This document shows, piece by piece, positions 1 through 64,000 of a stretch of DNA of 64,000 nucleotides. How positions within the stretch are numbered: position 1 is the first letter of the stretch; each line of letters starts with the position of its first letter. Below the pieces are notes generated by a model, which was not told the DNA's origin, ran no database searches, and worked only from the letters and a program-made list of their open reading frames with translations. The DNA is taken from contig JAAZJD010000037.1 in NCBI GenBank assembly GCA_012800525.1, positions 1-64,000 of the forward strand. Reading direction: 5' to 3'. Both the position numbers and the translations under genes were made by a program. Source of the stretch: Clostridiales bacterium (lineage in GTDB: Bacteria; Bacillota; Clostridia; Christensenellales; DTU072).

Positions 1-67
1 TTATGGTTTTATCCATAGAACTACTTACTACAATTCCAGTTCTTGTTTTTCTTAAATTCCTTTCCAT
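1..67 (-). CDS. rpsQ: 30S ribosomal protein S17, partial (N-terminus only, cut by left edge)
   Basis: Reverse complement of 1-67 reads MERNLRKTRTGIVVSSSMDKT, the S17 N-terminus, directly downstream of rpmC. Not in the supplied ORF track. Confidence 0.88.
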   Translation of the reverse strand, partial: MERNLRKTRTGIVVSSSMDKTI

Positions 68-82
68 GAGTTATTTCCTCCC

Positions 83-652
83 TTATTTTTTGTTCGCTTT
101 TTCAACTTTAGCTACAGCTTCTGTTTCAGTTTTTTTCACGGTAGGTTTTGTTTCAGTTGTTTTTTTAACTGTATCTTTGGGTTCAGCCTTTTTTACCGTA
201 GTTTTAACTGCAGCTTTTTCTTCAGGCACATTTTTTGTTGTATCTTTGGGCTCAGCTTTTTTTACAGTAGTTTTTACTGTAGTCTTTTCTTCAGGCGTAT
301 TTTTTGCTGTAGTTTTTTTGACAACATTTGCTTTTGCAACAGGTTTTGCTACTTCTTTTTCTGCAACTTTAGCCTCAGGTTTTGTATCTTTAGCTACGAC
401 TTTTGAGGTTTTTGCTTTTTTAGAGCTTTTTGACTTTGAAGTTGAAGTAGGCTCAATAGAGATACCAATTTCTCTTTGCCTCAAAACAGTCATTGCTCTT
501 GCAATATCTTTTTTGCACTCACGTATTCTTAAAGGATTGGGTAATTGAGCAACTGCTTGTTTGAAGCGCAACTCAAACAATTCCTTTTTTAGTTCATTAA
601 CTGTATTATTCAATTCATCATTTGTCATTTCGAAAAATCTTTCTGGTTTCAT
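83..652 (-). CDS. rpmC: 50S ribosomal protein L29 with long K/T/E/A-rich C-terminal extension
   Basis: N-terminal ~65 aa (MTNDELNNTVNELKKELFELRFKQAVAQLPNPLRIRECKKDIARAMTVLRQRE) is typical L29; operon position fits. About 120 aa of low-complexity tail follows. Confidence 0.93.
   Translation of the reverse strand: MKPERFFEMTNDELNNTVNELKKELFELRFKQAVAQLPNPLRIRECKKDIARAMTVLRQREIGISIEPTSTSKSKSSKKAKTSKVVAKDTKPEAKVAEKEVAKPVAKANVVKKTTAKNTPEEKTTVKTTVKKAEPKDTTKNVPEEKAAVKTTVKKAEPKDTVKKTTETKPTVKKTETEAVAKVEKANKK
161..300 (-). repeat. 69-bp tandem repeat inside the rpmC extension
   Basis: 'gtatctttggg.tcagc' recurs at 171 and 240 (69 bp = 23 aa). Protein units PEEKTTVKTTVKKAEPKDTTKNV / PEEKAAVKTTVKKAEPKDTVKKT. 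Confidence 0.8.
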
Positions 653-1173
653 TACGCTTCACCACCCTCTTCTTCTGTAACTTCAGCTACATCTTCTGAA
701 ACTTCTGTTTCTTCTACAGGTTCAACAGATATTACATTTTTATATTTCTCATAAATTGCTTGAGCATCTTCTCTCATAACAAATTTACATTTTATTGGCA
801 ACTTATGTGCCGCAAGCCTTAATGCCTCTCTAGCAATCTTTTCAGTTATACCAGCCATTTCAAACATAACTCTATCTGGCTTAACAACTGCTACCCAATA
901 TTCTGGAGAACCTTTACCTTTACCCATACGAGTTTCTGCTGGTTTAGCTGTTACTGGCTTATCTGGGAAAATTTTTATCCAAACTTTTCCGCCTCTTCTT
1001 ACATATCTAGTCATTGCTACACGAGCAGCTTCTATTTGGTTTGATGTAATCCAACCTGGCTCCAATGCAACTAAACCATATTGTCCATATGTAATTTCAT
1101 TACCTCTTGTTGCACGACCCTTCATCCTACCGCGGTGTTGCTTTCTTCTTTTTACACGTTTAGGCATTAACAT
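652..1173 (-). CDS. rplP: 50S ribosomal protein L16 with acidic C-terminal tail
   Basis: [57 protein letters not shown] is typical L16; operon order. Confidence 0.97.
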
Positions 1174-1931
1174 TAGTTGTTTCCTCCTTTACTCTTAAAA
1201 ATCTCACCTTTATAGATCCAAACCTTTACTCCCAGTATTCCATATGTAGTTTTTGCCTCAGCAAAACCATAATCAATTTCAGCACGTAATGTTTGGAGCG
1301 GGATTGAACCTTCGTGATAAGATTCACTTCTAGCAATTTCAGCTCCATCAAGTCTTCCACCAACAGTTACCTTTATTCCCTTTGCACCAGCTTTCATTGT
1401 TCTAGACATTGCAAATTTCATAGCTCTTCTAAAAGGCATTCTTCTCTCCAATTGAGCTGCAACTGCCTCTGAAACTAGTTGAGCATCTAAATCAACGTTT
1501 TTTACTTCTAGAATGTTTATTTTTAAATTATCTTGTTCAACACCAACTATTTTTGCAATCGCTTTTTTAATTTTATCTATACCTCGATCAGCTCTTGCTG
1601 CTTCTTGAGCTTCTCTACGAGTACGAGGTCTTTTTGCTGCCATTTTTTCTTCAATCTTAGCCTCTTCACCTTCTTTTGTGACAACTTTATCGAGTCTTCC
1701 TATGGCAACGCCAACTTTTCCGCAATATACATCAATCTTTATATTTCCAGCAGCTCTTTCTATGTTAATTTTAGAAATTGCGGCATCATAGTATTCCTTT
1801 TTTAAATATTTTCTAATCTCATTGTCTTGTTTAAGATATTTACCATAATCTTTTTTATCGGCATACCATGTGCTTGTCCATGGAGCATTGATTCCTACTC
1901 TTAAACCACGGGGATTAACTTTTTGTCCCAT
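1173..1931 (-). CDS. rpsC: 30S ribosomal protein S3
   Basis: [14 protein letters not shown] start (ORF trimmed to this ATG at 1931); KH-domain S3 sequence; operon order. Confidence 0.97.
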
Positions 1932-1932
1932 A

Positions 1933-2331
1933 CTAAGCCTCCTTTCCTTTAAACTCATCTAAAATGACCGTGATGTGGCTAGTTCTTTTCAATATACTAG
2001 CACCTCTACCTTTAGCACGAGCTCTCCAACGCTTAAGTGTTGGCCCTTGATCCGCATAACATTCTGCTACATACAATGTATCTTTGGTCATCCCTAAATT
2101 GTTTTCAGCATTTGCTGCTGCTGAATCAACTACCTTTAAAATGGGCATACTTGATGACTTATTTAACATTTTTAGTATTCCAACTGCTTCGTTATAACTT
2201 TTACCACGAATAACATCTAAAACACTGCGCACCTTATATGGAGATATCCTTATATATTTAGCTACAGCATAAGGCCTTTTATCCTTTTGCTCTTCTCTTC
2301 TTTCAGCTTTTTCTCTTATTCTTGTTGCCAT
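1933..2331 (-). CDS. rplV: 50S ribosomal protein L22
   Basis: VAKYIRISPYKVRSVLDVIRGKSYNEAVGIL is L22; start trimmed to MATRIREKAERR at 2331 so it does not overlap rpsS. Confidence 0.95.
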   Translation of the reverse strand: MATRIREKAERREEQKDKRPYAVAKYIRISPYKVRSVLDVIRGKSYNEAVGILKMLNKSSSMPILKVVDSAAANAENNLGMTKDTLYVAECYADQGPTLKRWRARAKGRGASILKRTSHITVILDEFKGKEA

Positions 2332-2341
2332 GCGTATCCTC

Positions 2342-2620
2342 CTATTTTTTACCTGCGGTTTTAGAACCAGCGTGGCCTCTAAATATACGTGTTGGAGCAA
2401 ATTCACCAAGTTTTAATCCAACCATATCTTCAGTTATGTAAACTGGAACATGCTTTCTTCCATCGTGAACTGCTATAGTATGACCTACAAATTCAGGAAA
2501 AATAGTAGAAGATCTTGACCATGTTTTAATGGGTCTCTTTTCGCCAGATTTATTCATAGCTACTACTTTTTTCATCAAGGCTTCTTCAACAAATGGGCCT
2601 TTTTTAACTGATCTACTCAT
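2342..2620 (-). CDS. rpsS: 30S ribosomal protein S19
   Basis: [19 protein letters not shown]...[35 protein letters not shown]. Confidence 0.98.
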
Positions 2621-2631
2621 CTTTATTCCTC

Positions 2632-3459
2632 CTAGTTAATACGTTTTATGATCATGCCTTTTGCACGACTCTTTTTCTTTCTTGTTTTATATCCTAAGGC
2701 TGGTTGCCCCCAAGGTGAAACTGGAGTTGGCATACCAATTGGACTTTTCCCTTCTCCACCACCATGTGGGTGATCTATCGGATTCATTGCTACACCACGT
2801 ACTGATGGTCTAATTCCCATGTGACGTGTCCTTCCCGCTTTTCCTATTGTTACATTTGAATAATTTATGTTTCCAACTCTTCCTATTGTTGCCTTGCATT
2901 TTACTAAAACATATCTCATTTCACCACTTGGCATACGCAAAATAGCATACTTCCCTTCTTTACCCATTAATTGAGCAGAAGTTCCAGCTGATCTTGCTAT
3001 TTGAGCATCTTTATTGGGTTGCATTTGAATATTGTGAACAACTGTACCATCTGGAATATTTTCAAGTGGTAAACTATTTCCTGCTTTTATATCAGCATTT
3101 GGTCCACTTAAAACCTCATCACCTACATTTAAGCCTAATGGGGCAAGAATATATCTTTTTTCCCCATCAGCATAAACTAACAAAGCAATGTTAGCACTTC
3201 TATTAGGGTCATATTGAATTGATTCAACTTTGGCTGGGATGCCATCTTTATTACGCTTAAAATCAATTACTCTATATTTTTGACGATTCCCGCCACCTTT
3301 ATGTCTTGATGTTATTCTTCCATAAGAATTTTTCCCTGCAGTTTTTTTCTTAGGACGTAATAAACTTTTTTCTGGAGCTACTTTTGATAATTCAGAATTA
3401 TCAAGTGTGCTCATTCCTCTTCTTCCTGGAGATGTTGGTTTATATTGTTTAATAGCCAT
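2632..3459 (-). CDS. rplB: 50S ribosomal protein L2
   Basis: [20 protein letters not shown]...[21 protein letters not shown]. Confidence 0.98.
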
Positions 3460-3475
3460 TTCTATAACCTCCTAA

Positions 3476-3766
3476 CTATGCCAAACTTTCGAAATGCTCG
3501 ATTGACTTGCTGTCTTGTGTAAGAGTAACATACGCTTTTTTATATGAAGGAGTTTTGCCTTGTGTTCTACCTCTTCTTTTCATTTTCCCATCATAACTAG
3601 CTGTATTGACTTTTGCCACTTTAACATCAAAAATTTCTTCAACTGCTTTTTTGATTTGTGTTTTAGTTGCATTTTTAGCAACCTTAAACGTGTACACTTT
3701 AAAAGCAATGTTAAAGTTTGATTTTTCTGACAATATTGGCTTTATTATAATATCGTATTTATTCAT
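3476..3766 (-). CDS. rplW: 50S ribosomal protein L23
   Basis: IIKPILSEKSNF...VEEIFDVKVAKVNT; operon order. Confidence 0.97.
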   Translation of the reverse strand: MNKYDIIIKPILSEKSNFNIAFKVYTFKVAKNATKTQIKKAVEEIFDVKVAKVNTASYDGKMKRRGRTQGKTPSYKKAYVTLTQDSKSIEHFESLA

Positions 3767-4389
3767 TATGCATATGCCTCCATTAATGACTTAATAGCAT
3801 CAACAGTTATCACACACTTATCAGACTTTACTAAATCGTATAAATTAATTAGCTTAACATCTGTTGTCAAAACCTTTGGTATGTTTTTTGATGCTCTTAT
3901 TACATTTAAATTTTCACCATTTAAAACTATCAAGGCACTAGAAAGCACTTTCAAGTTTTCTAAGACTTCGGCTATTTGTTTTGTTTTAGCTTCTTTTAGT
4001 TTTAAGTCCTTCACAACAACAATGCCGCCATCACTTAATTTTTTGCTTAATGCACTGCAAAGTGCAGCATCCTTCATTTTTTTGTTGACCTTTTTACTAA
4101 AATCTCTTGGCTTTGGAGCAAAAACAACTCCTCCTTTGGTCCATTGTGGTGAACGAATACTTCCTTGTCTAGCTCTACCAGTTCCCTTTTGTCTCCAAGG
4201 CTTAATTCCGCCCCCCCTAACCTCAGCACGAGTCAAAGTACTTTTCGTACCTTGTCTTTTGTTTGCAAGCTGAGCAACTAAAACTTGATGAATCAATGCT
4301 TCGTTATATTCTTTACCGAAAACCTCTGCATTTAAATCTAGACTTCCTGATTTGTTTCCTTTCATATCAAATATATCTACTTTTAACAT
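3766..4389 (-). CDS. rplD: 50S ribosomal protein L4
   Basis: RQGTKSTLTRAEVRGGGIKPWRQKGTGRARQGSIRSPQWTKGGVVFAPKPRDFS. Confidence 0.98.
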   Translation of the reverse strand: MLKVDIFDMKGNKSGSLDLNAEVFGKEYNEALIHQVLVAQLANKRQGTKSTLTRAEVRGGGIKPWRQKGTGRARQGSIRSPQWTKGGVVFAPKPRDFSKKVNKKMKDAALCSALSKKLSDGGIVVVKDLKLKEAKTKQIAEVLENLKVLSSALIVLNGENLNVIRASKNIPKVLTTDVKLINLYDLVKSDKCVITVDAIKSLMEAYA

Positions 4390-4400
4390 AATATATCTCC

Positions 4401-5063
4401 TTATTTACTAGCAAACCACTTGGATTTCCCAGGAGCTTTCTTAACGCTATTCTTAATAACGACAAGTCCTTTTTTAGGACCGGGGATTCCACCGGCAACC
4501 AAAATAACATTCTTGCTTTCATCAACCTTAATAATTTCAAGATTTTGAACTGTAACATTTTTTGCACCCATTTGACCTGCCATTTTTGTATTCTTAAAAA
4601 CACGACCTGGAGTTGCGCTAGCACTCAATGCACCTACTCCTCTATGATAACCAGATCCATGAGCCGCGGGACCTAAATGAAAATTCCACCTTTTGATTGG
4701 TCCTGCATATCCTTTTCCTTTTGACATACCAGAAACATCAACATAATCGCCTTCTTTAAAAACTGTGCACTTAATTTGATCGCCTACTTGATATGAACTT
4801 ATATCCTCAAGACGAAATTCTCTTAAGTGTCGCTTTGTTTCTAATTTGGATTTTTTAAATTGACCCAAATCTGGCTTATTAAGCTTTGTTTCCTTTATGT
4901 CTCCATATGCAACTTTAATTGCATTATAGCCATCTTTTTCAACAGTTTTTATTTGCACAACAACACAAGGTCCTGCTGATACGACACTCACTGGTATAAC
5001 AGTACCATCTGCTGCAAAAATTTGGCTCATACCTACTTTTGTACCTAAAATAGCTTTTTTCAT
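4401..5063 (-). CDS. rplC: 50S ribosomal protein L3
   Basis: [40 protein letters not shown]. Confidence 0.98.
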
Positions 5064-5074
5064 TCTGAGCCTCC

Positions 5075-5383
5075 TTACAATTTAATTTGAATATCGACAC
5101 CCGCTGGCAAATCTAGCTTCATTAAAGCATCAATTGTCTTAGATGTGCTGTTATAGATGTCAATTAAACGCTTATGCGTGCGTAATTCGAATTGTTCCCT
5201 ACTATCTTTATGTTTATGAGGGGAACAAAGAATAGTAATGATTTCTTTGTGTGTAGGCAATGGAATTGGACCTGAAATACTCGCATTACTACGTTTTGCT
5301 GCATCAACAATTTTTTCACATGATGCATCAATTAGATTGTGATCATAAGCTTTAAGCTTTATTCTAATCTTTTGGCCTGCCAT
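5075..5383 (-). CDS. rpsJ: 30S ribosomal protein S10
   Basis: [62 protein letters not shown]. Confidence 0.98.
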
Positions 5384-5550
5384 AGTATCCTCCTAATTTT
5401 GGTTCTTCGTTTACACTTAGCCGTGTGTGCCATTTTTGTGTTTTTTTTTAAAGGGTTTCCCCTTTTTGCTGCTATCTCCCTCAAGAATTAACAATCACGC
5501 GATTGCAATATTCCGTCTTTGGTAAAGCCTTGCTCTATTTTTGACGCAAC
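5384..5550 (-). promoter_or_regulatory. Structured 5' leader of the S10 operon
   Basis: ~165 nt between predicted TSS and rpsJ containing hairpins CAATC-GCGT-GATTG (5492-5505) and AAAGGG-GAAA-CCCTTT (5450-5465, GNRA-type loop in the RNA sense). Confidence 0.5.
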
Positions 5551-5556
5551 TACGAT

Positions 5557-5585
5557 ATAATAACAAACCGTTTTTTTTATGTCAA
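5557..5585 (-). promoter_or_regulatory. Putative sigma-70-type promoter of the S10 operon
   Basis: On minus strand: TTGACA (5585-5580), 17-bp spacer, TATTAT (5562-5557). Confidence 0.75.
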
Positions 5586-5808
5586 ACAAATTATTTGCGT
5601 TTTTATATATATTTTTAAAGCAAATTTAAATTGTTAAACATTTTCTTTGAGCAACGAGTTATATTATACATAATTTAAAACAACGAATCAAGAGAATTTT
5701 GCATAAACATAGTAAAGGGGCTCAAGCTCTAAGCCGTGTGTCTAATTTCAGTTAAAGAATAATAACAAAACTTTAAAATCAAAACACTGGAAATCTATAA
5801 CATCATTC

Positions 5809-6720
5809 CTATACTGTATTTGATCGAACAAAATCTGAAACAATTTCTGTAAACTTTTCTGGATACGCCACCATACTCCTTGCGTGAATCGAATCTTTAA
5901 AAAAATAATAATTAGCTTCTGGGTTAGATTCAAGCATCATCTTTGCATTTTCAAATATTACCACATCATCTTGTTCACTATGGATTATAAGTGTTGGCAC
6001 TTTTACAGACTTCATTGCTTCCCCTGCTTTGCACTCATTAAACTTTGTTTTAGTAATTATTCTACTCATAATCTTGATACTTGGATAAATAAAATTTAAA
6101 AAATGGATATTTTTAATATGGCCTTTAAAAATGTTTTTCATATCGTAAAAAGCACAATAAGTAATCAATAAATTAATCCTAGAATCAAGGCTTGTAACCA
6201 TTGTAGCAGTTGCGCCACCCATACTTTCTCCAAAAATATAAAACTTAAAATTTTCATCAAGTTTTTCTAGATAATCTATCCACGAAATGACATCATATTT
6301 TTCGTAATGTCCAAATGTAATACTATCACCTTCACTAAAACCACTCCTTCTATGATCTGGTAAAAACACATTAAATCCTAAATTTAAAAACATATTAAGA
6401 TATTTCATTTGTGAAATTGAACATGAATTATGTCCGTGAAGAGATATCATCACTTTGTTTGTTGGATTTGGATTTTTGTAAAATTTACCAAACAGCTTAT
6501 ATCCATATTTCGAAACAATTTCATATGGTTCATATCTAATATCAAGCCATTCCTTTTTAAATCCTTTTTCATTAGTTTCATATTCAATCAAATATTCAAA
6601 ACTGCGTTTTTTAGGTTTTTGCAAATAAAAGACAACCCCTACTCCCATTAAAAAATAAACTATTAACAACAAAAACACTATTATTGCCAAAACAATAGCC
6701 ACAATTATTTCAACACCCAT
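5809..6720 (-). CDS. Alpha/beta hydrolase with N-terminal TM segment
   Basis: HGHNSCS, FLPDHRRSG, IFGESMGGATA (GxSxG nucleophile elbow), IHSEQDDVV; hydrophobic N-terminus. Confidence 0.85.
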   Translation of the reverse strand: MGVEIIVAIVLAIIVFLLLIVYFLMGVGVVFYLQKPKKRSFEYLIEYETNEKGFKKEWLDIRYEPYEIVSKYGYKLFGKFYKNPNPTNKVMISLHGHNSCSISQMKYLNMFLNLGFNVFLPDHRRSGFSEGDSITFGHYEKYDVISWIDYLEKLDENFKFYIFGESMGGATATMVTSLDSRINLLITYCAFYDMKNIFKGHIKNIHFLNFIYPSIKIMSRIITKTKFNECKAGEAMKSVKVPTLIIHSEQDDVVIFENAKMMLESNPEANYYFFKDSIHARSMVAYPEKFTEIVSDFVRSNTV

Positions 6721-6788
6721 AAATCTCTCCCTTTAATTGATACTGTTATGCTTATAGTATATCAGCATTTTTATCACTATGCAGAAAA

Positions 6789-6808
6789 AAACAACCTTAT
6801 GGTTGTTT
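6789..6808 (-). terminator. Intrinsic terminator downstream of the Crp/Fnr gene
   Basis: AAACAACC-TTAT-GGTTGTTT; on the minus strand followed by a T-run. Confidence 0.75.
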
Positions 6809-6837
6809 ATAGCATTGCATATTTATTTAGAAACAAG

Positions 6838-7539
6838 TTATAGGTTGGCATTTTTTACAATTTCTTCAATTGCAGCTAAATTTAAAATTTTGATTTCATC
6901 TTTCCAATAATCAATAATTCCTTCTTCCTTCATGACACCCATCTCTCTTGACATAGAAGGTCGTGAAACATTTAAGTACTCTGCCATTTCATTTCTATTA
7001 ATTCCAAGTTTTACTTCAAGAGAATTTTGCTCATTATATTTTTCGAAAATTAACATTGCAATTTTGGCACGCATACCTTTTTCCATTAGATAACTTTTAT
7101 CACGAGATAGTGCGACAATTCTATCTGCTAAAATCTCCATAACATTTTCCATGACACGTTGGTGGAATTCACAATTCTTTGAACATTGCCTAACTATTGT
7201 ATTTATACTAATGTACAAGACTGTAGCTCCAGGTTCATTTGCAAGTACTGAATAAGAAAATACTCTCTCTTTTGAGTAACCCTCAATTTCACCAAACATA
7301 TCTCCAGTTTCAATTAACTCAATTGGTTCGGTAGTTCCATCAAAACGTTTGACAACCTTTAATGCACTCCCCTCGAGAATAATTCCGATTTCATCTACTC
7401 GTTCATTTTGAGTCGCCAACAACTGCCCAACTGAATACTTAACAATCCTACCTCTTAAACAGTCAAAAATCATGTTAATTTCTTGATCAGTTAGGTTCTC
7501 AAATAAACGACATTTTTTTATAAGTTTGATTAATTTCAT
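6838..7539 (-). CDS. Crp/Fnr family transcriptional regulator
   Basis: Cyclic-nucleotide-binding-like N-terminus (GQLLATQNERVDEIGIILEGSALKVVKRFDG...GDMFGEIEGYS) plus HTH (NRNEMAEYLNVSRPSMSREMGVMKEEGII). ATG start preceded by 'ggagatagg'. Confidence 0.88.
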   Translation of the reverse strand: MKLIKLIKKCRLFENLTDQEINMIFDCLRGRIVKYSVGQLLATQNERVDEIGIILEGSALKVVKRFDGTTEPIELIETGDMFGEIEGYSKERVFSYSVLANEPGATVLYISINTIVRQCSKNCEFHQRVMENVMEILADRIVALSRDKSYLMEKGMRAKIAMLIFEKYNEQNSLEVKLGINRNEMAEYLNVSRPSMSREMGVMKEEGIIDYWKDEIKILNLAAIEEIVKNANL

Positions 7540-7737
7540 CCCTATCTCCAAGCTCTCTTGCTTGTTGCTTTAGCTACAAATATAATGTAATTCTACTATG
7601 CAATAAGTATTAATGCAAGACTTTTTGTAAAATTTGTGATATATTATTTTTTGACAGACTAATAAAAAATTTTGACAGCAAATTTATTATGAATCAGCAA
7701 AGCAAACAAGATATATTTTACATACATTGAGGTTATT

Positions 7738-8466
7738 ATGCAACAAAAAAACACATTAGATATTCTTAATGAATTAATCGCATCTTTTTACTCTTCACGT
7801 TTAATCATTGTAGATAAAACAATTTCCAAATTTTTAAAAACTCTAGTAGAAAACAAGGAACTTTTTAGTATCTTAACTGAATGTGTAAATGCATATAATT
7901 ATGAAACGGAATATCAAAATGCATTGACTACAACAGATTCTAAAACATCATTTCTTTTACCTCGTAGTCGCAGAAAAACAATTGCTCTTGTCTCAGGATT
8001 ACTGTATGAGTTTGACAACAAATCAAAAAACATCATTGATTTTGTAACAACATTTTTTCCTGCAGAAACAACTCATGAATCATATATTAATTTTTTAGAT
8101 GGTATCATAATGCCTTTTTCAGACAGTCTTGCAATGTTGCTAACAACAAATTATGATCTTCCTGATATTGCACCAGAAAAAACTAATGAAATATTCCCTG
8201 ATGTTGCAAAAGAACAATGTACATACTGGTTAACTCAACTTTCAGATTCAATAATCGCTTCTAACAAAATCGATGAACAAACTAGAAGCGATGCAATGGA
8301 GTTAATAAAAGGCATGTTTCATGCGTTAGAGTTGCAAAATCCGATTTTTATAAAATATGTATGGATTGGGTTAAAGAATACTCTCAAGCTAGATAAATCT
8401 TGTACCCGTGAAATTCAAGAAATTAATAATGTTTTATATAACTACGCTGTGTTAAATCAAATATAA
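7738..8466 (+). CDS. Hypothetical protein, 242 aa
   Basis: Open ORF with SD-like 'gagg' upstream of ATG; no family recognised; divergent from the Crp/Fnr gene. Confidence 0.7.
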   Translation: MQQKNTLDILNELIASFYSSRLIIVDKTISKFLKTLVENKELFSILTECVNAYNYETEYQNALTTTDSKTSFLLPRSRRKTIALVSGLLYEFDNKSKNIIDFVTTFFPAETTHESYINFLDGIIMPFSDSLAMLLTTNYDLPDIAPEKTNEIFPDVAKEQCTYWLTQLSDSIIASNKIDEQTRSDAMELIKGMFHALELQNPIFIKYVWIGLKNTLKLDKSCTREIQEINNVLYNYAVLNQI

Positions 8467-8557
8467 AAATCTATCAAAGATATAAATTGCATTTAACTTT
8501 ATTTTGTATGTATAATGTAAACCATTACAAATAAATAACATTTAAAGGATACGATAC

Positions 8558-9511
8558 GTGGAGCTATTTTTAACTACTTTAAAAAGTGTTGTACTATTAT
8601 CTTTAATGGCAGTGCCTGGCTTTTTAATAGCAAAAAAAAAGTTAATTGATATAGATAAATCAGTTAACTTTATCTCTGTTGTTTTACTTTATGTTTGTGG
8701 TCCCTTTGTAACATTTGATGCTTTTTTAAATTCAGAATATAACTCTAGCGTATTAATTAACGGTGCAATAGTATTTGTTTTTACATTTGCATTTCTATCA
8801 ATTATACTTCTTATAAACACAAAGTTTATGACACTATTAAAGGGTAATTGGCATACCCAAAGACAATGTGCATATGGTTCAACACTAAGTAACCTAGGAT
8901 ACATGGGGATACCATTAATGCAACTAATTGCTCCGGGGAACAATACAATAATCTTATATCAGTCCATTGCTTTAATAGCATTTAATTTTGTTGGTTGGAC
9001 TGTAGGTGCATATCAATTAAGCGGCGACAAAAAATACATTAGTATCAAACAAGCCATTCTAAATCCCACAACCATTTCGCTCTTACTTGTGCTACCTTTT
9101 TACATTACAAACACGAATTTTATTAAATATGACTTACGTGGACTACAAAACTCAATTTCACTAATAGCAAAAATGGTAGGCCCACTTGTAATGATTCTTG
9201 TTGGTATCAAAGCCTCTGAAATGAATCTTAAAGAACTATTTTTAGATCCAAATGCTTATGTTGTAAGTGGAGTTAAGTTACTTCTTTTACCTATGGTGGC
9301 TTTTTTGCTTTTAGAGCTAATCAATTTGTTTTATGATGTTTCTCCAATTCGTTTAAACATAATGATTCTTGCGTCTATGCCTGTTGCAAATAATTTAACT
9401 GTGTTTAGTGCAAAGTTAAATTTAGATACAAAATATGCATCAAAGCTTGTTATTCTATCAATGTTGTTTTGTATTATTACAATCCCATTAGCTCTATTTC
9501 TCTATATGTAA
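8558..9511 (+). CDS. AEC (auxin efflux carrier) family transporter
   Basis: GTG start; ~10 hydrophobic segments; GSTLSNLGYMGIPLMQ and ASMPVANNLTVFSAKLNLDTKYASKLVILS are AEC-like. Confidence 0.82.
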   Translation: MELFLTTLKSVVLLSLMAVPGFLIAKKKLIDIDKSVNFISVVLLYVCGPFVTFDAFLNSEYNSSVLINGAIVFVFTFAFLSIILLINTKFMTLLKGNWHTQRQCAYGSTLSNLGYMGIPLMQLIAPGNNTIILYQSIALIAFNFVGWTVGAYQLSGDKKYISIKQAILNPTTISLLLVLPFYITNTNFIKYDLRGLQNSISLIAKMVGPLVMILVGIKASEMNLKELFLDPNAYVVSGVKLLLLPMVAFLLLELINLFYDVSPIRLNIMILASMPVANNLTVFSAKLNLDTKYASKLVILSMLFCIITIPLALFLYM

Positions 9512-9617
9512 TTATTTTGTTGCATGTTATTAAATGCTGAATTTGTTTGATATTACACACTTAAACATAATATAATAAGCAATAGACACAACGTTTAATT
9601 TAAGTGAGGTTATACAT

Positions 9618-9821
9618 ATGGGAAAAATTACTAAAGAAAACAAAATAATTGAAGCATTACAATTTGGCAACCAAGAAGCTGTCGCCGAAGTTTTATATTC
9701 TTTTGGGATGCATTGTCTTGGATGTGCTATGTCAAGAGGCGAAACGCTTGAAGAAGCTGCAGCTGTTCATGGAATAGATGTCGATGAACTAGTTGAAGCA
9801 ATCAATGATGTTCTAAAATAA
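9618..9821 (+). CDS. DUF1858 / hybrid-cluster-protein-associated redox disulfide domain protein
   Basis: GMHCLGCAMSRGETLEEAAAVHGIDVDELVEAIN with CxxC, characteristic of DUF1858. Confidence 0.88.
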   Translation: MGKITKENKIIEALQFGNQEAVAEVLYSFGMHCLGCAMSRGETLEEAAAVHGIDVDELVEAINDVLK

Positions 9822-9842
9822 AAGACTATTACATAAATTGAT

Positions 9843-9894
9843 GGACTTTAAGGCTTTAAGGTCCAAAACCTTATAAGCTGCCTATCGCAGCTTT
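9843..9894 (+). terminator. Tandem/overlapping hairpins ending in a terminator-like stem directly upstream of ttcA
   Basis: GGACTTTAA..TTAAGGTCC, overlapping TAAGG..CCTTA, then AAGCTGC-CTATC-GCAGCTT + TTT; ATG of next gene at 9904. Confidence 0.65.
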
Positions 9895-9903
9895 TTATTT
9901 AGT

Positions 9904-10641
9904 ATGAGAAAGATATTAAGCCTAACAATACGAGCTATAGAAGAATACAAAATGATAGCAAATGGGGACCATATTGCGGTAGGTTTGTCTGGTGGCAAAG
10001 ATAGCATAGTCCTCCTAAAAGCCTTATCCCTATATCAAAAATTTTCACCAAACAAATTTGAGCTGAGTGCCATTCATATCGATTTAGGATTTAAAGATGT
10101 TGCAGAAAATAGATTTGATGAGATACAAAAATTTTGTGACAATTTAAACATACCATTCTATATTGTAAAAACAGATCTTTACCATGTCATTTTTGAAGAT
10201 AGAAAAGAAAATCGACCTTGCAGTCTATGTTCAAAAATGCGTAGAGGTGCATTAAATAATAAAGCTGTAGACATTAAAGCCAATAAAGTTGCTTTAGGAC
10301 ATAATAAAGAAGATTTAATCGAAACTTTTTTATTGTCATTTATATATGAAGGAAGACTAGCAGTTTTTAAGCCAACTTCATATTTAGATAGGACAAATAT
10401 AACTGTCATTCGCCCTCTAATACTTAATGCCGAAGGAGATATTAAAGCGACTGCTAAAAGATTAAATATGCCTGTGCTCAACAATCCTTGCCCTATGGAT
10501 AAAACATCACAAAGAGCATATATGAAAGATTTAACAAAACATATATGCAAAGATATTCCATTTGCTAAAGATAGAATGTTTGATGCAATAATCAATCCTC
10601 AAAGATATGATTTGTTTTCTACAAACGATAACAAAGAATAG
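9904..10641 (+). CDS. ttcA: TtcA-family tRNA 2-thiocytidine biosynthesis protein (PP-loop ATPase)
   Basis: SGGKDS PP-loop; PCSLCSKMRRGAL (CxxC) and NNPCPMD third Cys as in TtcA; GHNKEDLIET. Confidence 0.85.
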   Translation: MRKILSLTIRAIEEYKMIANGDHIAVGLSGGKDSIVLLKALSLYQKFSPNKFELSAIHIDLGFKDVAENRFDEIQKFCDNLNIPFYIVKTDLYHVIFEDRKENRPCSLCSKMRRGALNNKAVDIKANKVALGHNKEDLIETFLLSFIYEGRLAVFKPTSYLDRTNITVIRPLILNAEGDIKATAKRLNMPVLNNPCPMDKTSQRAYMKDLTKHICKDIPFAKDRMFDAIINPQRYDLFSTNDNKE

Positions 10642-10686
10642 GTTCAAAATCAAAATACACCAATAAATAATTAAGGAGAATTATAA

Positions 10687-11439
10687 ATGCCTAAAAAAGA
10701 AAACAAAATAAAAACTATTTTTTCACTCTTTTTTACCTTTTTAAAAATTGGAGCATTCACTTTTGGTGGCGGATATGCAATGATTAGCATACTTGAAAGA
10801 GATCTTGTGGAAAATAAAAAATGGCTTACAGAAGATGAAATGACAACTGTAATTGCAATAGCTGAATCAACGCCTGGCCCAATAGCAATAAATTCTGCAA
10901 CATATGTTGGTGCTAAACTTGGTGGTTTTTTAGGCGCCCTTTTGGCATCAACCGCTGTCATGCTTCCATCTATTATCATAATAGTATTAATATCTCTTGG
11001 TATAGAAAAATTTAGCTCTAATAATTACTTTAAATGGGCTTTTATGGGGATTAAAGCAGCAGTGGCCGCTTTGATTTTAAATGCTGCTTTAAGATTTTTA
11101 TCTGTTTTCAAAGATCTCAAAAAACCAATATATTATATCGTTTTTGTGGCATCTCTTGCACTTTCTCTATTATCTAGTTTTCACGTTATAAAGTTTGATG
11201 TAGTTTTTATTATTTTACTCGCTGCTATAACTGGAATTATATATGGTGCTATTAAGAGATCTACAGAGAGAAAAAAGCAAACATTAAATATAGAAAAAGA
11301 TGAATCTTTAACTAAAAACAACGATACAAATGATGAAACTAGCATACTAGACCATGATATAAATTTAACAAACAATCTTGCCAAGCTTGATGATGCTAAC
11401 AGTTCTTCCAATAAAAGCAATGATGGAGGGAATCTATGA
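10687..11439 (+). CDS. Chromate transporter family protein (first half), polar C-terminal tail
   Basis: FLKIGAFTFGGGYAMISILERDLV...IAIAESTPGPIAINSATYVGAKLGG. Confidence 0.9.
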   Translation: MPKKENKIKTIFSLFFTFLKIGAFTFGGGYAMISILERDLVENKKWLTEDEMTTVIAIAESTPGPIAINSATYVGAKLGGFLGALLASTAVMLPSIIIIVLISLGIEKFSSNNYFKWAFMGIKAAVAALILNAALRFLSVFKDLKKPIYYIVFVASLALSLLSSFHVIKFDVVFIILLAAITGIIYGAIKRSTERKKQTLNIEKDESLTKNNDTNDETSILDHDINLTNNLAKLDDANSSSNKSNDGGNL

Positions 11440-12002
11440 ATATATATCTAGATTTATTTTTATCATTTTTTAAAATAGGTCTTTTCACTATAGGTGGTGG
11501 ATATGCAATGATTCCCATCATTTCTTCAACTGTCATTGATAAAGGATGGATAAGTGAAGAAATGCTAATTAACTTTATAGGTATAGCTGAAAGCACACCA
11601 GGACCTTTTGCAGTTAATCTTGGTACTTTTATTGGATTTGAACAAGCAGGGCTTTTAGGGGTGCTCTGCACAAGTCTTGGCTTATTTTTGCCATCATTTA
11701 TTATTATTTTATTGATATTTTATGTTGCTAAAAAAGCCTTAAATAATGCTATTGTTCAAGATGCTATGACCATGATAAAACCAGTCATTCCTGCTTTGAT
11801 TATCACTGCTTTTATTACAATTGCAATCTCTAGTTTTACATTTATAAGTGGGACAACAAGAACTTTTAACCCTTTCAATGTAATATGTACAGCATTGTGT
11901 TTTGTTGTTTTAAGAAAAGCTAAAAAGGTTCACCCAATACTAATCATTATTGCCTCTGCAATATTTGGGATAATTTTCTATGGATTTATTTTCAAAGTAT
12001 AG
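11436..12002 (+). CDS. Chromate transporter family protein (second half)
   Basis: FFKIGLFTIGGGYAMIPIISSTVI...GIAESTPGPFAVNLGTFIGFEQAG; ATGA overlap with previous gene. Confidence 0.9.
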   Translation: MNIYLDLFLSFFKIGLFTIGGGYAMIPIISSTVIDKGWISEEMLINFIGIAESTPGPFAVNLGTFIGFEQAGLLGVLCTSLGLFLPSFIIILLIFYVAKKALNNAIVQDAMTMIKPVIPALIITAFITIAISSFTFISGTTRTFNPFNVICTALCFVVLRKAKKVHPILIIIASAIFGIIFYGFIFKV

Positions 12003-12035
12003 TTAACTATTAATGGCTTTGGTTAAATAATCTAA

Positions 12036-13709
12036 TTACTCTTCTATTTGTTGTACTCCATCACTATCATTAAACGATTCTACTGTGTCTTTCGAAAAAT
12101 CTTCATTGTTTTCACTGCCACTACTATTTTCCCAATTTTCTTTTTTATTAAAACATAAATTGAGGGTTTCTTCTGATGGGACTTCTTTTTTAATAAAAAA
12201 CCCAATAGGAGTCAATAGCATAGATTGAGCCATGACAATAGTACCTATTACAGGAGCTCTTTTAACACCAGTTTGCAATAATCCCACAAATGAACTGCCA
12301 CCACCTAATTTCCCAAAGACAAAAACTAAAACAATTGTTGTAACTAAACATGAAATTATTGAAATATATACACCAGTTTTTGTAGCTTTTTTGGAATACA
12401 AACCATATATATATGGTCCAATGAAGCAACCAGCAAGAGTCCCCCACGATAAAGACATTAAGATAACAATGCCGTTAATTTCTAAAATCGCTAAAATTGC
12501 CGACAACATCACAAAAACAAAACTTAAACTTCTAACAACTATTGCTACCACCTTATCATCATCTTTTCTCCCTGAATATTTTTGAAACACATCCACTCCC
12601 AGTGAAGATGCAGAAACTAAAGCTACTGAAGATAAAGTCGACATACTTGCAGATACAATTAAGACACAAATGAAACCTAACACACCAAAGGTAAACAAGG
12701 GATTACTCAAAAGCATATTCGGAACCGCATTTTTTAGCTCAGCTGATGTTATATCTGGATTAAATAACCTTATAAAGCTTCCATTTAAATATGCAGAAAC
12801 ACCTATTATAATTGCAAATACCGTTGATATTATCATACCTTTATTGATTGCAGATTTATCCTTGATTGCATAAAATTTTTGGACAGATTGTGGTACAGCC
12901 CATACCCCAAAAGATGTTAAAAATACATTAAACATAATAATGATGCCGGGCCTATCTAAAAACCCCACTCCGTCTGCAACTTTTGGAACCATGCCATAGC
13001 CCATTTCAGTTAATCTTTTTAATCCTTCAAAACCATTAACTTCCTTTGATGCAAACATCAAAGCGAGCATTACCACTACACCTACTAGCATAATTATTCC
13101 TTGAATGAAATTTGACAATGCATTAGCAAAATAGCCACCAACAAACAAATAAAGTCCAGTTAAAATAGCCATTATGAATATAATCCACTTAAAATCTATG
13201 CCAAATACGGCTTCACATAAATAGCCGACTCCTTGATATACAGAAGTTGAATATGGAATTAACAAAACAAAAATCAAAATAGCAGTAATTAATCTCAAGT
13301 TTCTAGACTCATAGCGTTTTTCAAAAAAACCAGGCATTGTATTTGTGTCTAATCTTTGTGTCATTCGTCTCGTTGGTTCCGCTAAAATAATCCATGCTAA
13401 AAGAGAACCAACTAATCCATTAAAAATACCTATCCATATTGAAGAAAGCCCAATATTTCCACCAAAAGTGCCAGCGTAGCCTACAAAAACGACTGCAGAA
13501 AAATATGTTGTTCCGTAACCAAAAGCTGAAAACCATGCACCGACGGATCTATTTCCTATAAGATAAGCATCTATGCCTTTAGCCTTTTTTTGTGTCACTA
13601 TGACCACAACTACCATGGCTACAACATAAAGTGCAAAAACCAAATAGGCTTGCCACCTATCACTATTTGACCTCGCCATTAACAACATTGCATTAACTTG
13701 ATTTGACAT
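12036..13709 (-). CDS. Sodium:solute symporter family protein
   Basis: 12-13 hydrophobic segments; SVGAWFSAFGYGTTYFSAVVFVGYAG and SASMSTLSSVALVSASSLGVDVFQKY are SSS-like. Confidence 0.87.
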   Translation of the reverse strand: MSNQVNAMLLMARSNSDRWQAYLVFALYVVAMVVVVIVTQKKAKGIDAYLIGNRSVGAWFSAFGYGTTYFSAVVFVGYAGTFGGNIGLSSIWIGIFNGLVGSLLAWIILAEPTRRMTQRLDTNTMPGFFEKRYESRNLRLITAILIFVLLIPYSTSVYQGVGYLCEAVFGIDFKWIIFIMAILTGLYLFVGGYFANALSNFIQGIIMLVGVVVMLALMFASKEVNGFEGLKRLTEMGYGMVPKVADGVGFLDRPGIIIMFNVFLTSFGVWAVPQSVQKFYAIKDKSAINKGMIISTVFAIIIGVSAYLNGSFIRLFNPDITSAELKNAVPNMLLSNPLFTFGVLGFICVLIVSASMSTLSSVALVSASSLGVDVFQKYSGRKDDDKVVAIVVRSLSFVFVMLSAILAILEINGIVILMSLSWGTLAGCFIGPYIYGLYSKKATKTGVYISIISCLVTTIVLVFVFGKLGGGSSFVGLLQTGVKRAPVIGTIVMAQSMLLTPIGFFIKKEVPSEETLNLCFNKKENWENSSGSENNEDFSKDTVESFNDSDGVQQIEE

Positions 13710-13947
13710 ATTATAATTTCTCCAAAACTTTATATATTTATTTTGTATTTAGTATATATTTTTACACACTTTTAAGCAATCATTAGCTAATTAAATATTT
13801 ACTTTCACTCATGTTGGTACAGCGACTAGGTATTGCTATTTAAGTTGATCATTTATGGACACTTTACTTTACAAGTTACAGCTTTCACTCATATTGCCGA
13901 GCATTCAACATTTCATTTAAATAAGATAATATTCTTTAGTGTTAGTG

Positions 13948-14589
13948 TTATTTTATGTATTTATCAATTATTTCCTTTGGAATTTCACAATTTCGATTAT
14001 AGATTTTATCATCTTCACTTGTAATTTCTCTTACTACTTTGCAAGGATTGCCAACCGCTACTACATTTGGGGGAATATCTTTAGTGACAATACTACCTGC
14101 TCCAATAACTGAATTCTCTCCTATTTTCACTCCAGGCAATATGACAGCACCCGCTCCTATCCAAACTCTCTCACCAATGTGCACTGGTAAATTATATTGA
14201 AAATTTGCTTTTCTTAAAGTTGGTGATATTGGGTGGCTTGCTGTTGCAATTACGACATTTGGAGCAATCATTGTATTAGCACCTATATAGATATATGTAT
14301 CATCAACCAAAGTAAGTCCAAAATTGGCATATACATTATCTCCTAAATGAACATTTTTCCCTCCAAAATTTGAGTAAAATGGAGGTTCAATATAACAATT
14401 TTTTCCAACACTTGCAAACATTCTTTTCATCATCAATGTTCTTCTTAAAATTCCAAATAAAGAAGATTTAATTCTATTAAATTTTTGCATTCTCTTGATA
14501 CATCTCCATTGCTTAATCATCAAATCTTTCGAGTCTGGCAAATATAATTGCTTTGTATGTAATTGATCAAAAACAGAACCATTTTTCAT
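13948..14589 (-). CDS. Sugar/maltose O-acetyltransferase (left-handed beta-helix)
   Basis: PFYSNFGGKNVHLGDNVYANFGLTLVDDTYIYIGANTMIAPNVVIATASHPI...WIGAGAVILPGVKIGENSVIGAGSIVTKDIPPNVVAVGNPCKVVREI. Confidence 0.9.
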   Translation of the reverse strand: MKNGSVFDQLHTKQLYLPDSKDLMIKQWRCIKRMQKFNRIKSSLFGILRRTLMMKRMFASVGKNCYIEPPFYSNFGGKNVHLGDNVYANFGLTLVDDTYIYIGANTMIAPNVVIATASHPISPTLRKANFQYNLPVHIGERVWIGAGAVILPGVKIGENSVIGAGSIVTKDIPPNVVAVGNPCKVVREITSEDDKIYNRNCEIPKEIIDKYIK

Positions 14590-14598
14590 AACTACTCC

Positions 14599-15426
14599 CT
14601 ATAAATATCCTTTTTTCACCATTTCATTTGAAATGATAACATAGTCTTCAATGCTTAAAGCCTCACCCCTAATATTTTTATCAAACCCTAAGCCTTCAAG
14701 CATGTCAGTCACATCTTCTTTACCTACTTTTGGAAAATTTTGATTTATATTATTTGCAAAAGTTTTTCGCCTCATTTGAAAACCTGCTTTAATTAATCTC
14801 TTTAAATGGGCCTTATTTTCCATTTTATACTTATTTCTATTTATCATAATATGGACTACTGAACTATCCACTTTGGGAATAGGTTTAAATGAAAAGCGAC
14901 TAATTTTTCTTTTAATAACTGCATCCCCTTCAAGCTGTAAAGCAAGGGTTATCGCACCATAATCAGGTGTATTTGGCCTGGCAATTAATCTTCTAGCCAC
15001 CTCTTCTTGCACCATTAAAGTCAAGGACTTGACTGGCAACTCACTTTCTAAAAAATACATTATTAATTGAGTTGTAATGTAATATGGGATATTAGCAACT
15101 ACTTTGAAATCATTGCAAATTATATCAAAAAAATCTTGATGATTTATCTTTAAAATATTTTTAAAAACAATCTCTACATTATCTAATCCTTTTAAACTTT
15201 CTTCAAGTATTGGCAAAAGATCTCTATCAACCTCAAAAGAAAAAACTTTCTTTGCTGTTTTTGATAACACCCTTGTGAGTGTCCCAGACCCTGTTCCTAT
15301 TTCAACAACAACATCATTTTCATCAATTTTTGCATCTAAAACAATTGCATCTAAAAGCTTAGTGTCAAAAATAAAGTTTTGACCTAGGGATTTTTTGTAT
15401 TTGAATTTTGCTAACAATTCTTTCAT
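14599..15426 (-). CDS. rsmA: 16S rRNA (adenine1518-N6/adenine1519-N6)-dimethyltransferase
   Basis: KKSLGQNFIFDTKLLD; VEIGTGSGTLT; VANIPYYITTQLI; KsgA/RsmA signature. Confidence 0.95.
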   Translation of the reverse strand: MKELLAKFKYKKSLGQNFIFDTKLLDAIVLDAKIDENDVVVEIGTGSGTLTRVLSKTAKKVFSFEVDRDLLPILEESLKGLDNVEIVFKNILKINHQDFFDIICNDFKVVANIPYYITTQLIMYFLESELPVKSLTLMVQEEVARRLIARPNTPDYGAITLALQLEGDAVIKRKISRFSFKPIPKVDSSVVHIMINRNKYKMENKAHLKRLIKAGFQMRRKTFANNINQNFPKVGKEDVTDMLEGLGFDKNIRGEALSIEDYVIISNEMVKKGYL

Positions 15427-15441
15427 AAAATGCCCTAAAAT

Positions 15442-16050
15442 TTAAGGAGTATATTCTCGTATCCTATATTCAACTCCAAGTTTTTGTGCAATTTCCTTGC
15501 ATTTTTTTATAGAATCTTTAGGTATAACATCGACCACTGAAAAAATAACCCTATCAACATATTTTTTACTTTTCATTGCAAAATCTTGTATTTCTTCAAA
15601 CACCCCTTCACCATAAATTGAATGACAAATTTTTTGATATTTCTCAGGAGTCGCCTCATTCAATGATATGTTTACGATATCTATTGCCCCTTTAAGTAAT
15701 GGTGTTATATCTTTTTTATTGATTAAGTTACCTTGTCCATTAGTATTTAATCTTGTTATTTTTTCTTTAGATTTAAAATATTTCCCAAGCTCTACTAGTT
15801 CATTGATTCTATATGTAGGTTCCCCATAACCACAAAAAACAATTTCTTTAGCTTTGATTAAATCTTCTTCACTAATAGAATCTATAACCTCTTGAACGCT
15901 AGGCTCATATTCTAACCACAAATTGTAGTTTAAATCAGTAAAACAATTTGTTTTTCTAATGCAAAAATCACAACTGTTAGAACATTTGTTTGTTAAATTT
16001 ACATATATATTATTATCACCATAGTTATACGAAAACTGTCTATCTTTCAT
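15442..16050 (-). CDS. TatD-associated radical SAM protein
   Basis: NKCSNSCDFCIRK (CxxxCxxC), VFCGYGEPTYR, NTNGQGN; adjacent to tatD. Confidence 0.85.
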   Translation of the reverse strand: MKDRQFSYNYGDNNIYVNLTNKCSNSCDFCIRKTNCFTDLNYNLWLEYEPSVQEVIDSISEEDLIKAKEIVFCGYGEPTYRINELVELGKYFKSKEKITRLNTNGQGNLINKKDITPLLKGAIDIVNISLNEATPEKYQKICHSIYGEGVFEEIQDFAMKSKKYVDRVIFSVVDVIPKDSIKKCKEIAQKLGVEYRIREYTP

Positions 16051-16067
16051 AATACTACCTTCCTTTA

Positions 16068-16835
16068 TTAAATTGAAAGTTTACTAAATAACCTATATGC
16101 ATTATTCGTAGTCACTTTTTTTACATCAATTTGGGGTAGCCACTTTTGCATTTGCTCTACCACATATTTTACATATTGGGGATAATTTTGCTTTCCTCTA
16201 AATGGCTGTGGTGCTAAATATGGACTATCTGTTTCAACTAACAACCTATCAATTGGAGTTGCTTCAACAACCGCTTGTTTATTGCTATTTTTAAAAGTAA
16301 TTACCCCGGAAAAACTTATATATAAGCCAAGATCAGCATATAAACTTACCATTTCAGCACTTCCAGAATAGCAATGCATTACTCCCGAATATTTAAGCAA
16401 ATCCCTATTAGCTTTTAAAATTTCATAGCTTCTTTGAAATGCATCTCTAACATGTAAAATCACTGGTAATTTACAATCATAAGCTACCTGAAGCTGTTCA
16501 ATAAAAGCTTTTTCTTGTTGTGCTCTATCGCTGAAATTATAATAAAAATCCAATCCAATCTCGCCATAACCAACAACAGTTTCTTCATGTGCTATTTTAC
16601 TAAAATACAAATAATCATCCTTGGTTGCATTTTTCGCATCGTGTGGATGTATTCCCACTGCCGCATAAATTTCATCATATTGTTTACTTAAATTAACAGC
16701 TTTTTCGCTTGATAACCTATCATATCCAACACAAATTACTTTTGATAAATCATAATTTTTAAAATCTGAAATAATTTGATCAATTTCATTACTATATCTT
16801 TCATCATTTAAATGTGCGTGTGTATCTATTAACAT
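16068..16835 (-). CDS. TatD family DNase/hydrolase
   Basis: MLIDTHAHLND; VGYGEIGLDFYYN; LPVILHVRDA; LLVETDSPYLAPQPFRGKQN. Confidence 0.95.
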   Translation of the reverse strand: MLIDTHAHLNDERYSNEIDQIISDFKNYDLSKVICVGYDRLSSEKAVNLSKQYDEIYAAVGIHPHDAKNATKDDYLYFSKIAHEETVVGYGEIGLDFYYNFSDRAQQEKAFIEQLQVAYDCKLPVILHVRDAFQRSYEILKANRDLLKYSGVMHCYSGSAEMVSLYADLGLYISFSGVITFKNSNKQAVVEATPIDRLLVETDSPYLAPQPFRGKQNYPQYVKYVVEQMQKWLPQIDVKKVTTNNAYRLFSKLSI

Positions 16836-16852
16836 CCCTTTTCACCATATAA

Positions 16853-18787
16853 TTATGAAACAATACTTCCCGATTCTAGTGCTTTTTCTGGCGATACAAT
16901 AACAACATTTCCTTTTGTATCTTCTGCACAAAGTATCATACCTTCACTTGTTTCTCCCAAAAGTTTTGCAGGAGCTAAATTGGCTACAACGACAACAGAT
17001 TTGCCGATTAAATCTTTCGGATCATAAAATTGAGCTATCCCACTTAATATTGTTCTAACCTCATTTCCAATTTCCACTTTAGATTTTAACAATTTTTTAG
17101 ATTTTTGAAGCTTTTCACATTCTAATATTTTGCCAACTTTTAATTCAATTTTTGAGAAATCATCTATGCTGATTTGGGGAGTACTATCTATTTTTACATC
17201 ATCAATTTTTTTCATATCATCTAGAATTTTATCCATCTCTGCTAACTCCTTATCTACATTAAATCTAGGGAAAAGTATGCTAGATCTTTTAACTTTAATA
17301 CCTTGCCTTAACTGTCCAAAAGTTATATTATTTTCATCAAAATTACTAGGTAAATATTCTCCAAAACAATCCATAATTTTTTGAGGAGTTTCGATTAAAA
17401 AACTAGATAAATACATTGCAGCTATTCTTAATGATTCTGCAAGATTATATAAAACAGTGCCTAAACGAACCTTTTTAGAGGGATCTTTTGCTAATAGCCA
17501 AGGTGTTGTTTCATCTATATATTTATTTGCTCTATGTATTAATTTAAAAATTTCCTCTAAAGCTTCTTGTATTAAAAGATTATCCATGCAATCTACTAAC
17601 TTTTCATAAAGTGAATTTGCTATATTTATTAATTCATAATCTACATCTTCTTTTTCTATTGGTCCTGGAAGCACTCCATCAAAATACTGCTCTATCATAG
17701 CAGTAGTCCTGCTAACTAAATTACCCAAGCTATTTGCTAAATCCGCATTAGTTCTATTTAAAAAGGCTAAATTAGTATATATGCCATCATTGCCAAAAGG
17801 TACTTCTCTAAGTAAAAAATATCTCACCGCATCAACACCATATCTTTCACATAGCAAGAAAGGATCAGTAATATTTCCTTTAGATTTGCTCATTTTATCT
17901 CCACCAAATAAAAGCCAACCATGCCCATAAACTCTTTTAGGCGGCTCAACGCCAAGCGCCATTAGTAGTGCAGGCCAAATTATAGTATGGAATCTAACAA
18001 TTTCTTTTCCCATCATATGTATGTCTGCTGGCCAATATTTATTAAACAATGATGGATCTTCAGATAAATAACCAAGTGCAGTAATATAGTTTGAAAGAGC
18101 ATCAACCCAAACATAGATAATATGTTTATCATCGAATGGAACCGGAACTCCCCACTTGAATGAAGTTCTACTAACACAAAGATCTTTTAATCCTGGTTTT
18201 AAAAAGTTATTTATCATTTCATTTAACCTACTTTTAGGCGAAATAAAATCAGGATTGTCTTCGTAAAGCTTGAGTAATTTATCTTGATATTTGCTTAATT
18301 TAAAGAAATAACTTTCTTCTTTCATTAATTTAACTTCTCTTCCACAGTCTGGGCATTTACCATCTTTTAATTGCGCATCTGACCAAAAACTTTCACATGG
18401 TGTACAATACATTCCTTCATACTTAGATTTATATATATCACCATTATCCATCAATTTTTGAAAGATTTTTTGCACAGTTTTAACATGGTAATCATCAGTG
18501 GTTCTAATAAACTTATCATAACTAATTCCAAGAAGTTCCCATAAAGAAACTATTTGATCATACAATTTATCAACAAAATCTTGAGGTGACATATCCACCT
18601 TTTGTGCGTTTGTTTCAACTTTTTGACCATGTTCATCAGTTCCAGTTAAATAAAAAACATCATAATTATCCATTCTTTTAAAACGAGCCAAAGCATCACA
18701 TATAACTGTTGTATAGCAGTGACCTAAATGAAAATTACCACTGCTATAATAAATAGGTGTTGTAATATAAAACTTTTTTTTCTCCAT
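16853..18787 (-). CDS. metG: Methionyl-tRNA synthetase with C-terminal tRNA-binding domain
   Basis: TPIYYSSGNFHLGHCYTT; KMSKSKGN; C-terminal DFSKIELKVGKILECEKLQKSKKLLKSKVEIG. Start set to MEKKK (GGAG 6 nt upstream). Confidence 0.96.
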   Translation of the reverse strand: MEKKKFYITTPIYYSSGNFHLGHCYTTVICDALARFKRMDNYDVFYLTGTDEHGQKVETNAQKVDMSPQDFVDKLYDQIVSLWELLGISYDKFIRTTDDYHVKTVQKIFQKLMDNGDIYKSKYEGMYCTPCESFWSDAQLKDGKCPDCGREVKLMKEESYFFKLSKYQDKLLKLYEDNPDFISPKSRLNEMINNFLKPGLKDLCVSRTSFKWGVPVPFDDKHIIYVWVDALSNYITALGYLSEDPSLFNKYWPADIHMMGKEIVRFHTIIWPALLMALGVEPPKRVYGHGWLLFGGDKMSKSKGNITDPFLLCERYGVDAVRYFLLREVPFGNDGIYTNLAFLNRTNADLANSLGNLVSRTTAMIEQYFDGVLPGPIEKEDVDYELINIANSLYEKLVDCMDNLLIQEALEEIFKLIHRANKYIDETTPWLLAKDPSKKVRLGTVLYNLAESLRIAAMYLSSFLIETPQKIMDCFGEYLPSNFDENNITFGQLRQGIKVKRSSILFPRFNVDKELAEMDKILDDMKKIDDVKIDSTPQISIDDFSKIELKVGKILECEKLQKSKKLLKSKVEIGNEVRTILSGIAQFYDPKDLIGKSVVVVANLAPAKLLGETSEGMILCAEDTKGNVVIVSPEKALESGSIVS

Positions 18788-18833
18788 TATTAACTCCATT
18801 TTTATTTATTACTTGAATTTGGAATATCAAGCT

Positions 18834-19454
18834 TTATTCATAATCATTTTTAAACTCAAACATATCCAATACCTTATTAACTAAGTCATATGCAAATCCT
18901 TTTGAGGCTAAAAAACGATATGCTTTCTGTTTTGTTTTGAAATCTAAAGGCTTATTTTTTAAATATTTTTCTAAAACTTGATAACAACTATTTTCATCAT
19001 CAAGTTCTATTAAACTTATTGCCTTTTCAATTATTTCTTGAGATACTCCCTTACATCCTAAATCATACCTCAATTTAAACTCGCCTACTTGTTTTTTCTT
19101 AGAATCAATATATTGTTTCGCGAAATTTAAATCATCTACATATCCATATTGTTTTGCAATACTAATGGCATAATCAACACTTTCATCTGAATATTGCTTG
19201 TTTTTTAAATTTTGTCTATACTCAAATTCAGATTTGTTTAATGACCTTGAAAGTGTACTAAATAAATCTTCCTTTGCTGTTAACTTTTCGTTTAAGTTTA
19301 AAAACTTGTTAAATTCACTTTTATTTAGTATACCTTTAGAAATTCCACTCTTAACTAATGCTTCAAGACTTATTTTCTTATAAACTTCGCCATCAACAAT
19401 AAGTTCTGCAAACTTTTTCCCATATTTAATTTCTTGTATATTCACTTCTTTCAT
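18834..19454 (-). CDS. recX: Regulatory protein RecX
   Basis: Small helical repeat protein; YVDDLNFAKQYIDSKKKQVGEFKLRYDLGCKGVSQEIIEKA. Confidence 0.82.
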   Translation of the reverse strand: MKEVNIQEIKYGKKFAELIVDGEVYKKISLEALVKSGISKGILNKSEFNKFLNLNEKLTAKEDLFSTLSRSLNKSEFEYRQNLKNKQYSDESVDYAISIAKQYGYVDDLNFAKQYIDSKKKQVGEFKLRYDLGCKGVSQEIIEKAISLIELDDENSCYQVLEKYLKNKPLDFKTKQKAYRFLASKGFAYDLVNKVLDMFEFKNDYE

Positions 19455-19495
19455 AATATTTTATTGATGACAAATAATTTTTATAACCTTATTTT

Positions 19496-20113
19496 TTAAT
19501 AATAATGATAGTCTTCTTTTATTATACTTACCTCAAATTGAGAACTAGTTAAACCATAAACTAGATTTTTAAAGTCCTCAAAATTTTCTTTAGGAACGGC
19601 CACTGTTATATTAACTTCTTGTCCGTAATCAATTTCAACAATATCATAAGTCAAATTTTTGTTAGCCTTTAACATTTCAAATGTTGAATAATCAAGAGAA
19701 AAAGTTAAAAATAAAGAATATATTGCTTCAACTTTTTTCGCTTTTGATATGGCTTCTTGAGTCGCCTTTGCATAAGCTGCACTAAGACCGGTTGCACCAA
19801 GTTTTATTCCACCAAAATATCTTGTAATCACAGCAAGAACTCCCTCAAGACCATTGATTTTAAGTGCATTTAATATAGGCATTCCTGCTGTACCACTTGG
19901 TTCCCCATCATCTTTAAATTCAAACTCATTTGAGCCAGGCAAGCCAATATACGCATAACAATGATGTGTTGCATCAGGAAATTCGTTTTTTATATTATTG
20001 AGAGCTATTTTAACATTCTCTAAACTACTACAATACATTAAATCACAAATAAATCTGCTTTTTTTTATTATATATTCGTGCCTAAGTTTATTTGATATTG
20101 TTTCAAATCTCAA
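19496..20113 (-). CDS. YigZ/IMPACT family protein
   Basis: KKSRFICDL; FPDATHHCYAYIG; DDGEPSGTAGMPILNAL; VITRYFGGIKLGATGLSAAYA. Confidence 0.95.
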   Translation of the reverse strand: MRFETISNKLRHEYIIKKSRFICDLMYCSSLENVKIALNNIKNEFPDATHHCYAYIGLPGSNEFEFKDDGEPSGTAGMPILNALKINGLEGVLAVITRYFGGIKLGATGLSAAYAKATQEAISKAKKVEAIYSLFLTFSLDYSTFEMLKANKNLTYDIVEIDYGQEVNITVAVPKENFEDFKNLVYGLTSSQFEVSIIKEDYHYY

Positions 20114-20138
20114 AATATTATCTCCACAATAACATGCA

Positions 20139-21374
20139 TTATTTTACATAAATTTGCAAATGCACCTTTTTCCCTTTATGCAAAACAAATCCTTTTTCAA
20201 GCAAGCTTTGTGGAACAACATACTCTATATCCCCTATCTTATCATCATTGATTTTTATCCCACCACCTTGTATAAGACGTTTAGCTGCTCCTTTGCTTGC
20301 CTCAAGTCCTAGTTCTACAATTATATCCACCAAAGTATCTAACCCTTTGGGTATTATTGCTTCTGGCATGACATCTCCAGCACCAAATGCTCCCCTTGCT
20401 TGTTCTAATGCTAATTTAGCCTCATTTTCGCCATGAACTAATTTTGTAACTTCATATGCTAATCTTTCCTTTGCATCATTGATAGCTTTATCATACTGTC
20501 TTACTCCATCAACAATACTAAAACAATTAACCATTGAATTAATCTCATCTAATGGTAAAAATGTTAAAAATCTTAAACAACTTGAAACATCTTCATCAGC
20601 GACATTTCTAAAATACTGATAAAAATCATAAGGAGATGTTTTTTCTTTATCTAGCCAAAGGGCTCCTCCTGCAGTTTTTCCCATTTTTTCTCCATCTGCT
20701 TTTAGCAAAAGAGAAAAAGTCATTGCATATGCTGGTTTTTGTTCCTTTCGCCTAATTAAATCTGCCCCAGCCAAAATATTAGACCATTGATCATCGCCAC
20801 CACATTGTAAAACCACACCATGATTTTGACACAAATATAAAAAATCATAAGCTTGCATCAACATATAGTTGAATTCTAAAAAAGATAACCCTTTTTCCAA
20901 GCGCGATTTAAAACATTCTGCGGTAAGCATTCTATTTACTGAAAAAAGTGAACCAATATCTCTTAGAAAATCAACATAATTTAAGTTAAGCAACCAATTA
21001 GCATTATCTACAAAAAATGCGGCATTTTCGCCTTCAAAACTAAAAAATCTACTCATCTGTGTTCTAAAACAATTAACATTATGCACAATGTCTTCACGGG
21101 TTAACATAGAGCGCATATCCGTTCTACCAGATGGATCCCCAATCATCGCAGTTCCACCGCCAATTAAAATCACAGGGGTATGTCCAGCCTTTTGCAAATG
21201 AGCCATTGCCATTAAAGCTACAAAATGTCCAACATGCAAACTGTCTGCTGTAGGATCAAAGCCAACATAAAATTTAATTTTTTCTTCTCCTAACAATTTA
21301 TAAAGGTCTTCTTCGAAAACCACCTGTTTAATAAACCCTCTTTCTTTTAGGGTGTCTAATACATTTTGTCCCAC
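20139..21374 (-). CDS. tyrS: Tyrosyl-tRNA synthetase
   Basis: [48 protein letters not shown]-terminal S4-like domain. Confidence 0.96.
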
Positions 21375-21607
21375 TAGTGTACCTCTTTTAACATTTTATT
21401 ATAGTAAAGCATAACATTTTAACATTATAGAAACAACAAAATAAACCATCTTATATCTAAAATAAACATAAAAACACACTATATCATAAGATAAAATAGT
21501 TTAGTGACTTTAAATTCAAAGATAGAGATGAGAAAGTATTACAACAAAAACATCTACATTAAATGCACTTAAAAAATTAGTTGATTTTTTGTAAAGAACA
21601 AGCTTTT

Positions 21608-24181
21608 TTATTCATTAAAGCGCTTGTTAAATGAGCTTATCGATCTTTTTTTATTAAAAAATGCAATAATCATCCAAACGCCCAAAAACAAGCTCGCTGC
21701 AATCAAAAATACTACAATGATTTCATATGGGAAAACTTTCAGTTTGACATATTTATTGATTATGTTGTTAAACATAGGTGTTGCAAGATTGATAAAAAAG
21801 CTTGCAATAATACCAAGAATTCCTCCCGTTAAAGCAATCAAAAGGCCCTCTCCAAAACTAAATTTCAAGAAGTCACCATCACTCATGCCAGAAATTTTAT
21901 ATATATCTAACTCATTTTGTCGGTTATAAGATGTCATTATAGTCATATTTAAAATGCCAATAATTGCAACTATATACACTAGAGTTTGCACAAAAGCTAG
22001 CAAATAAGAAATGCTTTGGCTTGTATCTTGGTCTAAATAAGCCCATTCTTCAAACTTTAATGCATATGTTTGCTTTAAGCCTGAATTTTCTACATTTTCT
22101 CTTAAATTCAAGAAAATATCTTTGTCGGATTGAATCATAAATGTCACTGGTTGAGACATTCTTGCAATTTGACCATATTTAGCATATCCTAATTGATCCC
22201 ACTCTGAAAGTGTATAATCAATACCTACTATCGTGAATGTTTGAGGCGAAGATCTAAAATCCAAAGAAAATGGTTGAAGTTCCACTTTGTCGCCTAATTG
22301 TAAATTTAGTCTTAACATTACATCGTTTGATAGCACTATTGGGTTTGGCTCTTTATCCCATCTTTCATATGTTTTAGGATCCAAATTTGTAGTCGCATAT
22401 TTTAGATGCTCTTTGCTGGAAATCCCATATATTGCCATATCACCAGATGTTGGATTTGTGTTTCCAGGATATATAAACGAAACTGTATTGTAATAAGTAG
22501 ATTCAGTTACCCCCTCTACTTTCAAAATCACATCATTATTAAATGCTTCGAAATCTTTTCCATCGGCTGATTTTTGTGCTACAACAACATAATCAGCTTG
22601 ATATCTAGAATTAAAAGGCACAACCGCAATTTGAACTAAATCGACTAATTGTACAACAAAAAATGAAAACGTAATTACTAATGCAAGTAAAGTTGCTAGA
22701 TTTTTAACAGCACTACTTCTAGTTGAAGCATATCCACTAAGCGCAAATGGTGTTTTTCTAATCCATTTAGCTAATAAATTAAACAAATAACCGCTAACAC
22801 TTATCACAAATAGTATTATAGAAAAAACAATCAAATATGCTGCAATTGTTTTCACAACATAAACATCTACAACAAAATAAACCACTGTTAGAATAATTAA
22901 AGATAAAAGTGATACTAGAGTAAATATTGGTTTAAACAGCTTTGCTATTTTAACTGTATCTTGTTTTAAGTTTATAATTGTTTTCTTCCCAATTGAATAT
23001 ATGATTCCTATTGTAGATAGAACAGTCACCAATAGAGTCACTCCAATAGAAACTAAGTATTTCCATATAGGGAAAGCAATGGCATGCATAGCTTGAGGTA
23101 GCATTAATCTCAACACTAGAGTAAAAAGAAATCTTCCAAACAAAAGTCCAAAGAACACTCCGATGATTACATATGCAAAAACTTCAAGTAGCAATATTAA
23201 GGAGGCTTGTCTGGGTGTTGCTCCAATAGACTTAAATACAATCAAATCTTTTACTCTATGCTTTGCTATGATAGCATAGGTAGAATATAAAATTATCATC
23301 ATTGTTACAATTAAAACAATTAAAGCAATGCTCATTAGAAGAGTATTATTCTTAACCATTCCCATTACATATTCATATGAATTACCTTCAGTTACATCAA
23401 CTGCAGGGAATTCTTTTTTTATCAAACCTTCATATTTAGCAAAATCAGATTTACTATTAAACGTAATATATGTAGCTGTTAATTGCCCCATATTTTCTAT
23501 TGAAGAGGAATCCACTAAAATATTCTTGCTTGCGGGGGATGAAAAAATGCCTTCTTTTACTGCAATAAAACCAACTTTCATTTTAATATAATTTGAAAAT
23601 GTAGGAATGAAAATCTCAATAATATCGCCAGCTTGTATATTAGACTTTCTAGCAAAACCGCTATCTATTATTACTATAGGATATCCCGCCGTTGTATCGC
23701 CACCTGCATTTCCAAAGCTACTTGCATCTATTAATTTCAAGTTTTTTGCTCCAACAAACCAATAATCATTATTTGTTGCGGTTGTCGGATTATATTTTTC
23801 AATATATCTAATTGGATTTTTTTCTAAATATGTTTTTAAATCCGTTGCTTCTACTAAAACCGTTTTTGTATCGCTTTCCGTTTTTAAAACAGAAGCAAAT
23901 TTTGTAAAATATTTTATATCTTTTATGTCTTTTTCATCTAACAAATTATCTAACCGTGCTTTAGAATATAGTTCATTACTTTCAGAATGTGAACCGACTA
24001 ACATATCTGCACCATTTGCTATCCTATCAAATTCAGACATATGAATATTATAGAAAATATCAAACATAGACATGGCTATGAAAACCATAGCTGTAATCAA
24101 AGTTATAGTCAGTATAATTACAAATATCTGCCCTTTATTTGATCGTAAAGATCTAAGCGTATTTTTCAGTAATAATTTCAT
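21608..24181 (-). CDS. FtsX-like ABC transporter permease
   Basis: N-terminal TM + large extracellular domain + multiple TMs (MacB/FtsX layout); adjacent to ATPase. Confidence 0.87.
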   Translation of the reverse strand: MKLLLKNTLRSLRSNKGQIFVIILTITLITAMVFIAMSMFDIFYNIHMSEFDRIANGADMLVGSHSESNELYSKARLDNLLDEKDIKDIKYFTKFASVLKTESDTKTVLVEATDLKTYLEKNPIRYIEKYNPTTATNNDYWFVGAKNLKLIDASSFGNAGGDTTAGYPIVIIDSGFARKSNIQAGDIIEIFIPTFSNYIKMKVGFIAVKEGIFSSPASKNILVDSSSIENMGQLTATYITFNSKSDFAKYEGLIKKEFPAVDVTEGNSYEYVMGMVKNNTLLMSIALIVLIVTMMIILYSTYAIIAKHRVKDLIVFKSIGATPRQASLILLLEVFAYVIIGVFFGLLFGRFLFTLVLRLMLPQAMHAIAFPIWKYLVSIGVTLLVTVLSTIGIIYSIGKKTIINLKQDTVKIAKLFKPIFTLVSLLSLIILTVVYFVVDVYVVKTIAAYLIVFSIILFVISVSGYLFNLLAKWIRKTPFALSGYASTRSSAVKNLATLLALVITFSFFVVQLVDLVQIAVVPFNSRYQADYVVVAQKSADGKDFEAFNNDVILKVEGVTESTYYNTVSFIYPGNTNPTSGDMAIYGISSKEHLKYATTNLDPKTYERWDKEPNPIVLSNDVMLRLNLQLGDKVELQPFSLDFRSSPQTFTIVGIDYTLSEWDQLGYAKYGQIARMSQPVTFMIQSDKDIFLNLRENVENSGLKQTYALKFEEWAYLDQDTSQSISYLLAFVQTLVYIVAIIGILNMTIMTSYNRQNELDIYKISGMSDGDFLKFSFGEGLLIALTGGILGIIASFFINLATPMFNNIINKYVKLKVFPYEIIVVFLIAASLFLGVWMIIAFFNKKRSISSFNKRFNE

Positions 24182-24205
24182 GTTTTTCCTCTATTATAGT
24201 GTGCT

Positions 24206-24928
24206 TTAGACCTCTTTTTTAATATTTTCTATATCAGCATTTGCTGTTGTTGCATCTATGTCAAGCTCTGAAACTAATTTACCGTCTTTAATAAAGATTA
24301 ACCTTGAAGAGAATTTCGCATTTTCTTTACTATGGGTCACTTGAACTATTGTTGTTCCATATTCTTTATTTATTCTAGATAAAAGCAACATGATTTCGTG
24401 ACCAGTTTTACTGTCTAAATTTCCAGTCGGTTCGTCTAAAAATAAAATTTCTGGTTTAAATATCATGCCTCTTGCAATTGCAACTCTTTGCTGCTCTCCG
24501 CCTGACAATTTAGAAGGCAAACGATCCGCATATGATGCTATTCCAAGATCTTGCATCAAAACATCGACATCTGCTTCCATTGATTTTGTTACTTTCCCAT
24601 TCAATATAAGTGGAAGCATAATATTTTCTTTTACTGTCATATATGGAACTAAATTAAAAAACTGAAAAACATAGCCAACTTTTGTTCGCCTTAATATTGC
24701 TAATTCTTTTTCTGATGCGTTAGACAAATCAATTCCATCTAAATATACTGTACCACTACTTGGTTTATCAATGCCTGCAAGTATTGTTAGTAACGTAGAT
24801 TTACCTGAGCCTGAAGGTCCGAATATCGATACAAAATCAGCTTGATTAATTTCTAATGAGATATCATCTATGACCTTTGTTCCTTCAATAAATTCTTTTG
24901 TTAAATTTTCTGCCTTTAATAACACCAT
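24206..24928 (-). CDS. ABC transporter ATP-binding protein (LolD/MacB-like)
   Basis: GPSGSGKSTLL; LSGGEQQRVAIARGMIFKPEILFLDEPTGNLDSKTG. Start at MVLLKAENL with GGAG upstream. Confidence 0.95.
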   Translation of the reverse strand: MVLLKAENLTKEFIEGTKVIDDISLEINQADFVSIFGPSGSGKSTLLTILAGIDKPSSGTVYLDGIDLSNASEKELAILRRTKVGYVFQFFNLVPYMTVKENIMLPLILNGKVTKSMEADVDVLMQDLGIASYADRLPSKLSGGEQQRVAIARGMIFKPEILFLDEPTGNLDSKTGHEIMLLLSRINKEYGTTIVQVTHSKENAKFSSRLIFIKDGKLVSELDIDATTANADIENIKKEV

Positions 24929-24952
24929 ATTCTTAAGCTCCATATTTTTTAT

Positions 24953-26506
24953 TTAAATTTGCACCCCTGCTAATATTAGATTATATGAGTTTACATACAA
25001 CTCCAACATCACGGTTACAAATAAAACACTTGTAAAGTCAGTAGTCCCTTCTAAATATGAATAATCATATCCTTTATATTTTATGACAAAATTATCAAGT
25101 TCTAATCTATCGTTTGATGGCATATTGTTAAATGTCTCTAAAGAAGCTATATCTTTGCCAATTAATGCAATGCGTTCAATGTCATTTAACAATCCTTCTA
25201 TTTTTTCACCAACTTCGCTACAATATGCATTTTTCTCTTCTTCAGTTACTAAACCACCCCTAAAACTTTTGTTACGAGTTAATAAATTTGATATATTTTC
25301 AACTATTTTTTCGTTTGAATCAAATTTAGATTCGCCCTTAGTTAACTCTATTCCTCTATTTATTTGACTTGCAAACATCGCAAATGCAATTTTTTCATAC
25401 TTTATTCTATTAACTTCATATTGATCTGAAAACTTAACAAAGTTTTCAAAGCTCAAATTTTTCACTTCTAATAAGATGTTTTTTAATAAAAGAATTAAAA
25501 ATTCTATAGACTCTCTTGAAGAAGATATAATTTCCACTAGTTCTTCTACATCTTCTATCATGCTAAGCAATTCCACTTCGCTTGGACTGTTTTCGATTTT
25601 ACTAAAATCTTCTTTAATTTGTGACATGTTTTCAGCACTGAAAATATTAAATGGGTCTTCGGGTGCTATTAAATTAGCTAAAAAAGTGACACCCAATGTA
25701 TCAATAATTTGTTTTAAATCGCTTCCGGTTTGATACAACAACTCACCAATCATTCTTGCTTCGGGTAAAGAGCCCCCTTCATCTAAGAAATTTCTAGTTA
25801 TTTGCAAGGAAAATATTATATCTACAAATAATGTTGTAAAGCCTTTTTCTCCTAATTTTTCAAATTGCACTTTTGTGTTTTCGTTACTAAAGAATAAAGT
25901 AGAATAATATCCAATTTTCCCTATTTCATGAAGAGTAATGCCAGTCTTTTGCATAATTTCATCGATTGTATTTTGATATTTTTCATATTGAAAAAATTTG
26001 TACATATTTCCTTCTGGATCAAATTTTTTTACCATCACAGGATTATCGTTTGCATCAAATACTAGATTTCCCTCTGAATCGGTTTTTTGCACTTCCGAGT
26101 ACATCATTTCTAGAAACATTGCAAGTTCTGACTGGGTTCCGCTTTTTTCTTCCGATTTTTCATCAAGATATTTGCTAAACTTATCTAATTTATCACCAGA
26201 GATTTGAGCACTTTGAAATACTTCAAGCAAAGCATTTGTAATTAAACTAAAATTTGTTCTAACCTCACTTGATAAACCAATTATTTTTTTCAAATAAATT
26301 CCCATCGATTCCTTAAAATTTGAAACACTTGTTTCTGAATATATAAGTTTGGGCATATTATCTAAAGATTCTTTTGCTAAAAGTCCTTGTGGCTTTTCGT
26401 CTCCTATTTTAGTAACTAAAATGGTACTAGTAACTAGTGCCACAACTAGCAATGCGATTAAGAAAATCTTTAAAATTTTAAAGATGTTGCTGCGTTTTAA
26501 TTCCAT
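24953..26506 (-). CDS. Unknown protein, N-terminal membrane anchor, first gene of ABC/FtsX operon
   Basis: MELKRSNIFKILKIFLIALLVVALVTSTILVTKIGD (one TM) then ~480 aa helical, no recognised family; 25-30 bp upstream of the ATPase gene. Confidence 0.75.
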   Translation of the reverse strand: MELKRSNIFKILKIFLIALLVVALVTSTILVTKIGDEKPQGLLAKESLDNMPKLIYSETSVSNFKESMGIYLKKIIGLSSEVRTNFSLITNALLEVFQSAQISGDKLDKFSKYLDEKSEEKSGTQSELAMFLEMMYSEVQKTDSEGNLVFDANDNPVMVKKFDPEGNMYKFFQYEKYQNTIDEIMQKTGITLHEIGKIGYYSTLFFSNENTKVQFEKLGEKGFTTLFVDIIFSLQITRNFLDEGGSLPEARMIGELLYQTGSDLKQIIDTLGVTFLANLIAPEDPFNIFSAENMSQIKEDFSKIENSPSEVELLSMIEDVEELVEIISSSRESIEFLILLLKNILLEVKNLSFENFVKFSDQYEVNRIKYEKIAFAMFASQINRGIELTKGESKFDSNEKIVENISNLLTRNKSFRGGLVTEEEKNAYCSEVGEKIEGLLNDIERIALIGKDIASLETFNNMPSNDRLELDNFVIKYKGYDYSYLEGTTDFTSVLFVTVMLELYVNSYNLILAGVQI

Positions 26507-26512
26507 GCATAA

Positions 26513-26541
26513 ATTATACATTTTCCGATACGTATAAGCAA
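26513..26541 (-). promoter_or_regulatory. Putative promoter abutting start codon of the 532-aa ORF
   Basis: Minus strand TTGCTT (26541-26536), 17-bp spacer, TATAAT (26518-26513); ATG begins at 26506. Confidence 0.5.
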
Positions 26542-26728
26542 TAAATATCAAAATTGTTGTTTTTTTTTCAAAATATATTCAAAAATATCATACTTAATTT
26601 CATCTTATTTTATATCAAGTCATCTAAAATAATATCATTTTAGTGATTATAGTTGTAGAAAAATACGTTGATATGTTAATATTTCTATAATTTCATTGAG
26701 CAATATTGTGAAATCTAGAGGTATTAAG

Positions 26729-29131
26729 ATGGCAAAATCATATGATTTTAAAAAAATTGAAAAAAAATGGCAAAATTATTGGTATAACAACAGTGTATTT
26801 GAAGTTCACGAGGATTTATCAAAACCCAAATTTTATGGACTTATAGAATTCCCATATCCAAGTGGATCTGGCCTACATGTCGGGCATGTAAGAGCATTTT
26901 CTTCTATTGAAGTAGTTTCAAGGAAAAAAAGATTAGAAGGTTTTAATGTTTTATTTCCAATTGGATATGATGCTTTTGGTCTCCCCACAGAAAATTATGC
27001 GATTAAAACAAAGCAACATCCAAGGCTTGTAACTGACAAAAATATTGCTAATTTCACAAAACAATTAAAATCCCTAGGTTTTAGTTTTTGTTGGGATAGA
27101 GTGGTAGATACAACGCAACCCGACTATTACAAGTGGACACAATGGATTTTCTTGCAATTATTTAAAAAGAATCTTGCATATAAATCGACAACTTTAGTCA
27201 ACTTTTGCCCTAGTTGTAATGTTGTGTTAGCAAACGAAGAAAGCCAACAAGGGGTTTGTGATAGATGTGGAACTACAGTTGTACAAAAAGAAAAAGATGT
27301 ATGGTTTTTAAAAATAAGAGACTATGCTGAAAAACTTCTAGATGGCCTAAATGATGTAGATTTCCCAGAAAGAATCAAAGTGGAGCAACAAAATTGGATT
27401 GGTAAATCAACTGGTGCAATAGTGACTTTCCCGATTGAAATAGGTAAAGAAAAATTATATGTTGATGTATATACAACTAGACCCGACACCATTTATGGTG
27501 CAACTTTCTTAGTTTTAGCACCAGAACATCCAATATTAAAAGAAAATATTCAAAAAATTCAAAACTTTGAAGAGATAACTGACTATCAAGAGAGTGCCCT
27601 CTCTAAAAAAGAATTTGATAGAATTCAAATGAATAAAGAAAAAACTGGAATTTTGGTTGAAGGCATGAAAGCGATTAATCCTATAACTAATCAAGCTATA
27701 CCTGTATTTACCGCAGATTATGTGATGATGGATTATGGCACAGGAGCAATTATGGGAGTTCCTGCACACGATCAAAGAGACTGGGATTTTGCTAAAAAAT
27801 TTGGCCTACCAATCATAGAAGTCATCAAAGGTGATGTTGATGTCCAAGAAGAACCATACTGTGCTAAAGATGGAGTTGGCGTACTTGTTAACTCTCCCCT
27901 AATCAATGGACTAAATGTTCCTGATGCAATCAAAAAAATTATTTTAGAGATGCAATCTTTGAAGGTTGGATATCCTAAAGTAGACTACAAAATGAAAGAT
28001 TGGGCATTTAATAGACAGCGTTATTGGGGAGAACCTATACCAATAATTAATTGTCCAAAATGTGGACAAGTCCCAATGGATGAAAAAGATTTGCCACTAG
28101 AATTACCTCATTTAGAAGATTTCTCCCCTAGTGATGATGCCCTATCTCCTCTAGCAAAATGTACAGAATGGGTTAATACAATATGTCCAAAATGTGGTGG
28201 AAAAGCTACAAGAGAAACCGACACTATGCCACAATGGGCAGGAAGCAGTTGGTACTTTTTAAGATATATGAGTCCTAAAGACAATAATTATGTAGTTAAC
28301 CCTAATGCATATAAATATTGGGGACAAGTTGATTGGTATAACGGGGGCATGGAACATGTTACTAGACACTTAATATATTCAAGATTTTGGAATCACTTTT
28401 TATATGATATAGGTGTTGTTACACATAAGGAACCATACCGTAGAAGATCAATGCAAGGCTTAATTTTAGGAGCCGATGGAGAAAAAATGAGCAAATCACT
28501 TGGCAATGTAGTGAATCCAGATGATGTTATAAAAGAATTTGGAACCGATGTTCTTAGAACCTTTATATTGTTTATTGGCGATTATGAAAAACCAGCACCA
28601 TGGTCTCCTGATGGGATAAAAGGCAGTGATAGATTTATCAAGAGACTTTGGAATTTACAAGACTATCTTGTAGACAATTGCGATACCTCAGATGTTAACC
28701 TCGATGCCGTTATCAAAAAGGTTTCAGATGATATTGAAGCTTGCAAATTTAACACAGCTATAGCTGCTGTAATGGAAGCAGTCAATGGATTTTATTCAAG
28801 AGGTAAAATCACAATAAATGAATATATTACAGTGTGTAAGCTTATATACCCTATTGCTCCTCATATCACTAGTGAAATTTATCACATTTTAACTGGCGAA
28901 TATATAGAAAAATCTGATTGGCCTAAATTTGATCCAAAAAAACTAATCGAAGATTGCATTGAAATTCCGATTCAAATCCTTGGAAAAGTTCGAGGTAAAG
29001 TTACAGTTGAAGTAAATGCAACAGAAGAAGAAGTGATAAATCAAGTCAAAGAATTAGGATTACTTGACAACAAAACTATTGTTAAAGTTATATATGTTAA
29101 AAATAGGATAGTAAACTTTATAGTCAAATAA
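26729..29131 (+). CDS. leuS: Leucyl-tRNA synthetase
   Basis: FPYPSGSGLHVGHVRAFS; editing domain; KMSKSLGN; start trimmed to MAKSYDFKKIEKKWQ with 'gagg' upstream. Confidence 0.97.
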   Translation: MAKSYDFKKIEKKWQNYWYNNSVFEVHEDLSKPKFYGLIEFPYPSGSGLHVGHVRAFSSIEVVSRKKRLEGFNVLFPIGYDAFGLPTENYAIKTKQHPRLVTDKNIANFTKQLKSLGFSFCWDRVVDTTQPDYYKWTQWIFLQLFKKNLAYKSTTLVNFCPSCNVVLANEESQQGVCDRCGTTVVQKEKDVWFLKIRDYAEKLLDGLNDVDFPERIKVEQQNWIGKSTGAIVTFPIEIGKEKLYVDVYTTRPDTIYGATFLVLAPEHPILKENIQKIQNFEEITDYQESALSKKEFDRIQMNKEKTGILVEGMKAINPITNQAIPVFTADYVMMDYGTGAIMGVPAHDQRDWDFAKKFGLPIIEVIKGDVDVQEEPYCAKDGVGVLVNSPLINGLNVPDAIKKIILEMQSLKVGYPKVDYKMKDWAFNRQRYWGEPIPIINCPKCGQVPMDEKDLPLELPHLEDFSPSDDALSPLAKCTEWVNTICPKCGGKATRETDTMPQWAGSSWYFLRYMSPKDNNYVVNPNAYKYWGQVDWYNGGMEHVTRHLIYSRFWNHFLYDIGVVTHKEPYRRRSMQGLILGADGEKMSKSLGNVVNPDDVIKEFGTDVLRTFILFIGDYEKPAPWSPDGIKGSDRFIKRLWNLQDYLVDNCDTSDVNLDAVIKKVSDDIEACKFNTAIAAVMEAVNGFYSRGKITINEYITVCKLIYPIAPHITSEIYHILTGEYIEKSDWPKFDPKKLIEDCIEIPIQILGKVRGKVTVEVNATEEEVINQVKELGLLDNKTIVKVIYVKNRIVNFIVK

Positions 29132-29170
29132 TTTCACATTCAATTTAATAAAACATAAAATATCATAACT

Positions 29171-29204
29171 AAAGGCTTTAATGTTAAAATAGAAGCCTTT
29201 TTTT
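29171..29204 (+). terminator. Intrinsic terminator after leuS
   Basis: AAAGGCTT...AAGCCTTT followed by TTTT. Confidence 0.8.
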
Positions 29205-29206
29205 AG

Positions 29207-29236
29207 TTGCGAATATTTACACTCAAGTGATACAAT
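29207..29236 (+). promoter_or_regulatory. Putative gap promoter
   Basis: TTGCGA, 18-bp spacer, TACAAT, ~35 nt before gap ATG; SD 'ggagg' before ATG. Confidence 0.5.
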
Positions 29237-29271
29237 AGCTAAGGAAAATAATTTATCGGAGGATTAAATAT

Positions 29272-30291
29272 ATGGCAAAAAATGTAAGAGTAGCAATTAA
29301 CGGTTTTGGAAGAATTGGTCGTTTAGCATTTAGAGAAATGTTTGGTGCACCAGGTTATGAAGTTGTAGCGATTAATGATTTAACAGATGCAAAAATGTTA
29401 GCTCATTTGTTGAAATATGACTCAGCACAAGGAAGATATAAATTAGCAAGCACAGTTAAAGCTAATGAAGCATCAATAGAAGTAGATGGAAAAGAAATTC
29501 CAATTTATGCAAAAGCAAATGCTGCAGAATTACCTTGGAAAGAACTAGATGTTGATATGGTTTTAGAATGTACTGGTTTTTACACATCAAAAGCTAAATC
29601 ACAGGCACATATTGATGCAGGAGCAAAAAAAGTTATTATTTCTGCACCAGCAGGTAATGATTTACCAACAATAGTGTTCTCAGTTAATGAAAATATTTTA
29701 AAGGCTTCAGATACAATAATATCTGCTGCTTCATGTACAACAAACTGCTTAGCACCAATGGCTAACACGCTACATAATCTAGCAAACATTGAAAATGGAC
29801 TTATGACAACCATCCATGCTTATACTGGAGATCAAATGGTTTTAGATGGACCTCATAGAAAAGGTGATTTACGTAGAGCAAGAGCTGCTGCAGTAAATAT
29901 CGTTCCAAACAGCACTGGTGCTGCAAAAGCAATTGGTCTTGTAATTCCAGCACTCGCAGGTAAATTAGATGGTTCAGCACAAAGAGTTCCAACCCCAACA
30001 GGCTCATTAACAGAATTAACAGCAGTATGCACAAAATCAGTTACAGCAGCCGATGTAAACGCAGCTATGAAATCAGCAGCTTGTGAAAGTTTTGGTTACA
30101 CTGAAGAACCAATTGTTTCATCAGATGTTATCGGAATCACAGAAGGATCTTTATTTGATGCTACACAAACAAAAGTTATGGCATTAGCTGATGGAAAAAC
30201 GTTGGTAAAAGTTGTTAGCTGGTATGACAATGAGCAAAGCTATACAAGCCAAATGGTTCGTACAATTAAATACTTTGCAAACTTAAAATAA
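29272..30291 (+). CDS. gap: Glyceraldehyde-3-phosphate dehydrogenase
   Basis: [44 protein letters not shown]. Confidence 0.98.
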
Positions 30292-30313
30292 TACTAACAT
30301 TTATCAAAAAAAC

Positions 30314-30346
30314 AAAAGCCAGAAGTTTTGATTTCTGGCTTTTTTA
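30314..30346 (+). terminator. Intrinsic terminator after gap
   Basis: AAAAGCCAGAA-gttttgat-TTCTGGCTTTTTT. Confidence 0.88.
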
Positions 30347-30386
30347 TTGCAAAAATATTATTAACTTTTACCCTATTAAAAAGTGA

Positions 30387-32078
30387 TTAATTTTCTGTAT
30401 TACTATATTCATAAATCACAGCTTCATAAACTCCAAGTCTTATTGCATCACCCAATATTTCATCTTGTTTTGCATAATTACTCATTACTAATTTTGCACC
30501 TTTAAATCCTAACAAATCTACATTGACATTTATTGATTCCTCTTTAAAATTGCAAATTACTAAATACTTTTTGTTTTTTAAAGCCCTCTCAAAGCAATAT
30601 ATTTTCTTGCTATTTGGGAAATATTCAGTAAAACTGCCATCTCTAATTACCGCATTTCCTTTTCTAAAGGCTATTAATTTTTTATAAAAGTTTAATTCAG
30701 AGTTTGGATTTTTCTTTTGATCTTCTACGTTTCTATCAGCATAATTTGGATTTATTTTCATCCAAGGTGTTCCTGTTGTAAATCCAGCATTTGGTTCAGA
30801 TGTCCATTGCATAGGAGTTCTTGCATTATCTCTTGCTCTTTTAGCCATAATTTTTCTTGCTATTGGCATTATTGGCCTAAAATACTTTTTAATTAGATCA
30901 AAAACTTGAATAGAGGCAATATCTAAATATTCTTCATCTTTTAACTTAATATTGCTCATTCCTATTTCTTGCCCTTGATAAACATAAGGAGTTCCTCTAA
31001 GCATCATATATGAAACCGCTAACATTTGAGCTAATTGCTTCTTATATATTCCTTCACCATTTCCATATCTACTAACACTTCTTGGTTGGTCATGATTTTC
31101 ATAATATAATGTTGGCCAACAATCTGCAGGAAGCTCTTGCCAATTACGCTGTACCTTTTTAAATTTTTTCAAATTAAACTTCATTGGTAAAAAGTTCATA
31201 AACATATCTACTTCCATAAGTTCAAATGTAATCATGGTATCAAGCTCTCGTCTCGATTCTCCAATCAAATCTGGTGCATCTTTGTAACCACAGCCTATGG
31301 CCTCTGCAACAATCATCGAATCATGTAAACCCCATGATTTTTCATATAATTCATTTAAAAACTCATGAATTCTAGGACCTAATGTAAAATGTTCATCTCC
31401 TCTCAATACAAGGTTATACTTACCATCTGGAAAATCTTGATTTTTTGAAATACAAGATATTACATCACATCTAAATCCATCAACACCAAGAGCAAACCAA
31501 TACTCACAAATATCTATTACTTCTTGTCTTACTTTTGGATTTTCCCAGTTAAGATCAGGCTGTTTTTTAGAGTATAAATGCAAATAAAACTCATCAGTCG
31601 TTTCATCATATTCCCAAGCTGAACCAGTAAACCTTGAAGTCCAGTTATTTGGCACTTTTCTTCCATCCTTACCTTTTCCTTTTTTCCATATATAATAGTC
31701 TCTGTATGGATTATCTTTACCTTTTTTGCTTTCTTGAAACCATATATGTTCATCCGAAGTATGGTTTACAACTAAGTCCATAACAAGCTTTATATCTCTT
31801 TTTTTCATTTCTGAGACCATTTCTTTAAAATCATCTAAAGTTCCAAATTCTGGCATGATTTGTCTATAATCAGAAATATCATACCCATTATCATCATTTG
31901 GTGATGCATAAATTGGTGACAACCAAACTGCATTTATGCCTAGATCTTTTAAGTAGTCCAGTTTTGAAATAATTCCTTGCAAATCTCCTATCCCATCGCC
32001 ATTACTATCACAAAAACTGCGAGGATATATTTGATAAAAAACTGCATCCTTATACCATCTTGTACGCTTTGTTTCCAT
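30387..32078 (-). CDS. GH13 alpha-glucosidase / oligo-1,6-glucosidase-like
   Basis: WYKDAVFYQIYPRSFCDSNGDGIGDLQGI; DLVVNHTSDEH; DGFRCDVIS; ENHDQPR. Confidence 0.94.
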   Translation of the reverse strand: METKRTRWYKDAVFYQIYPRSFCDSNGDGIGDLQGIISKLDYLKDLGINAVWLSPIYASPNDDNGYDISDYRQIMPEFGTLDDFKEMVSEMKKRDIKLVMDLVVNHTSDEHIWFQESKKGKDNPYRDYYIWKKGKGKDGRKVPNNWTSRFTGSAWEYDETTDEFYLHLYSKKQPDLNWENPKVRQEVIDICEYWFALGVDGFRCDVISCISKNQDFPDGKYNLVLRGDEHFTLGPRIHEFLNELYEKSWGLHDSMIVAEAIGCGYKDAPDLIGESRRELDTMITFELMEVDMFMNFLPMKFNLKKFKKVQRNWQELPADCWPTLYYENHDQPRSVSRYGNGEGIYKKQLAQMLAVSYMMLRGTPYVYQGQEIGMSNIKLKDEEYLDIASIQVFDLIKKYFRPIMPIARKIMAKRARDNARTPMQWTSEPNAGFTTGTPWMKINPNYADRNVEDQKKNPNSELNFYKKLIAFRKGNAVIRDGSFTEYFPNSKKIYCFERALKNKKYLVICNFKEESINVNVDLLGFKGAKLVMSNYAKQDEILGDAIRLGVYEAVIYEYSNTEN

Positions 32079-32139
32079 TTCTCGCCTCCATAAATTTATA
32101 TAAAAATTTTATCATAAATACACCTATAAGTTCAATATA

Positions 32140-32937
32140 TTATAGAGTAAGCTGATATATTCTATTCTTATTAATATTGTATTTCCTTGATAAATAGCTA
32201 ACTGTTTCTTTTTTTGTTCTGCCTTTTTGAAGTTCCTGTTTAATTAATTCAATTATTTCCCCATCTTCTAGTTCCTTTTTTTCTGCAGGATGAATAATTA
32301 ATACGAATTCGCCTTTAGTATTATCGATTTCAAAATTTGATAAGGAAGTTTCATATACTGTTTCATAAATTTTTGTAAGTTCTTTTACTGCAGTTACTTT
32401 TCTATCTCCGAGTTCTTTTAATAAAAATTGAGAAATTTTTTCTAAATCATGTGGCGCTACGTAAAGAACAAGTGGATATAAACTTTCTTTAAAATTTGAT
32501 AAAATAGTTCTTTTATCTTTGTCCTTTTCCGGCAAAAATCCTAAAAAAGAAAAACCAATGTAATCTAGCCCTGAAATGCTAATTGCCGTTGTTATAGCAC
32601 TTACACCTGGAACACTTTCAACTTTAATTCCCTTGTCTATTGCTTCTCTAACTAAAATTGCACCAGGATCACTTATTGCTGGCATTCCAGCATCGCTGAC
32701 TAAAGCACAACTTTCGCCAGCCAAAATCCTTTCAATAATTTCATTACTTTTCTGCCTTTCAGAGAATTTGTGATATGACACTAATGGTTTATTTATTTTA
32801 TATTGTTTCAATAAAACAATTGTATGAGCAGTATTTTCACATGCTATAAAATCGACCTTTTGTAAGGTTTCTACAGCCCTAAATGTTATATCTTTTAAAT
32901 TACCTATTGGAGTTCCAACAATATACAATGTATTCAT
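32140..32937 (-). CDS. rsmI: 16S rRNA (cytidine1402-2'-O)-methyltransferase
   Basis: MNTLYIVGTPIGNLKDITFRAVETLQKVDFIACENTAHT; SDAGMPAISDPG; start trimmed to 32937. Confidence 0.95.
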   Translation of the reverse strand: MNTLYIVGTPIGNLKDITFRAVETLQKVDFIACENTAHTIVLLKQYKINKPLVSYHKFSERQKSNEIIERILAGESCALVSDAGMPAISDPGAILVREAIDKGIKVESVPGVSAITTAISISGLDYIGFSFLGFLPEKDKDKRTILSNFKESLYPLVLYVAPHDLEKISQFLLKELGDRKVTAVKELTKIYETVYETSLSNFEIDNTKGEFVLIIHPAEKKELEDGEIIELIKQELQKGRTKKETVSYLSRKYNINKNRIYQLTL

Positions 32938-32959
32938 TTTTACCTTCATTTTTATATTT

Positions 32960-33817
32960 TTAAACACCTTTATCAAAATTTGAATAATACATTCGATAAA
33001 CCTCTTTTGTGTAAGAGCCATCACCCTCTGTAATAATCAAAGGTTTTAAAATTCTAATACCTGATTTGCCGTTTTTCTTGCCCTCAACAACTACAGTGTT
33101 TACTGCTTTGTTAATAGATGGCTGAATAGGCAAAATTTTTTTAGGTTCTAACAAATATTTTCTCATCGAAACCATAAGATCAGTTAACCTTTCTGATTTT
33201 ACAATACAATAGAATCTGCCACCATATTTTAACAGTTTAGATGCCTCATGAACTATTTCATCTAATGTTATTAGCATTTCTGTTTTGCAATTCATAGATT
33301 CACTTAGCATTTCATTTTCATCAAAAAGCTTCTCTAATTCTATTGGCTCAAGATACTTTTTAAGATCTACTTGTTCTTCTATATTTTTTCTTATTTTTTT
33401 AGTTGTTTCATTTTTATTTACTGGCATATATGGAGGGTTTGAAACAACAACATCAATAGATTCGTGAGCAAGATATTTATGAGTAACTCTAATATCTAAA
33501 TTTAATATTTCAATATTGTCTTCTAACCCATTATATATGACACTTCTTTTTGCCATATCATATAATCTTGGTTGAATTTCTATTCCATAAATCTTTTTTG
33601 CTTTTGTTTTTGCAAACATCAGTAAAGGTATAACTCCAGATCCTGTTCCTAAATCTACTACCGTTTCTTTGTTATTTGCTTTTGCTATATTTGCTAAAAT
33701 TACAGCATCAGTAGTAAATGTATATCCTTTCTTGTTTTGGATAATATATAAGTCATCACACTCTAAATTAAAAATTTCTTCATCTTTTAAAATCAACTTT
33801 TTAAGATCTTTTTTCAT
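32960..33817 (-). CDS. tRNA1(Val) (adenine37-N6)-methyltransferase-like
   Basis: VVDLGTGSGVIPLLMFAKTKAKKIYGIEIQ; VVSNPPYMP (NPPY). Confidence 0.9.
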   Translation of the reverse strand: MKKDLKKLILKDEEIFNLECDDLYIIQNKKGYTFTTDAVILANIAKANNKETVVDLGTGSGVIPLLMFAKTKAKKIYGIEIQPRLYDMAKRSVIYNGLEDNIEILNLDIRVTHKYLAHESIDVVVSNPPYMPVNKNETTKKIRKNIEEQVDLKKYLEPIELEKLFDENEMLSESMNCKTEMLITLDEIVHEASKLLKYGGRFYCIVKSERLTDLMVSMRKYLLEPKKILPIQPSINKAVNTVVVEGKKNGKSGIRILKPLIITEGDGSYTKEVYRMYYSNFDKGV

Positions 33818-33846
33818 ACTGGCTTATTTCAATAAATATCCTTATT

Positions 33847-33997
33847 ACTTTACCATAAACACACAGGCTATAGTCTTCCCAATTTTATCGCCTGCAAGAA
33901 CAAGATTACTTTATCGTGAACACGCAGCTATAAGATATGACTAAATATTTTAGTTTAAGCATTTTTAATGCTTTATCGTGAACATACAGGCTCATAG
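33847..33997. repeat. Three degenerate 26-27 bp repeats with 61-62 bp period
   Basis: 33848 CTTTACCATAAACACACAGGCTATAG; 33909 CTTTATCGTGAACACGCAGCTATAAG; 33971 CTTTATCGTGAACATACAGGCTCATAG; unrelated-looking 34-36 bp between them. Confidence 0.7.
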
Positions 33998-34105
33998 ATT
34001 ATATATTAACATAAATATTACTTCAAACTCTATAATTACTAGCATTTAAATATGTGTTATAGTATAATTTATAATATATTTATAGATATTTTATGGAGGT
34101 AATTT

Positions 34106-35035
34106 ATGCCATTAGTAACAAGTACAGAAATGTTTAAGAAAGCTTACCAAGGTGGTTATGCAATAGGAGCATTCAATGTAAACAACATGGAAACCATTCA
34201 AGGAATTGTTGAAGCTGCTAAAGAAGAAAAGTCACCTGTAATATTGCAAGTATCAGCTGGAGCTAGAAAATATGCAAATCCAGTTTACCTAAAGAAGCTT
34301 GTAGAAGCCGCTGTTGAGACAACTGATCTACCGATAGTTCTTCATCTAGACCATGGTGATTCTTTTGAAATTTGCAAAGATTGCATTGATATGGGATTTA
34401 CTTCAGTAATGATTGACGCCTCGAGCCATAGCTTAGAAGAAAACATTAAAATAACAAAAAATGTTGTTGATTACGCACATGATAGAGGAGTTGTAGTAGA
34501 AGCTGAACTAGGAAGACTCGCTGGCATAGAAGACGATGTAAAAGTTCATGCCGATGATGCCCAATATACTGATCCTGCTGAAGTATATGAATTTGTTTCA
34601 AGAACAAACGTAGATAGCTTAGCAATTGCAATTGGAACAAGTCACGGTGCATTCAAATTTAAAGGAGAAGCAAAGCTTCGTTTTGATATTTTAGAAAAAA
34701 TTGGAAAACTTTTACCAAACTTCCCTATTGTTTTACACGGAGCAAGTTCAGTGCCACAAAACTTGGTTGAAGTTATCAATAAATATGGTGGCAATATGCC
34801 AGGAGCTAAAGGTGTCCCAGAAGACATGTTGAGAAAAGCAGCTTCAATGGCTGTTTGCAAAATTAATATCGATTCTGATATACGTATGGCTATCACTGCA
34901 ACTATTAGAAAGTATTTCAGTGAAAATCCTTCACACTTTGACCCAAGACAATATTTGGGACCAGCAAGACTCGCTGTAAAAGAAATTGTTGCACATAAAA
35001 TTAGAAATGTTTTAGGTTCATCAAATCAAATTTAG
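34106..35035 (+). CDS. fba: Class II fructose-bisphosphate aldolase
   Basis: GAFNVNNMETIQGIVEAA; LHLDHGDSFE; AIGTSHGAFKF; VLHGASSVP. Confidence 0.96.
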   Translation: MPLVTSTEMFKKAYQGGYAIGAFNVNNMETIQGIVEAAKEEKSPVILQVSAGARKYANPVYLKKLVEAAVETTDLPIVLHLDHGDSFEICKDCIDMGFTSVMIDASSHSLEENIKITKNVVDYAHDRGVVVEAELGRLAGIEDDVKVHADDAQYTDPAEVYEFVSRTNVDSLAIAIGTSHGAFKFKGEAKLRFDILEKIGKLLPNFPIVLHGASSVPQNLVEVINKYGGNMPGAKGVPEDMLRKAASMAVCKINIDSDIRMAITATIRKYFSENPSHFDPRQYLGPARLAVKEIVAHKIRNVLGSSNQI

Positions 35036-35053
35036 TCAAATTTACAACAAAAT

Positions 35054-35091
35054 AAAAAGGGGTTGATTTTTTAAATTTCAACCCCTTTTTT
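35054..35091. terminator. Bidirectional intrinsic terminator between fba and rho
   Basis: AAAAAGGGGTTGA...TTCAACCCCTTTTT between convergent genes. Confidence 0.88.
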
Positions 35092-35109
35092 ATTTGCAAA
35101 ATCTAAAGT

Positions 35110-36492
35110 TTAAACTATATTATATCCAGATTTTTGAAGATGGGCAATTTGCAATGATAATTGTTGAATAAATTCTTCATTATTTTTTGTACCTACTAGC
35201 ATACCTATTAAATTTTCCGCAGCTTCTTGAGTATCACCAATAGAAAGCATTCTCCTAACCGCCCATATACCTTCAAGTTCTTTTGTTGTCAAAAGTAACT
35301 CTTCTCTTCTAGTTCCGCTCTTTGCTAAATCAATTGCTGGGAATATTCTTTTTTCTGATAATTTTCTATCAAGATGAATTTCCATATTTCCAGTTCCTTT
35401 AAATTCTTCATAGATTACATCATCCATCCTACTTCCTGTATCAACTAAAGCAGTGGCTATTATTGTCAAACTTCCGCCATTCTCTATATTCCTAGCAGCT
35501 CCAAAAAATCTTTTTGGTGAATGCAAAGCTCCAGGATCAATACCACCACTTAATGTCTTCCCTGTCGGATTAATTACTAAGTTATATGCTCTTGCTAATC
35601 TAGTTAAGCTATCCATCAAAATTACTACATCTTTACCTCGCTCAACGAGTCTTTTGGCTCTTTCCAAAACCATTTCTGAAGCCTTTGTATGGTGCTCTGG
35701 CATTTCATCAAATGTTGAATAAACCACTTCACCATCAATGCTTCTTTGCATATCAGTAACTTCCTCTGGCCTTTCATCTATTAATAATACAATTAAATGA
35801 ACCTCTGGATAATTATTTCTAATATTATGTGCTATCTTTTTTAATAATGTTGTTTTACCAGCCTTTGGAGGAGATACAATCATAGCTCTTTGCCCTTTTC
35901 CAATAGGAGCTACTAAATCAATAGCTCTAATTGCAAAATCTTTTGTATTTTCAAGGTTTTCTAGTTTATACCTCTTATCAGGATATATCGGTGTTAAAGA
36001 ATCAAAATTTGCTCTGTGAAAAGCTAAATCTGGGTTTTCATCATTTATTGCAATTATCTCTTGTACATTTAAGGGTCTATTTTCTGCCAGTTTTTTTACA
36101 TATGCTTTGACCATGTCACCTTTTCTCAATCCCGATTTTCTAATTTTATGAGCCGATATATAAGCATCACCATCGCCTTGTTGATAATTATGTGCTCTTA
36201 AAAAACCATATCCATCTGGACAAATTTCTAAAACACCTTCTCTAATTTCCATTGAGGAAAAATCCATATCCTCTATTTTATCTTCATCATTATTGTTGTT
36301 GTTTTTGGGAGCACTTACTTGATTTGTTTTTTGTAAAGACGAAGTTTCTTCAGCATTTTGTTCATTAATAAAAGCAATTAACTCCATTTTTTTCATTCCT
36401 GCAGCTTTTTTATTACCTAGCTGCCTAGCCATATCTCTCAATTCAAAAATTGTTTTTACTGTTAAATCATTTTTTTGTACAGTTTTTGTCAT
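35110..36492 (-). CDS. rho: Transcription termination factor Rho
   Basis: GVLEICPDGYGFLRA; APIGKGQRAMIVSPPKAGKTTLLKKIA; LIDERPEEVTDMQR. Confidence 0.97.
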   Translation of the reverse strand: MTKTVQKNDLTVKTIFELRDMARQLGNKKAAGMKKMELIAFINEQNAEETSSLQKTNQVSAPKNNNNNDEDKIEDMDFSSMEIREGVLEICPDGYGFLRAHNYQQGDGDAYISAHKIRKSGLRKGDMVKAYVKKLAENRPLNVQEIIAINDENPDLAFHRANFDSLTPIYPDKRYKLENLENTKDFAIRAIDLVAPIGKGQRAMIVSPPKAGKTTLLKKIAHNIRNNYPEVHLIVLLIDERPEEVTDMQRSIDGEVVYSTFDEMPEHHTKASEMVLERAKRLVERGKDVVILMDSLTRLARAYNLVINPTGKTLSGGIDPGALHSPKRFFGAARNIENGGSLTIIATALVDTGSRMDDVIYEEFKGTGNMEIHLDRKLSEKRIFPAIDLAKSGTRREELLLTTKELEGIWAVRRMLSIGDTQEAAENLIGMLVGTKNNEEFIQQLSLQIAHLQKSGYNIV

Positions 36493-36506
36493 AAATATCC
36501 TTCCTT

Positions 36507-37172
36507 CTAACTATTTTCGATAGCCCTATCAAAACCTAAAACTAAAATTTTAGGGTGATTTTTTAAATCTTCTTTTGAAATTTTTATACTATGCTCTTTC
36601 ATTATTTTTATGTCTTTTGCATCAAACATTTCTAAAAACGTTGACAAATAACCTAATTCAAATTTTAAATCCTTTATATTATAGTGCATTGGAATTGTTA
36701 TTTGAGGTTTTAAAATATTAATAAATTCTTTTGCTTGCTTTGCATCTATGGTATATATGCCACCTATTGGAATCAAAATTATATCTACCTTGCCAATTTT
36801 TTCTATTTGCTCTTTTGTTAAATTTTCACCCATATCACCAAAATGACAAATCTTTAATGAGTCAACATATAAAATAGATATGATATTTTCGCCCCTCAAT
36901 GCCCCTTTTTTGTTATCATGAAAACTTTTAATTGTTTGTATTTTTATATTTTTATATTCATATGTTCCATGTTCTGAAACAACTAAACTATAGCCTTCTA
37001 ATTGATGCAAGGCACTATGATCGCCATGCCCATGAGATATTGAAATAACATCCGCATTAATTTTTTTGCAATCTAACCCAGTATACTTTGGATCAAACGG
37101 ATCAAAAACAACTACAACGCCAATATCCGAAACTATTTTAAAGCAACTGTGGCCTAGCCATTCAATTATCAT
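36507..37172 (-). CDS. MBL-fold metallo-hydrolase (UPF0173/UlaG-like)
   Basis: MIIEWLGHSCFKI; SHGHGDHSAL; HFGDMGE; IPIGGIYTID. Confidence 0.87.
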   Translation of the reverse strand: MIIEWLGHSCFKIVSDIGVVVVFDPFDPKYTGLDCKKINADVISISHGHGDHSALHQLEGYSLVVSEHGTYEYKNIKIQTIKSFHDNKKGALRGENIISILYVDSLKICHFGDMGENLTKEQIEKIGKVDIILIPIGGIYTIDAKQAKEFINILKPQITIPMHYNIKDLKFELGYLSTFLEMFDAKDIKIMKEHSIKISKEDLKNHPKILVLGFDRAIENS

Positions 37173-37395
37173 TTTTACCTCTTAAACAAACAAATTACGT
37201 ATCGATTTATGAAATGAAATTTAATTATTTAGGATTGGATTGGATTTAAAATATCATACTTTTATTAAAACAAGTAAATCAACTACTACGCATATGATAA
37301 CATAATTTAAACTTTTTGCAAATAAAATTTAAATTTCATAATTAGTAATAACATTTAATGTTTTGTTATCTTTATTACAATATGCAGGCTTTATG

Positions 37396-38556
37396 TTAAC
37401 CTCTAGTTCCATCTATTAGTTCATGTATTCTATCTGCAGAATTTAATAAAGGTGAAACTGACTTGTTTTGATTGCATGAAGAAATAATATAAGCTATATA
37501 TTTTGAGACATCAGCACATTTAAACCATTCTGCTTGCAACAAATCTTCTCTAACATAAGTTAAATTTGTACTTATAACAGCATCGAACAAGCCATCTTGA
37601 TATGCTTTATCAAACTTTTCGATTCCTTCAGTAAATAAAGCATATGTTGTTATGAGAAAAATTTGATTTGCACCACGCATTTTTAATTCTTCGCACAATC
37701 TCAAAACGGATTCACCGGTTGCAATAATATCATCTGCAACTAAAATATTTTTTCCTCTTGGATCTTGCCCGATATACTCATGTGCGACTATCGGATTTCG
37801 TCCGTTCATAACTGTTGCATAATCTCTTCTTTTGTAAAACATTCCAAGTTCAATGCCTAAAACTGAGGCATAGAATATATTTCTACTCATAGCTCCTTCA
37901 TCTGGAGAAACCGCCATCAAAGATTCCTTTGTTAATGACAATTCTGGAAAACTTTGCTTAATTTTTTTCATTATTTGATAATTAGCAAAGAAATTATCAA
38001 ACCCCATCAAAGGCACAGCATTTTGAACTCTAGGATCATGAGCGTCAAATGTAATAATGTCACTTACTCCCATTGCAAATAACTCTTGAAGCATTTGAGC
38101 ACAATCCAAACTTTCCCTGGTATTTCTACGATGTTGCCTACCACCATAAAGAGTTGGCATAATAACTGTGATTCTTTCAGCCTTCCCACCAGCTGCTCCA
38201 ATTAATCTTTTTAAATCCGCATAGTGATCATCTGGAGACATGGAATTTTCTTGTTGGAACATTTGATATTTCACATTATAATTTCCTACATCTACAAGAA
38301 TATATAAATCATAGCCACGAACAGATTCATAAATTAAGCCCTTAGCATCTCCTGTTGTAAATCTAGGACATGAAGATTCAATAATGAATGTATCTTTTCT
38401 AAACTTGGCATTTTTTTGTCCTATATCTCTGTTGTACCATGAAACCAAATAACTATCGATTTTCTTCCCCAATTCTTCTGCACCTTTCATAACTAACAAT
38501 CCTAATGGTGCTACTGGTTGGGCATCTTCAAAAACTTGAGTAAAAAATGTTGGCAT
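37396..38556 (-). CDS. prs: Ribose-phosphate pyrophosphokinase, long divergent form
   Basis: VIMPTLYGGRQHRRNTRESLDCAQMLQEL; DAHDPRVQNAVP; ILVADDIIATGESVLR (PRPP-binding motif). 386 aa. Confidence 0.85.
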   Translation of the reverse strand: MPTFFTQVFEDAQPVAPLGLLVMKGAEELGKKIDSYLVSWYNRDIGQKNAKFRKDTFIIESSCPRFTTGDAKGLIYESVRGYDLYILVDVGNYNVKYQMFQQENSMSPDDHYADLKRLIGAAGGKAERITVIMPTLYGGRQHRRNTRESLDCAQMLQELFAMGVSDIITFDAHDPRVQNAVPLMGFDNFFANYQIMKKIKQSFPELSLTKESLMAVSPDEGAMSRNIFYASVLGIELGMFYKRRDYATVMNGRNPIVAHEYIGQDPRGKNILVADDIIATGESVLRLCEELKMRGANQIFLITTYALFTEGIEKFDKAYQDGLFDAVISTNLTYVREDLLQAEWFKCADVSKYIAYIISSCNQNKSVSPLLNSADRIHELIDGTRG

Positions 38557-38722
38557 TCCATCCTCCTAATGATAAATGGCTATCTTTATTATAAGACATA
38601 TATGTTGTTTTTTACAAACAAAAACCGTGCAAAAAAACACTTTGCTTGTCTATTTTTATGCTTTTGTTAAAACAATAACAAACTATTTATATCTATATTT
38701 TGTGTAATTTAGACAAGCCTAT

Positions 38723-40681
38723 TTATGATTGCGTTTCATTAATTGGACAAACATTTTGAGAAGAGCTAACATCGAACATATCATCCTCTTCCCCAGCAAA
38801 TTGAGAGTTATATAAATCGTAATAAAAACCTTGTTTGGCAATTAACGCATCGTGATTTCCCTTTTCAATAACATCGCCTTGATTCATTACTAAAATAACA
38901 TTTGCTGATCTAATAGTTGATAATCTATGTGCTATCACAAAACTTGTTCTTCCTTCCATCATAGCAAGCATTGCACTTTGTATATATTTTTCTGTCATAG
39001 TATCAACAGAGCTTGTAGCTTCATCTAAAATAATTATTTTAGGCTGTTTTAGTATAGCTCTTGCAATAGTTAAAAGTTGTTTTTGTCCAGCGCTAATATT
39101 TGCAGCATCTTCTTTTAAAATAGTTTCATATCCATCTTCTAAGCTCATAATAAAGTTGTGTGCATACGCCTCTTTGGCAGCTGCAATTATTTCATCTCTT
39201 GTTGCTTTTGGCCTGCCATATGAAATATTTTCTGCAATTGTACCACTGAAAAGCCAAGTATCTTGCAGCACCATACCATAAAGACTTCTTAAATCTTTTC
39301 TAGAATAATCTTTCATATTAATATCATCAATTAATATTTCACCACTATCTACTTCATAAAATCTCATCAACAAATTAACAAGTGTTGTCTTTCCAGCACC
39401 AGTAGGTCCTACAATTGCAATGCTTTCTCCTTCTTTAACATCCAAAGATAAATCCGTAATCAAAGGCATATCCTTCACATATGAAAATTTAATATTTTTC
39501 ATAGTAACTCTACCTTTAACGTTATCGATATCAATGCTCTTTTCTCCCTCTGGTGTCATTTCTTGCAAATCAAAAATTTGGAAAACACGCTCTGCTGCAG
39601 CAATTGCCGATTGAATTGTATTTGCAATATTACTAATACTCTCAATTGGTTGAGCAAATTGTTTAGTGTAAGATAGCATTGCTTGAATATCGCCTATAGT
39701 AATAACACCAGAACCAGCCCTAAATCCACCACCAATACACATTGAAACATATGTTAGATTGTTAATAAATTTAATAGATGGTAGAATTATTCCAGCTAAA
39801 AATTGTGAGCGCCTTGTTGCTTTTCTAAGTTCCGAATTGATTACCTCATATTTCTCTATGCTTTTTTCTTCATAATTATACAACTTAACGATATTATGCC
39901 CTGTATACATTTCCTCAATATGGCCATTTAATTCCCCTATCTTTTTCTGTTGTTTTGAAAACTCAATTTGCGATTTTTTGACAATAAGTAATGATACAAT
40001 CAAAAGTGCAGGCAAGCTTACAAGAGCTATCAAGGCTAACAACCAGTCAATTCTGACCATCATAACAAACACACCAACAACTATCATTACCCCCGAAATG
40101 ATTTGATTCAAACATTCTTGAAGAGTCAATGAAACCATTTCAATATCAATTGTAAAACGAGACAGAACTTCACCTACTGTTGTACAATCAAAGTAAGATA
40201 AAGCAACTTTATCTAACTTATCTTTAACATTTGCACGCATTCTTCTAACAACTGATTGAGCTTGTATAGCCGCTATCATTCCAGCCAAAAATTGAAAAAG
40301 AGCATTTAAAACATACAATGAAGCACTAACAATCAATATAGGGGCTATATAGCTATATAACTGACCATTTCCGCCATCACTAATTGGTTTAATATCCTTA
40401 AAAAATTGTATACTTTCGACTAATGTATTCGTAACTTTTTTTAGTATATCGGGAACCCAAATAGCAAACCAAGCGCCAATTGCTGCAATTAGCATCATAA
40501 AAAGAAGCATAGGATAGTTAGGTTTTAAATATTTAATTAACCTGATTAAAGTTTCCTTAAAATTTTTAGCCTTAACAACCTCTTTTATCTCACCAGGTCC
40601 ACCACCTAATGAGAGACTAAGTGTTGGAGCCTCTTGTTTGGGTTCATTTGAAGACTGTGTTAAATTGGGATCGTTTCTCAT
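38723..40681 (-). CDS. ABC transporter, fused permease/ATPase (subunit B)
   Basis: 6 TM + GPTGAGKTTLVNLLMRFYEVDSGEI; NISAGQKQLLTIARAILKQPKIIILDEATSSVDT. Confidence 0.95.
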   Translation of the reverse strand: MRNDPNLTQSSNEPKQEAPTLSLSLGGGPGEIKEVVKAKNFKETLIRLIKYLKPNYPMLLFMMLIAAIGAWFAIWVPDILKKVTNTLVESIQFFKDIKPISDGGNGQLYSYIAPILIVSASLYVLNALFQFLAGMIAAIQAQSVVRRMRANVKDKLDKVALSYFDCTTVGEVLSRFTIDIEMVSLTLQECLNQIISGVMIVVGVFVMMVRIDWLLALIALVSLPALLIVSLLIVKKSQIEFSKQQKKIGELNGHIEEMYTGHNIVKLYNYEEKSIEKYEVINSELRKATRRSQFLAGIILPSIKFINNLTYVSMCIGGGFRAGSGVITIGDIQAMLSYTKQFAQPIESISNIANTIQSAIAAAERVFQIFDLQEMTPEGEKSIDIDNVKGRVTMKNIKFSYVKDMPLITDLSLDVKEGESIAIVGPTGAGKTTLVNLLMRFYEVDSGEILIDDINMKDYSRKDLRSLYGMVLQDTWLFSGTIAENISYGRPKATRDEIIAAAKEAYAHNFIMSLEDGYETILKEDAANISAGQKQLLTIARAILKQPKIIILDEATSSVDTMTEKYIQSAMLAMMEGRTSFVIAHRLSTIRSANVILVMNQGDVIEKGNHDALIAKQGFYYDLYNSQFAGEEDDMFDVSSSQNVCPINETQS

Positions 40682-40697
40682 TACAATATCCTTTCCT

Positions 40698-43658
40698 TTA
40701 TAGTCCTAATTCTTCTTCGCTCATTTGAGAAAGAGCAAGCTCTCTGTATACATCACATGACCTAATTAATTCTTCATGTGTTCCCTTTCCTACAATTTCA
40801 CCCTGAGACATAACCAATATTGTATCTGCGTCCATAATCGTACCAATTCTTTGTGCAACAATAATAGTTGCAGTATTTGCAGTAATTGGCTTTAGTGCTG
40901 CTCTTAAATTTTTATCCGTCTTAAAATCTAGCGCAGAAAAACTATCATCAAACATCAATATGGAATGATCGCCAATGATGGCTCTTGCTATTGACAAACG
41001 TTGCTTTTGTCCACCACTAAAGTTGGAGCCACCTTGTGCAACAGGAGCATCTAACTTACCTTCTTTTCTATAAACAAAGTTTCTACTTTGGGCTATGGTT
41101 AGGGCCTCCCACATTTCCTCTTCAGTCGCATCTCTTTTTCCATATTGCAAATTTTCTCTAATTGTTCCTGTAAATAAAACGGCTCTTTGTGGTACTAATC
41201 CTATTTTTTCTCTAAGTTCAGATTGAACATACTCTTTTACATTAACTCCATCGACTAAAATCTCACCTTCGTTTACATCATAAAATCTAGGAATTAAATT
41301 TAATATTGTAGATTTTCCACTTCCTGTACCGCCAACTATAGCAGTCACTTTTCCTTTTTCAGCTTTAAAAGTAATGTTTTTTAAGTTATACTGCTCTGCC
41401 TCTTTGAAATATTTAAATGAGACATTTCTAAACTCTACACTTCCAATATTTTTATATTCTCTATTAGGTTCCTTTGCATCCAAAAGCTCAGGAGTAGTAT
41501 TTAAAATTTCATTAACTCTAAGTGCTGAGGCAGTTGCTCTTGGGAATAAAATAAAGACATTTGCAAGCATTACCAAAGCAAACATAATTTGTGTCATATA
41601 TTGAATAACAGCCATCATATCTCCGACTTTGACATCTTCATCATATGCAATTTGTTTGCTTGCTATCCATATAACACCAACCAAAGAAACATTCATAACA
41701 ACGGCTATAACAGGAGCAAGTGCTGCATTAAAAATACCAACCGTTCTAGCAGTTCGCGTTAAGCTATCGTTAATTTCTTTAAACCTTTCATTTTCATATT
41801 CCTGCTTGTTAAATGCCCTGATAACCCTGATACCAGTCAAAGATTCTCTTGCTACAAGTGTAAGTTTGTCAATCTTTTTTTGTATTAGCCTAAATAATGG
41901 ATAAACAATAATAACAGCTATATATGTTACAATCGCTAAAAATGGCATATCATATGCCAAAACTGTTGTCATTTTGGGCGACTTCTCAAATGCCATTATA
42001 AAACCACCAATTAGTGTAATAGGTGCAATAAGACCAGTTCTCAAAACGAGCAAAATAATTGATTGTATTTGGTTAATATCGTTGGTTGATCTAGTAATTA
42101 AACTTGAAGTGGTAAATTTATCAAATTCAAGCAATGAAAATGACTCGACTTTTCCAAAAATCATACTTCGTATTCTTGCTGAAAAATCAGCTGTAAATTT
42201 TGAACTGACCAATGCAGCAACTATTGCGCCTACACAAGCTGTTACTGTTAACAAAAGCATGTACCCGCCCCTAGTTAATATGAAAGTCATATCCTTTGTC
42301 TGTGGTGCAAAACCATCTGGCATTAACATATCCTTGCCAGTTTTCAATTCTTTAACAGCTTCATCTGCCCTTTGACCTGCAGGACTAAGTTTCAAGTAAT
42401 GTCTCAATTTAATAAAAAATTGTTGTGCCTTATTTTTATCAATTTTTTGAACAGCTTCAAGAGTTTCTGGTTTTTCCATGTAGAAAGATGTGATTAATCT
42501 TTCAACCTTTTTAGGATTTTTTGTATTCTTTAATGTCAAAAGATGTCCTAAAATAACCAAGTCATCATCTGTTGTATATATTTTTGTTATTTCACCTAGG
42601 TACCCTTCTAGTTCTTGGTATCTATTATAAAACCTACTCGTATCATTTGCAGGAATCCTTTGAAAATAATCTTCATGTGACTTTAATACATTATTTATCA
42701 AATATTGTCTATTGGCTTCTGCAGCATAATCATTAGCGTCTTCCTCTTCTTTCCCAAGTTCATGATTTTGCCATTTTTGAGTTTTAAATTTATACGCAAA
42801 GCCTAAAACACCATTAGCTATAATTGTTTCATAATCTGGCATTTCATCTGGTCTTTTAGTAAAACTTTCTTTTCTAGAACCTACTTCATTATCATCTTTG
42901 TCTGAATAAACATAAATCAGTTTTGATTGGTCAATTGCCTCTCCAAATTCATCGGTAGCAAGCCTTTTCCCGTCTTTATCAATTGGTATAGGCATTATAT
43001 TTCCATAACGAGAATGTTTCATATTTAAAATACATGCAGTAATTATCTTCTTATTCGAAGAATTTTCCATTGCATCTTCATCTGGATTATCCTCTTGATC
43101 TAAAAGTTCATCTATACTAAATAAATCTTCTCCTTTTTTAGCCTCTTCAGTGATAGGTAGCAATTCAAAAACAAATAAAGTTCCAACAACTTCTCTTATG
43201 ATTCTTTGATCTTCAGTGCTATAATCATAATATTTTGCTCCCTTTTTTTGAAACGGTTTTAAACCATCTAAAAAAGGTGTCATGATATTATCAAACAACT
43301 CCTGACTGTCCCTTACTGGAATATCTTTAAATGCTTCTTTGACTGTCTTATTTTCCATATCGCCCAAAGTTTGAGCCAAATCATAGGTAGAAAAACCATC
43401 TATCATTTCAAAAACTGGAATTTTATCTGAATCATAACCTTTTAACGTTTTCTCTGAGTCAATACTAGAAATACTCCTAGGTTTCTCCATTTCAACATGT
43501 TTATATAAAGGTTGATAGTCTATATATATACCATAATCAATTATTTCTGACATTTTTTCAGGCAAAAACAACTCAGCTACAGCTTGGCCTGTAACGAAAA
43601 TTATTATAATAACTAACATCCAAGACATGAAAGTAAACTTTTTAAATAATTTAAACAT
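40698..43658 (-). CDS. ABC transporter, fused permease/ATPase with ~400-aa insert (subunit A)
   Basis: C-terminal half is a typical exporter (GGTGSGKSTILNLIPRFYDVNEGEI; FSGGQKQRLSIARAI); TM1 at N-terminus separated from TM2 by ~400 aa soluble sequence. Confidence 0.93.
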   Translation of the reverse strand: MFKLFKKFTFMSWMLVIIIIFVTGQAVAELFLPEKMSEIIDYGIYIDYQPLYKHVEMEKPRSISSIDSEKTLKGYDSDKIPVFEMIDGFSTYDLAQTLGDMENKTVKEAFKDIPVRDSQELFDNIMTPFLDGLKPFQKKGAKYYDYSTEDQRIIREVVGTLFVFELLPITEEAKKGEDLFSIDELLDQEDNPDEDAMENSSNKKIITACILNMKHSRYGNIMPIPIDKDGKRLATDEFGEAIDQSKLIYVYSDKDDNEVGSRKESFTKRPDEMPDYETIIANGVLGFAYKFKTQKWQNHELGKEEEDANDYAAEANRQYLINNVLKSHEDYFQRIPANDTSRFYNRYQELEGYLGEITKIYTTDDDLVILGHLLTLKNTKNPKKVERLITSFYMEKPETLEAVQKIDKNKAQQFFIKLRHYLKLSPAGQRADEAVKELKTGKDMLMPDGFAPQTKDMTFILTRGGYMLLLTVTACVGAIVAALVSSKFTADFSARIRSMIFGKVESFSLLEFDKFTTSSLITRSTNDINQIQSIILLVLRTGLIAPITLIGGFIMAFEKSPKMTTVLAYDMPFLAIVTYIAVIIVYPLFRLIQKKIDKLTLVARESLTGIRVIRAFNKQEYENERFKEINDSLTRTARTVGIFNAALAPVIAVVMNVSLVGVIWIASKQIAYDEDVKVGDMMAVIQYMTQIMFALVMLANVFILFPRATASALRVNEILNTTPELLDAKEPNREYKNIGSVEFRNVSFKYFKEAEQYNLKNITFKAEKGKVTAIVGGTGSGKSTILNLIPRFYDVNEGEILVDGVNVKEYVQSELREKIGLVPQRAVLFTGTIRENLQYGKRDATEEEMWEALTIAQSRNFVYRKEGKLDAPVAQGGSNFSGGQKQRLSIARAIIGDHSILMFDDSFSALDFKTDKNLRAALKPITANTATIIVAQRIGTIMDADTILVMSQGEIVGKGTHEELIRSCDVYRELALSQMSEEELGL

Positions 43659-43833
43659 TAAATACTATAGCCCACCTAACCATAAACATAAGCAAATAAT
43701 AACATATTATATAAGCATTAGCAATAATAATGAACTTTTTTAGTGCAACGAAAATACTATAAAAATACAGTCTACTTTTAGACCGCATTATTTATTGATA
43801 AGGGGTGTCGTTTTTTTAATCAAACCGATTATT

Positions 43834-45405
43834 TTATTTAAGCATTGATTCTTCCCAAGCTTCTAAAGGTTCAAGTCCTAGTAATTCAACAATTGTAGCT
43901 GCAACATTAGCTAAACCAAAATTACCATTTTTGAGTTCTACATTTTTTCCATAAATTATAAATGGGACAGGATTTAAGCTATGTGCAGTTCTAGGTTCTA
44001 TAGACCCATCCTTTTTCTTTTCAAGCATTTCGTCTGCATTCCCATGATCAGCAGTTATAACTAATATCGAATTTGTTTGATCTATAATCGGCAATAATCT
44101 TGTAAGTGCTAAATCAACAGATTCAACAGCAATTATAGTAGCTTGCATACAGCCAGTATGTCCTACCATATCTCCATTAGGAAAATTGCAGCGTAAAAAC
44201 CCATATTTTTCTGATTGTATTTGAGTAATTAAATCATCTGTAATTTCTGCAGATTTCATCCATGGTCTTTGATCAAAACAAACATTATCTGATGGAATCT
44301 CTTTATATGTTTCAAGTTTCTCGCTAAATTTGCCGCTTTTATTTCCGTTCCAAAAGTAAGTTACGTGACCATATTTTTGAGTTTCGGATACCGCATATTG
44401 AGAAATTTTATTTTTTACCAAAAATTCACTTAAAGTATTTTTAATTTGTGGAGGTTCTACTAAAAAGCGTTTTGGCAACTTTAAATCCCCGTCATATTCA
44501 AGCATTCCGGCAAAAAGTATTTTTGGCATATTGCCTCTATCAAATCCAGTAAAGTCTTCATTATCAAAAGCCATACTAATTTCTAATGCTCTATCCCCTC
44601 TAAAGTTAAATAAAATTACACTATCTCCATCCTTCATTGCACCTATTGGCTTACCCTCTTTTGCAATGACAAATCCTGGGAGATTTTGATCAACAATACC
44701 TGGGTTTTCCTTTCTTAAGATTTCGATTGCTTCATTTGCAGAGTTAAAATTTCGGCCCTTACCATACACATGAATATCAAATCCTCTTTTAACCATCTCC
44801 CAATCTGCACAATATCTATCCATAGTTATTTTCATTCTTCCACCGCCACTAGCTATAGCAGCATAAAATGAATCGTCGTTTAAATTTTTAATCTCATCTT
44901 CAAGTATAGAGACATATTGTAAAGCACTAGTTGCTGGCACATCACGTCCATCTAACAATATATGTATTCTTGCGTGTTTTATACCCTCTATTTTTGTTTG
45001 TTTTAATAAGGCAATTAAATGAGAAATATTTGAATGCACATTACCATCTGACAATAAACCAATAAAGTGCATAACTGAATTATTTGAAATGCAATTGTCT
45101 TTTAACTCTAACCATGCATTAGACTTAAAAATCTTTTTTGTTTCAATATTTTGATTGACAAGTTTTGCACCTTGAGCATAAATTTGTCCTGACCCTAAAG
45201 CATTGTGCCCTACTTCACTATTACCCATATCTTCGTTGCTTGGTAGTCCTACTGCTTCTCCATGTGCCTTTATATATGTATGAGAACAAGTCTTAAAAAG
45301 CATATCTAAAGTTGGAGTATTTGCTTTCGCCACAGCATCACCTATGCCTGTTTGAGACTTACCAATACCATCCATTACTACCAAAACAACTTGTCTTTTA
45401 TCCAT
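43834..45405 (-). CDS. gpmI: 2,3-bisphosphoglycerate-independent phosphoglycerate mutase
   Basis: VVMDGIGKS; NSEVGHNALGSGQIYAQGAKLVN; ITADHGNADEM. Confidence 0.97.
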   Translation of the reverse strand: MDKRQVVLVVMDGIGKSQTGIGDAVAKANTPTLDMLFKTCSHTYIKAHGEAVGLPSNEDMGNSEVGHNALGSGQIYAQGAKLVNQNIETKKIFKSNAWLELKDNCISNNSVMHFIGLLSDGNVHSNISHLIALLKQTKIEGIKHARIHILLDGRDVPATSALQYVSILEDEIKNLNDDSFYAAIASGGGRMKITMDRYCADWEMVKRGFDIHVYGKGRNFNSANEAIEILRKENPGIVDQNLPGFVIAKEGKPIGAMKDGDSVILFNFRGDRALEISMAFDNEDFTGFDRGNMPKILFAGMLEYDGDLKLPKRFLVEPPQIKNTLSEFLVKNKISQYAVSETQKYGHVTYFWNGNKSGKFSEKLETYKEIPSDNVCFDQRPWMKSAEITDDLITQIQSEKYGFLRCNFPNGDMVGHTGCMQATIIAVESVDLALTRLLPIIDQTNSILVITADHGNADEMLEKKKDGSIEPRTAHSLNPVPFIIYGKNVELKNGNFGLANVAATIVELLGLEPLEAWEESMLK

Positions 45406-45444
45406 TTTCCTTCTCCTAATCTTTAAAATACTTATATAAACATA

Positions 45445-45472
45445 AATGAAGCCCCAAAATGGGGTTTCATTA
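45445..45472 (-). terminator. Hairpin between tpiA and gpmI
   Basis: AATGAAGCCCC-AAAAT-GGGGTTTCATT. Confidence 0.55.
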
Positions 45473-45502
45473 AATTAAAATATTTATAAGTTAAAAACAC
45501 AA

Positions 45503-46252
45503 TTATCTATCATTAACAACTGCAGCAAAATCTTTTGCTTTTAACGATGCTCCCCCTATTAATCCACCATCTATTTCTGGCATAGCCATCAATTCTTTTA
45601 CATTACCAGGATTCATGCTGCCACCATATTGAATTCTAATAGACCTAGCATAATTTTTACCATATAATTTCCTAACAACTTTTCTTATAATTGCAATAGT
45701 ATCATTTGCATCTTGTGCTGTAGCTGTTTTACCTGTCCCAATAGCCCAAACTGGCTCATAAGCTATAACTATTTTTTTCAAACCTAGTTTATCAATACCC
45801 TCTAAAGCTTCAAGTGTTTGCTTTGTAACAACAGTTGCTGTTTTGCCTGTTTCTCTTTCTTCTAGAGTTTCACCAACACACAAAATAACCTTGAGTCCTG
45901 CAGCAATAGCTGCCTTAGTTCTTGCATTAACTGATTGATTGGTCTCTCCAAAATATTGCCTCCTCTCACTATGTCCAACGATAACATATTTTACTTTTTG
46001 CTCAGCTAACATGTCTGCACTAATTTCACCAGTAAATGCTCCCTTTGGTGCCCAATGAACATTTTGTGCTCCTAGTTGTATATTAGAGCCACGCAAGGCT
46101 TTTCTTGCTGTTTCAATGCTTGTAAAAGGCACACACACAACAACTTCACATTTTGCATCCTTCACTAAAGGCCTTAACTCATTAATTAGAGCAACCGTTT
46201 GCTCTTTATTGTTATTCATTTTCCAATTTCCTGCAATAATATCTCTTTTCAT
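45503..46252 (-). CDS. tpiA: Triosephosphate isomerase
   Basis: IAGNWKMNNNKEQT; VGHSERRQYFGET; AYEPVWAIGTGKTA. Confidence 0.98.
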   Translation of the reverse strand: MKRDIIAGNWKMNNNKEQTVALINELRPLVKDAKCEVVVCVPFTSIETARKALRGSNIQLGAQNVHWAPKGAFTGEISADMLAEQKVKYVIVGHSERRQYFGETNQSVNARTKAAIAAGLKVILCVGETLEERETGKTATVVTKQTLEALEGIDKLGLKKIVIAYEPVWAIGTGKTATAQDANDTIAIIRKVVRKLYGKNYARSIRIQYGGSMNPGNVKELMAMPEIDGGLIGGASLKAKDFAAVVNDR

Positions 46253-46286
46253 AATTAAATCCCCTTATTTTTTTATTTATACTTTA

Positions 46287-47492
46287 TTATTTGTCATTTA
46301 GACAATCAATTCCTGGCAACACTAAACCTTCCATAAATTCAAGAGAAGCACCACCGCCTGTTGAAATATGAGTCATTTTATCAGCATAACCTAGTTGTGT
46401 TACAGCACTTGCAGAATCTCCACCACCTATTATTGTAACCGCATTTGATTCTGCCATAGCTTTTGCTATCGCCTTCGTTCCAGTTGCAAATTTTTCCATT
46501 TCAAAAACACCCATAGGTCCATTCCAAATGACAGTTTTGGCATCTTTAATTGCATCGCTAAACAACTTAATCGTTTTAGGACCAATGTCTAATCCCATCC
46601 AACCTACATCAATATTTCCTTCAAAAACTTTAGCATTTGCATCTGCAGCAAATTTGTCAGCGGCCATATTATCCACTGGTAGTAAAACTTTAACATTTTT
46701 TGATTTTGCTTTTGCTAATAATTCATTTGCAAGATCAAGTTTGTCAGCTTCGAACCTAGAATCCCCTATTTCCTCACCCTGAGCTTTCAAAAATGTATAT
46801 GCCATTGCGCCACCAACAATAATTATGTCAACTTTTTCAATTAGATTTGAAATAACCCCAATTTTATCTGAAACTTTTGCTCCACCTAAAACAGCAACAA
46901 AAGGTCTTTTGGCATTTTCCATTGCTCCACCAATTATATCTAACTCCTTGCCAATTAAAAAACCAGCCACAGCATCTTTAACAAAACCATATTGAACAAT
47001 ACCCGCTGTTGAAGCATGAGCTCTGTGTGCTGTACCAAAAGCATCATTTACATAAATTTCACAATGTGCTGCTAATTTTTCACAAAATTCTTTATCATTT
47101 TTTTCTTCGCCAATATAAAATCTTAGATTTTCTAGTAATAATATTTCTCCATCTTTTAAAACTGCAACTTTAGCCTTAGAATCTTCTCCTATTGCATCCT
47201 TTGCAAAAGCAACATTTTTGCCCAATAACTCTGCAAGCTTTCTAGCAACAGGTTCTAGGGTATATTTCATGTTAAATTCGCCCTTTGGCCTTCCCATATG
47301 TGAGCAAAGTATAACTTTTGCACCATGTTCAGATAAATATTTTATTGTTGGTATAGCACCATTTATTCTTGTAAGGTCAGTTATAATCCCATCTTCCATT
47401 GGAACATTAAAATCAACTCTAACTAAGCATTTTTTTCCTTTCACATTAACATCTTTGATAGTTTTTTTATTCATAAAAGTCTCCTGATTCAA
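46287..47492 (-). CDS. pgk: Phosphoglycerate kinase
   Basis: [51 protein letters not shown]. Confidence 0.98.
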
Positions 47493-47586
47493 ACTTAATT
47501 TATTTTACTTAATTATAGCACTGCACTATGATATGAGCAAACAAATCACGGCTTTTTTAAGGATTAAAAGCATTAAATATATCGAT

Positions 47587-48552
47587 TTAAACTTCAAAAT
47601 TTTTGTAAAATATTTCTTGATATGTGTCCATCAATTTCATCAAATCATTCAAGGAAGAAATTGCATAAATTTTTGTTTTTATTTCTTTTGATTTAGGTAT
47701 ACCCATTAAATATGCGGCAATATGTTTTTTCATATAATTGACTACAACTTTTGTAGGGATATACTCTGACATTTTACTTATATGAGACTTTATAAGCGAG
47801 ACTAAAGTATATTTAGCTTTTTTCCCATTTAATGTTGAAAAGATATATGGAGCCCCTATTGCAGCTCTACCAACAGCAATTCCAGCACAACCTGTTTTTT
47901 CAAACATTTCGTTTGCACTATCAATATCTTTCACATTGCCATTTCCGAATACAGGAATATTAACTGCTTCAACTACTTGTCTAATCATATCTAAATCAAC
48001 TTTGCCTGAGTAAAACAAATCTCTTGTTCTGCCATGTACTGTGATTGCTTTTGCTCCTGCCTTTTCAATTAGTTTAGCAATCTTAACAGCATTTATATTA
48101 TCTGCTGAATAACCAATTCTTATTTTAGCTGTAATTTCTTGGTTTGTATTATCTACACAGCATTTTATTAGATCATAAGCCAAATTTGGTTTTTTTAAAA
48201 TAGCACTACCTTCTCCGTTTGAAACTATTTTTTTCATAGGACATCCAAAATTAAAATCTATAATATCAAACCCTTGTAGCTCTTTCTTTTTTAAAGCCTT
48301 TTCTATAAATTCAACTTCAGAACCAAAAATTTGAGCAGCTTTTATAGGCTCTAACTTATCAGTAGATAATAAAAGCTTTGTATTTTCGCTATTATAAACA
48401 AGCCCTTTTGCAGAAACCATCTCAGTGCAACAAAGACCAGCACCAAATTGATAAGCTAATACTCTAAATCCCACATCTGAAAAGCCCGCTAATGGCGCTA
48501 ATATAAATTTAGACCCTAATTTAACTTTACCTATCGCAACTTTCGTATCCAT
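47587..48552 (-). CDS. tRNA-dihydrouridine synthase
   Basis: LAPLAGFSDVGFRVLAYQFGAGLCCTEMVSAKGL; DFNFGCPMKKIVSNGEGSA; VHGRTRDLFYSG. Confidence 0.95.
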   Translation of the reverse strand: MDTKVAIGKVKLGSKFILAPLAGFSDVGFRVLAYQFGAGLCCTEMVSAKGLVYNSENTKLLLSTDKLEPIKAAQIFGSEVEFIEKALKKKELQGFDIIDFNFGCPMKKIVSNGEGSAILKKPNLAYDLIKCCVDNTNQEITAKIRIGYSADNINAVKIAKLIEKAGAKAITVHGRTRDLFYSGKVDLDMIRQVVEAVNIPVFGNGNVKDIDSANEMFEKTGCAGIAVGRAAIGAPYIFSTLNGKKAKYTLVSLIKSHISKMSEYIPTKVVVNYMKKHIAAYLMGIPKSKEIKTKIYAISSLNDLMKLMDTYQEIFYKNFEV

Positions 48553-48597
48553 GGCTACAAAAATAAGTCATTAACCAAAAATAAAAACTTTTTTATA

Positions 48598-49632
48598 TTA
48601 TTCAACTTGGTTTTCAAATCTTTTTGAATCTTGATAATACTTTTCTAATATTTCCATATTCTCATGCTTTAGCTCTACATTATTTTCTAAAGCCTGCTTT
48701 TCAACATATTTAAATCTTTCAACAAATCTAGAAGTGCAATTGTTTAATGCGATTTCTGGATCAATTCCAAGCATTCTTACATAATTTACTGCAGCAAACA
48801 ACACATCACCTGCTTCCCACTCAAGGTTTTCCTGCGATTTAGATTGTCCAATCTCTTCTAATTCTTCTAATATTTTTAATTTTGCAGATTTTGCATCATC
48901 AAAGTCAAAGCCTGTTTTTCTAACAATTTTTTGCACTTTATTGGCTCTCATAACACTTCCAAAAGTTTTAGGAACCCTATCTAGTTTATCTCCAACGGTC
49001 TTTTGCTCTTTTTCAATATTTTTAGCTTGCTCCCAGCTAGATAAAGCTTCTTCCGAATTTTTAGCTTTATTTTGCCCAAAAACATGAGGATGTCTTTTGA
49101 TTAATTTTTCACAAAGTGCATTAATGACATCAGTGAGAGAAAATGAGCCATCATCTTTTGCAATTTCCGCATGAAAAAAGGATTGCAATAAAACATCGCC
49201 AGATTCTTCAATCATAGCTTCCCTGTCGTTTGCTTCGATTGCTTCTACTAACTCGTAAGCCTCTTCAATAACATTAGATTTTATACTATCATGAGTTTGG
49301 ACTCTATCCCATGGACATCCATCTTCCGCACGTAATGCTTGCATTAGATCCATTAGATCAGTAAATGTATACTTTGTCCTATCTAAATAATGGCTGCCAT
49401 CTATTGTATAGCTTTGACAATATACTAAATCTTTTGCAGGCAAGCTAACTTTCTTTTCTTTCAAATTGCAAACAATTATACAATCTTTACCGAGATTACT
49501 AATTATTCTTTCTCTCAATAATACAAAACTATTTTTATCTACATTAAATATAGTCAAGGGTCTAGAATAATCAAATAAACAAGACTCTTGGCTTAAATAG
49601 TCTTTAACATCAATTTTATTTCCGTATTTCAC
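48598..49632 (-). CDS. mazG: MazG family nucleoside triphosphate pyrophosphohydrolase with N-terminal extension
   Basis: FTDLMDLMQALRAEDGCPWDRVQTHDSIKSNVIEEAYELVEAIE and second MazG domain. Confidence 0.93.
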   Translation of the reverse strand: MKYGNKIDVKDYLSQESCLFDYSRPLTIFNVDKNSFVLLRERIISNLGKDCIIVCNLKEKKVSLPAKDLVYCQSYTIDGSHYLDRTKYTFTDLMDLMQALRAEDGCPWDRVQTHDSIKSNVIEEAYELVEAIEANDREAMIEESGDVLLQSFFHAEIAKDDGSFSLTDVINALCEKLIKRHPHVFGQNKAKNSEEALSSWEQAKNIEKEQKTVGDKLDRVPKTFGSVMRANKVQKIVRKTGFDFDDAKSAKLKILEELEEIGQSKSQENLEWEAGDVLFAAVNYVRMLGIDPEIALNNCTSRFVERFKYVEKQALENNVELKHENMEILEKYYQDSKRFENQVE

Positions 49633-49797
49633 TCTAAATCTTTCCTTTATTTCTAATAGTGTTAGTATATCATATCAAATGTATTTTTTTAAAAACTAAT
49701 TGTTAATTTTAATATTTAACATATTTTATGCTCTTTAATATGTTATAATACAAAGTATAAAGCTTAATGAATTTTTCAGTAAACTTGTGAGGTTTTT

Positions 49798-51414
49798 ATG
49801 AAGCTAGTGTTTTTAGGAGCAAGCCGCGAAGTTACAGGCAGCAAATATCTACTAGAGGTTAATAACAAAAATTATTTAATTGATTGCGGGATGGTTCAAG
49901 GACCAGAAATATATGAAAAACAGCCTATGCCGGTAAAGGCAACTGATATAGAGGCTGTTTTTTTAACACATTCACATATTGACCACTCAGGAATGTTGCC
50001 AGCACTTGTAAAAGAAGGATTTAGGGGAAAAATTTATTCTACAAAACCAAGTAAAGCTTTATGCAAAATTATGCTATTAGACAGTGCTAACATTCAAGAA
50101 TTTGAAGCTGAATGGAAAAACAGAAAAGCAAAACGTGGTGGCAACGACATTTATCAACCCATCTATGACACAGAAGATGCCATTAAAACAATGAAACATT
50201 TTGAAGGATGTGACTATAATACTGATATCACTATCAGTGATGATATTACAATTAAATTTATTGACGCAGGACACCTTTTAGGCTCATCTAGCATTGTCAT
50301 TAAAGCAATAGAAAGCGCAAAGACTATAACAATAGCATTTTCGGGTGATATTGGTAATATAAATAAACCCATAATCAAAAATCCAAATTTTATTGACAAG
50401 GCGGACTATGTTGTTATGGAAAGCACTTACGGAGATCGAAAGCATGGTCTAGATCATGACTATGTTGCCCAGTTAACTAAAATTATTGCAAGAACATTTG
50501 AAAGAGGTGGAAATGTTGTTATACCATCTTTTGCTGTTGGGAGAACACAAGAACTTCTTTATTATATGAGAAAAATTAAAGAGACAAATAATTTATCAAA
50601 GTTTGGAAATTTTAAAGTCTATCTTGACAGTCCTCTTGCTATTGAAGCGACAAAAATATTTGAAAGAGGCTTTGTTAATTGTTTTGACAAAGAAACTATA
50701 GATTTAATAGAAAAAGGAATTAATCCTCTATCATTTCCTGGACTTATAACTTCAGTAACTGCAGATGAGAGCAAAGCAATCAATGCCGATAGAGAGCCAA
50801 AAGTAATCATTTCTGCATCAGGCATGTGTGAAGCCGGAAGAATCAGACATCACTTAAAACACAATCTATGGCGCCCTGAATGCACCATTGTTTTTGCCGG
50901 ATATCAAGTAGCTGGCACACTAGGACGCATAATACTTGATGGTGCAAATCGTGTAAAATTATTTAATGAAGAAATCGAAATCAATGCAGAAATTATTGAA
51001 TTGAGTGGAACAAGCTCTCATGCTGATATAGATGGGCTACTAGAATGGGCTATGGCAATATCACCAAAACCAAAACATATTTTTGTTACACACGGCGAAG
51101 AAAGTGTTTCTGAATATTTTTCAGATCAGCTTTTTGAAGAAGCAAGATTGCATTCTTCTGTTCCATATAATGGTGAAATTTGGGACTTATTGACTTTTGA
51201 AAAACTCTATGAAGGCTCTAAATTAAGAACATTTAAAAACAACATTAGACAAGCCACTACTGGACGAAGAAACTATACATTATATGATGAATTACTTTCT
51301 ACATTAGGCGAATTATCTGTCGTAGTTAGAAATAATAAAGGTGTTGCAAATAGAGAGCTTAGAGAATTGATAAAAGATATAAAAACAATAAATGATAAAT
51401 GGAAAGATAGGTAA
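49798..51414 (+). CDS. MBL-fold beta-CASP hydrolase (RNA-processing exonuclease-like)
   Basis: THSHIDHSG; FAVGRTQELLYYM; SASGMCEAGRIRHHLKHNLWRPECTIVFAGYQVAGTLGR; LSGTSSHAD. Confidence 0.93.
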   Translation: MKLVFLGASREVTGSKYLLEVNNKNYLIDCGMVQGPEIYEKQPMPVKATDIEAVFLTHSHIDHSGMLPALVKEGFRGKIYSTKPSKALCKIMLLDSANIQEFEAEWKNRKAKRGGNDIYQPIYDTEDAIKTMKHFEGCDYNTDITISDDITIKFIDAGHLLGSSSIVIKAIESAKTITIAFSGDIGNINKPIIKNPNFIDKADYVVMESTYGDRKHGLDHDYVAQLTKIIARTFERGGNVVIPSFAVGRTQELLYYMRKIKETNNLSKFGNFKVYLDSPLAIEATKIFERGFVNCFDKETIDLIEKGINPLSFPGLITSVTADESKAINADREPKVIISASGMCEAGRIRHHLKHNLWRPECTIVFAGYQVAGTLGRIILDGANRVKLFNEEIEINAEIIELSGTSSHADIDGLLEWAMAISPKPKHIFVTHGEESVSEYFSDQLFEEARLHSSVPYNGEIWDLLTFEKLYEGSKLRTFKNNIRQATTGRRNYTLYDELLSTLGELSVVVRNNKGVANRELRELIKDIKTINDKWKDR

Positions 51415-51438
51415 TTAAAGATATAAATATTAATTACA

Positions 51439-52689
51439 TCAACCTAGCTTTTCGCCTCTTGCTGGCAATGAGTGCCTTTTTCTAAATATCTCTTCTACTA
51501 TTTGATTATATTTTGCAGAATACTTCTTTTCAATAAACATAAAACGATTTATTTCATTTTCTAAGGTAAGGTCAACGCCTTCTTTCTTTTTTTGAATAAT
51601 TGCAACTTGATTTTCTAAAGGGCATACTAAAGAAATGTCTTTCCCTTCCATATCTTTTCCGTTAAACTCAATATTATCATATGTAATACTCAATTTACCT
51701 TCACCAGATTTAGCATATTTGTTTATTTCATTATCCATCTTAAACCATTCAACTTCTTTCGTTATTTGGAAATCTTTATCATCTAAAGCCTTTCTTATGC
51801 ATTCTCTTTGCCAGTCATACCATATGTCTATTCTACCAAAAGTAACGCTTTCGCCTTCTGGTACAAGTTGACCATATTCCGTATATTCGACCTTATTTCC
51901 GCACTTGTTACAAAAAATATGTCTATCATCTGTTTGATTCTCATATTCCGCCATACATTTAGGACATTTATACAAAATATAATCTAATCCTTTCGCTGGA
52001 GATTTTGACTTGTATTTTAATTTGTTTTCTTGTTGATATTTATTTTCATTAAAAGAAAAACAATCTTGTATGATGCTATTAATGTCTTCTACATTTTTTT
52101 CTTTAAGCTCATCGGCTGTAAAAAGCACTTTAATTGTGTGTGTCATCTTGCCTTTTCTAAAACCTGATGACCATTTTGGATTATTACAATACCCACCATA
52201 GTTATGTGCAAAAACAACATTGGCTCCTATCATTTTCAAAAATTTTGCAATGCTAGGTGAAATGTAATGTAGATTTTGTCCATCTAACGAAATTTTGCCT
52301 TCTGGAAATAGTGCGATTGATCTGCCTTCTTTTATAGCTTTTGTTATCACTCTAACGCTAGATAAATCTAAACCAAACTGACTCATAGGTATAAAGCCTA
52401 ATTTTTTTGCAATCGGCTTAAATACTGACCAAGACATAACATCTCTTCCAACAACGATATTTAATTTCCTATATTTATTCATAGATTTCATCATTGTTAC
52501 AACATCTAAAACAGCTAAATGCGTACCCAAACAAACGATAGGACCTTTTAATTCCTTAATCTTAGGGTCCCTCTTCATTTCAAATTTAACTAATATTTTA
52601 GATAAAATGTTTATTATAAAAACTAAAAAATTGTATATAAACTTGGATGGCTTTCTTGGTACACTATTATCTTTCACTTTCTTTGACAT
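51439..52689 (-). CDS. PlsC-like acyltransferase fused to zinc ribbon
   Basis: PIVCLGTHLAVLDVVT with IALFPEGKIS (acyltransferase motifs); CPKCMAEYENQTDDRHIFCNKC (CxxC..CxxC). Confidence 0.82.
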   Translation of the reverse strand: MSKKVKDNSVPRKPSKFIYNFLVFIINILSKILVKFEMKRDPKIKELKGPIVCLGTHLAVLDVVTMMKSMNKYRKLNIVVGRDVMSWSVFKPIAKKLGFIPMSQFGLDLSSVRVITKAIKEGRSIALFPEGKISLDGQNLHYISPSIAKFLKMIGANVVFAHNYGGYCNNPKWSSGFRKGKMTHTIKVLFTADELKEKNVEDINSIIQDCFSFNENKYQQENKLKYKSKSPAKGLDYILYKCPKCMAEYENQTDDRHIFCNKCGNKVEYTEYGQLVPEGESVTFGRIDIWYDWQRECIRKALDDKDFQITKEVEWFKMDNEINKYAKSGEGKLSITYDNIEFNGKDMEGKDISLVCPLENQVAIIQKKKEGVDLTLENEINRFMFIEKKYSAKYNQIVEEIFRKRHSLPARGEKLG

Positions 52690-52734
52690 AATATCCTCAA
52701 ATCCTATTTTTTAATACAAAAATTGCAACAGGCT

Positions 52735-53856
52735 TTATTTGTTTTTTAAATTTTCAGGATTTAAACCTTTTAAACTATCTAAAACAAAAACTCCATCTTG
52801 GCGAATCAAAACATCATCAAAATATATGCTTCCACCACCATACTCCTTAGTTTGAATTAAAACCAAATCCCAGTGTATTGCACTATCATTTCCATTAAAA
52901 GCTTCGTCATAACATGAACCTGGAGTAAAATGTATTGAGCCTGTTATTTTCTCATCAAACAATATATCGGTAATGGCATCATTAATATATGGATTAACTC
53001 CAAATGCAAATTCACCAATATATCTAGCTCCTTCATCTGTATCTAATATTTTGTTTATTGCAACTGTGTCATTGGCACTTGCCTCAATTATTTTTCCATC
53101 TTTAAATTTTAAAACAACATCTTTAAATTCAATACCATTGTATACACTTGGTGTGTTAAAAGAAATCATTCCATTAACACTATTTTTGACTGGCGCAGTA
53201 TATACTTCACCATCAGGAATATTTCTAAGCCCAGCACATTTTTCACATCCGATATTTTTTATACTAAACTCTAAATCAGTTCCTGGTCCTATAATTTTTA
53301 CTTTATCAGTTTTGTTTATTAGCTCTACTAATGGATCCATTGCTTTACTCATTTTTTTGTAGTCTAAAGTACATACATTAAAATAATGATCTTCAAAAGC
53401 CTTTGTAGACATTTTAGCAAAAGCTGCAAAACCTTCAGTTGGATATCTCAAAACGACCCATTTGGTATTCTTAACTCTAATTTCATGATGAATTGGCAGC
53501 GAATATAATTTATTATAAATACTCATTTTTTCTGCTGGGACATCAGATAATTCAAATGCATTATTACCGCCTCTAATTCCTATATATGCATGCATGCTAG
53601 ACATTTTTACCTTATCAAATTCAGCCATTTTTCTAGCCAATTCTTCAGTCATTCCATATCTAATGCTTCTTGATATTTTCATATCTGAAATTTCAACAAA
53701 CGGAAATCCGCCGACTTTATAGACCTCCTCTACAATACAAGAAACAAGTTCACTATCCACACCATTTGCTTGTATTAATATATTTTCATCTTTCTTTAGC
53801 GAACATGAATAGTTAACTAATAAATGCGCTAATTTCTCCATTCTCTTATCTCTCAT
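52735..53856 (-). CDS. M29 family aminopeptidase
   Basis: GPGTDLEFSIKN; ARYIGEFAFGVNP; HFTPGSCYDEAFNGNDSAIHWDLV. Confidence 0.92.
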   Translation of the reverse strand: MRDKRMEKLAHLLVNYSCSLKKDENILIQANGVDSELVSCIVEEVYKVGGFPFVEISDMKISRSIRYGMTEELARKMAEFDKVKMSSMHAYIGIRGGNNAFELSDVPAEKMSIYNKLYSLPIHHEIRVKNTKWVVLRYPTEGFAAFAKMSTKAFEDHYFNVCTLDYKKMSKAMDPLVELINKTDKVKIIGPGTDLEFSIKNIGCEKCAGLRNIPDGEVYTAPVKNSVNGMISFNTPSVYNGIEFKDVVLKFKDGKIIEASANDTVAINKILDTDEGARYIGEFAFGVNPYINDAITDILFDEKITGSIHFTPGSCYDEAFNGNDSAIHWDLVLIQTKEYGGGSIYFDDVLIRQDGVFVLDSLKGLNPENLKNK

Positions 53857-53877
53857 TTTTGCCTCTCTTTCTAAGTC

Positions 53878-54495
53878 TTATGAATCTACATCTTCTGTTT
53901 CTTTACTACTATCTTCATTAGAGTTTTCCAACTCACGTCGCATTTCTTTTAATATTTTTAATTGCTGCTTTTTTTCTTTTTCATACTTTTTCCTAGCTTT
54001 TTCCTTTTCTTCTTCAGTAATAGGAGGATATTCTAGATTATATTTTTTAGGAGCTATTAGTAAATTATAATAATCAGCTGCATCATTAATTGCTTCTGGT
54101 AAATCCATATCATAGCAGTTACCACATTCAATGGTAGTACATCCTGGAATATCCCCATTAAAATCAGAAGCATAATCAAAAGCTCTTTCAAGTAATGGAA
54201 TGATATCCATGGGAGCATAATCGCCACGAATTAATAAATAAAACCCAGTCCTACATCCCATTGGTCCAAAATAAATTATCCTATGGCTCCACATTTTATC
54301 ATTTCTTAGATATGTTGCAATAATATGCTCAAGAACATGCATTGAGCCTGTCGTCATTGGTGCATCTTTATACGGACGTTTCATTCGCAAATCAAAGGTG
54401 GTTATAACTTCACCCCCAACAACATCTTTTCTCGATACATACACGCCTTTTTTTAGTTTAAGATGATTAATTTCAAAACTTGGTATTGTCTTCAT
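53878..54495 (-). CDS. luxS: S-ribosylhomocysteine lyase with charged C-terminal extension
   Basis: TFDLRMKRPY; GSMHVLEHIIATYLRN (HxxEH); GPMGCRTGFYLL. Confidence 0.94.
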   Translation of the reverse strand: MKTIPSFEINHLKLKKGVYVSRKDVVGGEVITTFDLRMKRPYKDAPMTTGSMHVLEHIIATYLRNDKMWSHRIIYFGPMGCRTGFYLLIRGDYAPMDIIPLLERAFDYASDFNGDIPGCTTIECGNCYDMDLPEAINDAADYYNLLIAPKKYNLEYPPITEEEKEKARKKYEKEKKQQLKILKEMRRELENSNEDSSKETEDVDS

Positions 54496-54595
54496 AAATT
54501 CATTCCTTTATATGTTAAATATGCTTTAATTATACTGGAAAAAGCTCACTATATACAACCAATTATACATTTTGTCTACATATTACACATCACTA

Positions 54596-54626
54596 ATAAA
54601 AAAGGCTGCATTTATCTTGCAGCCTT
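54596..54626 (-). terminator. Intrinsic terminator downstream of the lipoprotein gene
   Basis: AAGGCTGCA-agataaa-TGCAGCCTTTTTT on the minus strand. Confidence 0.85.
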
Positions 54627-54652
54627 AATTTACCATCAAATATTAAATTTAA

Positions 54653-57511
54653 TTACGCAGCAAGCGTGACATCTAATACATACTTAGGATATAGTTTCAT
54701 ATTAAATCCAAACTTTTCATCTGGCTTAACCTCGAATTGACAATCTTCATCAATACACCATGCTACAAATGTAATTGAATATTGCTTTCCTTCCTTTACC
54801 CATGTATGTCTCATTGGCGTTCCAGCACCATCAGTTTCACGGTCAGCTGTATTATATTTAGGTTGCTCTTTCCATTTAACATTACCTGATAAGTTCCAAG
54901 AATTAGTATTTGAATTCCATAAACTAGAGTTATATCCAACGCCATCATCATCAAAAAGTTCTGATGCAATGTCTTCATCTCTAATTACCGTTATGTCTTC
55001 GATGTTTGAACGTTTATATGTAAAGGTTGTTTTTTTCTTATCTTTCAAAGTTTGTGTTATCTCATATGTCATTTTGCCACTTGTTATCTCTTGTGCAGTT
55101 TCTGCCATATAAGTTTCAAAATATGAATGAACAGTGGTCTCTGCACCTTCTATTCTCTGCAAGTCAAGCAATATTTCTCCACTACCATGGCGGAATATAT
55201 AGTCGTGATTAAACATCATTCTAGAAATTTGCCATGTTTCAGAATATTTTTTTTCAACATATTCTCCATTATCATCATAACCTTCACCAAGAGGACCCCA
55301 AGTCTGATTTTCTGGCCAAGATTTTTTAATTAATCTATCCCTAAAATATTCTTCCACATTACCATGTGTTGTGCTTTTATTTTTTACATATGTTTTGTAT
55401 TCTTCTTTCTTGTTTACTTGAAGAATTTCACCTTTGATTGTTTCAAACTTGACATCTTCAGATTGCTTTGGAAATGGAGGTTTACTGTTTGTATCATTAT
55501 TTACTTGAGCTAAAAATGCAACTTCTCTACCAAGTTCATTTTTAATTTTTGCAAGTTCTCTTTCACGCATAGCACCTTCGCCATAGCCTACCTCATCCAT
55601 TCTGGCAGCTTGCCTAAAGTACTCTTCTTGTTTGGAAACAATAGATTTTTGATATGATTGACCTGCTCTGATCCAGTCTGAATAATATGAATATTGTTGG
55701 AAAGCTAAGAACTTTTTAAATGTAGTATAATTATTTTTTGACAAATCAGGTATATTCAATAAAAACGATTGAATACCCAGTTGCTCACAATGAAGTAGAA
55801 CTTTTTTTAGTCTAGTTGCTTCATTGTTATCTCCATCAGTTGCTTTCGCTTGCTCATATTCTGTATTTGCCTGATTATAAGTTAATAATCTATCATTATT
55901 ACTCATATAAAGATTGTTCCCATCACCAAGCAACAAAGTGTGTGTTGTTCCTGCATGATTATTTAGTCCAATTTGTAGTTGTTTAATATATGATTTAGCT
56001 GCGGATCCTGAACCATTTGTAGTAATTCCACCAGCATACGAACCATAAAAATCCGCTTCTTCAGCACCTTCTGGAAGTTTATATGCATATACAGCAAGAT
56101 CTAAAGCCTCTTGTAATTGCTGGAAAGAAAGTTGAGCTTCATAATACTTATTATAAAATGTATCTTTATACCTATAAGCTTCTTTGTAGTGTCTTGAGTC
56201 TAAATCTCTATACCTTTTTGCTTCATTTGCAGTAAGCCAATCTTTTCTACTTAAAGTAAGATATTCTTTATATTCGTTTAAATCTGTCCATACACTATAA
56301 TCTTTCTTTTGATATTGATAATTGTAACCTTGTAATGTCATCATTCTCTTAAACTCAGTTGGTCTATACGAATCACTTAATTTCACTTCAATATCGTAGG
56401 AAACCAAATATACTGCTTGCTCAAAATCAAGCATTGCATTTTTCATAAAATGAACAAAAGGCTTCTTATAATAGTCGGATGTTACTTTGCTAGCAATTGA
56501 ACTTAGTTCTCCAAGATTGTTATAAACTGGCAAGTCTGCAATTTCTTCATTTGCTAAGTTTTGATAAAAAGTTTTCCAACTATCATCAGTTTGTTGATAA
56601 GTTCTACCTGCAGCTTCTTCTGCATCTTTATGAGCGTTTTCTAATTCTCTTGCATATAATGGCAATATCACTTGTTCTAGTACTTCATATTGGTAAGCTG
56701 TCATATGAATACTAAATCTTGCAAACATATCAGCTTTATCACCAAATATCCTATATAATTCACCATTGACTTTTCTTCTTTTTAATGATTGCAAATCTTT
56801 CCAGTCATTTTCTGTTTTGCCATCTAATTTGCCATCTGTTGATCTTGAAGACCAGTTACCTAATATTTCATCTAATTCATCTATATCGTTAAAATCTAAT
56901 ATCGCACTTCCTTGCCCTTCTATATAGTTGTAAGTGGCATATTTATCCTTATCAGCATTTTTCCATGTATCATCACTTCTTACAATATATGCTACAAGTT
57001 TTTCCATTTCAGGTTGAGACACGCCAGCTTCAGAAAGTCTAGTCATGACTTTTTCCATATCCGCATAACAAAATACTTTTGTAACTGTGGTATCATAGTT
57101 GTCTCTTTCCCATTCCTCTCCATTTAAGTATGGTAGAGCAAAACGATGATATTGCTCATTATTCCATGAAGTTGCATCCCATGTATCAATCACTTCTTGG
57201 GTATATCCAGGCTGACCAGATTCAAGCATTCTCTCATATGCAGCTTTTCTCTCTTCATTTTGTTTGCCAACCAAGTCTGCCTTCTTGTTGCTACGAACTG
57301 TTGCATCATATTTTGAAGCAGCAACAGTATAGAACTGAGCATTGTCACCATAGTTTTTTAAATCTTCTAATGGTTTAATATTTAGCCTATTTATGGGTGT
57401 GGGGTCTACTACTTGTGGTTTACATGCAACAGCAGTTAAAACTACAAATACTAATAACAAAGACACCGCAAAAACCATTAGTATTAATTTTGATTTTTTA
57501 GTTTCTTTCAT
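54653..57511 (-). CDS. Large lipoprotein of unknown function (952 aa)
   Basis: Signal peptide with lipobox VVLTAVAC; C-terminus FVAWCIDEDCQFEVKPDEKFGFNMKLYPKYV resembles a Flg_new-type (Listeria-Bacteroides) repeat. Confidence 0.82.
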   Translation of the reverse strand: MKETKKSKLILMVFAVSLLLVFVVLTAVACKPQVVDPTPINRLNIKPLEDLKNYGDNAQFYTVAASKYDATVRSNKKADLVGKQNEERKAAYERMLESGQPGYTQEVIDTWDATSWNNEQYHRFALPYLNGEEWERDNYDTTVTKVFCYADMEKVMTRLSEAGVSQPEMEKLVAYIVRSDDTWKNADKDKYATYNYIEGQGSAILDFNDIDELDEILGNWSSRSTDGKLDGKTENDWKDLQSLKRRKVNGELYRIFGDKADMFARFSIHMTAYQYEVLEQVILPLYARELENAHKDAEEAAGRTYQQTDDSWKTFYQNLANEEIADLPVYNNLGELSSIASKVTSDYYKKPFVHFMKNAMLDFEQAVYLVSYDIEVKLSDSYRPTEFKRMMTLQGYNYQYQKKDYSVWTDLNEYKEYLTLSRKDWLTANEAKRYRDLDSRHYKEAYRYKDTFYNKYYEAQLSFQQLQEALDLAVYAYKLPEGAEEADFYGSYAGGITTNGSGSAAKSYIKQLQIGLNNHAGTTHTLLLGDGNNLYMSNNDRLLTYNQANTEYEQAKATDGDNNEATRLKKVLLHCEQLGIQSFLLNIPDLSKNNYTTFKKFLAFQQYSYYSDWIRAGQSYQKSIVSKQEEYFRQAARMDEVGYGEGAMRERELAKIKNELGREVAFLAQVNNDTNSKPPFPKQSEDVKFETIKGEILQVNKKEEYKTYVKNKSTTHGNVEEYFRDRLIKKSWPENQTWGPLGEGYDDNGEYVEKKYSETWQISRMMFNHDYIFRHGSGEILLDLQRIEGAETTVHSYFETYMAETAQEITSGKMTYEITQTLKDKKKTTFTYKRSNIEDITVIRDEDIASELFDDDGVGYNSSLWNSNTNSWNLSGNVKWKEQPKYNTADRETDGAGTPMRHTWVKEGKQYSITFVAWCIDEDCQFEVKPDEKFGFNMKLYPKYVLDVTLAA

Positions 57512-57648
57512 AAAGCACTCCTCTCAATTTATTTGATATTCCTCATTAACATTTTAACACATATCAATTTGTGTTTGTATCCATTATGTAATTTTCTATA
57601 AATACCACACTGTAGTGATGCTTTCAAAGCACCATTATATATATGGGC

Positions 57649-60600
57649 TTATGCTGATATAAATTTACCTGCATATAAACTAAATCTTGCCTTAAAGTAT
57701 TCTAGTCTATTGCTTGGCACAGTAATTTTATCTATATGATCTATCGCTCCAGCATCAAGTTCTAATTGATTTTCGATATTAGTACTCATATTTGCTCCAA
57801 ATGTTAAAGTTTCAAACTCATCTAAAGAACAAGCCTTAATTCTATAGATATTTGCATCATTAAGGGTATATGTATTAGATGTGGCACCTTTAACAAACAA
57901 TAACATATGCTCATAAACATAAGGAGCATCAGGCAAATTCGAATACCAAACTGTGTTTTCTACAGCACTTTTGATAATACAATTGATTTGCAAACTCCAT
58001 TTAATGTCTGTTAGGTTTGGACAATAATCAAAGACACTTGTAGTTATGTTTAGCATGCTGGAATTTCTCATATCTACGGTAGTTAATGCGCGATTGTCTT
58101 TAAACACGTATGGATAAATGCTGTTAGTTAATGTTGTCAACAACAAGGTTTTTTCATATTCTTCTGGGCAATATGCTATGAGTTGCCCCTTTTCAGATAC
58201 CACTAGTTTTCCTTTTAAGGTTTGCCAACGTGTGTATCTAAATGCATTATTCTCAATAATCTCATTTGCTCTAGTTTCAACATTTCTAGTTCTTAAGTTA
58301 AAAGCATTCCAAAATGCATTTTCGCCGATTGTTAGTGTATAAGTTTCACTAGCACCTAATTGAGGCAAAACATCTAATCTAGCTATGGAATAATTGTTTT
58401 TAGCAAGACCACCAACTATTCTAGTAATATTTTTGTTAATTGTTAAAATAGCTGGATTGTAAGTCAATAATAATAACACGCCATCAACAACAATGTGAGG
58501 ACTTGAGGCAGCTACAAGATTTTTTAAATATTTAGTATTATCAAAACTTCCACTACCTAAGTATGAAATCTTAGAAGCAATTTGTGAAAAATCAACAGTT
58601 TCTAATTCTTCGCAATTCCTAAATGCTTTATCTTCGATATATAGCATTGGAGAAGTTGATTCTCTTGTAGCAAAAATTAAAGTCTTGATATTCTTATTCC
58701 CAGAAAACGCAAAACTACTGATTCTTGTAACACTTTCATCAATCGTTATGCTAGTATCATTAGATTTACAGCCTATGATAATATTTCCAACCTTAACAAT
58801 ACCTGTTGCTTCATTATATAGTTTGCTTCCTACAAAAGCATCTTTGCCTATAGAAATTATATGATGAGCATTGATAACATTAGTTAAAGATGTGCAATTT
58901 GCAAAAGCTCTATTTCCTATAACAACTGGACCATTTATGGTAACCTTAGTAATTGCAGAATTTTCAAAGAAAGAATCAGGAATATATTTTACACTACTTG
59001 GCAAAATCAAATCCGTAATGGCTGGATTGTATTTTACTAATGAGCCTAAGATGTCATCGCTTGATAAATTATTGTAAAAAGCTGTTCCAGAAAACGCATT
59101 CTTGCCTATTGTTTCAACATAACTTTCATTTAAACTTATCGCAGTTAAATTTGAAGAATTTGCAAATAGACTATCTGGTATATGCTTTACTAATGATTGA
59201 TTAAAATTCACACTTGTAAGTTGTGTCGCTTGCGCAAAAGCATGCTCACCAATATATTTAATATTTTTTGGTATTGTAACGCTTGTTGCTGCTCCTTTAT
59301 AGCGCAATAAATAAGAATTTCCAATTACAACAAAACCCTGCGAATTTGCCTGTGCTGTGCTAAAATATGGGATACTACTATTAAATAAATTTTTACCAAA
59401 TACTAAGCCTGTTTTAGTAATATTTATTCGAGAAATATTATTGCAATTTGCAAACAATCCATCTGGTAAAAATATAAGTCTACTGCTTTGCCCTATGGTT
59501 ATTCCTGTAATTTGTGCAGAATCATTGAAAGCATATTTACCAATCTCTGTGACTTGATAATCAAGCTCATAATCTCCTGTTCTTGTTGTTGCTATAAGTT
59601 TTTTGTACAATCTCTCTGAGTCTTGTGCATTTTCAATATAATATATTGATCTATTTCTACCATAGTAAATCGTATTTAAAAATGCTGTTGGAGCTATTCT
59701 CTCAATATTTTTGTTCAATACTACTGTCTCAAGAGAAGAACAATTTGCAAAAATGAAAGGTTCAATGTAATCGATAATATTGTCACTTGCAAAAGTTACG
59801 CTAACAATATCACTATTACCACTAAATACATACGAATTAATCTTTTTAACGCTACTATCAATTATTACATTATTACCACCTTTATATGCTATGAGCTGGC
59901 CATTTATAACAATCAAATCTTCTGCTTGACCATTAAGCCATGCCGTTTTATCAAAAGCTTTTTCTCCTATATATTCTAGGGTTTGTGGTAATACAATGTT
60001 ATTTAAGTTTGTGCAATATTCAAAAGCATATGCAGGTATTTCCTCAATCAATGACTCGGATAAATTGATGCTCTCTAAGAATGTATTACCTCTAAATACG
60101 TCTGGCATCATTGCCTTAACTGTTGCGCCTAAAACTACACTAGCCCCACCGGAATAAGCAATTAAAATTCCTGAATCACCAAATAAAGCAATACCTTGAC
60201 CTTCTTCTGCAGCATTAATTTCTCTTTCAACCAAATATTGTGTTCCAGTAAAGGCATTGTTACCAATCCTTTCAATTGTTCCTGAATTATTTTCTGAAAT
60301 ATCTTTAACTTTTCTCCATCCGTTAACAAAGTTAGGTGCAATTCCTAAAGTGCCACTTTTAAAAGCAATCTCTTCAATGTTGTCTAGAGGCTCACTTGTT
60401 CCTATTAATTCTTCAAGGGAATAAATGCCAAATGATGTGAATTTTTTAACTGTCGGATTAGATAATACAGATTTAAGCTCTCTAGCAGGAATTACTAAAG
60501 ACTTATTCTCTAAAATGATTTCGCTATAACCCCTTATTGCATTTTCCGTAATGGATATGACATTTTCACCTATAGTGAAATATGTTCCTTGTGCTTCAGC

Positions 60601-63600
60601 TTGATTATAAAGTATTTTTTTGCCATTTCTAACTAAAAAATCAGGCTTATTTAACGGTGAAGTCGCAGGAAAAGCATCTTTCCCTATACCTCTCAATGCA
60701 GTTGTATTTTCATTATATTCAAAATACGATAAGTTTGTACCCTTAAAAGCCTCTGCTCCTACATATTCAAGAATGGATCCATTTGGAATTGTAATCTTAA
60801 CAAGTTGGGAAATATTTTCAAAAGCTTTATCAGCAATAATTCTTACACTTGAGTTTAAAGTAATAGTTTCTTCAGTTCCCGAATATTTTAATAAAGTTAA
60901 CCTTTGATATTCGTCTACAGCATACATAAAGTCATTTTGTACAAATACTGGAGTTCCCTCAAATGCATTGGCACTAATCTTACTCAAACTTATTGGAGCA
61001 TTAAGAGTATTTAAATTTGAGCAATAAGCAAAAGCAAAGTCTAAAATTGTGGTAGCTTGACTTGTGAGGCTAAAGTTAATTGTATTAACAGATAGATTTA
61101 ACTTATCCCAATCATTTTTAGTTGTCCAAGAAGTTGAGCTCTCTCTTGCTTTACTGAAAGCTCCTGTATTAACTATTTTAGTTGCTGCAGGTATGTTAAG
61201 TCTTGTGTCATTTAACGAGCCTTTATATTTATATAAAATATGTCCTGCCATAACATAATCTGCAGAATTTTTATACCATGCAGTGTCTTCAAGACTGAGT
61301 ACTCCTAGTTTTTGCACAGTCTTAGATATTTCAAATGATGTGATTCCAGTCCAACCAGAAAGCATTTTATCAACAGTTTCAGTAGCGCCTTCAGATATCT
61401 TTACAGAAGTTATATTGCTTGGTCTTTCACCATCTTTTTCTAAAAACTCGTCTAATTTATAGTTTCCAAAATATACAATTTTATTAATACCTTTACCTTC
61501 AATCAAAGTATTCAAAATCTCATTACTTTGACTTGCATGCCTGTTAGCTAAATCTATGTTTTGCCAATTGTTGTCATTATCCAAATATTTGGTTATGAGA
61601 TTTAATGTGCTAAAGCTATCTATATTTGCAAAAGTATTATCGTTGAGTTTAACGTCAATTCTAAAACCAATTTCATCTACTGTGTTTAGAAAAGCATTAT
61701 TCCCTATCTCTGTTATTGTATAAGTATCAGAGCCATTTGTTAAAACTCTTGGTACAATAATTTTATCTAATTCAATTTCTTCATACAACTCTAAAGAAGT
61801 TAAATCATAAGCTAAATTTGCCACGACACTATTAACTATATACTTTCTAAAATATTCTCTTTGCCATTTCAATACAGAATAATCTGCATCAGTTACGTCT
61901 ATTAAGTATTCTGAAATATATACATTTAGATATGCGATGCCACCTTGCTTCGAAAGCCATTTTTCGCCTTCTTTTATTATTTGTAAAGGTATAAGCTCTG
62001 GGCTCATATTCTGCCAGTGTGTTCCATCCATGTTTGTTAAAATGGTTGAATTCATAGCATATAAACTGTAATTAGAACCAATGTCGGCAAAAACTGTACT
62101 TGTAATGGCTGGAACACCAGTCCCTTCTCCCAATACAAAAATCTTTGTTAATTTACTTGCATATCTAAAAGCTTCATCGCCTATTTGAGATACAGTTATT
62201 GGTATGTATAAGGCCTCAATTTGAGTATTGTTTTTAAATGCACCACTTGAAATTGCACTTATTGAAATAGGTGTATTTCCTACCATCACATTGTTAAAAT
62301 CTAAAACACTTTGAGAGCCTTTATAGTCAATTAAAAATCTATCTAAAACTACTATATAATCGCCTTCATATCTATCAATCCATTCTGTACCCCAAAAAGC
62401 TTTTGCACCAATTTCATTGAAGGTTATTCCTTTAGCAACTTTGTCTTCAACTAACTCTTCTAGAGGAGTCACATATGAAATGCCATCTTTTGTTGATAAA
62501 ATGTTTATATATTTGATGTTTGCAGCATCATATAAAAATTTATCTGCTATTTTTATGCCGCCAGACACAATGTTGATAGTTTTTATGCGAGAATTAAGTG
62601 GATTATTATCCAAAAGTGATTCTATTGCATATATTCCATTTAACGAAAGTGCAGTAATTCCAGGATTAGTGTTAATCATTAGTGCAACCTTGTTGCCAAT
62701 AAGCTTAAGATGTGAAGAGCTTGTTCCACCAGAAATTGATAAGTCAGTCAATGAGTATATGCCATTAAATGAATTTGTAAATGGTAAAATATTTGCTTTC
62801 AAATCTAATGAAGTAATCTTCCTACTTAACACATACCCACCATAATTTGCAAATGGCGATTCTGCACCAATACGATCTGGCACAACACAATTATTGCTTT
62901 CAGCAAGATATTTAATCAAAGTCTTTTTAGATTCACCTGATATATATACATTTGCATAAAGCCAAGAAATTTCATCATCTATGACCGCATAAGCTAAGCC
63001 TTGGGCATTAGCATATGCTTTAAAATTAACCTCTTTGGATATGCTCGATGTAGCCCAATTCGCTTCCTTGCTTTTGTTATAGTAAAGCTGTATAGCAGAT
63101 TTTTGCATTCCAGTGGATGCATCATCTCTTGGTAAGGCATCAGTATAATTACCAAAATAATATCCCAAGTTTTCTATAAGCACTCCGTTGGTTGTTGAAG
63201 CTGCCCAAACAATTATGCTTAACTTTCTTGATTTTTCAAAAACTCCTTCTGAAACAATTAAATTACTTGCCGTATTAGGAAAGACTACCATTTCTAGTGA
63301 TGACATATTTGCAAAAGCTTTACTGCCAATAAAAGTTAAACTTGAGCTATTCAAATTTTCTGGAATGATTGATTCTACATTAGAAACACCCATAAATGCC
63401 TTTTGAGCAATTTGCTTGATGTCAGAAGGAAGTATATATTTTCGCTTAAAACCTAAGGGTTCCCCTTCTTCGGATAAACCTATGTACTTATATAGTATTT
63501 TATCACCGATGACAACAACTTCGCCTTTATAGTCATTTATCCAAGCTGTTCCTTCTAAAATATCTGCTCCAACGTTAAAAGCATGGGGGATAATTCCATC

Positions 63601-64000
63601 TTGTAAATTCTCAAAATTCTCGCCTAAACTATATTTAAAACTTGAAAGCCTATATGAATTTTTAAATGCACCGTCTCCAATGTTTTGTACTGTAGAAATA
63701 ATGCCCTCATTATCTTTCTTTTCATGAATCACTATTTCTTCTAAGCTTCTCATATTTGCAAAAGCCTCTTTTCCAATTGTCATTGCGGTTGTATAGAAAA
63801 TAACTTTCTTGACAAAATCACAATCTTGGAAAAAACTATCAGAAATCCCTGTAAATGAAGAGTAAATTTCTACTTCTTGTATATTTGTGGGAATATTTGA
63901 TCCACTGTCAAATAAATTGTTTAGAGGAGTATTTGTTGCAACCTCTATTTTGTTTATGTCAGGCAAACGATATGCTTCAATCAAGCTAGCTGCAGTTAAT
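57649..64000 (-). CDS. Giant BspA-type leucine-rich-repeat surface protein, N-terminus off the right edge
   Basis: Many LRR_5 motifs (IGxxAFxxxxxLxxIxIPxxVxxI). The listed 'M' at 63984 is a TTG inside an open frame that reads ...LTAASLIEAY to the window end, so the CDS is partial. Confidence 0.93.
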   Translation of the reverse strand, partial: LTAASLIEAYRLPDINKIEVATNTPLNNLFDSGSNIPTNIQEVEIYSSFTGISDSFFQDCDFVKKVIFYTTAMTIGKEAFANMRSLEEIVIHEKKDNEGIISTVQNIGDGAFKNSYRLSSFKYSLGENFENLQDGIIPHAFNVGADILEGTAWINDYKGEVVVIGDKILYKYIGLSEEGEPLGFKRKYILPSDIKQIAQKAFMGVSNVESIIPENLNSSSLTFIGSKAFANMSSLEMVVFPNTASNLIVSEGVFEKSRKLSIIVWAASTTNGVLIENLGYYFGNYTDALPRDDASTGMQKSAIQLYYNKSKEANWATSSISKEVNFKAYANAQGLAYAVIDDEISWLYANVYISGESKKTLIKYLAESNNCVVPDRIGAESPFANYGGYVLSRKITSLDLKANILPFTNSFNGIYSLTDLSISGGTSSSHLKLIGNKVALMINTNPGITALSLNGIYAIESLLDNNPLNSRIKTINIVSGGIKIADKFLYDAANIKYINILSTKDGISYVTPLEELVEDKVAKGITFNEIGAKAFWGTEWIDRYEGDYIVVLDRFLIDYKGSQSVLDFNNVMVGNTPISISAISSGAFKNNTQIEALYIPITVSQIGDEAFRYASKLTKIFVLGEGTGVPAITSTVFADIGSNYSLYAMNSTILTNMDGTHWQNMSPELIPLQIIKEGEKWLSKQGGIAYLNVYISEYLIDVTDADYSVLKWQREYFRKYIVNSVVANLAYDLTSLELYEEIELDKIIVPRVLTNGSDTYTITEIGNNAFLNTVDEIGFRIDVKLNDNTFANIDSFSTLNLITKYLDNDNNWQNIDLANRHASQSNEILNTLIEGKGINKIVYFGNYKLDEFLEKDGERPSNITSVKISEGATETVDKMLSGWTGITSFEISKTVQKLGVLSLEDTAWYKNSADYVMAGHILYKYKGSLNDTRLNIPAATKIVNTGAFSKARESSTSWTTKNDWDKLNLSVNTINFSLTSQATTILDFAFAYCSNLNTLNAPISLSKISANAFEGTPVFVQNDFMYAVDEYQRLTLLKYSGTEETITLNSSVRIIADKAFENISQLVKITIPNGSILEYVGAEAFKGTNLSYFEYNENTTALRGIGKDAFPATSPLNKPDFLVRNGKKILYNQAEAQGTYFTIGENVISITENAIRGYSEIILENKSLVIPARELKSVLSNPTVKKFTSFGIYSLEELIGTSEPLDNIEEIAFKSGTLGIAPNFVNGWRKVKDISENNSGTIERIGNNAFTGTQYLVEREINAAEEGQGIALFGDSGILIAYSGGASVVLGATVKAMMPDVFRGNTFLESINLSESLIEEIPAYAFEYCTNLNNIVLPQTLEYIGEKAFDKTAWLNGQAEDLIVINGQLIAYKGGNNVIIDSSVKKINSYVFSGNSDIVSVTFASDNIIDYIEPFIFANCSSLETVVLNKNIERIAPTAFLNTIYYGRNRSIYYIENAQDSERLYKKLIATTRTGDYELDYQVTEIGKYAFNDSAQITGITIGQSSRLIFLPDGLFANCNNISRINITKTGLVFGKNLFNSSIPYFSTAQANSQGFVVIGNSYLLRYKGAATSVTIPKNIKYIGEHAFAQATQLTSVNFNQSLVKHIPDSLFANSSNLTAISLNESYVETIGKNAFSGTAFYNNLSSDDILGSLVKYNPAITDLILPSSVKYIPDSFFENSAITKVTINGPVVIGNRAFANCTSLTNVINAHHIISIGKDAFVGSKLYNEATGIVKVGNIIIGCKSNDTSITIDESVTRISSFAFSGNKNIKTLIFATRESTSPMLYIEDKAFRNCEELETVDFSQIASKISYLGSGSFDNTKYLKNLVAASSPHIVVDGVLLLLTYNPAILTINKNITRIVGGLAKNNYSIARLDVLPQLGASETYTLTIGENAFWNAFNLRTRNVETRANEIIENNAFRYTRWQTLKGKLVVSEKGQLIAYCPEEYEKTLLLTTLTNSIYPYVFKDNRALTTVDMRNSSMLNITTSVFDYCPNLTDIKWSLQINCIIKSAVENTVWYSNLPDAPYVYEHMLLFVKGATSNTYTLNDANIYRIKACSLDEFETLTFGANMSTNIENQLELDAGAIDHIDKITVPSNRLEYFKARFSLYAGKFISA

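Follow-up and report, generated by a model that had tools for sequence, protein, structure and literature searches.

A three-unit direct repeat with near-regular spacing between the divergent trmN6 and fba genes of an uncultured Clostridiales bacterium, a possible cis-regulatory element

The window (the whole 64,000-nucleotide stretch of DNA that was analysed) contains a divergent gene pair, comprising a gene for a trmN6-like methyltransferase on the minus strand (32960-33817; Pfam PF05175 MTS, E 8.4e-12) and, on the plus strand, fba, encoding a class II fructose-bisphosphate aldolase (34106-35035; Pfam PF01116, E 2.5e-105). This arrangement is kept in the family, with trmN6 located upstream of fba at 25 of 29 family loci, a few contigs ending nearby. 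The gap between the two genes measures 288 bp, compared with a median of 118 bp (range 80-257) in 25 same-family relatives. By eye, a likely fba core promoter, TAGCAT-N17-TATAAT, was placed at 34040-34068 on the plus strand, and at the corresponding place same-family relatives carry TAGACT/TAGATT-N17-TATAAT. Upstream of this predicted promoter, in DNA that has no counterpart in most relatives, lies an array of three repeat units.

The trmN6 start in the window (33817-33857) was compared with the family loci (L013-L041). In 21 of 25 family relatives a TATAAT-like -10 element lies 12-15 nt ahead of the trmN6 start, nearly always exactly 12 nt before the ATG, and it is often accompanied by a TTGACA/TTGTTA-like -35. 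Since the -10 is placed 12 nt before the ATG, a leaderless trmN6 mRNA is predicted across the family. In the genome studied here there is no TATAAT-like -10 within 40 bp of the trmN6 start, and on this comparison the genome appears to have lost the proximal element that most relatives keep. A possible sigma-70-type promoter directed toward trmN6, TTGAAG-N17-TATAAT (10/12), is present on the minus strand at 33998-34026, just beyond the third repeat unit, and as a scan match it occurs at chance level (2 sites found, 4.1 expected in shuffles).

The three units, all on the plus strand, are grouped by a repeat finder as one three-copy family: unit 1, CTTTACCATAAACACACAGGCTATAG (33848-33873; E 2.5e-6 in a profile search of its own genome), unit 2, CTTTATCGTGAACACGCAGCTATAAG (33909-33934; E 1.2e-5), and unit 3, CTTTATCGTGAACATACAGGCTCATAG (33971-33997; E 3.6e-6). 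On re-reading, the sequences, the starts at 33848, 33909 and 33971 and the spacing of 61 and 62 bp were exactly those given in a preliminary description of this DNA, which had called the repeats degenerate and the intervals unlike and 34-36 bp long. The units are 26-27 bp long with pairwise identity of 78-81%, the identities between their 19-mer cores are 15/19, 15/19 and 17/19 for the three pairs, so that no two units are within one mismatch of each other, and they align as ATTACTTTATCGTGAACACACAGGCTATAG. Differences in the 23-bp aligned blocks are nearly all transitions (4:0, 5:1 and 3:1 for the three pairs). Interval 1 (33874-33908, 35 bp) takes part, together with the end of unit 1, in a weak CAGGC/GCCTG hairpin, and interval 2 (33935-33970, 36 bp) is AT-rich with two small A+T-rich inverted repeats; the two are identical at 13 of 35 positions, which is at or below shuffle level. 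No dyad symmetry is conserved across all three copies. Unit 2 has a 10-bp palindrome, CGTGAACACG, that units 1 and 3 have not kept, and the shared site is therefore asymmetric. Comparisons of the units with fba promoters gave best p values of 0.002 and 0.005 out of about 150, which are weak and not significant after that number, and the genome's own fba promoter region is without similarity to the units.

To evaluate whether the repeat exceeds chance, each triple of 20-mers at near-equal spacing was scored by adding up its pairwise identities. When the 288-bp gap was shuffled 20,000 times by dinucleotide, the observed score of 48 was never reached, the maximum being 45, and a Gumbel fit to the same shuffles gave about 1e-4 for this single gap; the empirical bound is the firmer of these figures, and correcting for the whole genome would make the claim somewhat weaker. 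Scanning the entire window placed the array at the top of all non-coding triples, no other exceeding 40, and its nearest rival, with a score of 46, was a coding repeat at 106-147 in the tail of rpmC. That gene, in a ribosomal operon (83-652, minus strand), encodes an L29-like ribosomal protein with a long, repetitive Lys/Thr/Glu-rich C-terminal tail specified by a 69-bp repeat. A scan of the window for further, weaker units found none above 12 bits, compared with 26-30 bits for the three units. Chance similarity in AT-rich sequence could draw on there being only three copies, and on a best single pair that is unremarkable by itself, its level being attained by 19 of 3,000 shuffles, but the regular triple makes this explanation highly improbable, and the three-unit repeat is confirmed as real.

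The repeat is also unique in the data searched. As the preliminary description had proposed, the three-unit profile was run against the whole genome, and at E<=10 it matched only the three units. Pattern searches of the same genome allowing 3 mismatches gave 7 extra matches, compared with 6 for a reversed-pattern control. In 40 family genomes the profile did not detect the array, the remaining matches being single with E values of 0.1 or worse. Across 297 genomes of the order, the pattern with 1 mismatch yielded 4 single matches and no array, and a DNA search with the whole array returned AT-rich matches of 19-31 bp (E 3e-4 to 0.01), none of which spanned it. Viral contigs contained no array, only 12 single matches. 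Within the set of genomes searched, the array is confined to this species, the relatives compared representing other genera of the family. It had been suggested beforehand that a lack of other copies and of conservation in close relatives would point to random AT-rich similarity; the first part is what we found, with no other copies and none in the family's other genera, but the conclusion of random similarity was not borne out, since the triple beats all 20,000 shuffles.

Because the units are 78-81% identical and the intervals match at only 13 of 35 positions, either selection preserved the units or they originated, or were copied, as separate modules. If the intervals had diverged at the unit rate, the probability of seeing 12-14 or fewer matches in 35 would be about 1e-8 to 6e-7, and a plain 61-bp neutral tandem duplication, after which the intervals should resemble each other as closely as the units do, does not explain the array. 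The main rival to the binding-site interpretation developed below is nevertheless a functionless relic, in which a short module was copied locally, by replication slippage or by several rounds of short duplication followed by indels, and is now decaying with no current role. Such an origin is quite conceivable: in the data searched the array occurs in this genome alone, the near absence of differences other than transitions fits copies related by descent under ordinary mutation, and the gap is larger than in most relatives. It would, however, need copying of the units alone or constraint upon them, and we hold it as a serious, if tentative, alternative.

The dimensions of the array had raised the possibility of a decayed, cas-less CRISPR mini-array, and with three repeats of about 26 bp and unlike intervals of 35-36 bp they do fall within the CRISPR range. 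CRISPRCasdb, however, applies the criterion that successive repeats differ by at most one mismatch (PMC7145573), and here even the most similar pair of units has 2 mismatches in the 19-position core, with 4 in each of the other two pairs, so the near identity expected of a CRISPR array is lacking. The preliminary description had noted no cas genes in the window, and this extends, for Cas1 and Cas9, to the 95%-complete genome, where Cas1 had no match and Cas9 none above cut-off. The sole match to Cas9 below cut-off was a 345-aa HNH-type protein (contig C53, L164:847-1884), the match lying between its C-terminal part and the HNH region of the model; the protein is probably an ordinary HNH endonuclease, and its convergent neighbour looks by eye like a Fic-domain protein. 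When the intervals were compared with phage and plasmid sequences, as had been proposed, the best matches (E 0.5 for phage, 0.1 for plasmid) were AT-rich stretches that are not credible protospacers. No sister array with a similar repeat was detected in the genome by profile at E<=10, and the viral contigs, with their single matches only, provide no array either. A CRISPR origin is thus left unsupported, and we regard it as very unlikely.

An RNA element was also considered, in which either transcription of trmN6 would now start beyond unit 3, its leaderless promoter having been lost, or the array would encode a small RNA. In the first version, a leader of roughly 170 nt would carry three tandem RNA motifs, and the missing proximal -10, the TTGAAG-N17-TATAAT sequence at 34026-33998 and differences confined largely to transitions, which would also suit G-U-tolerant pairing, are in keeping with it. 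Against this, the candidate promoter occurs at chance frequency, both strands of the gap fold no better than their shuffled versions (z -0.98 and -0.08), sub-segments of the gap reach a z of about -2 at best, and no match at the Rfam gathering level was found in the window. The folding results favour a DNA element over an RNA element, and the RNA interpretation appears unlikely. A coding interpretation, with the units read as LYREH-like peptides, was rejected, since spacings of 61 and 62 bp put successive units in different frames and no ORF is common to them.

We favour, at a probability of roughly 45%, the interpretation that the array is a lineage-specific cis-regulatory element of the trmN6/fba control region, consisting of three direct, roughly helically phased, predicted protein-binding sites. 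The proposed site would be asymmetric, about 19-26 bp long, with the core CTTTAYCRTRAACAYRCAG present in three copies in direct orientation, whose centres lie about 95, 157 and 218 bp ahead of the transcription start predicted for fba. A spacing of 61-62 bp would correspond to about six helical turns and bring the sites to roughly one side of the helix, and a DNA-binding protein would bind there cooperatively, modulating one or both of the two genes. The phasing is approximate, because 61 and 62 bp equal 5.8-5.9 turns at 10.5 bp per turn. What argues for an operator is that the units are sharp and the intervals between them unrelated, that the spacing is close to a regular six turns, and that the array lies between divergent promoters; support also comes from the downstream fba promoter, which matches the relatives' position, and from the enlarged gap. 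The suggestion in the preliminary description of a phased intergenic repeat in the divergent control region is consistent with this anatomy, its role being putative. Since the proximal trmN6 -10 appears to be lost here, trmN6 is as plausible a target as fba. Counting against an operator, the site lacks a dyad symmetry common to its copies and was seen neither at other genes of this genome nor in the other genera, and three copies in one genome may also reflect modular duplication without function. By eye, the units gave no convincing match to the DnaA box or to LexA, Rex, sigma-B or sigma-D consensus sequences. A bolder version of the operator interpretation, in which a genus-restricted, new type of transcription-factor operator, made up of three direct sites about six turns apart, took over trmN6/fba control upon loss of the ancestral leaderless trmN6 promoter, seems to us improbable.

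Compared with known systems, the array resembles CRISPR arrays as defined for CRISPRCasFinder and CRISPRDetect (PMC7145573, PMC4869251) in its lengths, its three direct repeats and its dissimilar intervals, but those arrays have near-identical repeats, and here Cas1, Cas9, protospacers and a related array are missing as well. The cas-less CRISPR RNA RliB of Listeria, which PNPase processes, is likewise a small intergenic repeat array without cas genes; it differs in having identical repeats (five in strain EGD-e), a single locus kept across Listeria and phage-matching spacers, all of which are missing here (PMC3886909). A CRISPR-sized direct repeat between housekeeping genes can therefore be real and yet non-CRISPR, which calls for caution. 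If the array is regulatory, it would represent a recent rewiring of glycolytic gene control beside an element that has disappeared from a divergent promoter region which is strongly conserved in other respects. Multi-site operators form a general class with direct, helically phased binding sites. The array differs from them in that it occurs at one locus only and no known regulator motif is matched; it shares with them direct copies of one site, separated by near-integral numbers of helical turns, upstream of a promoter.
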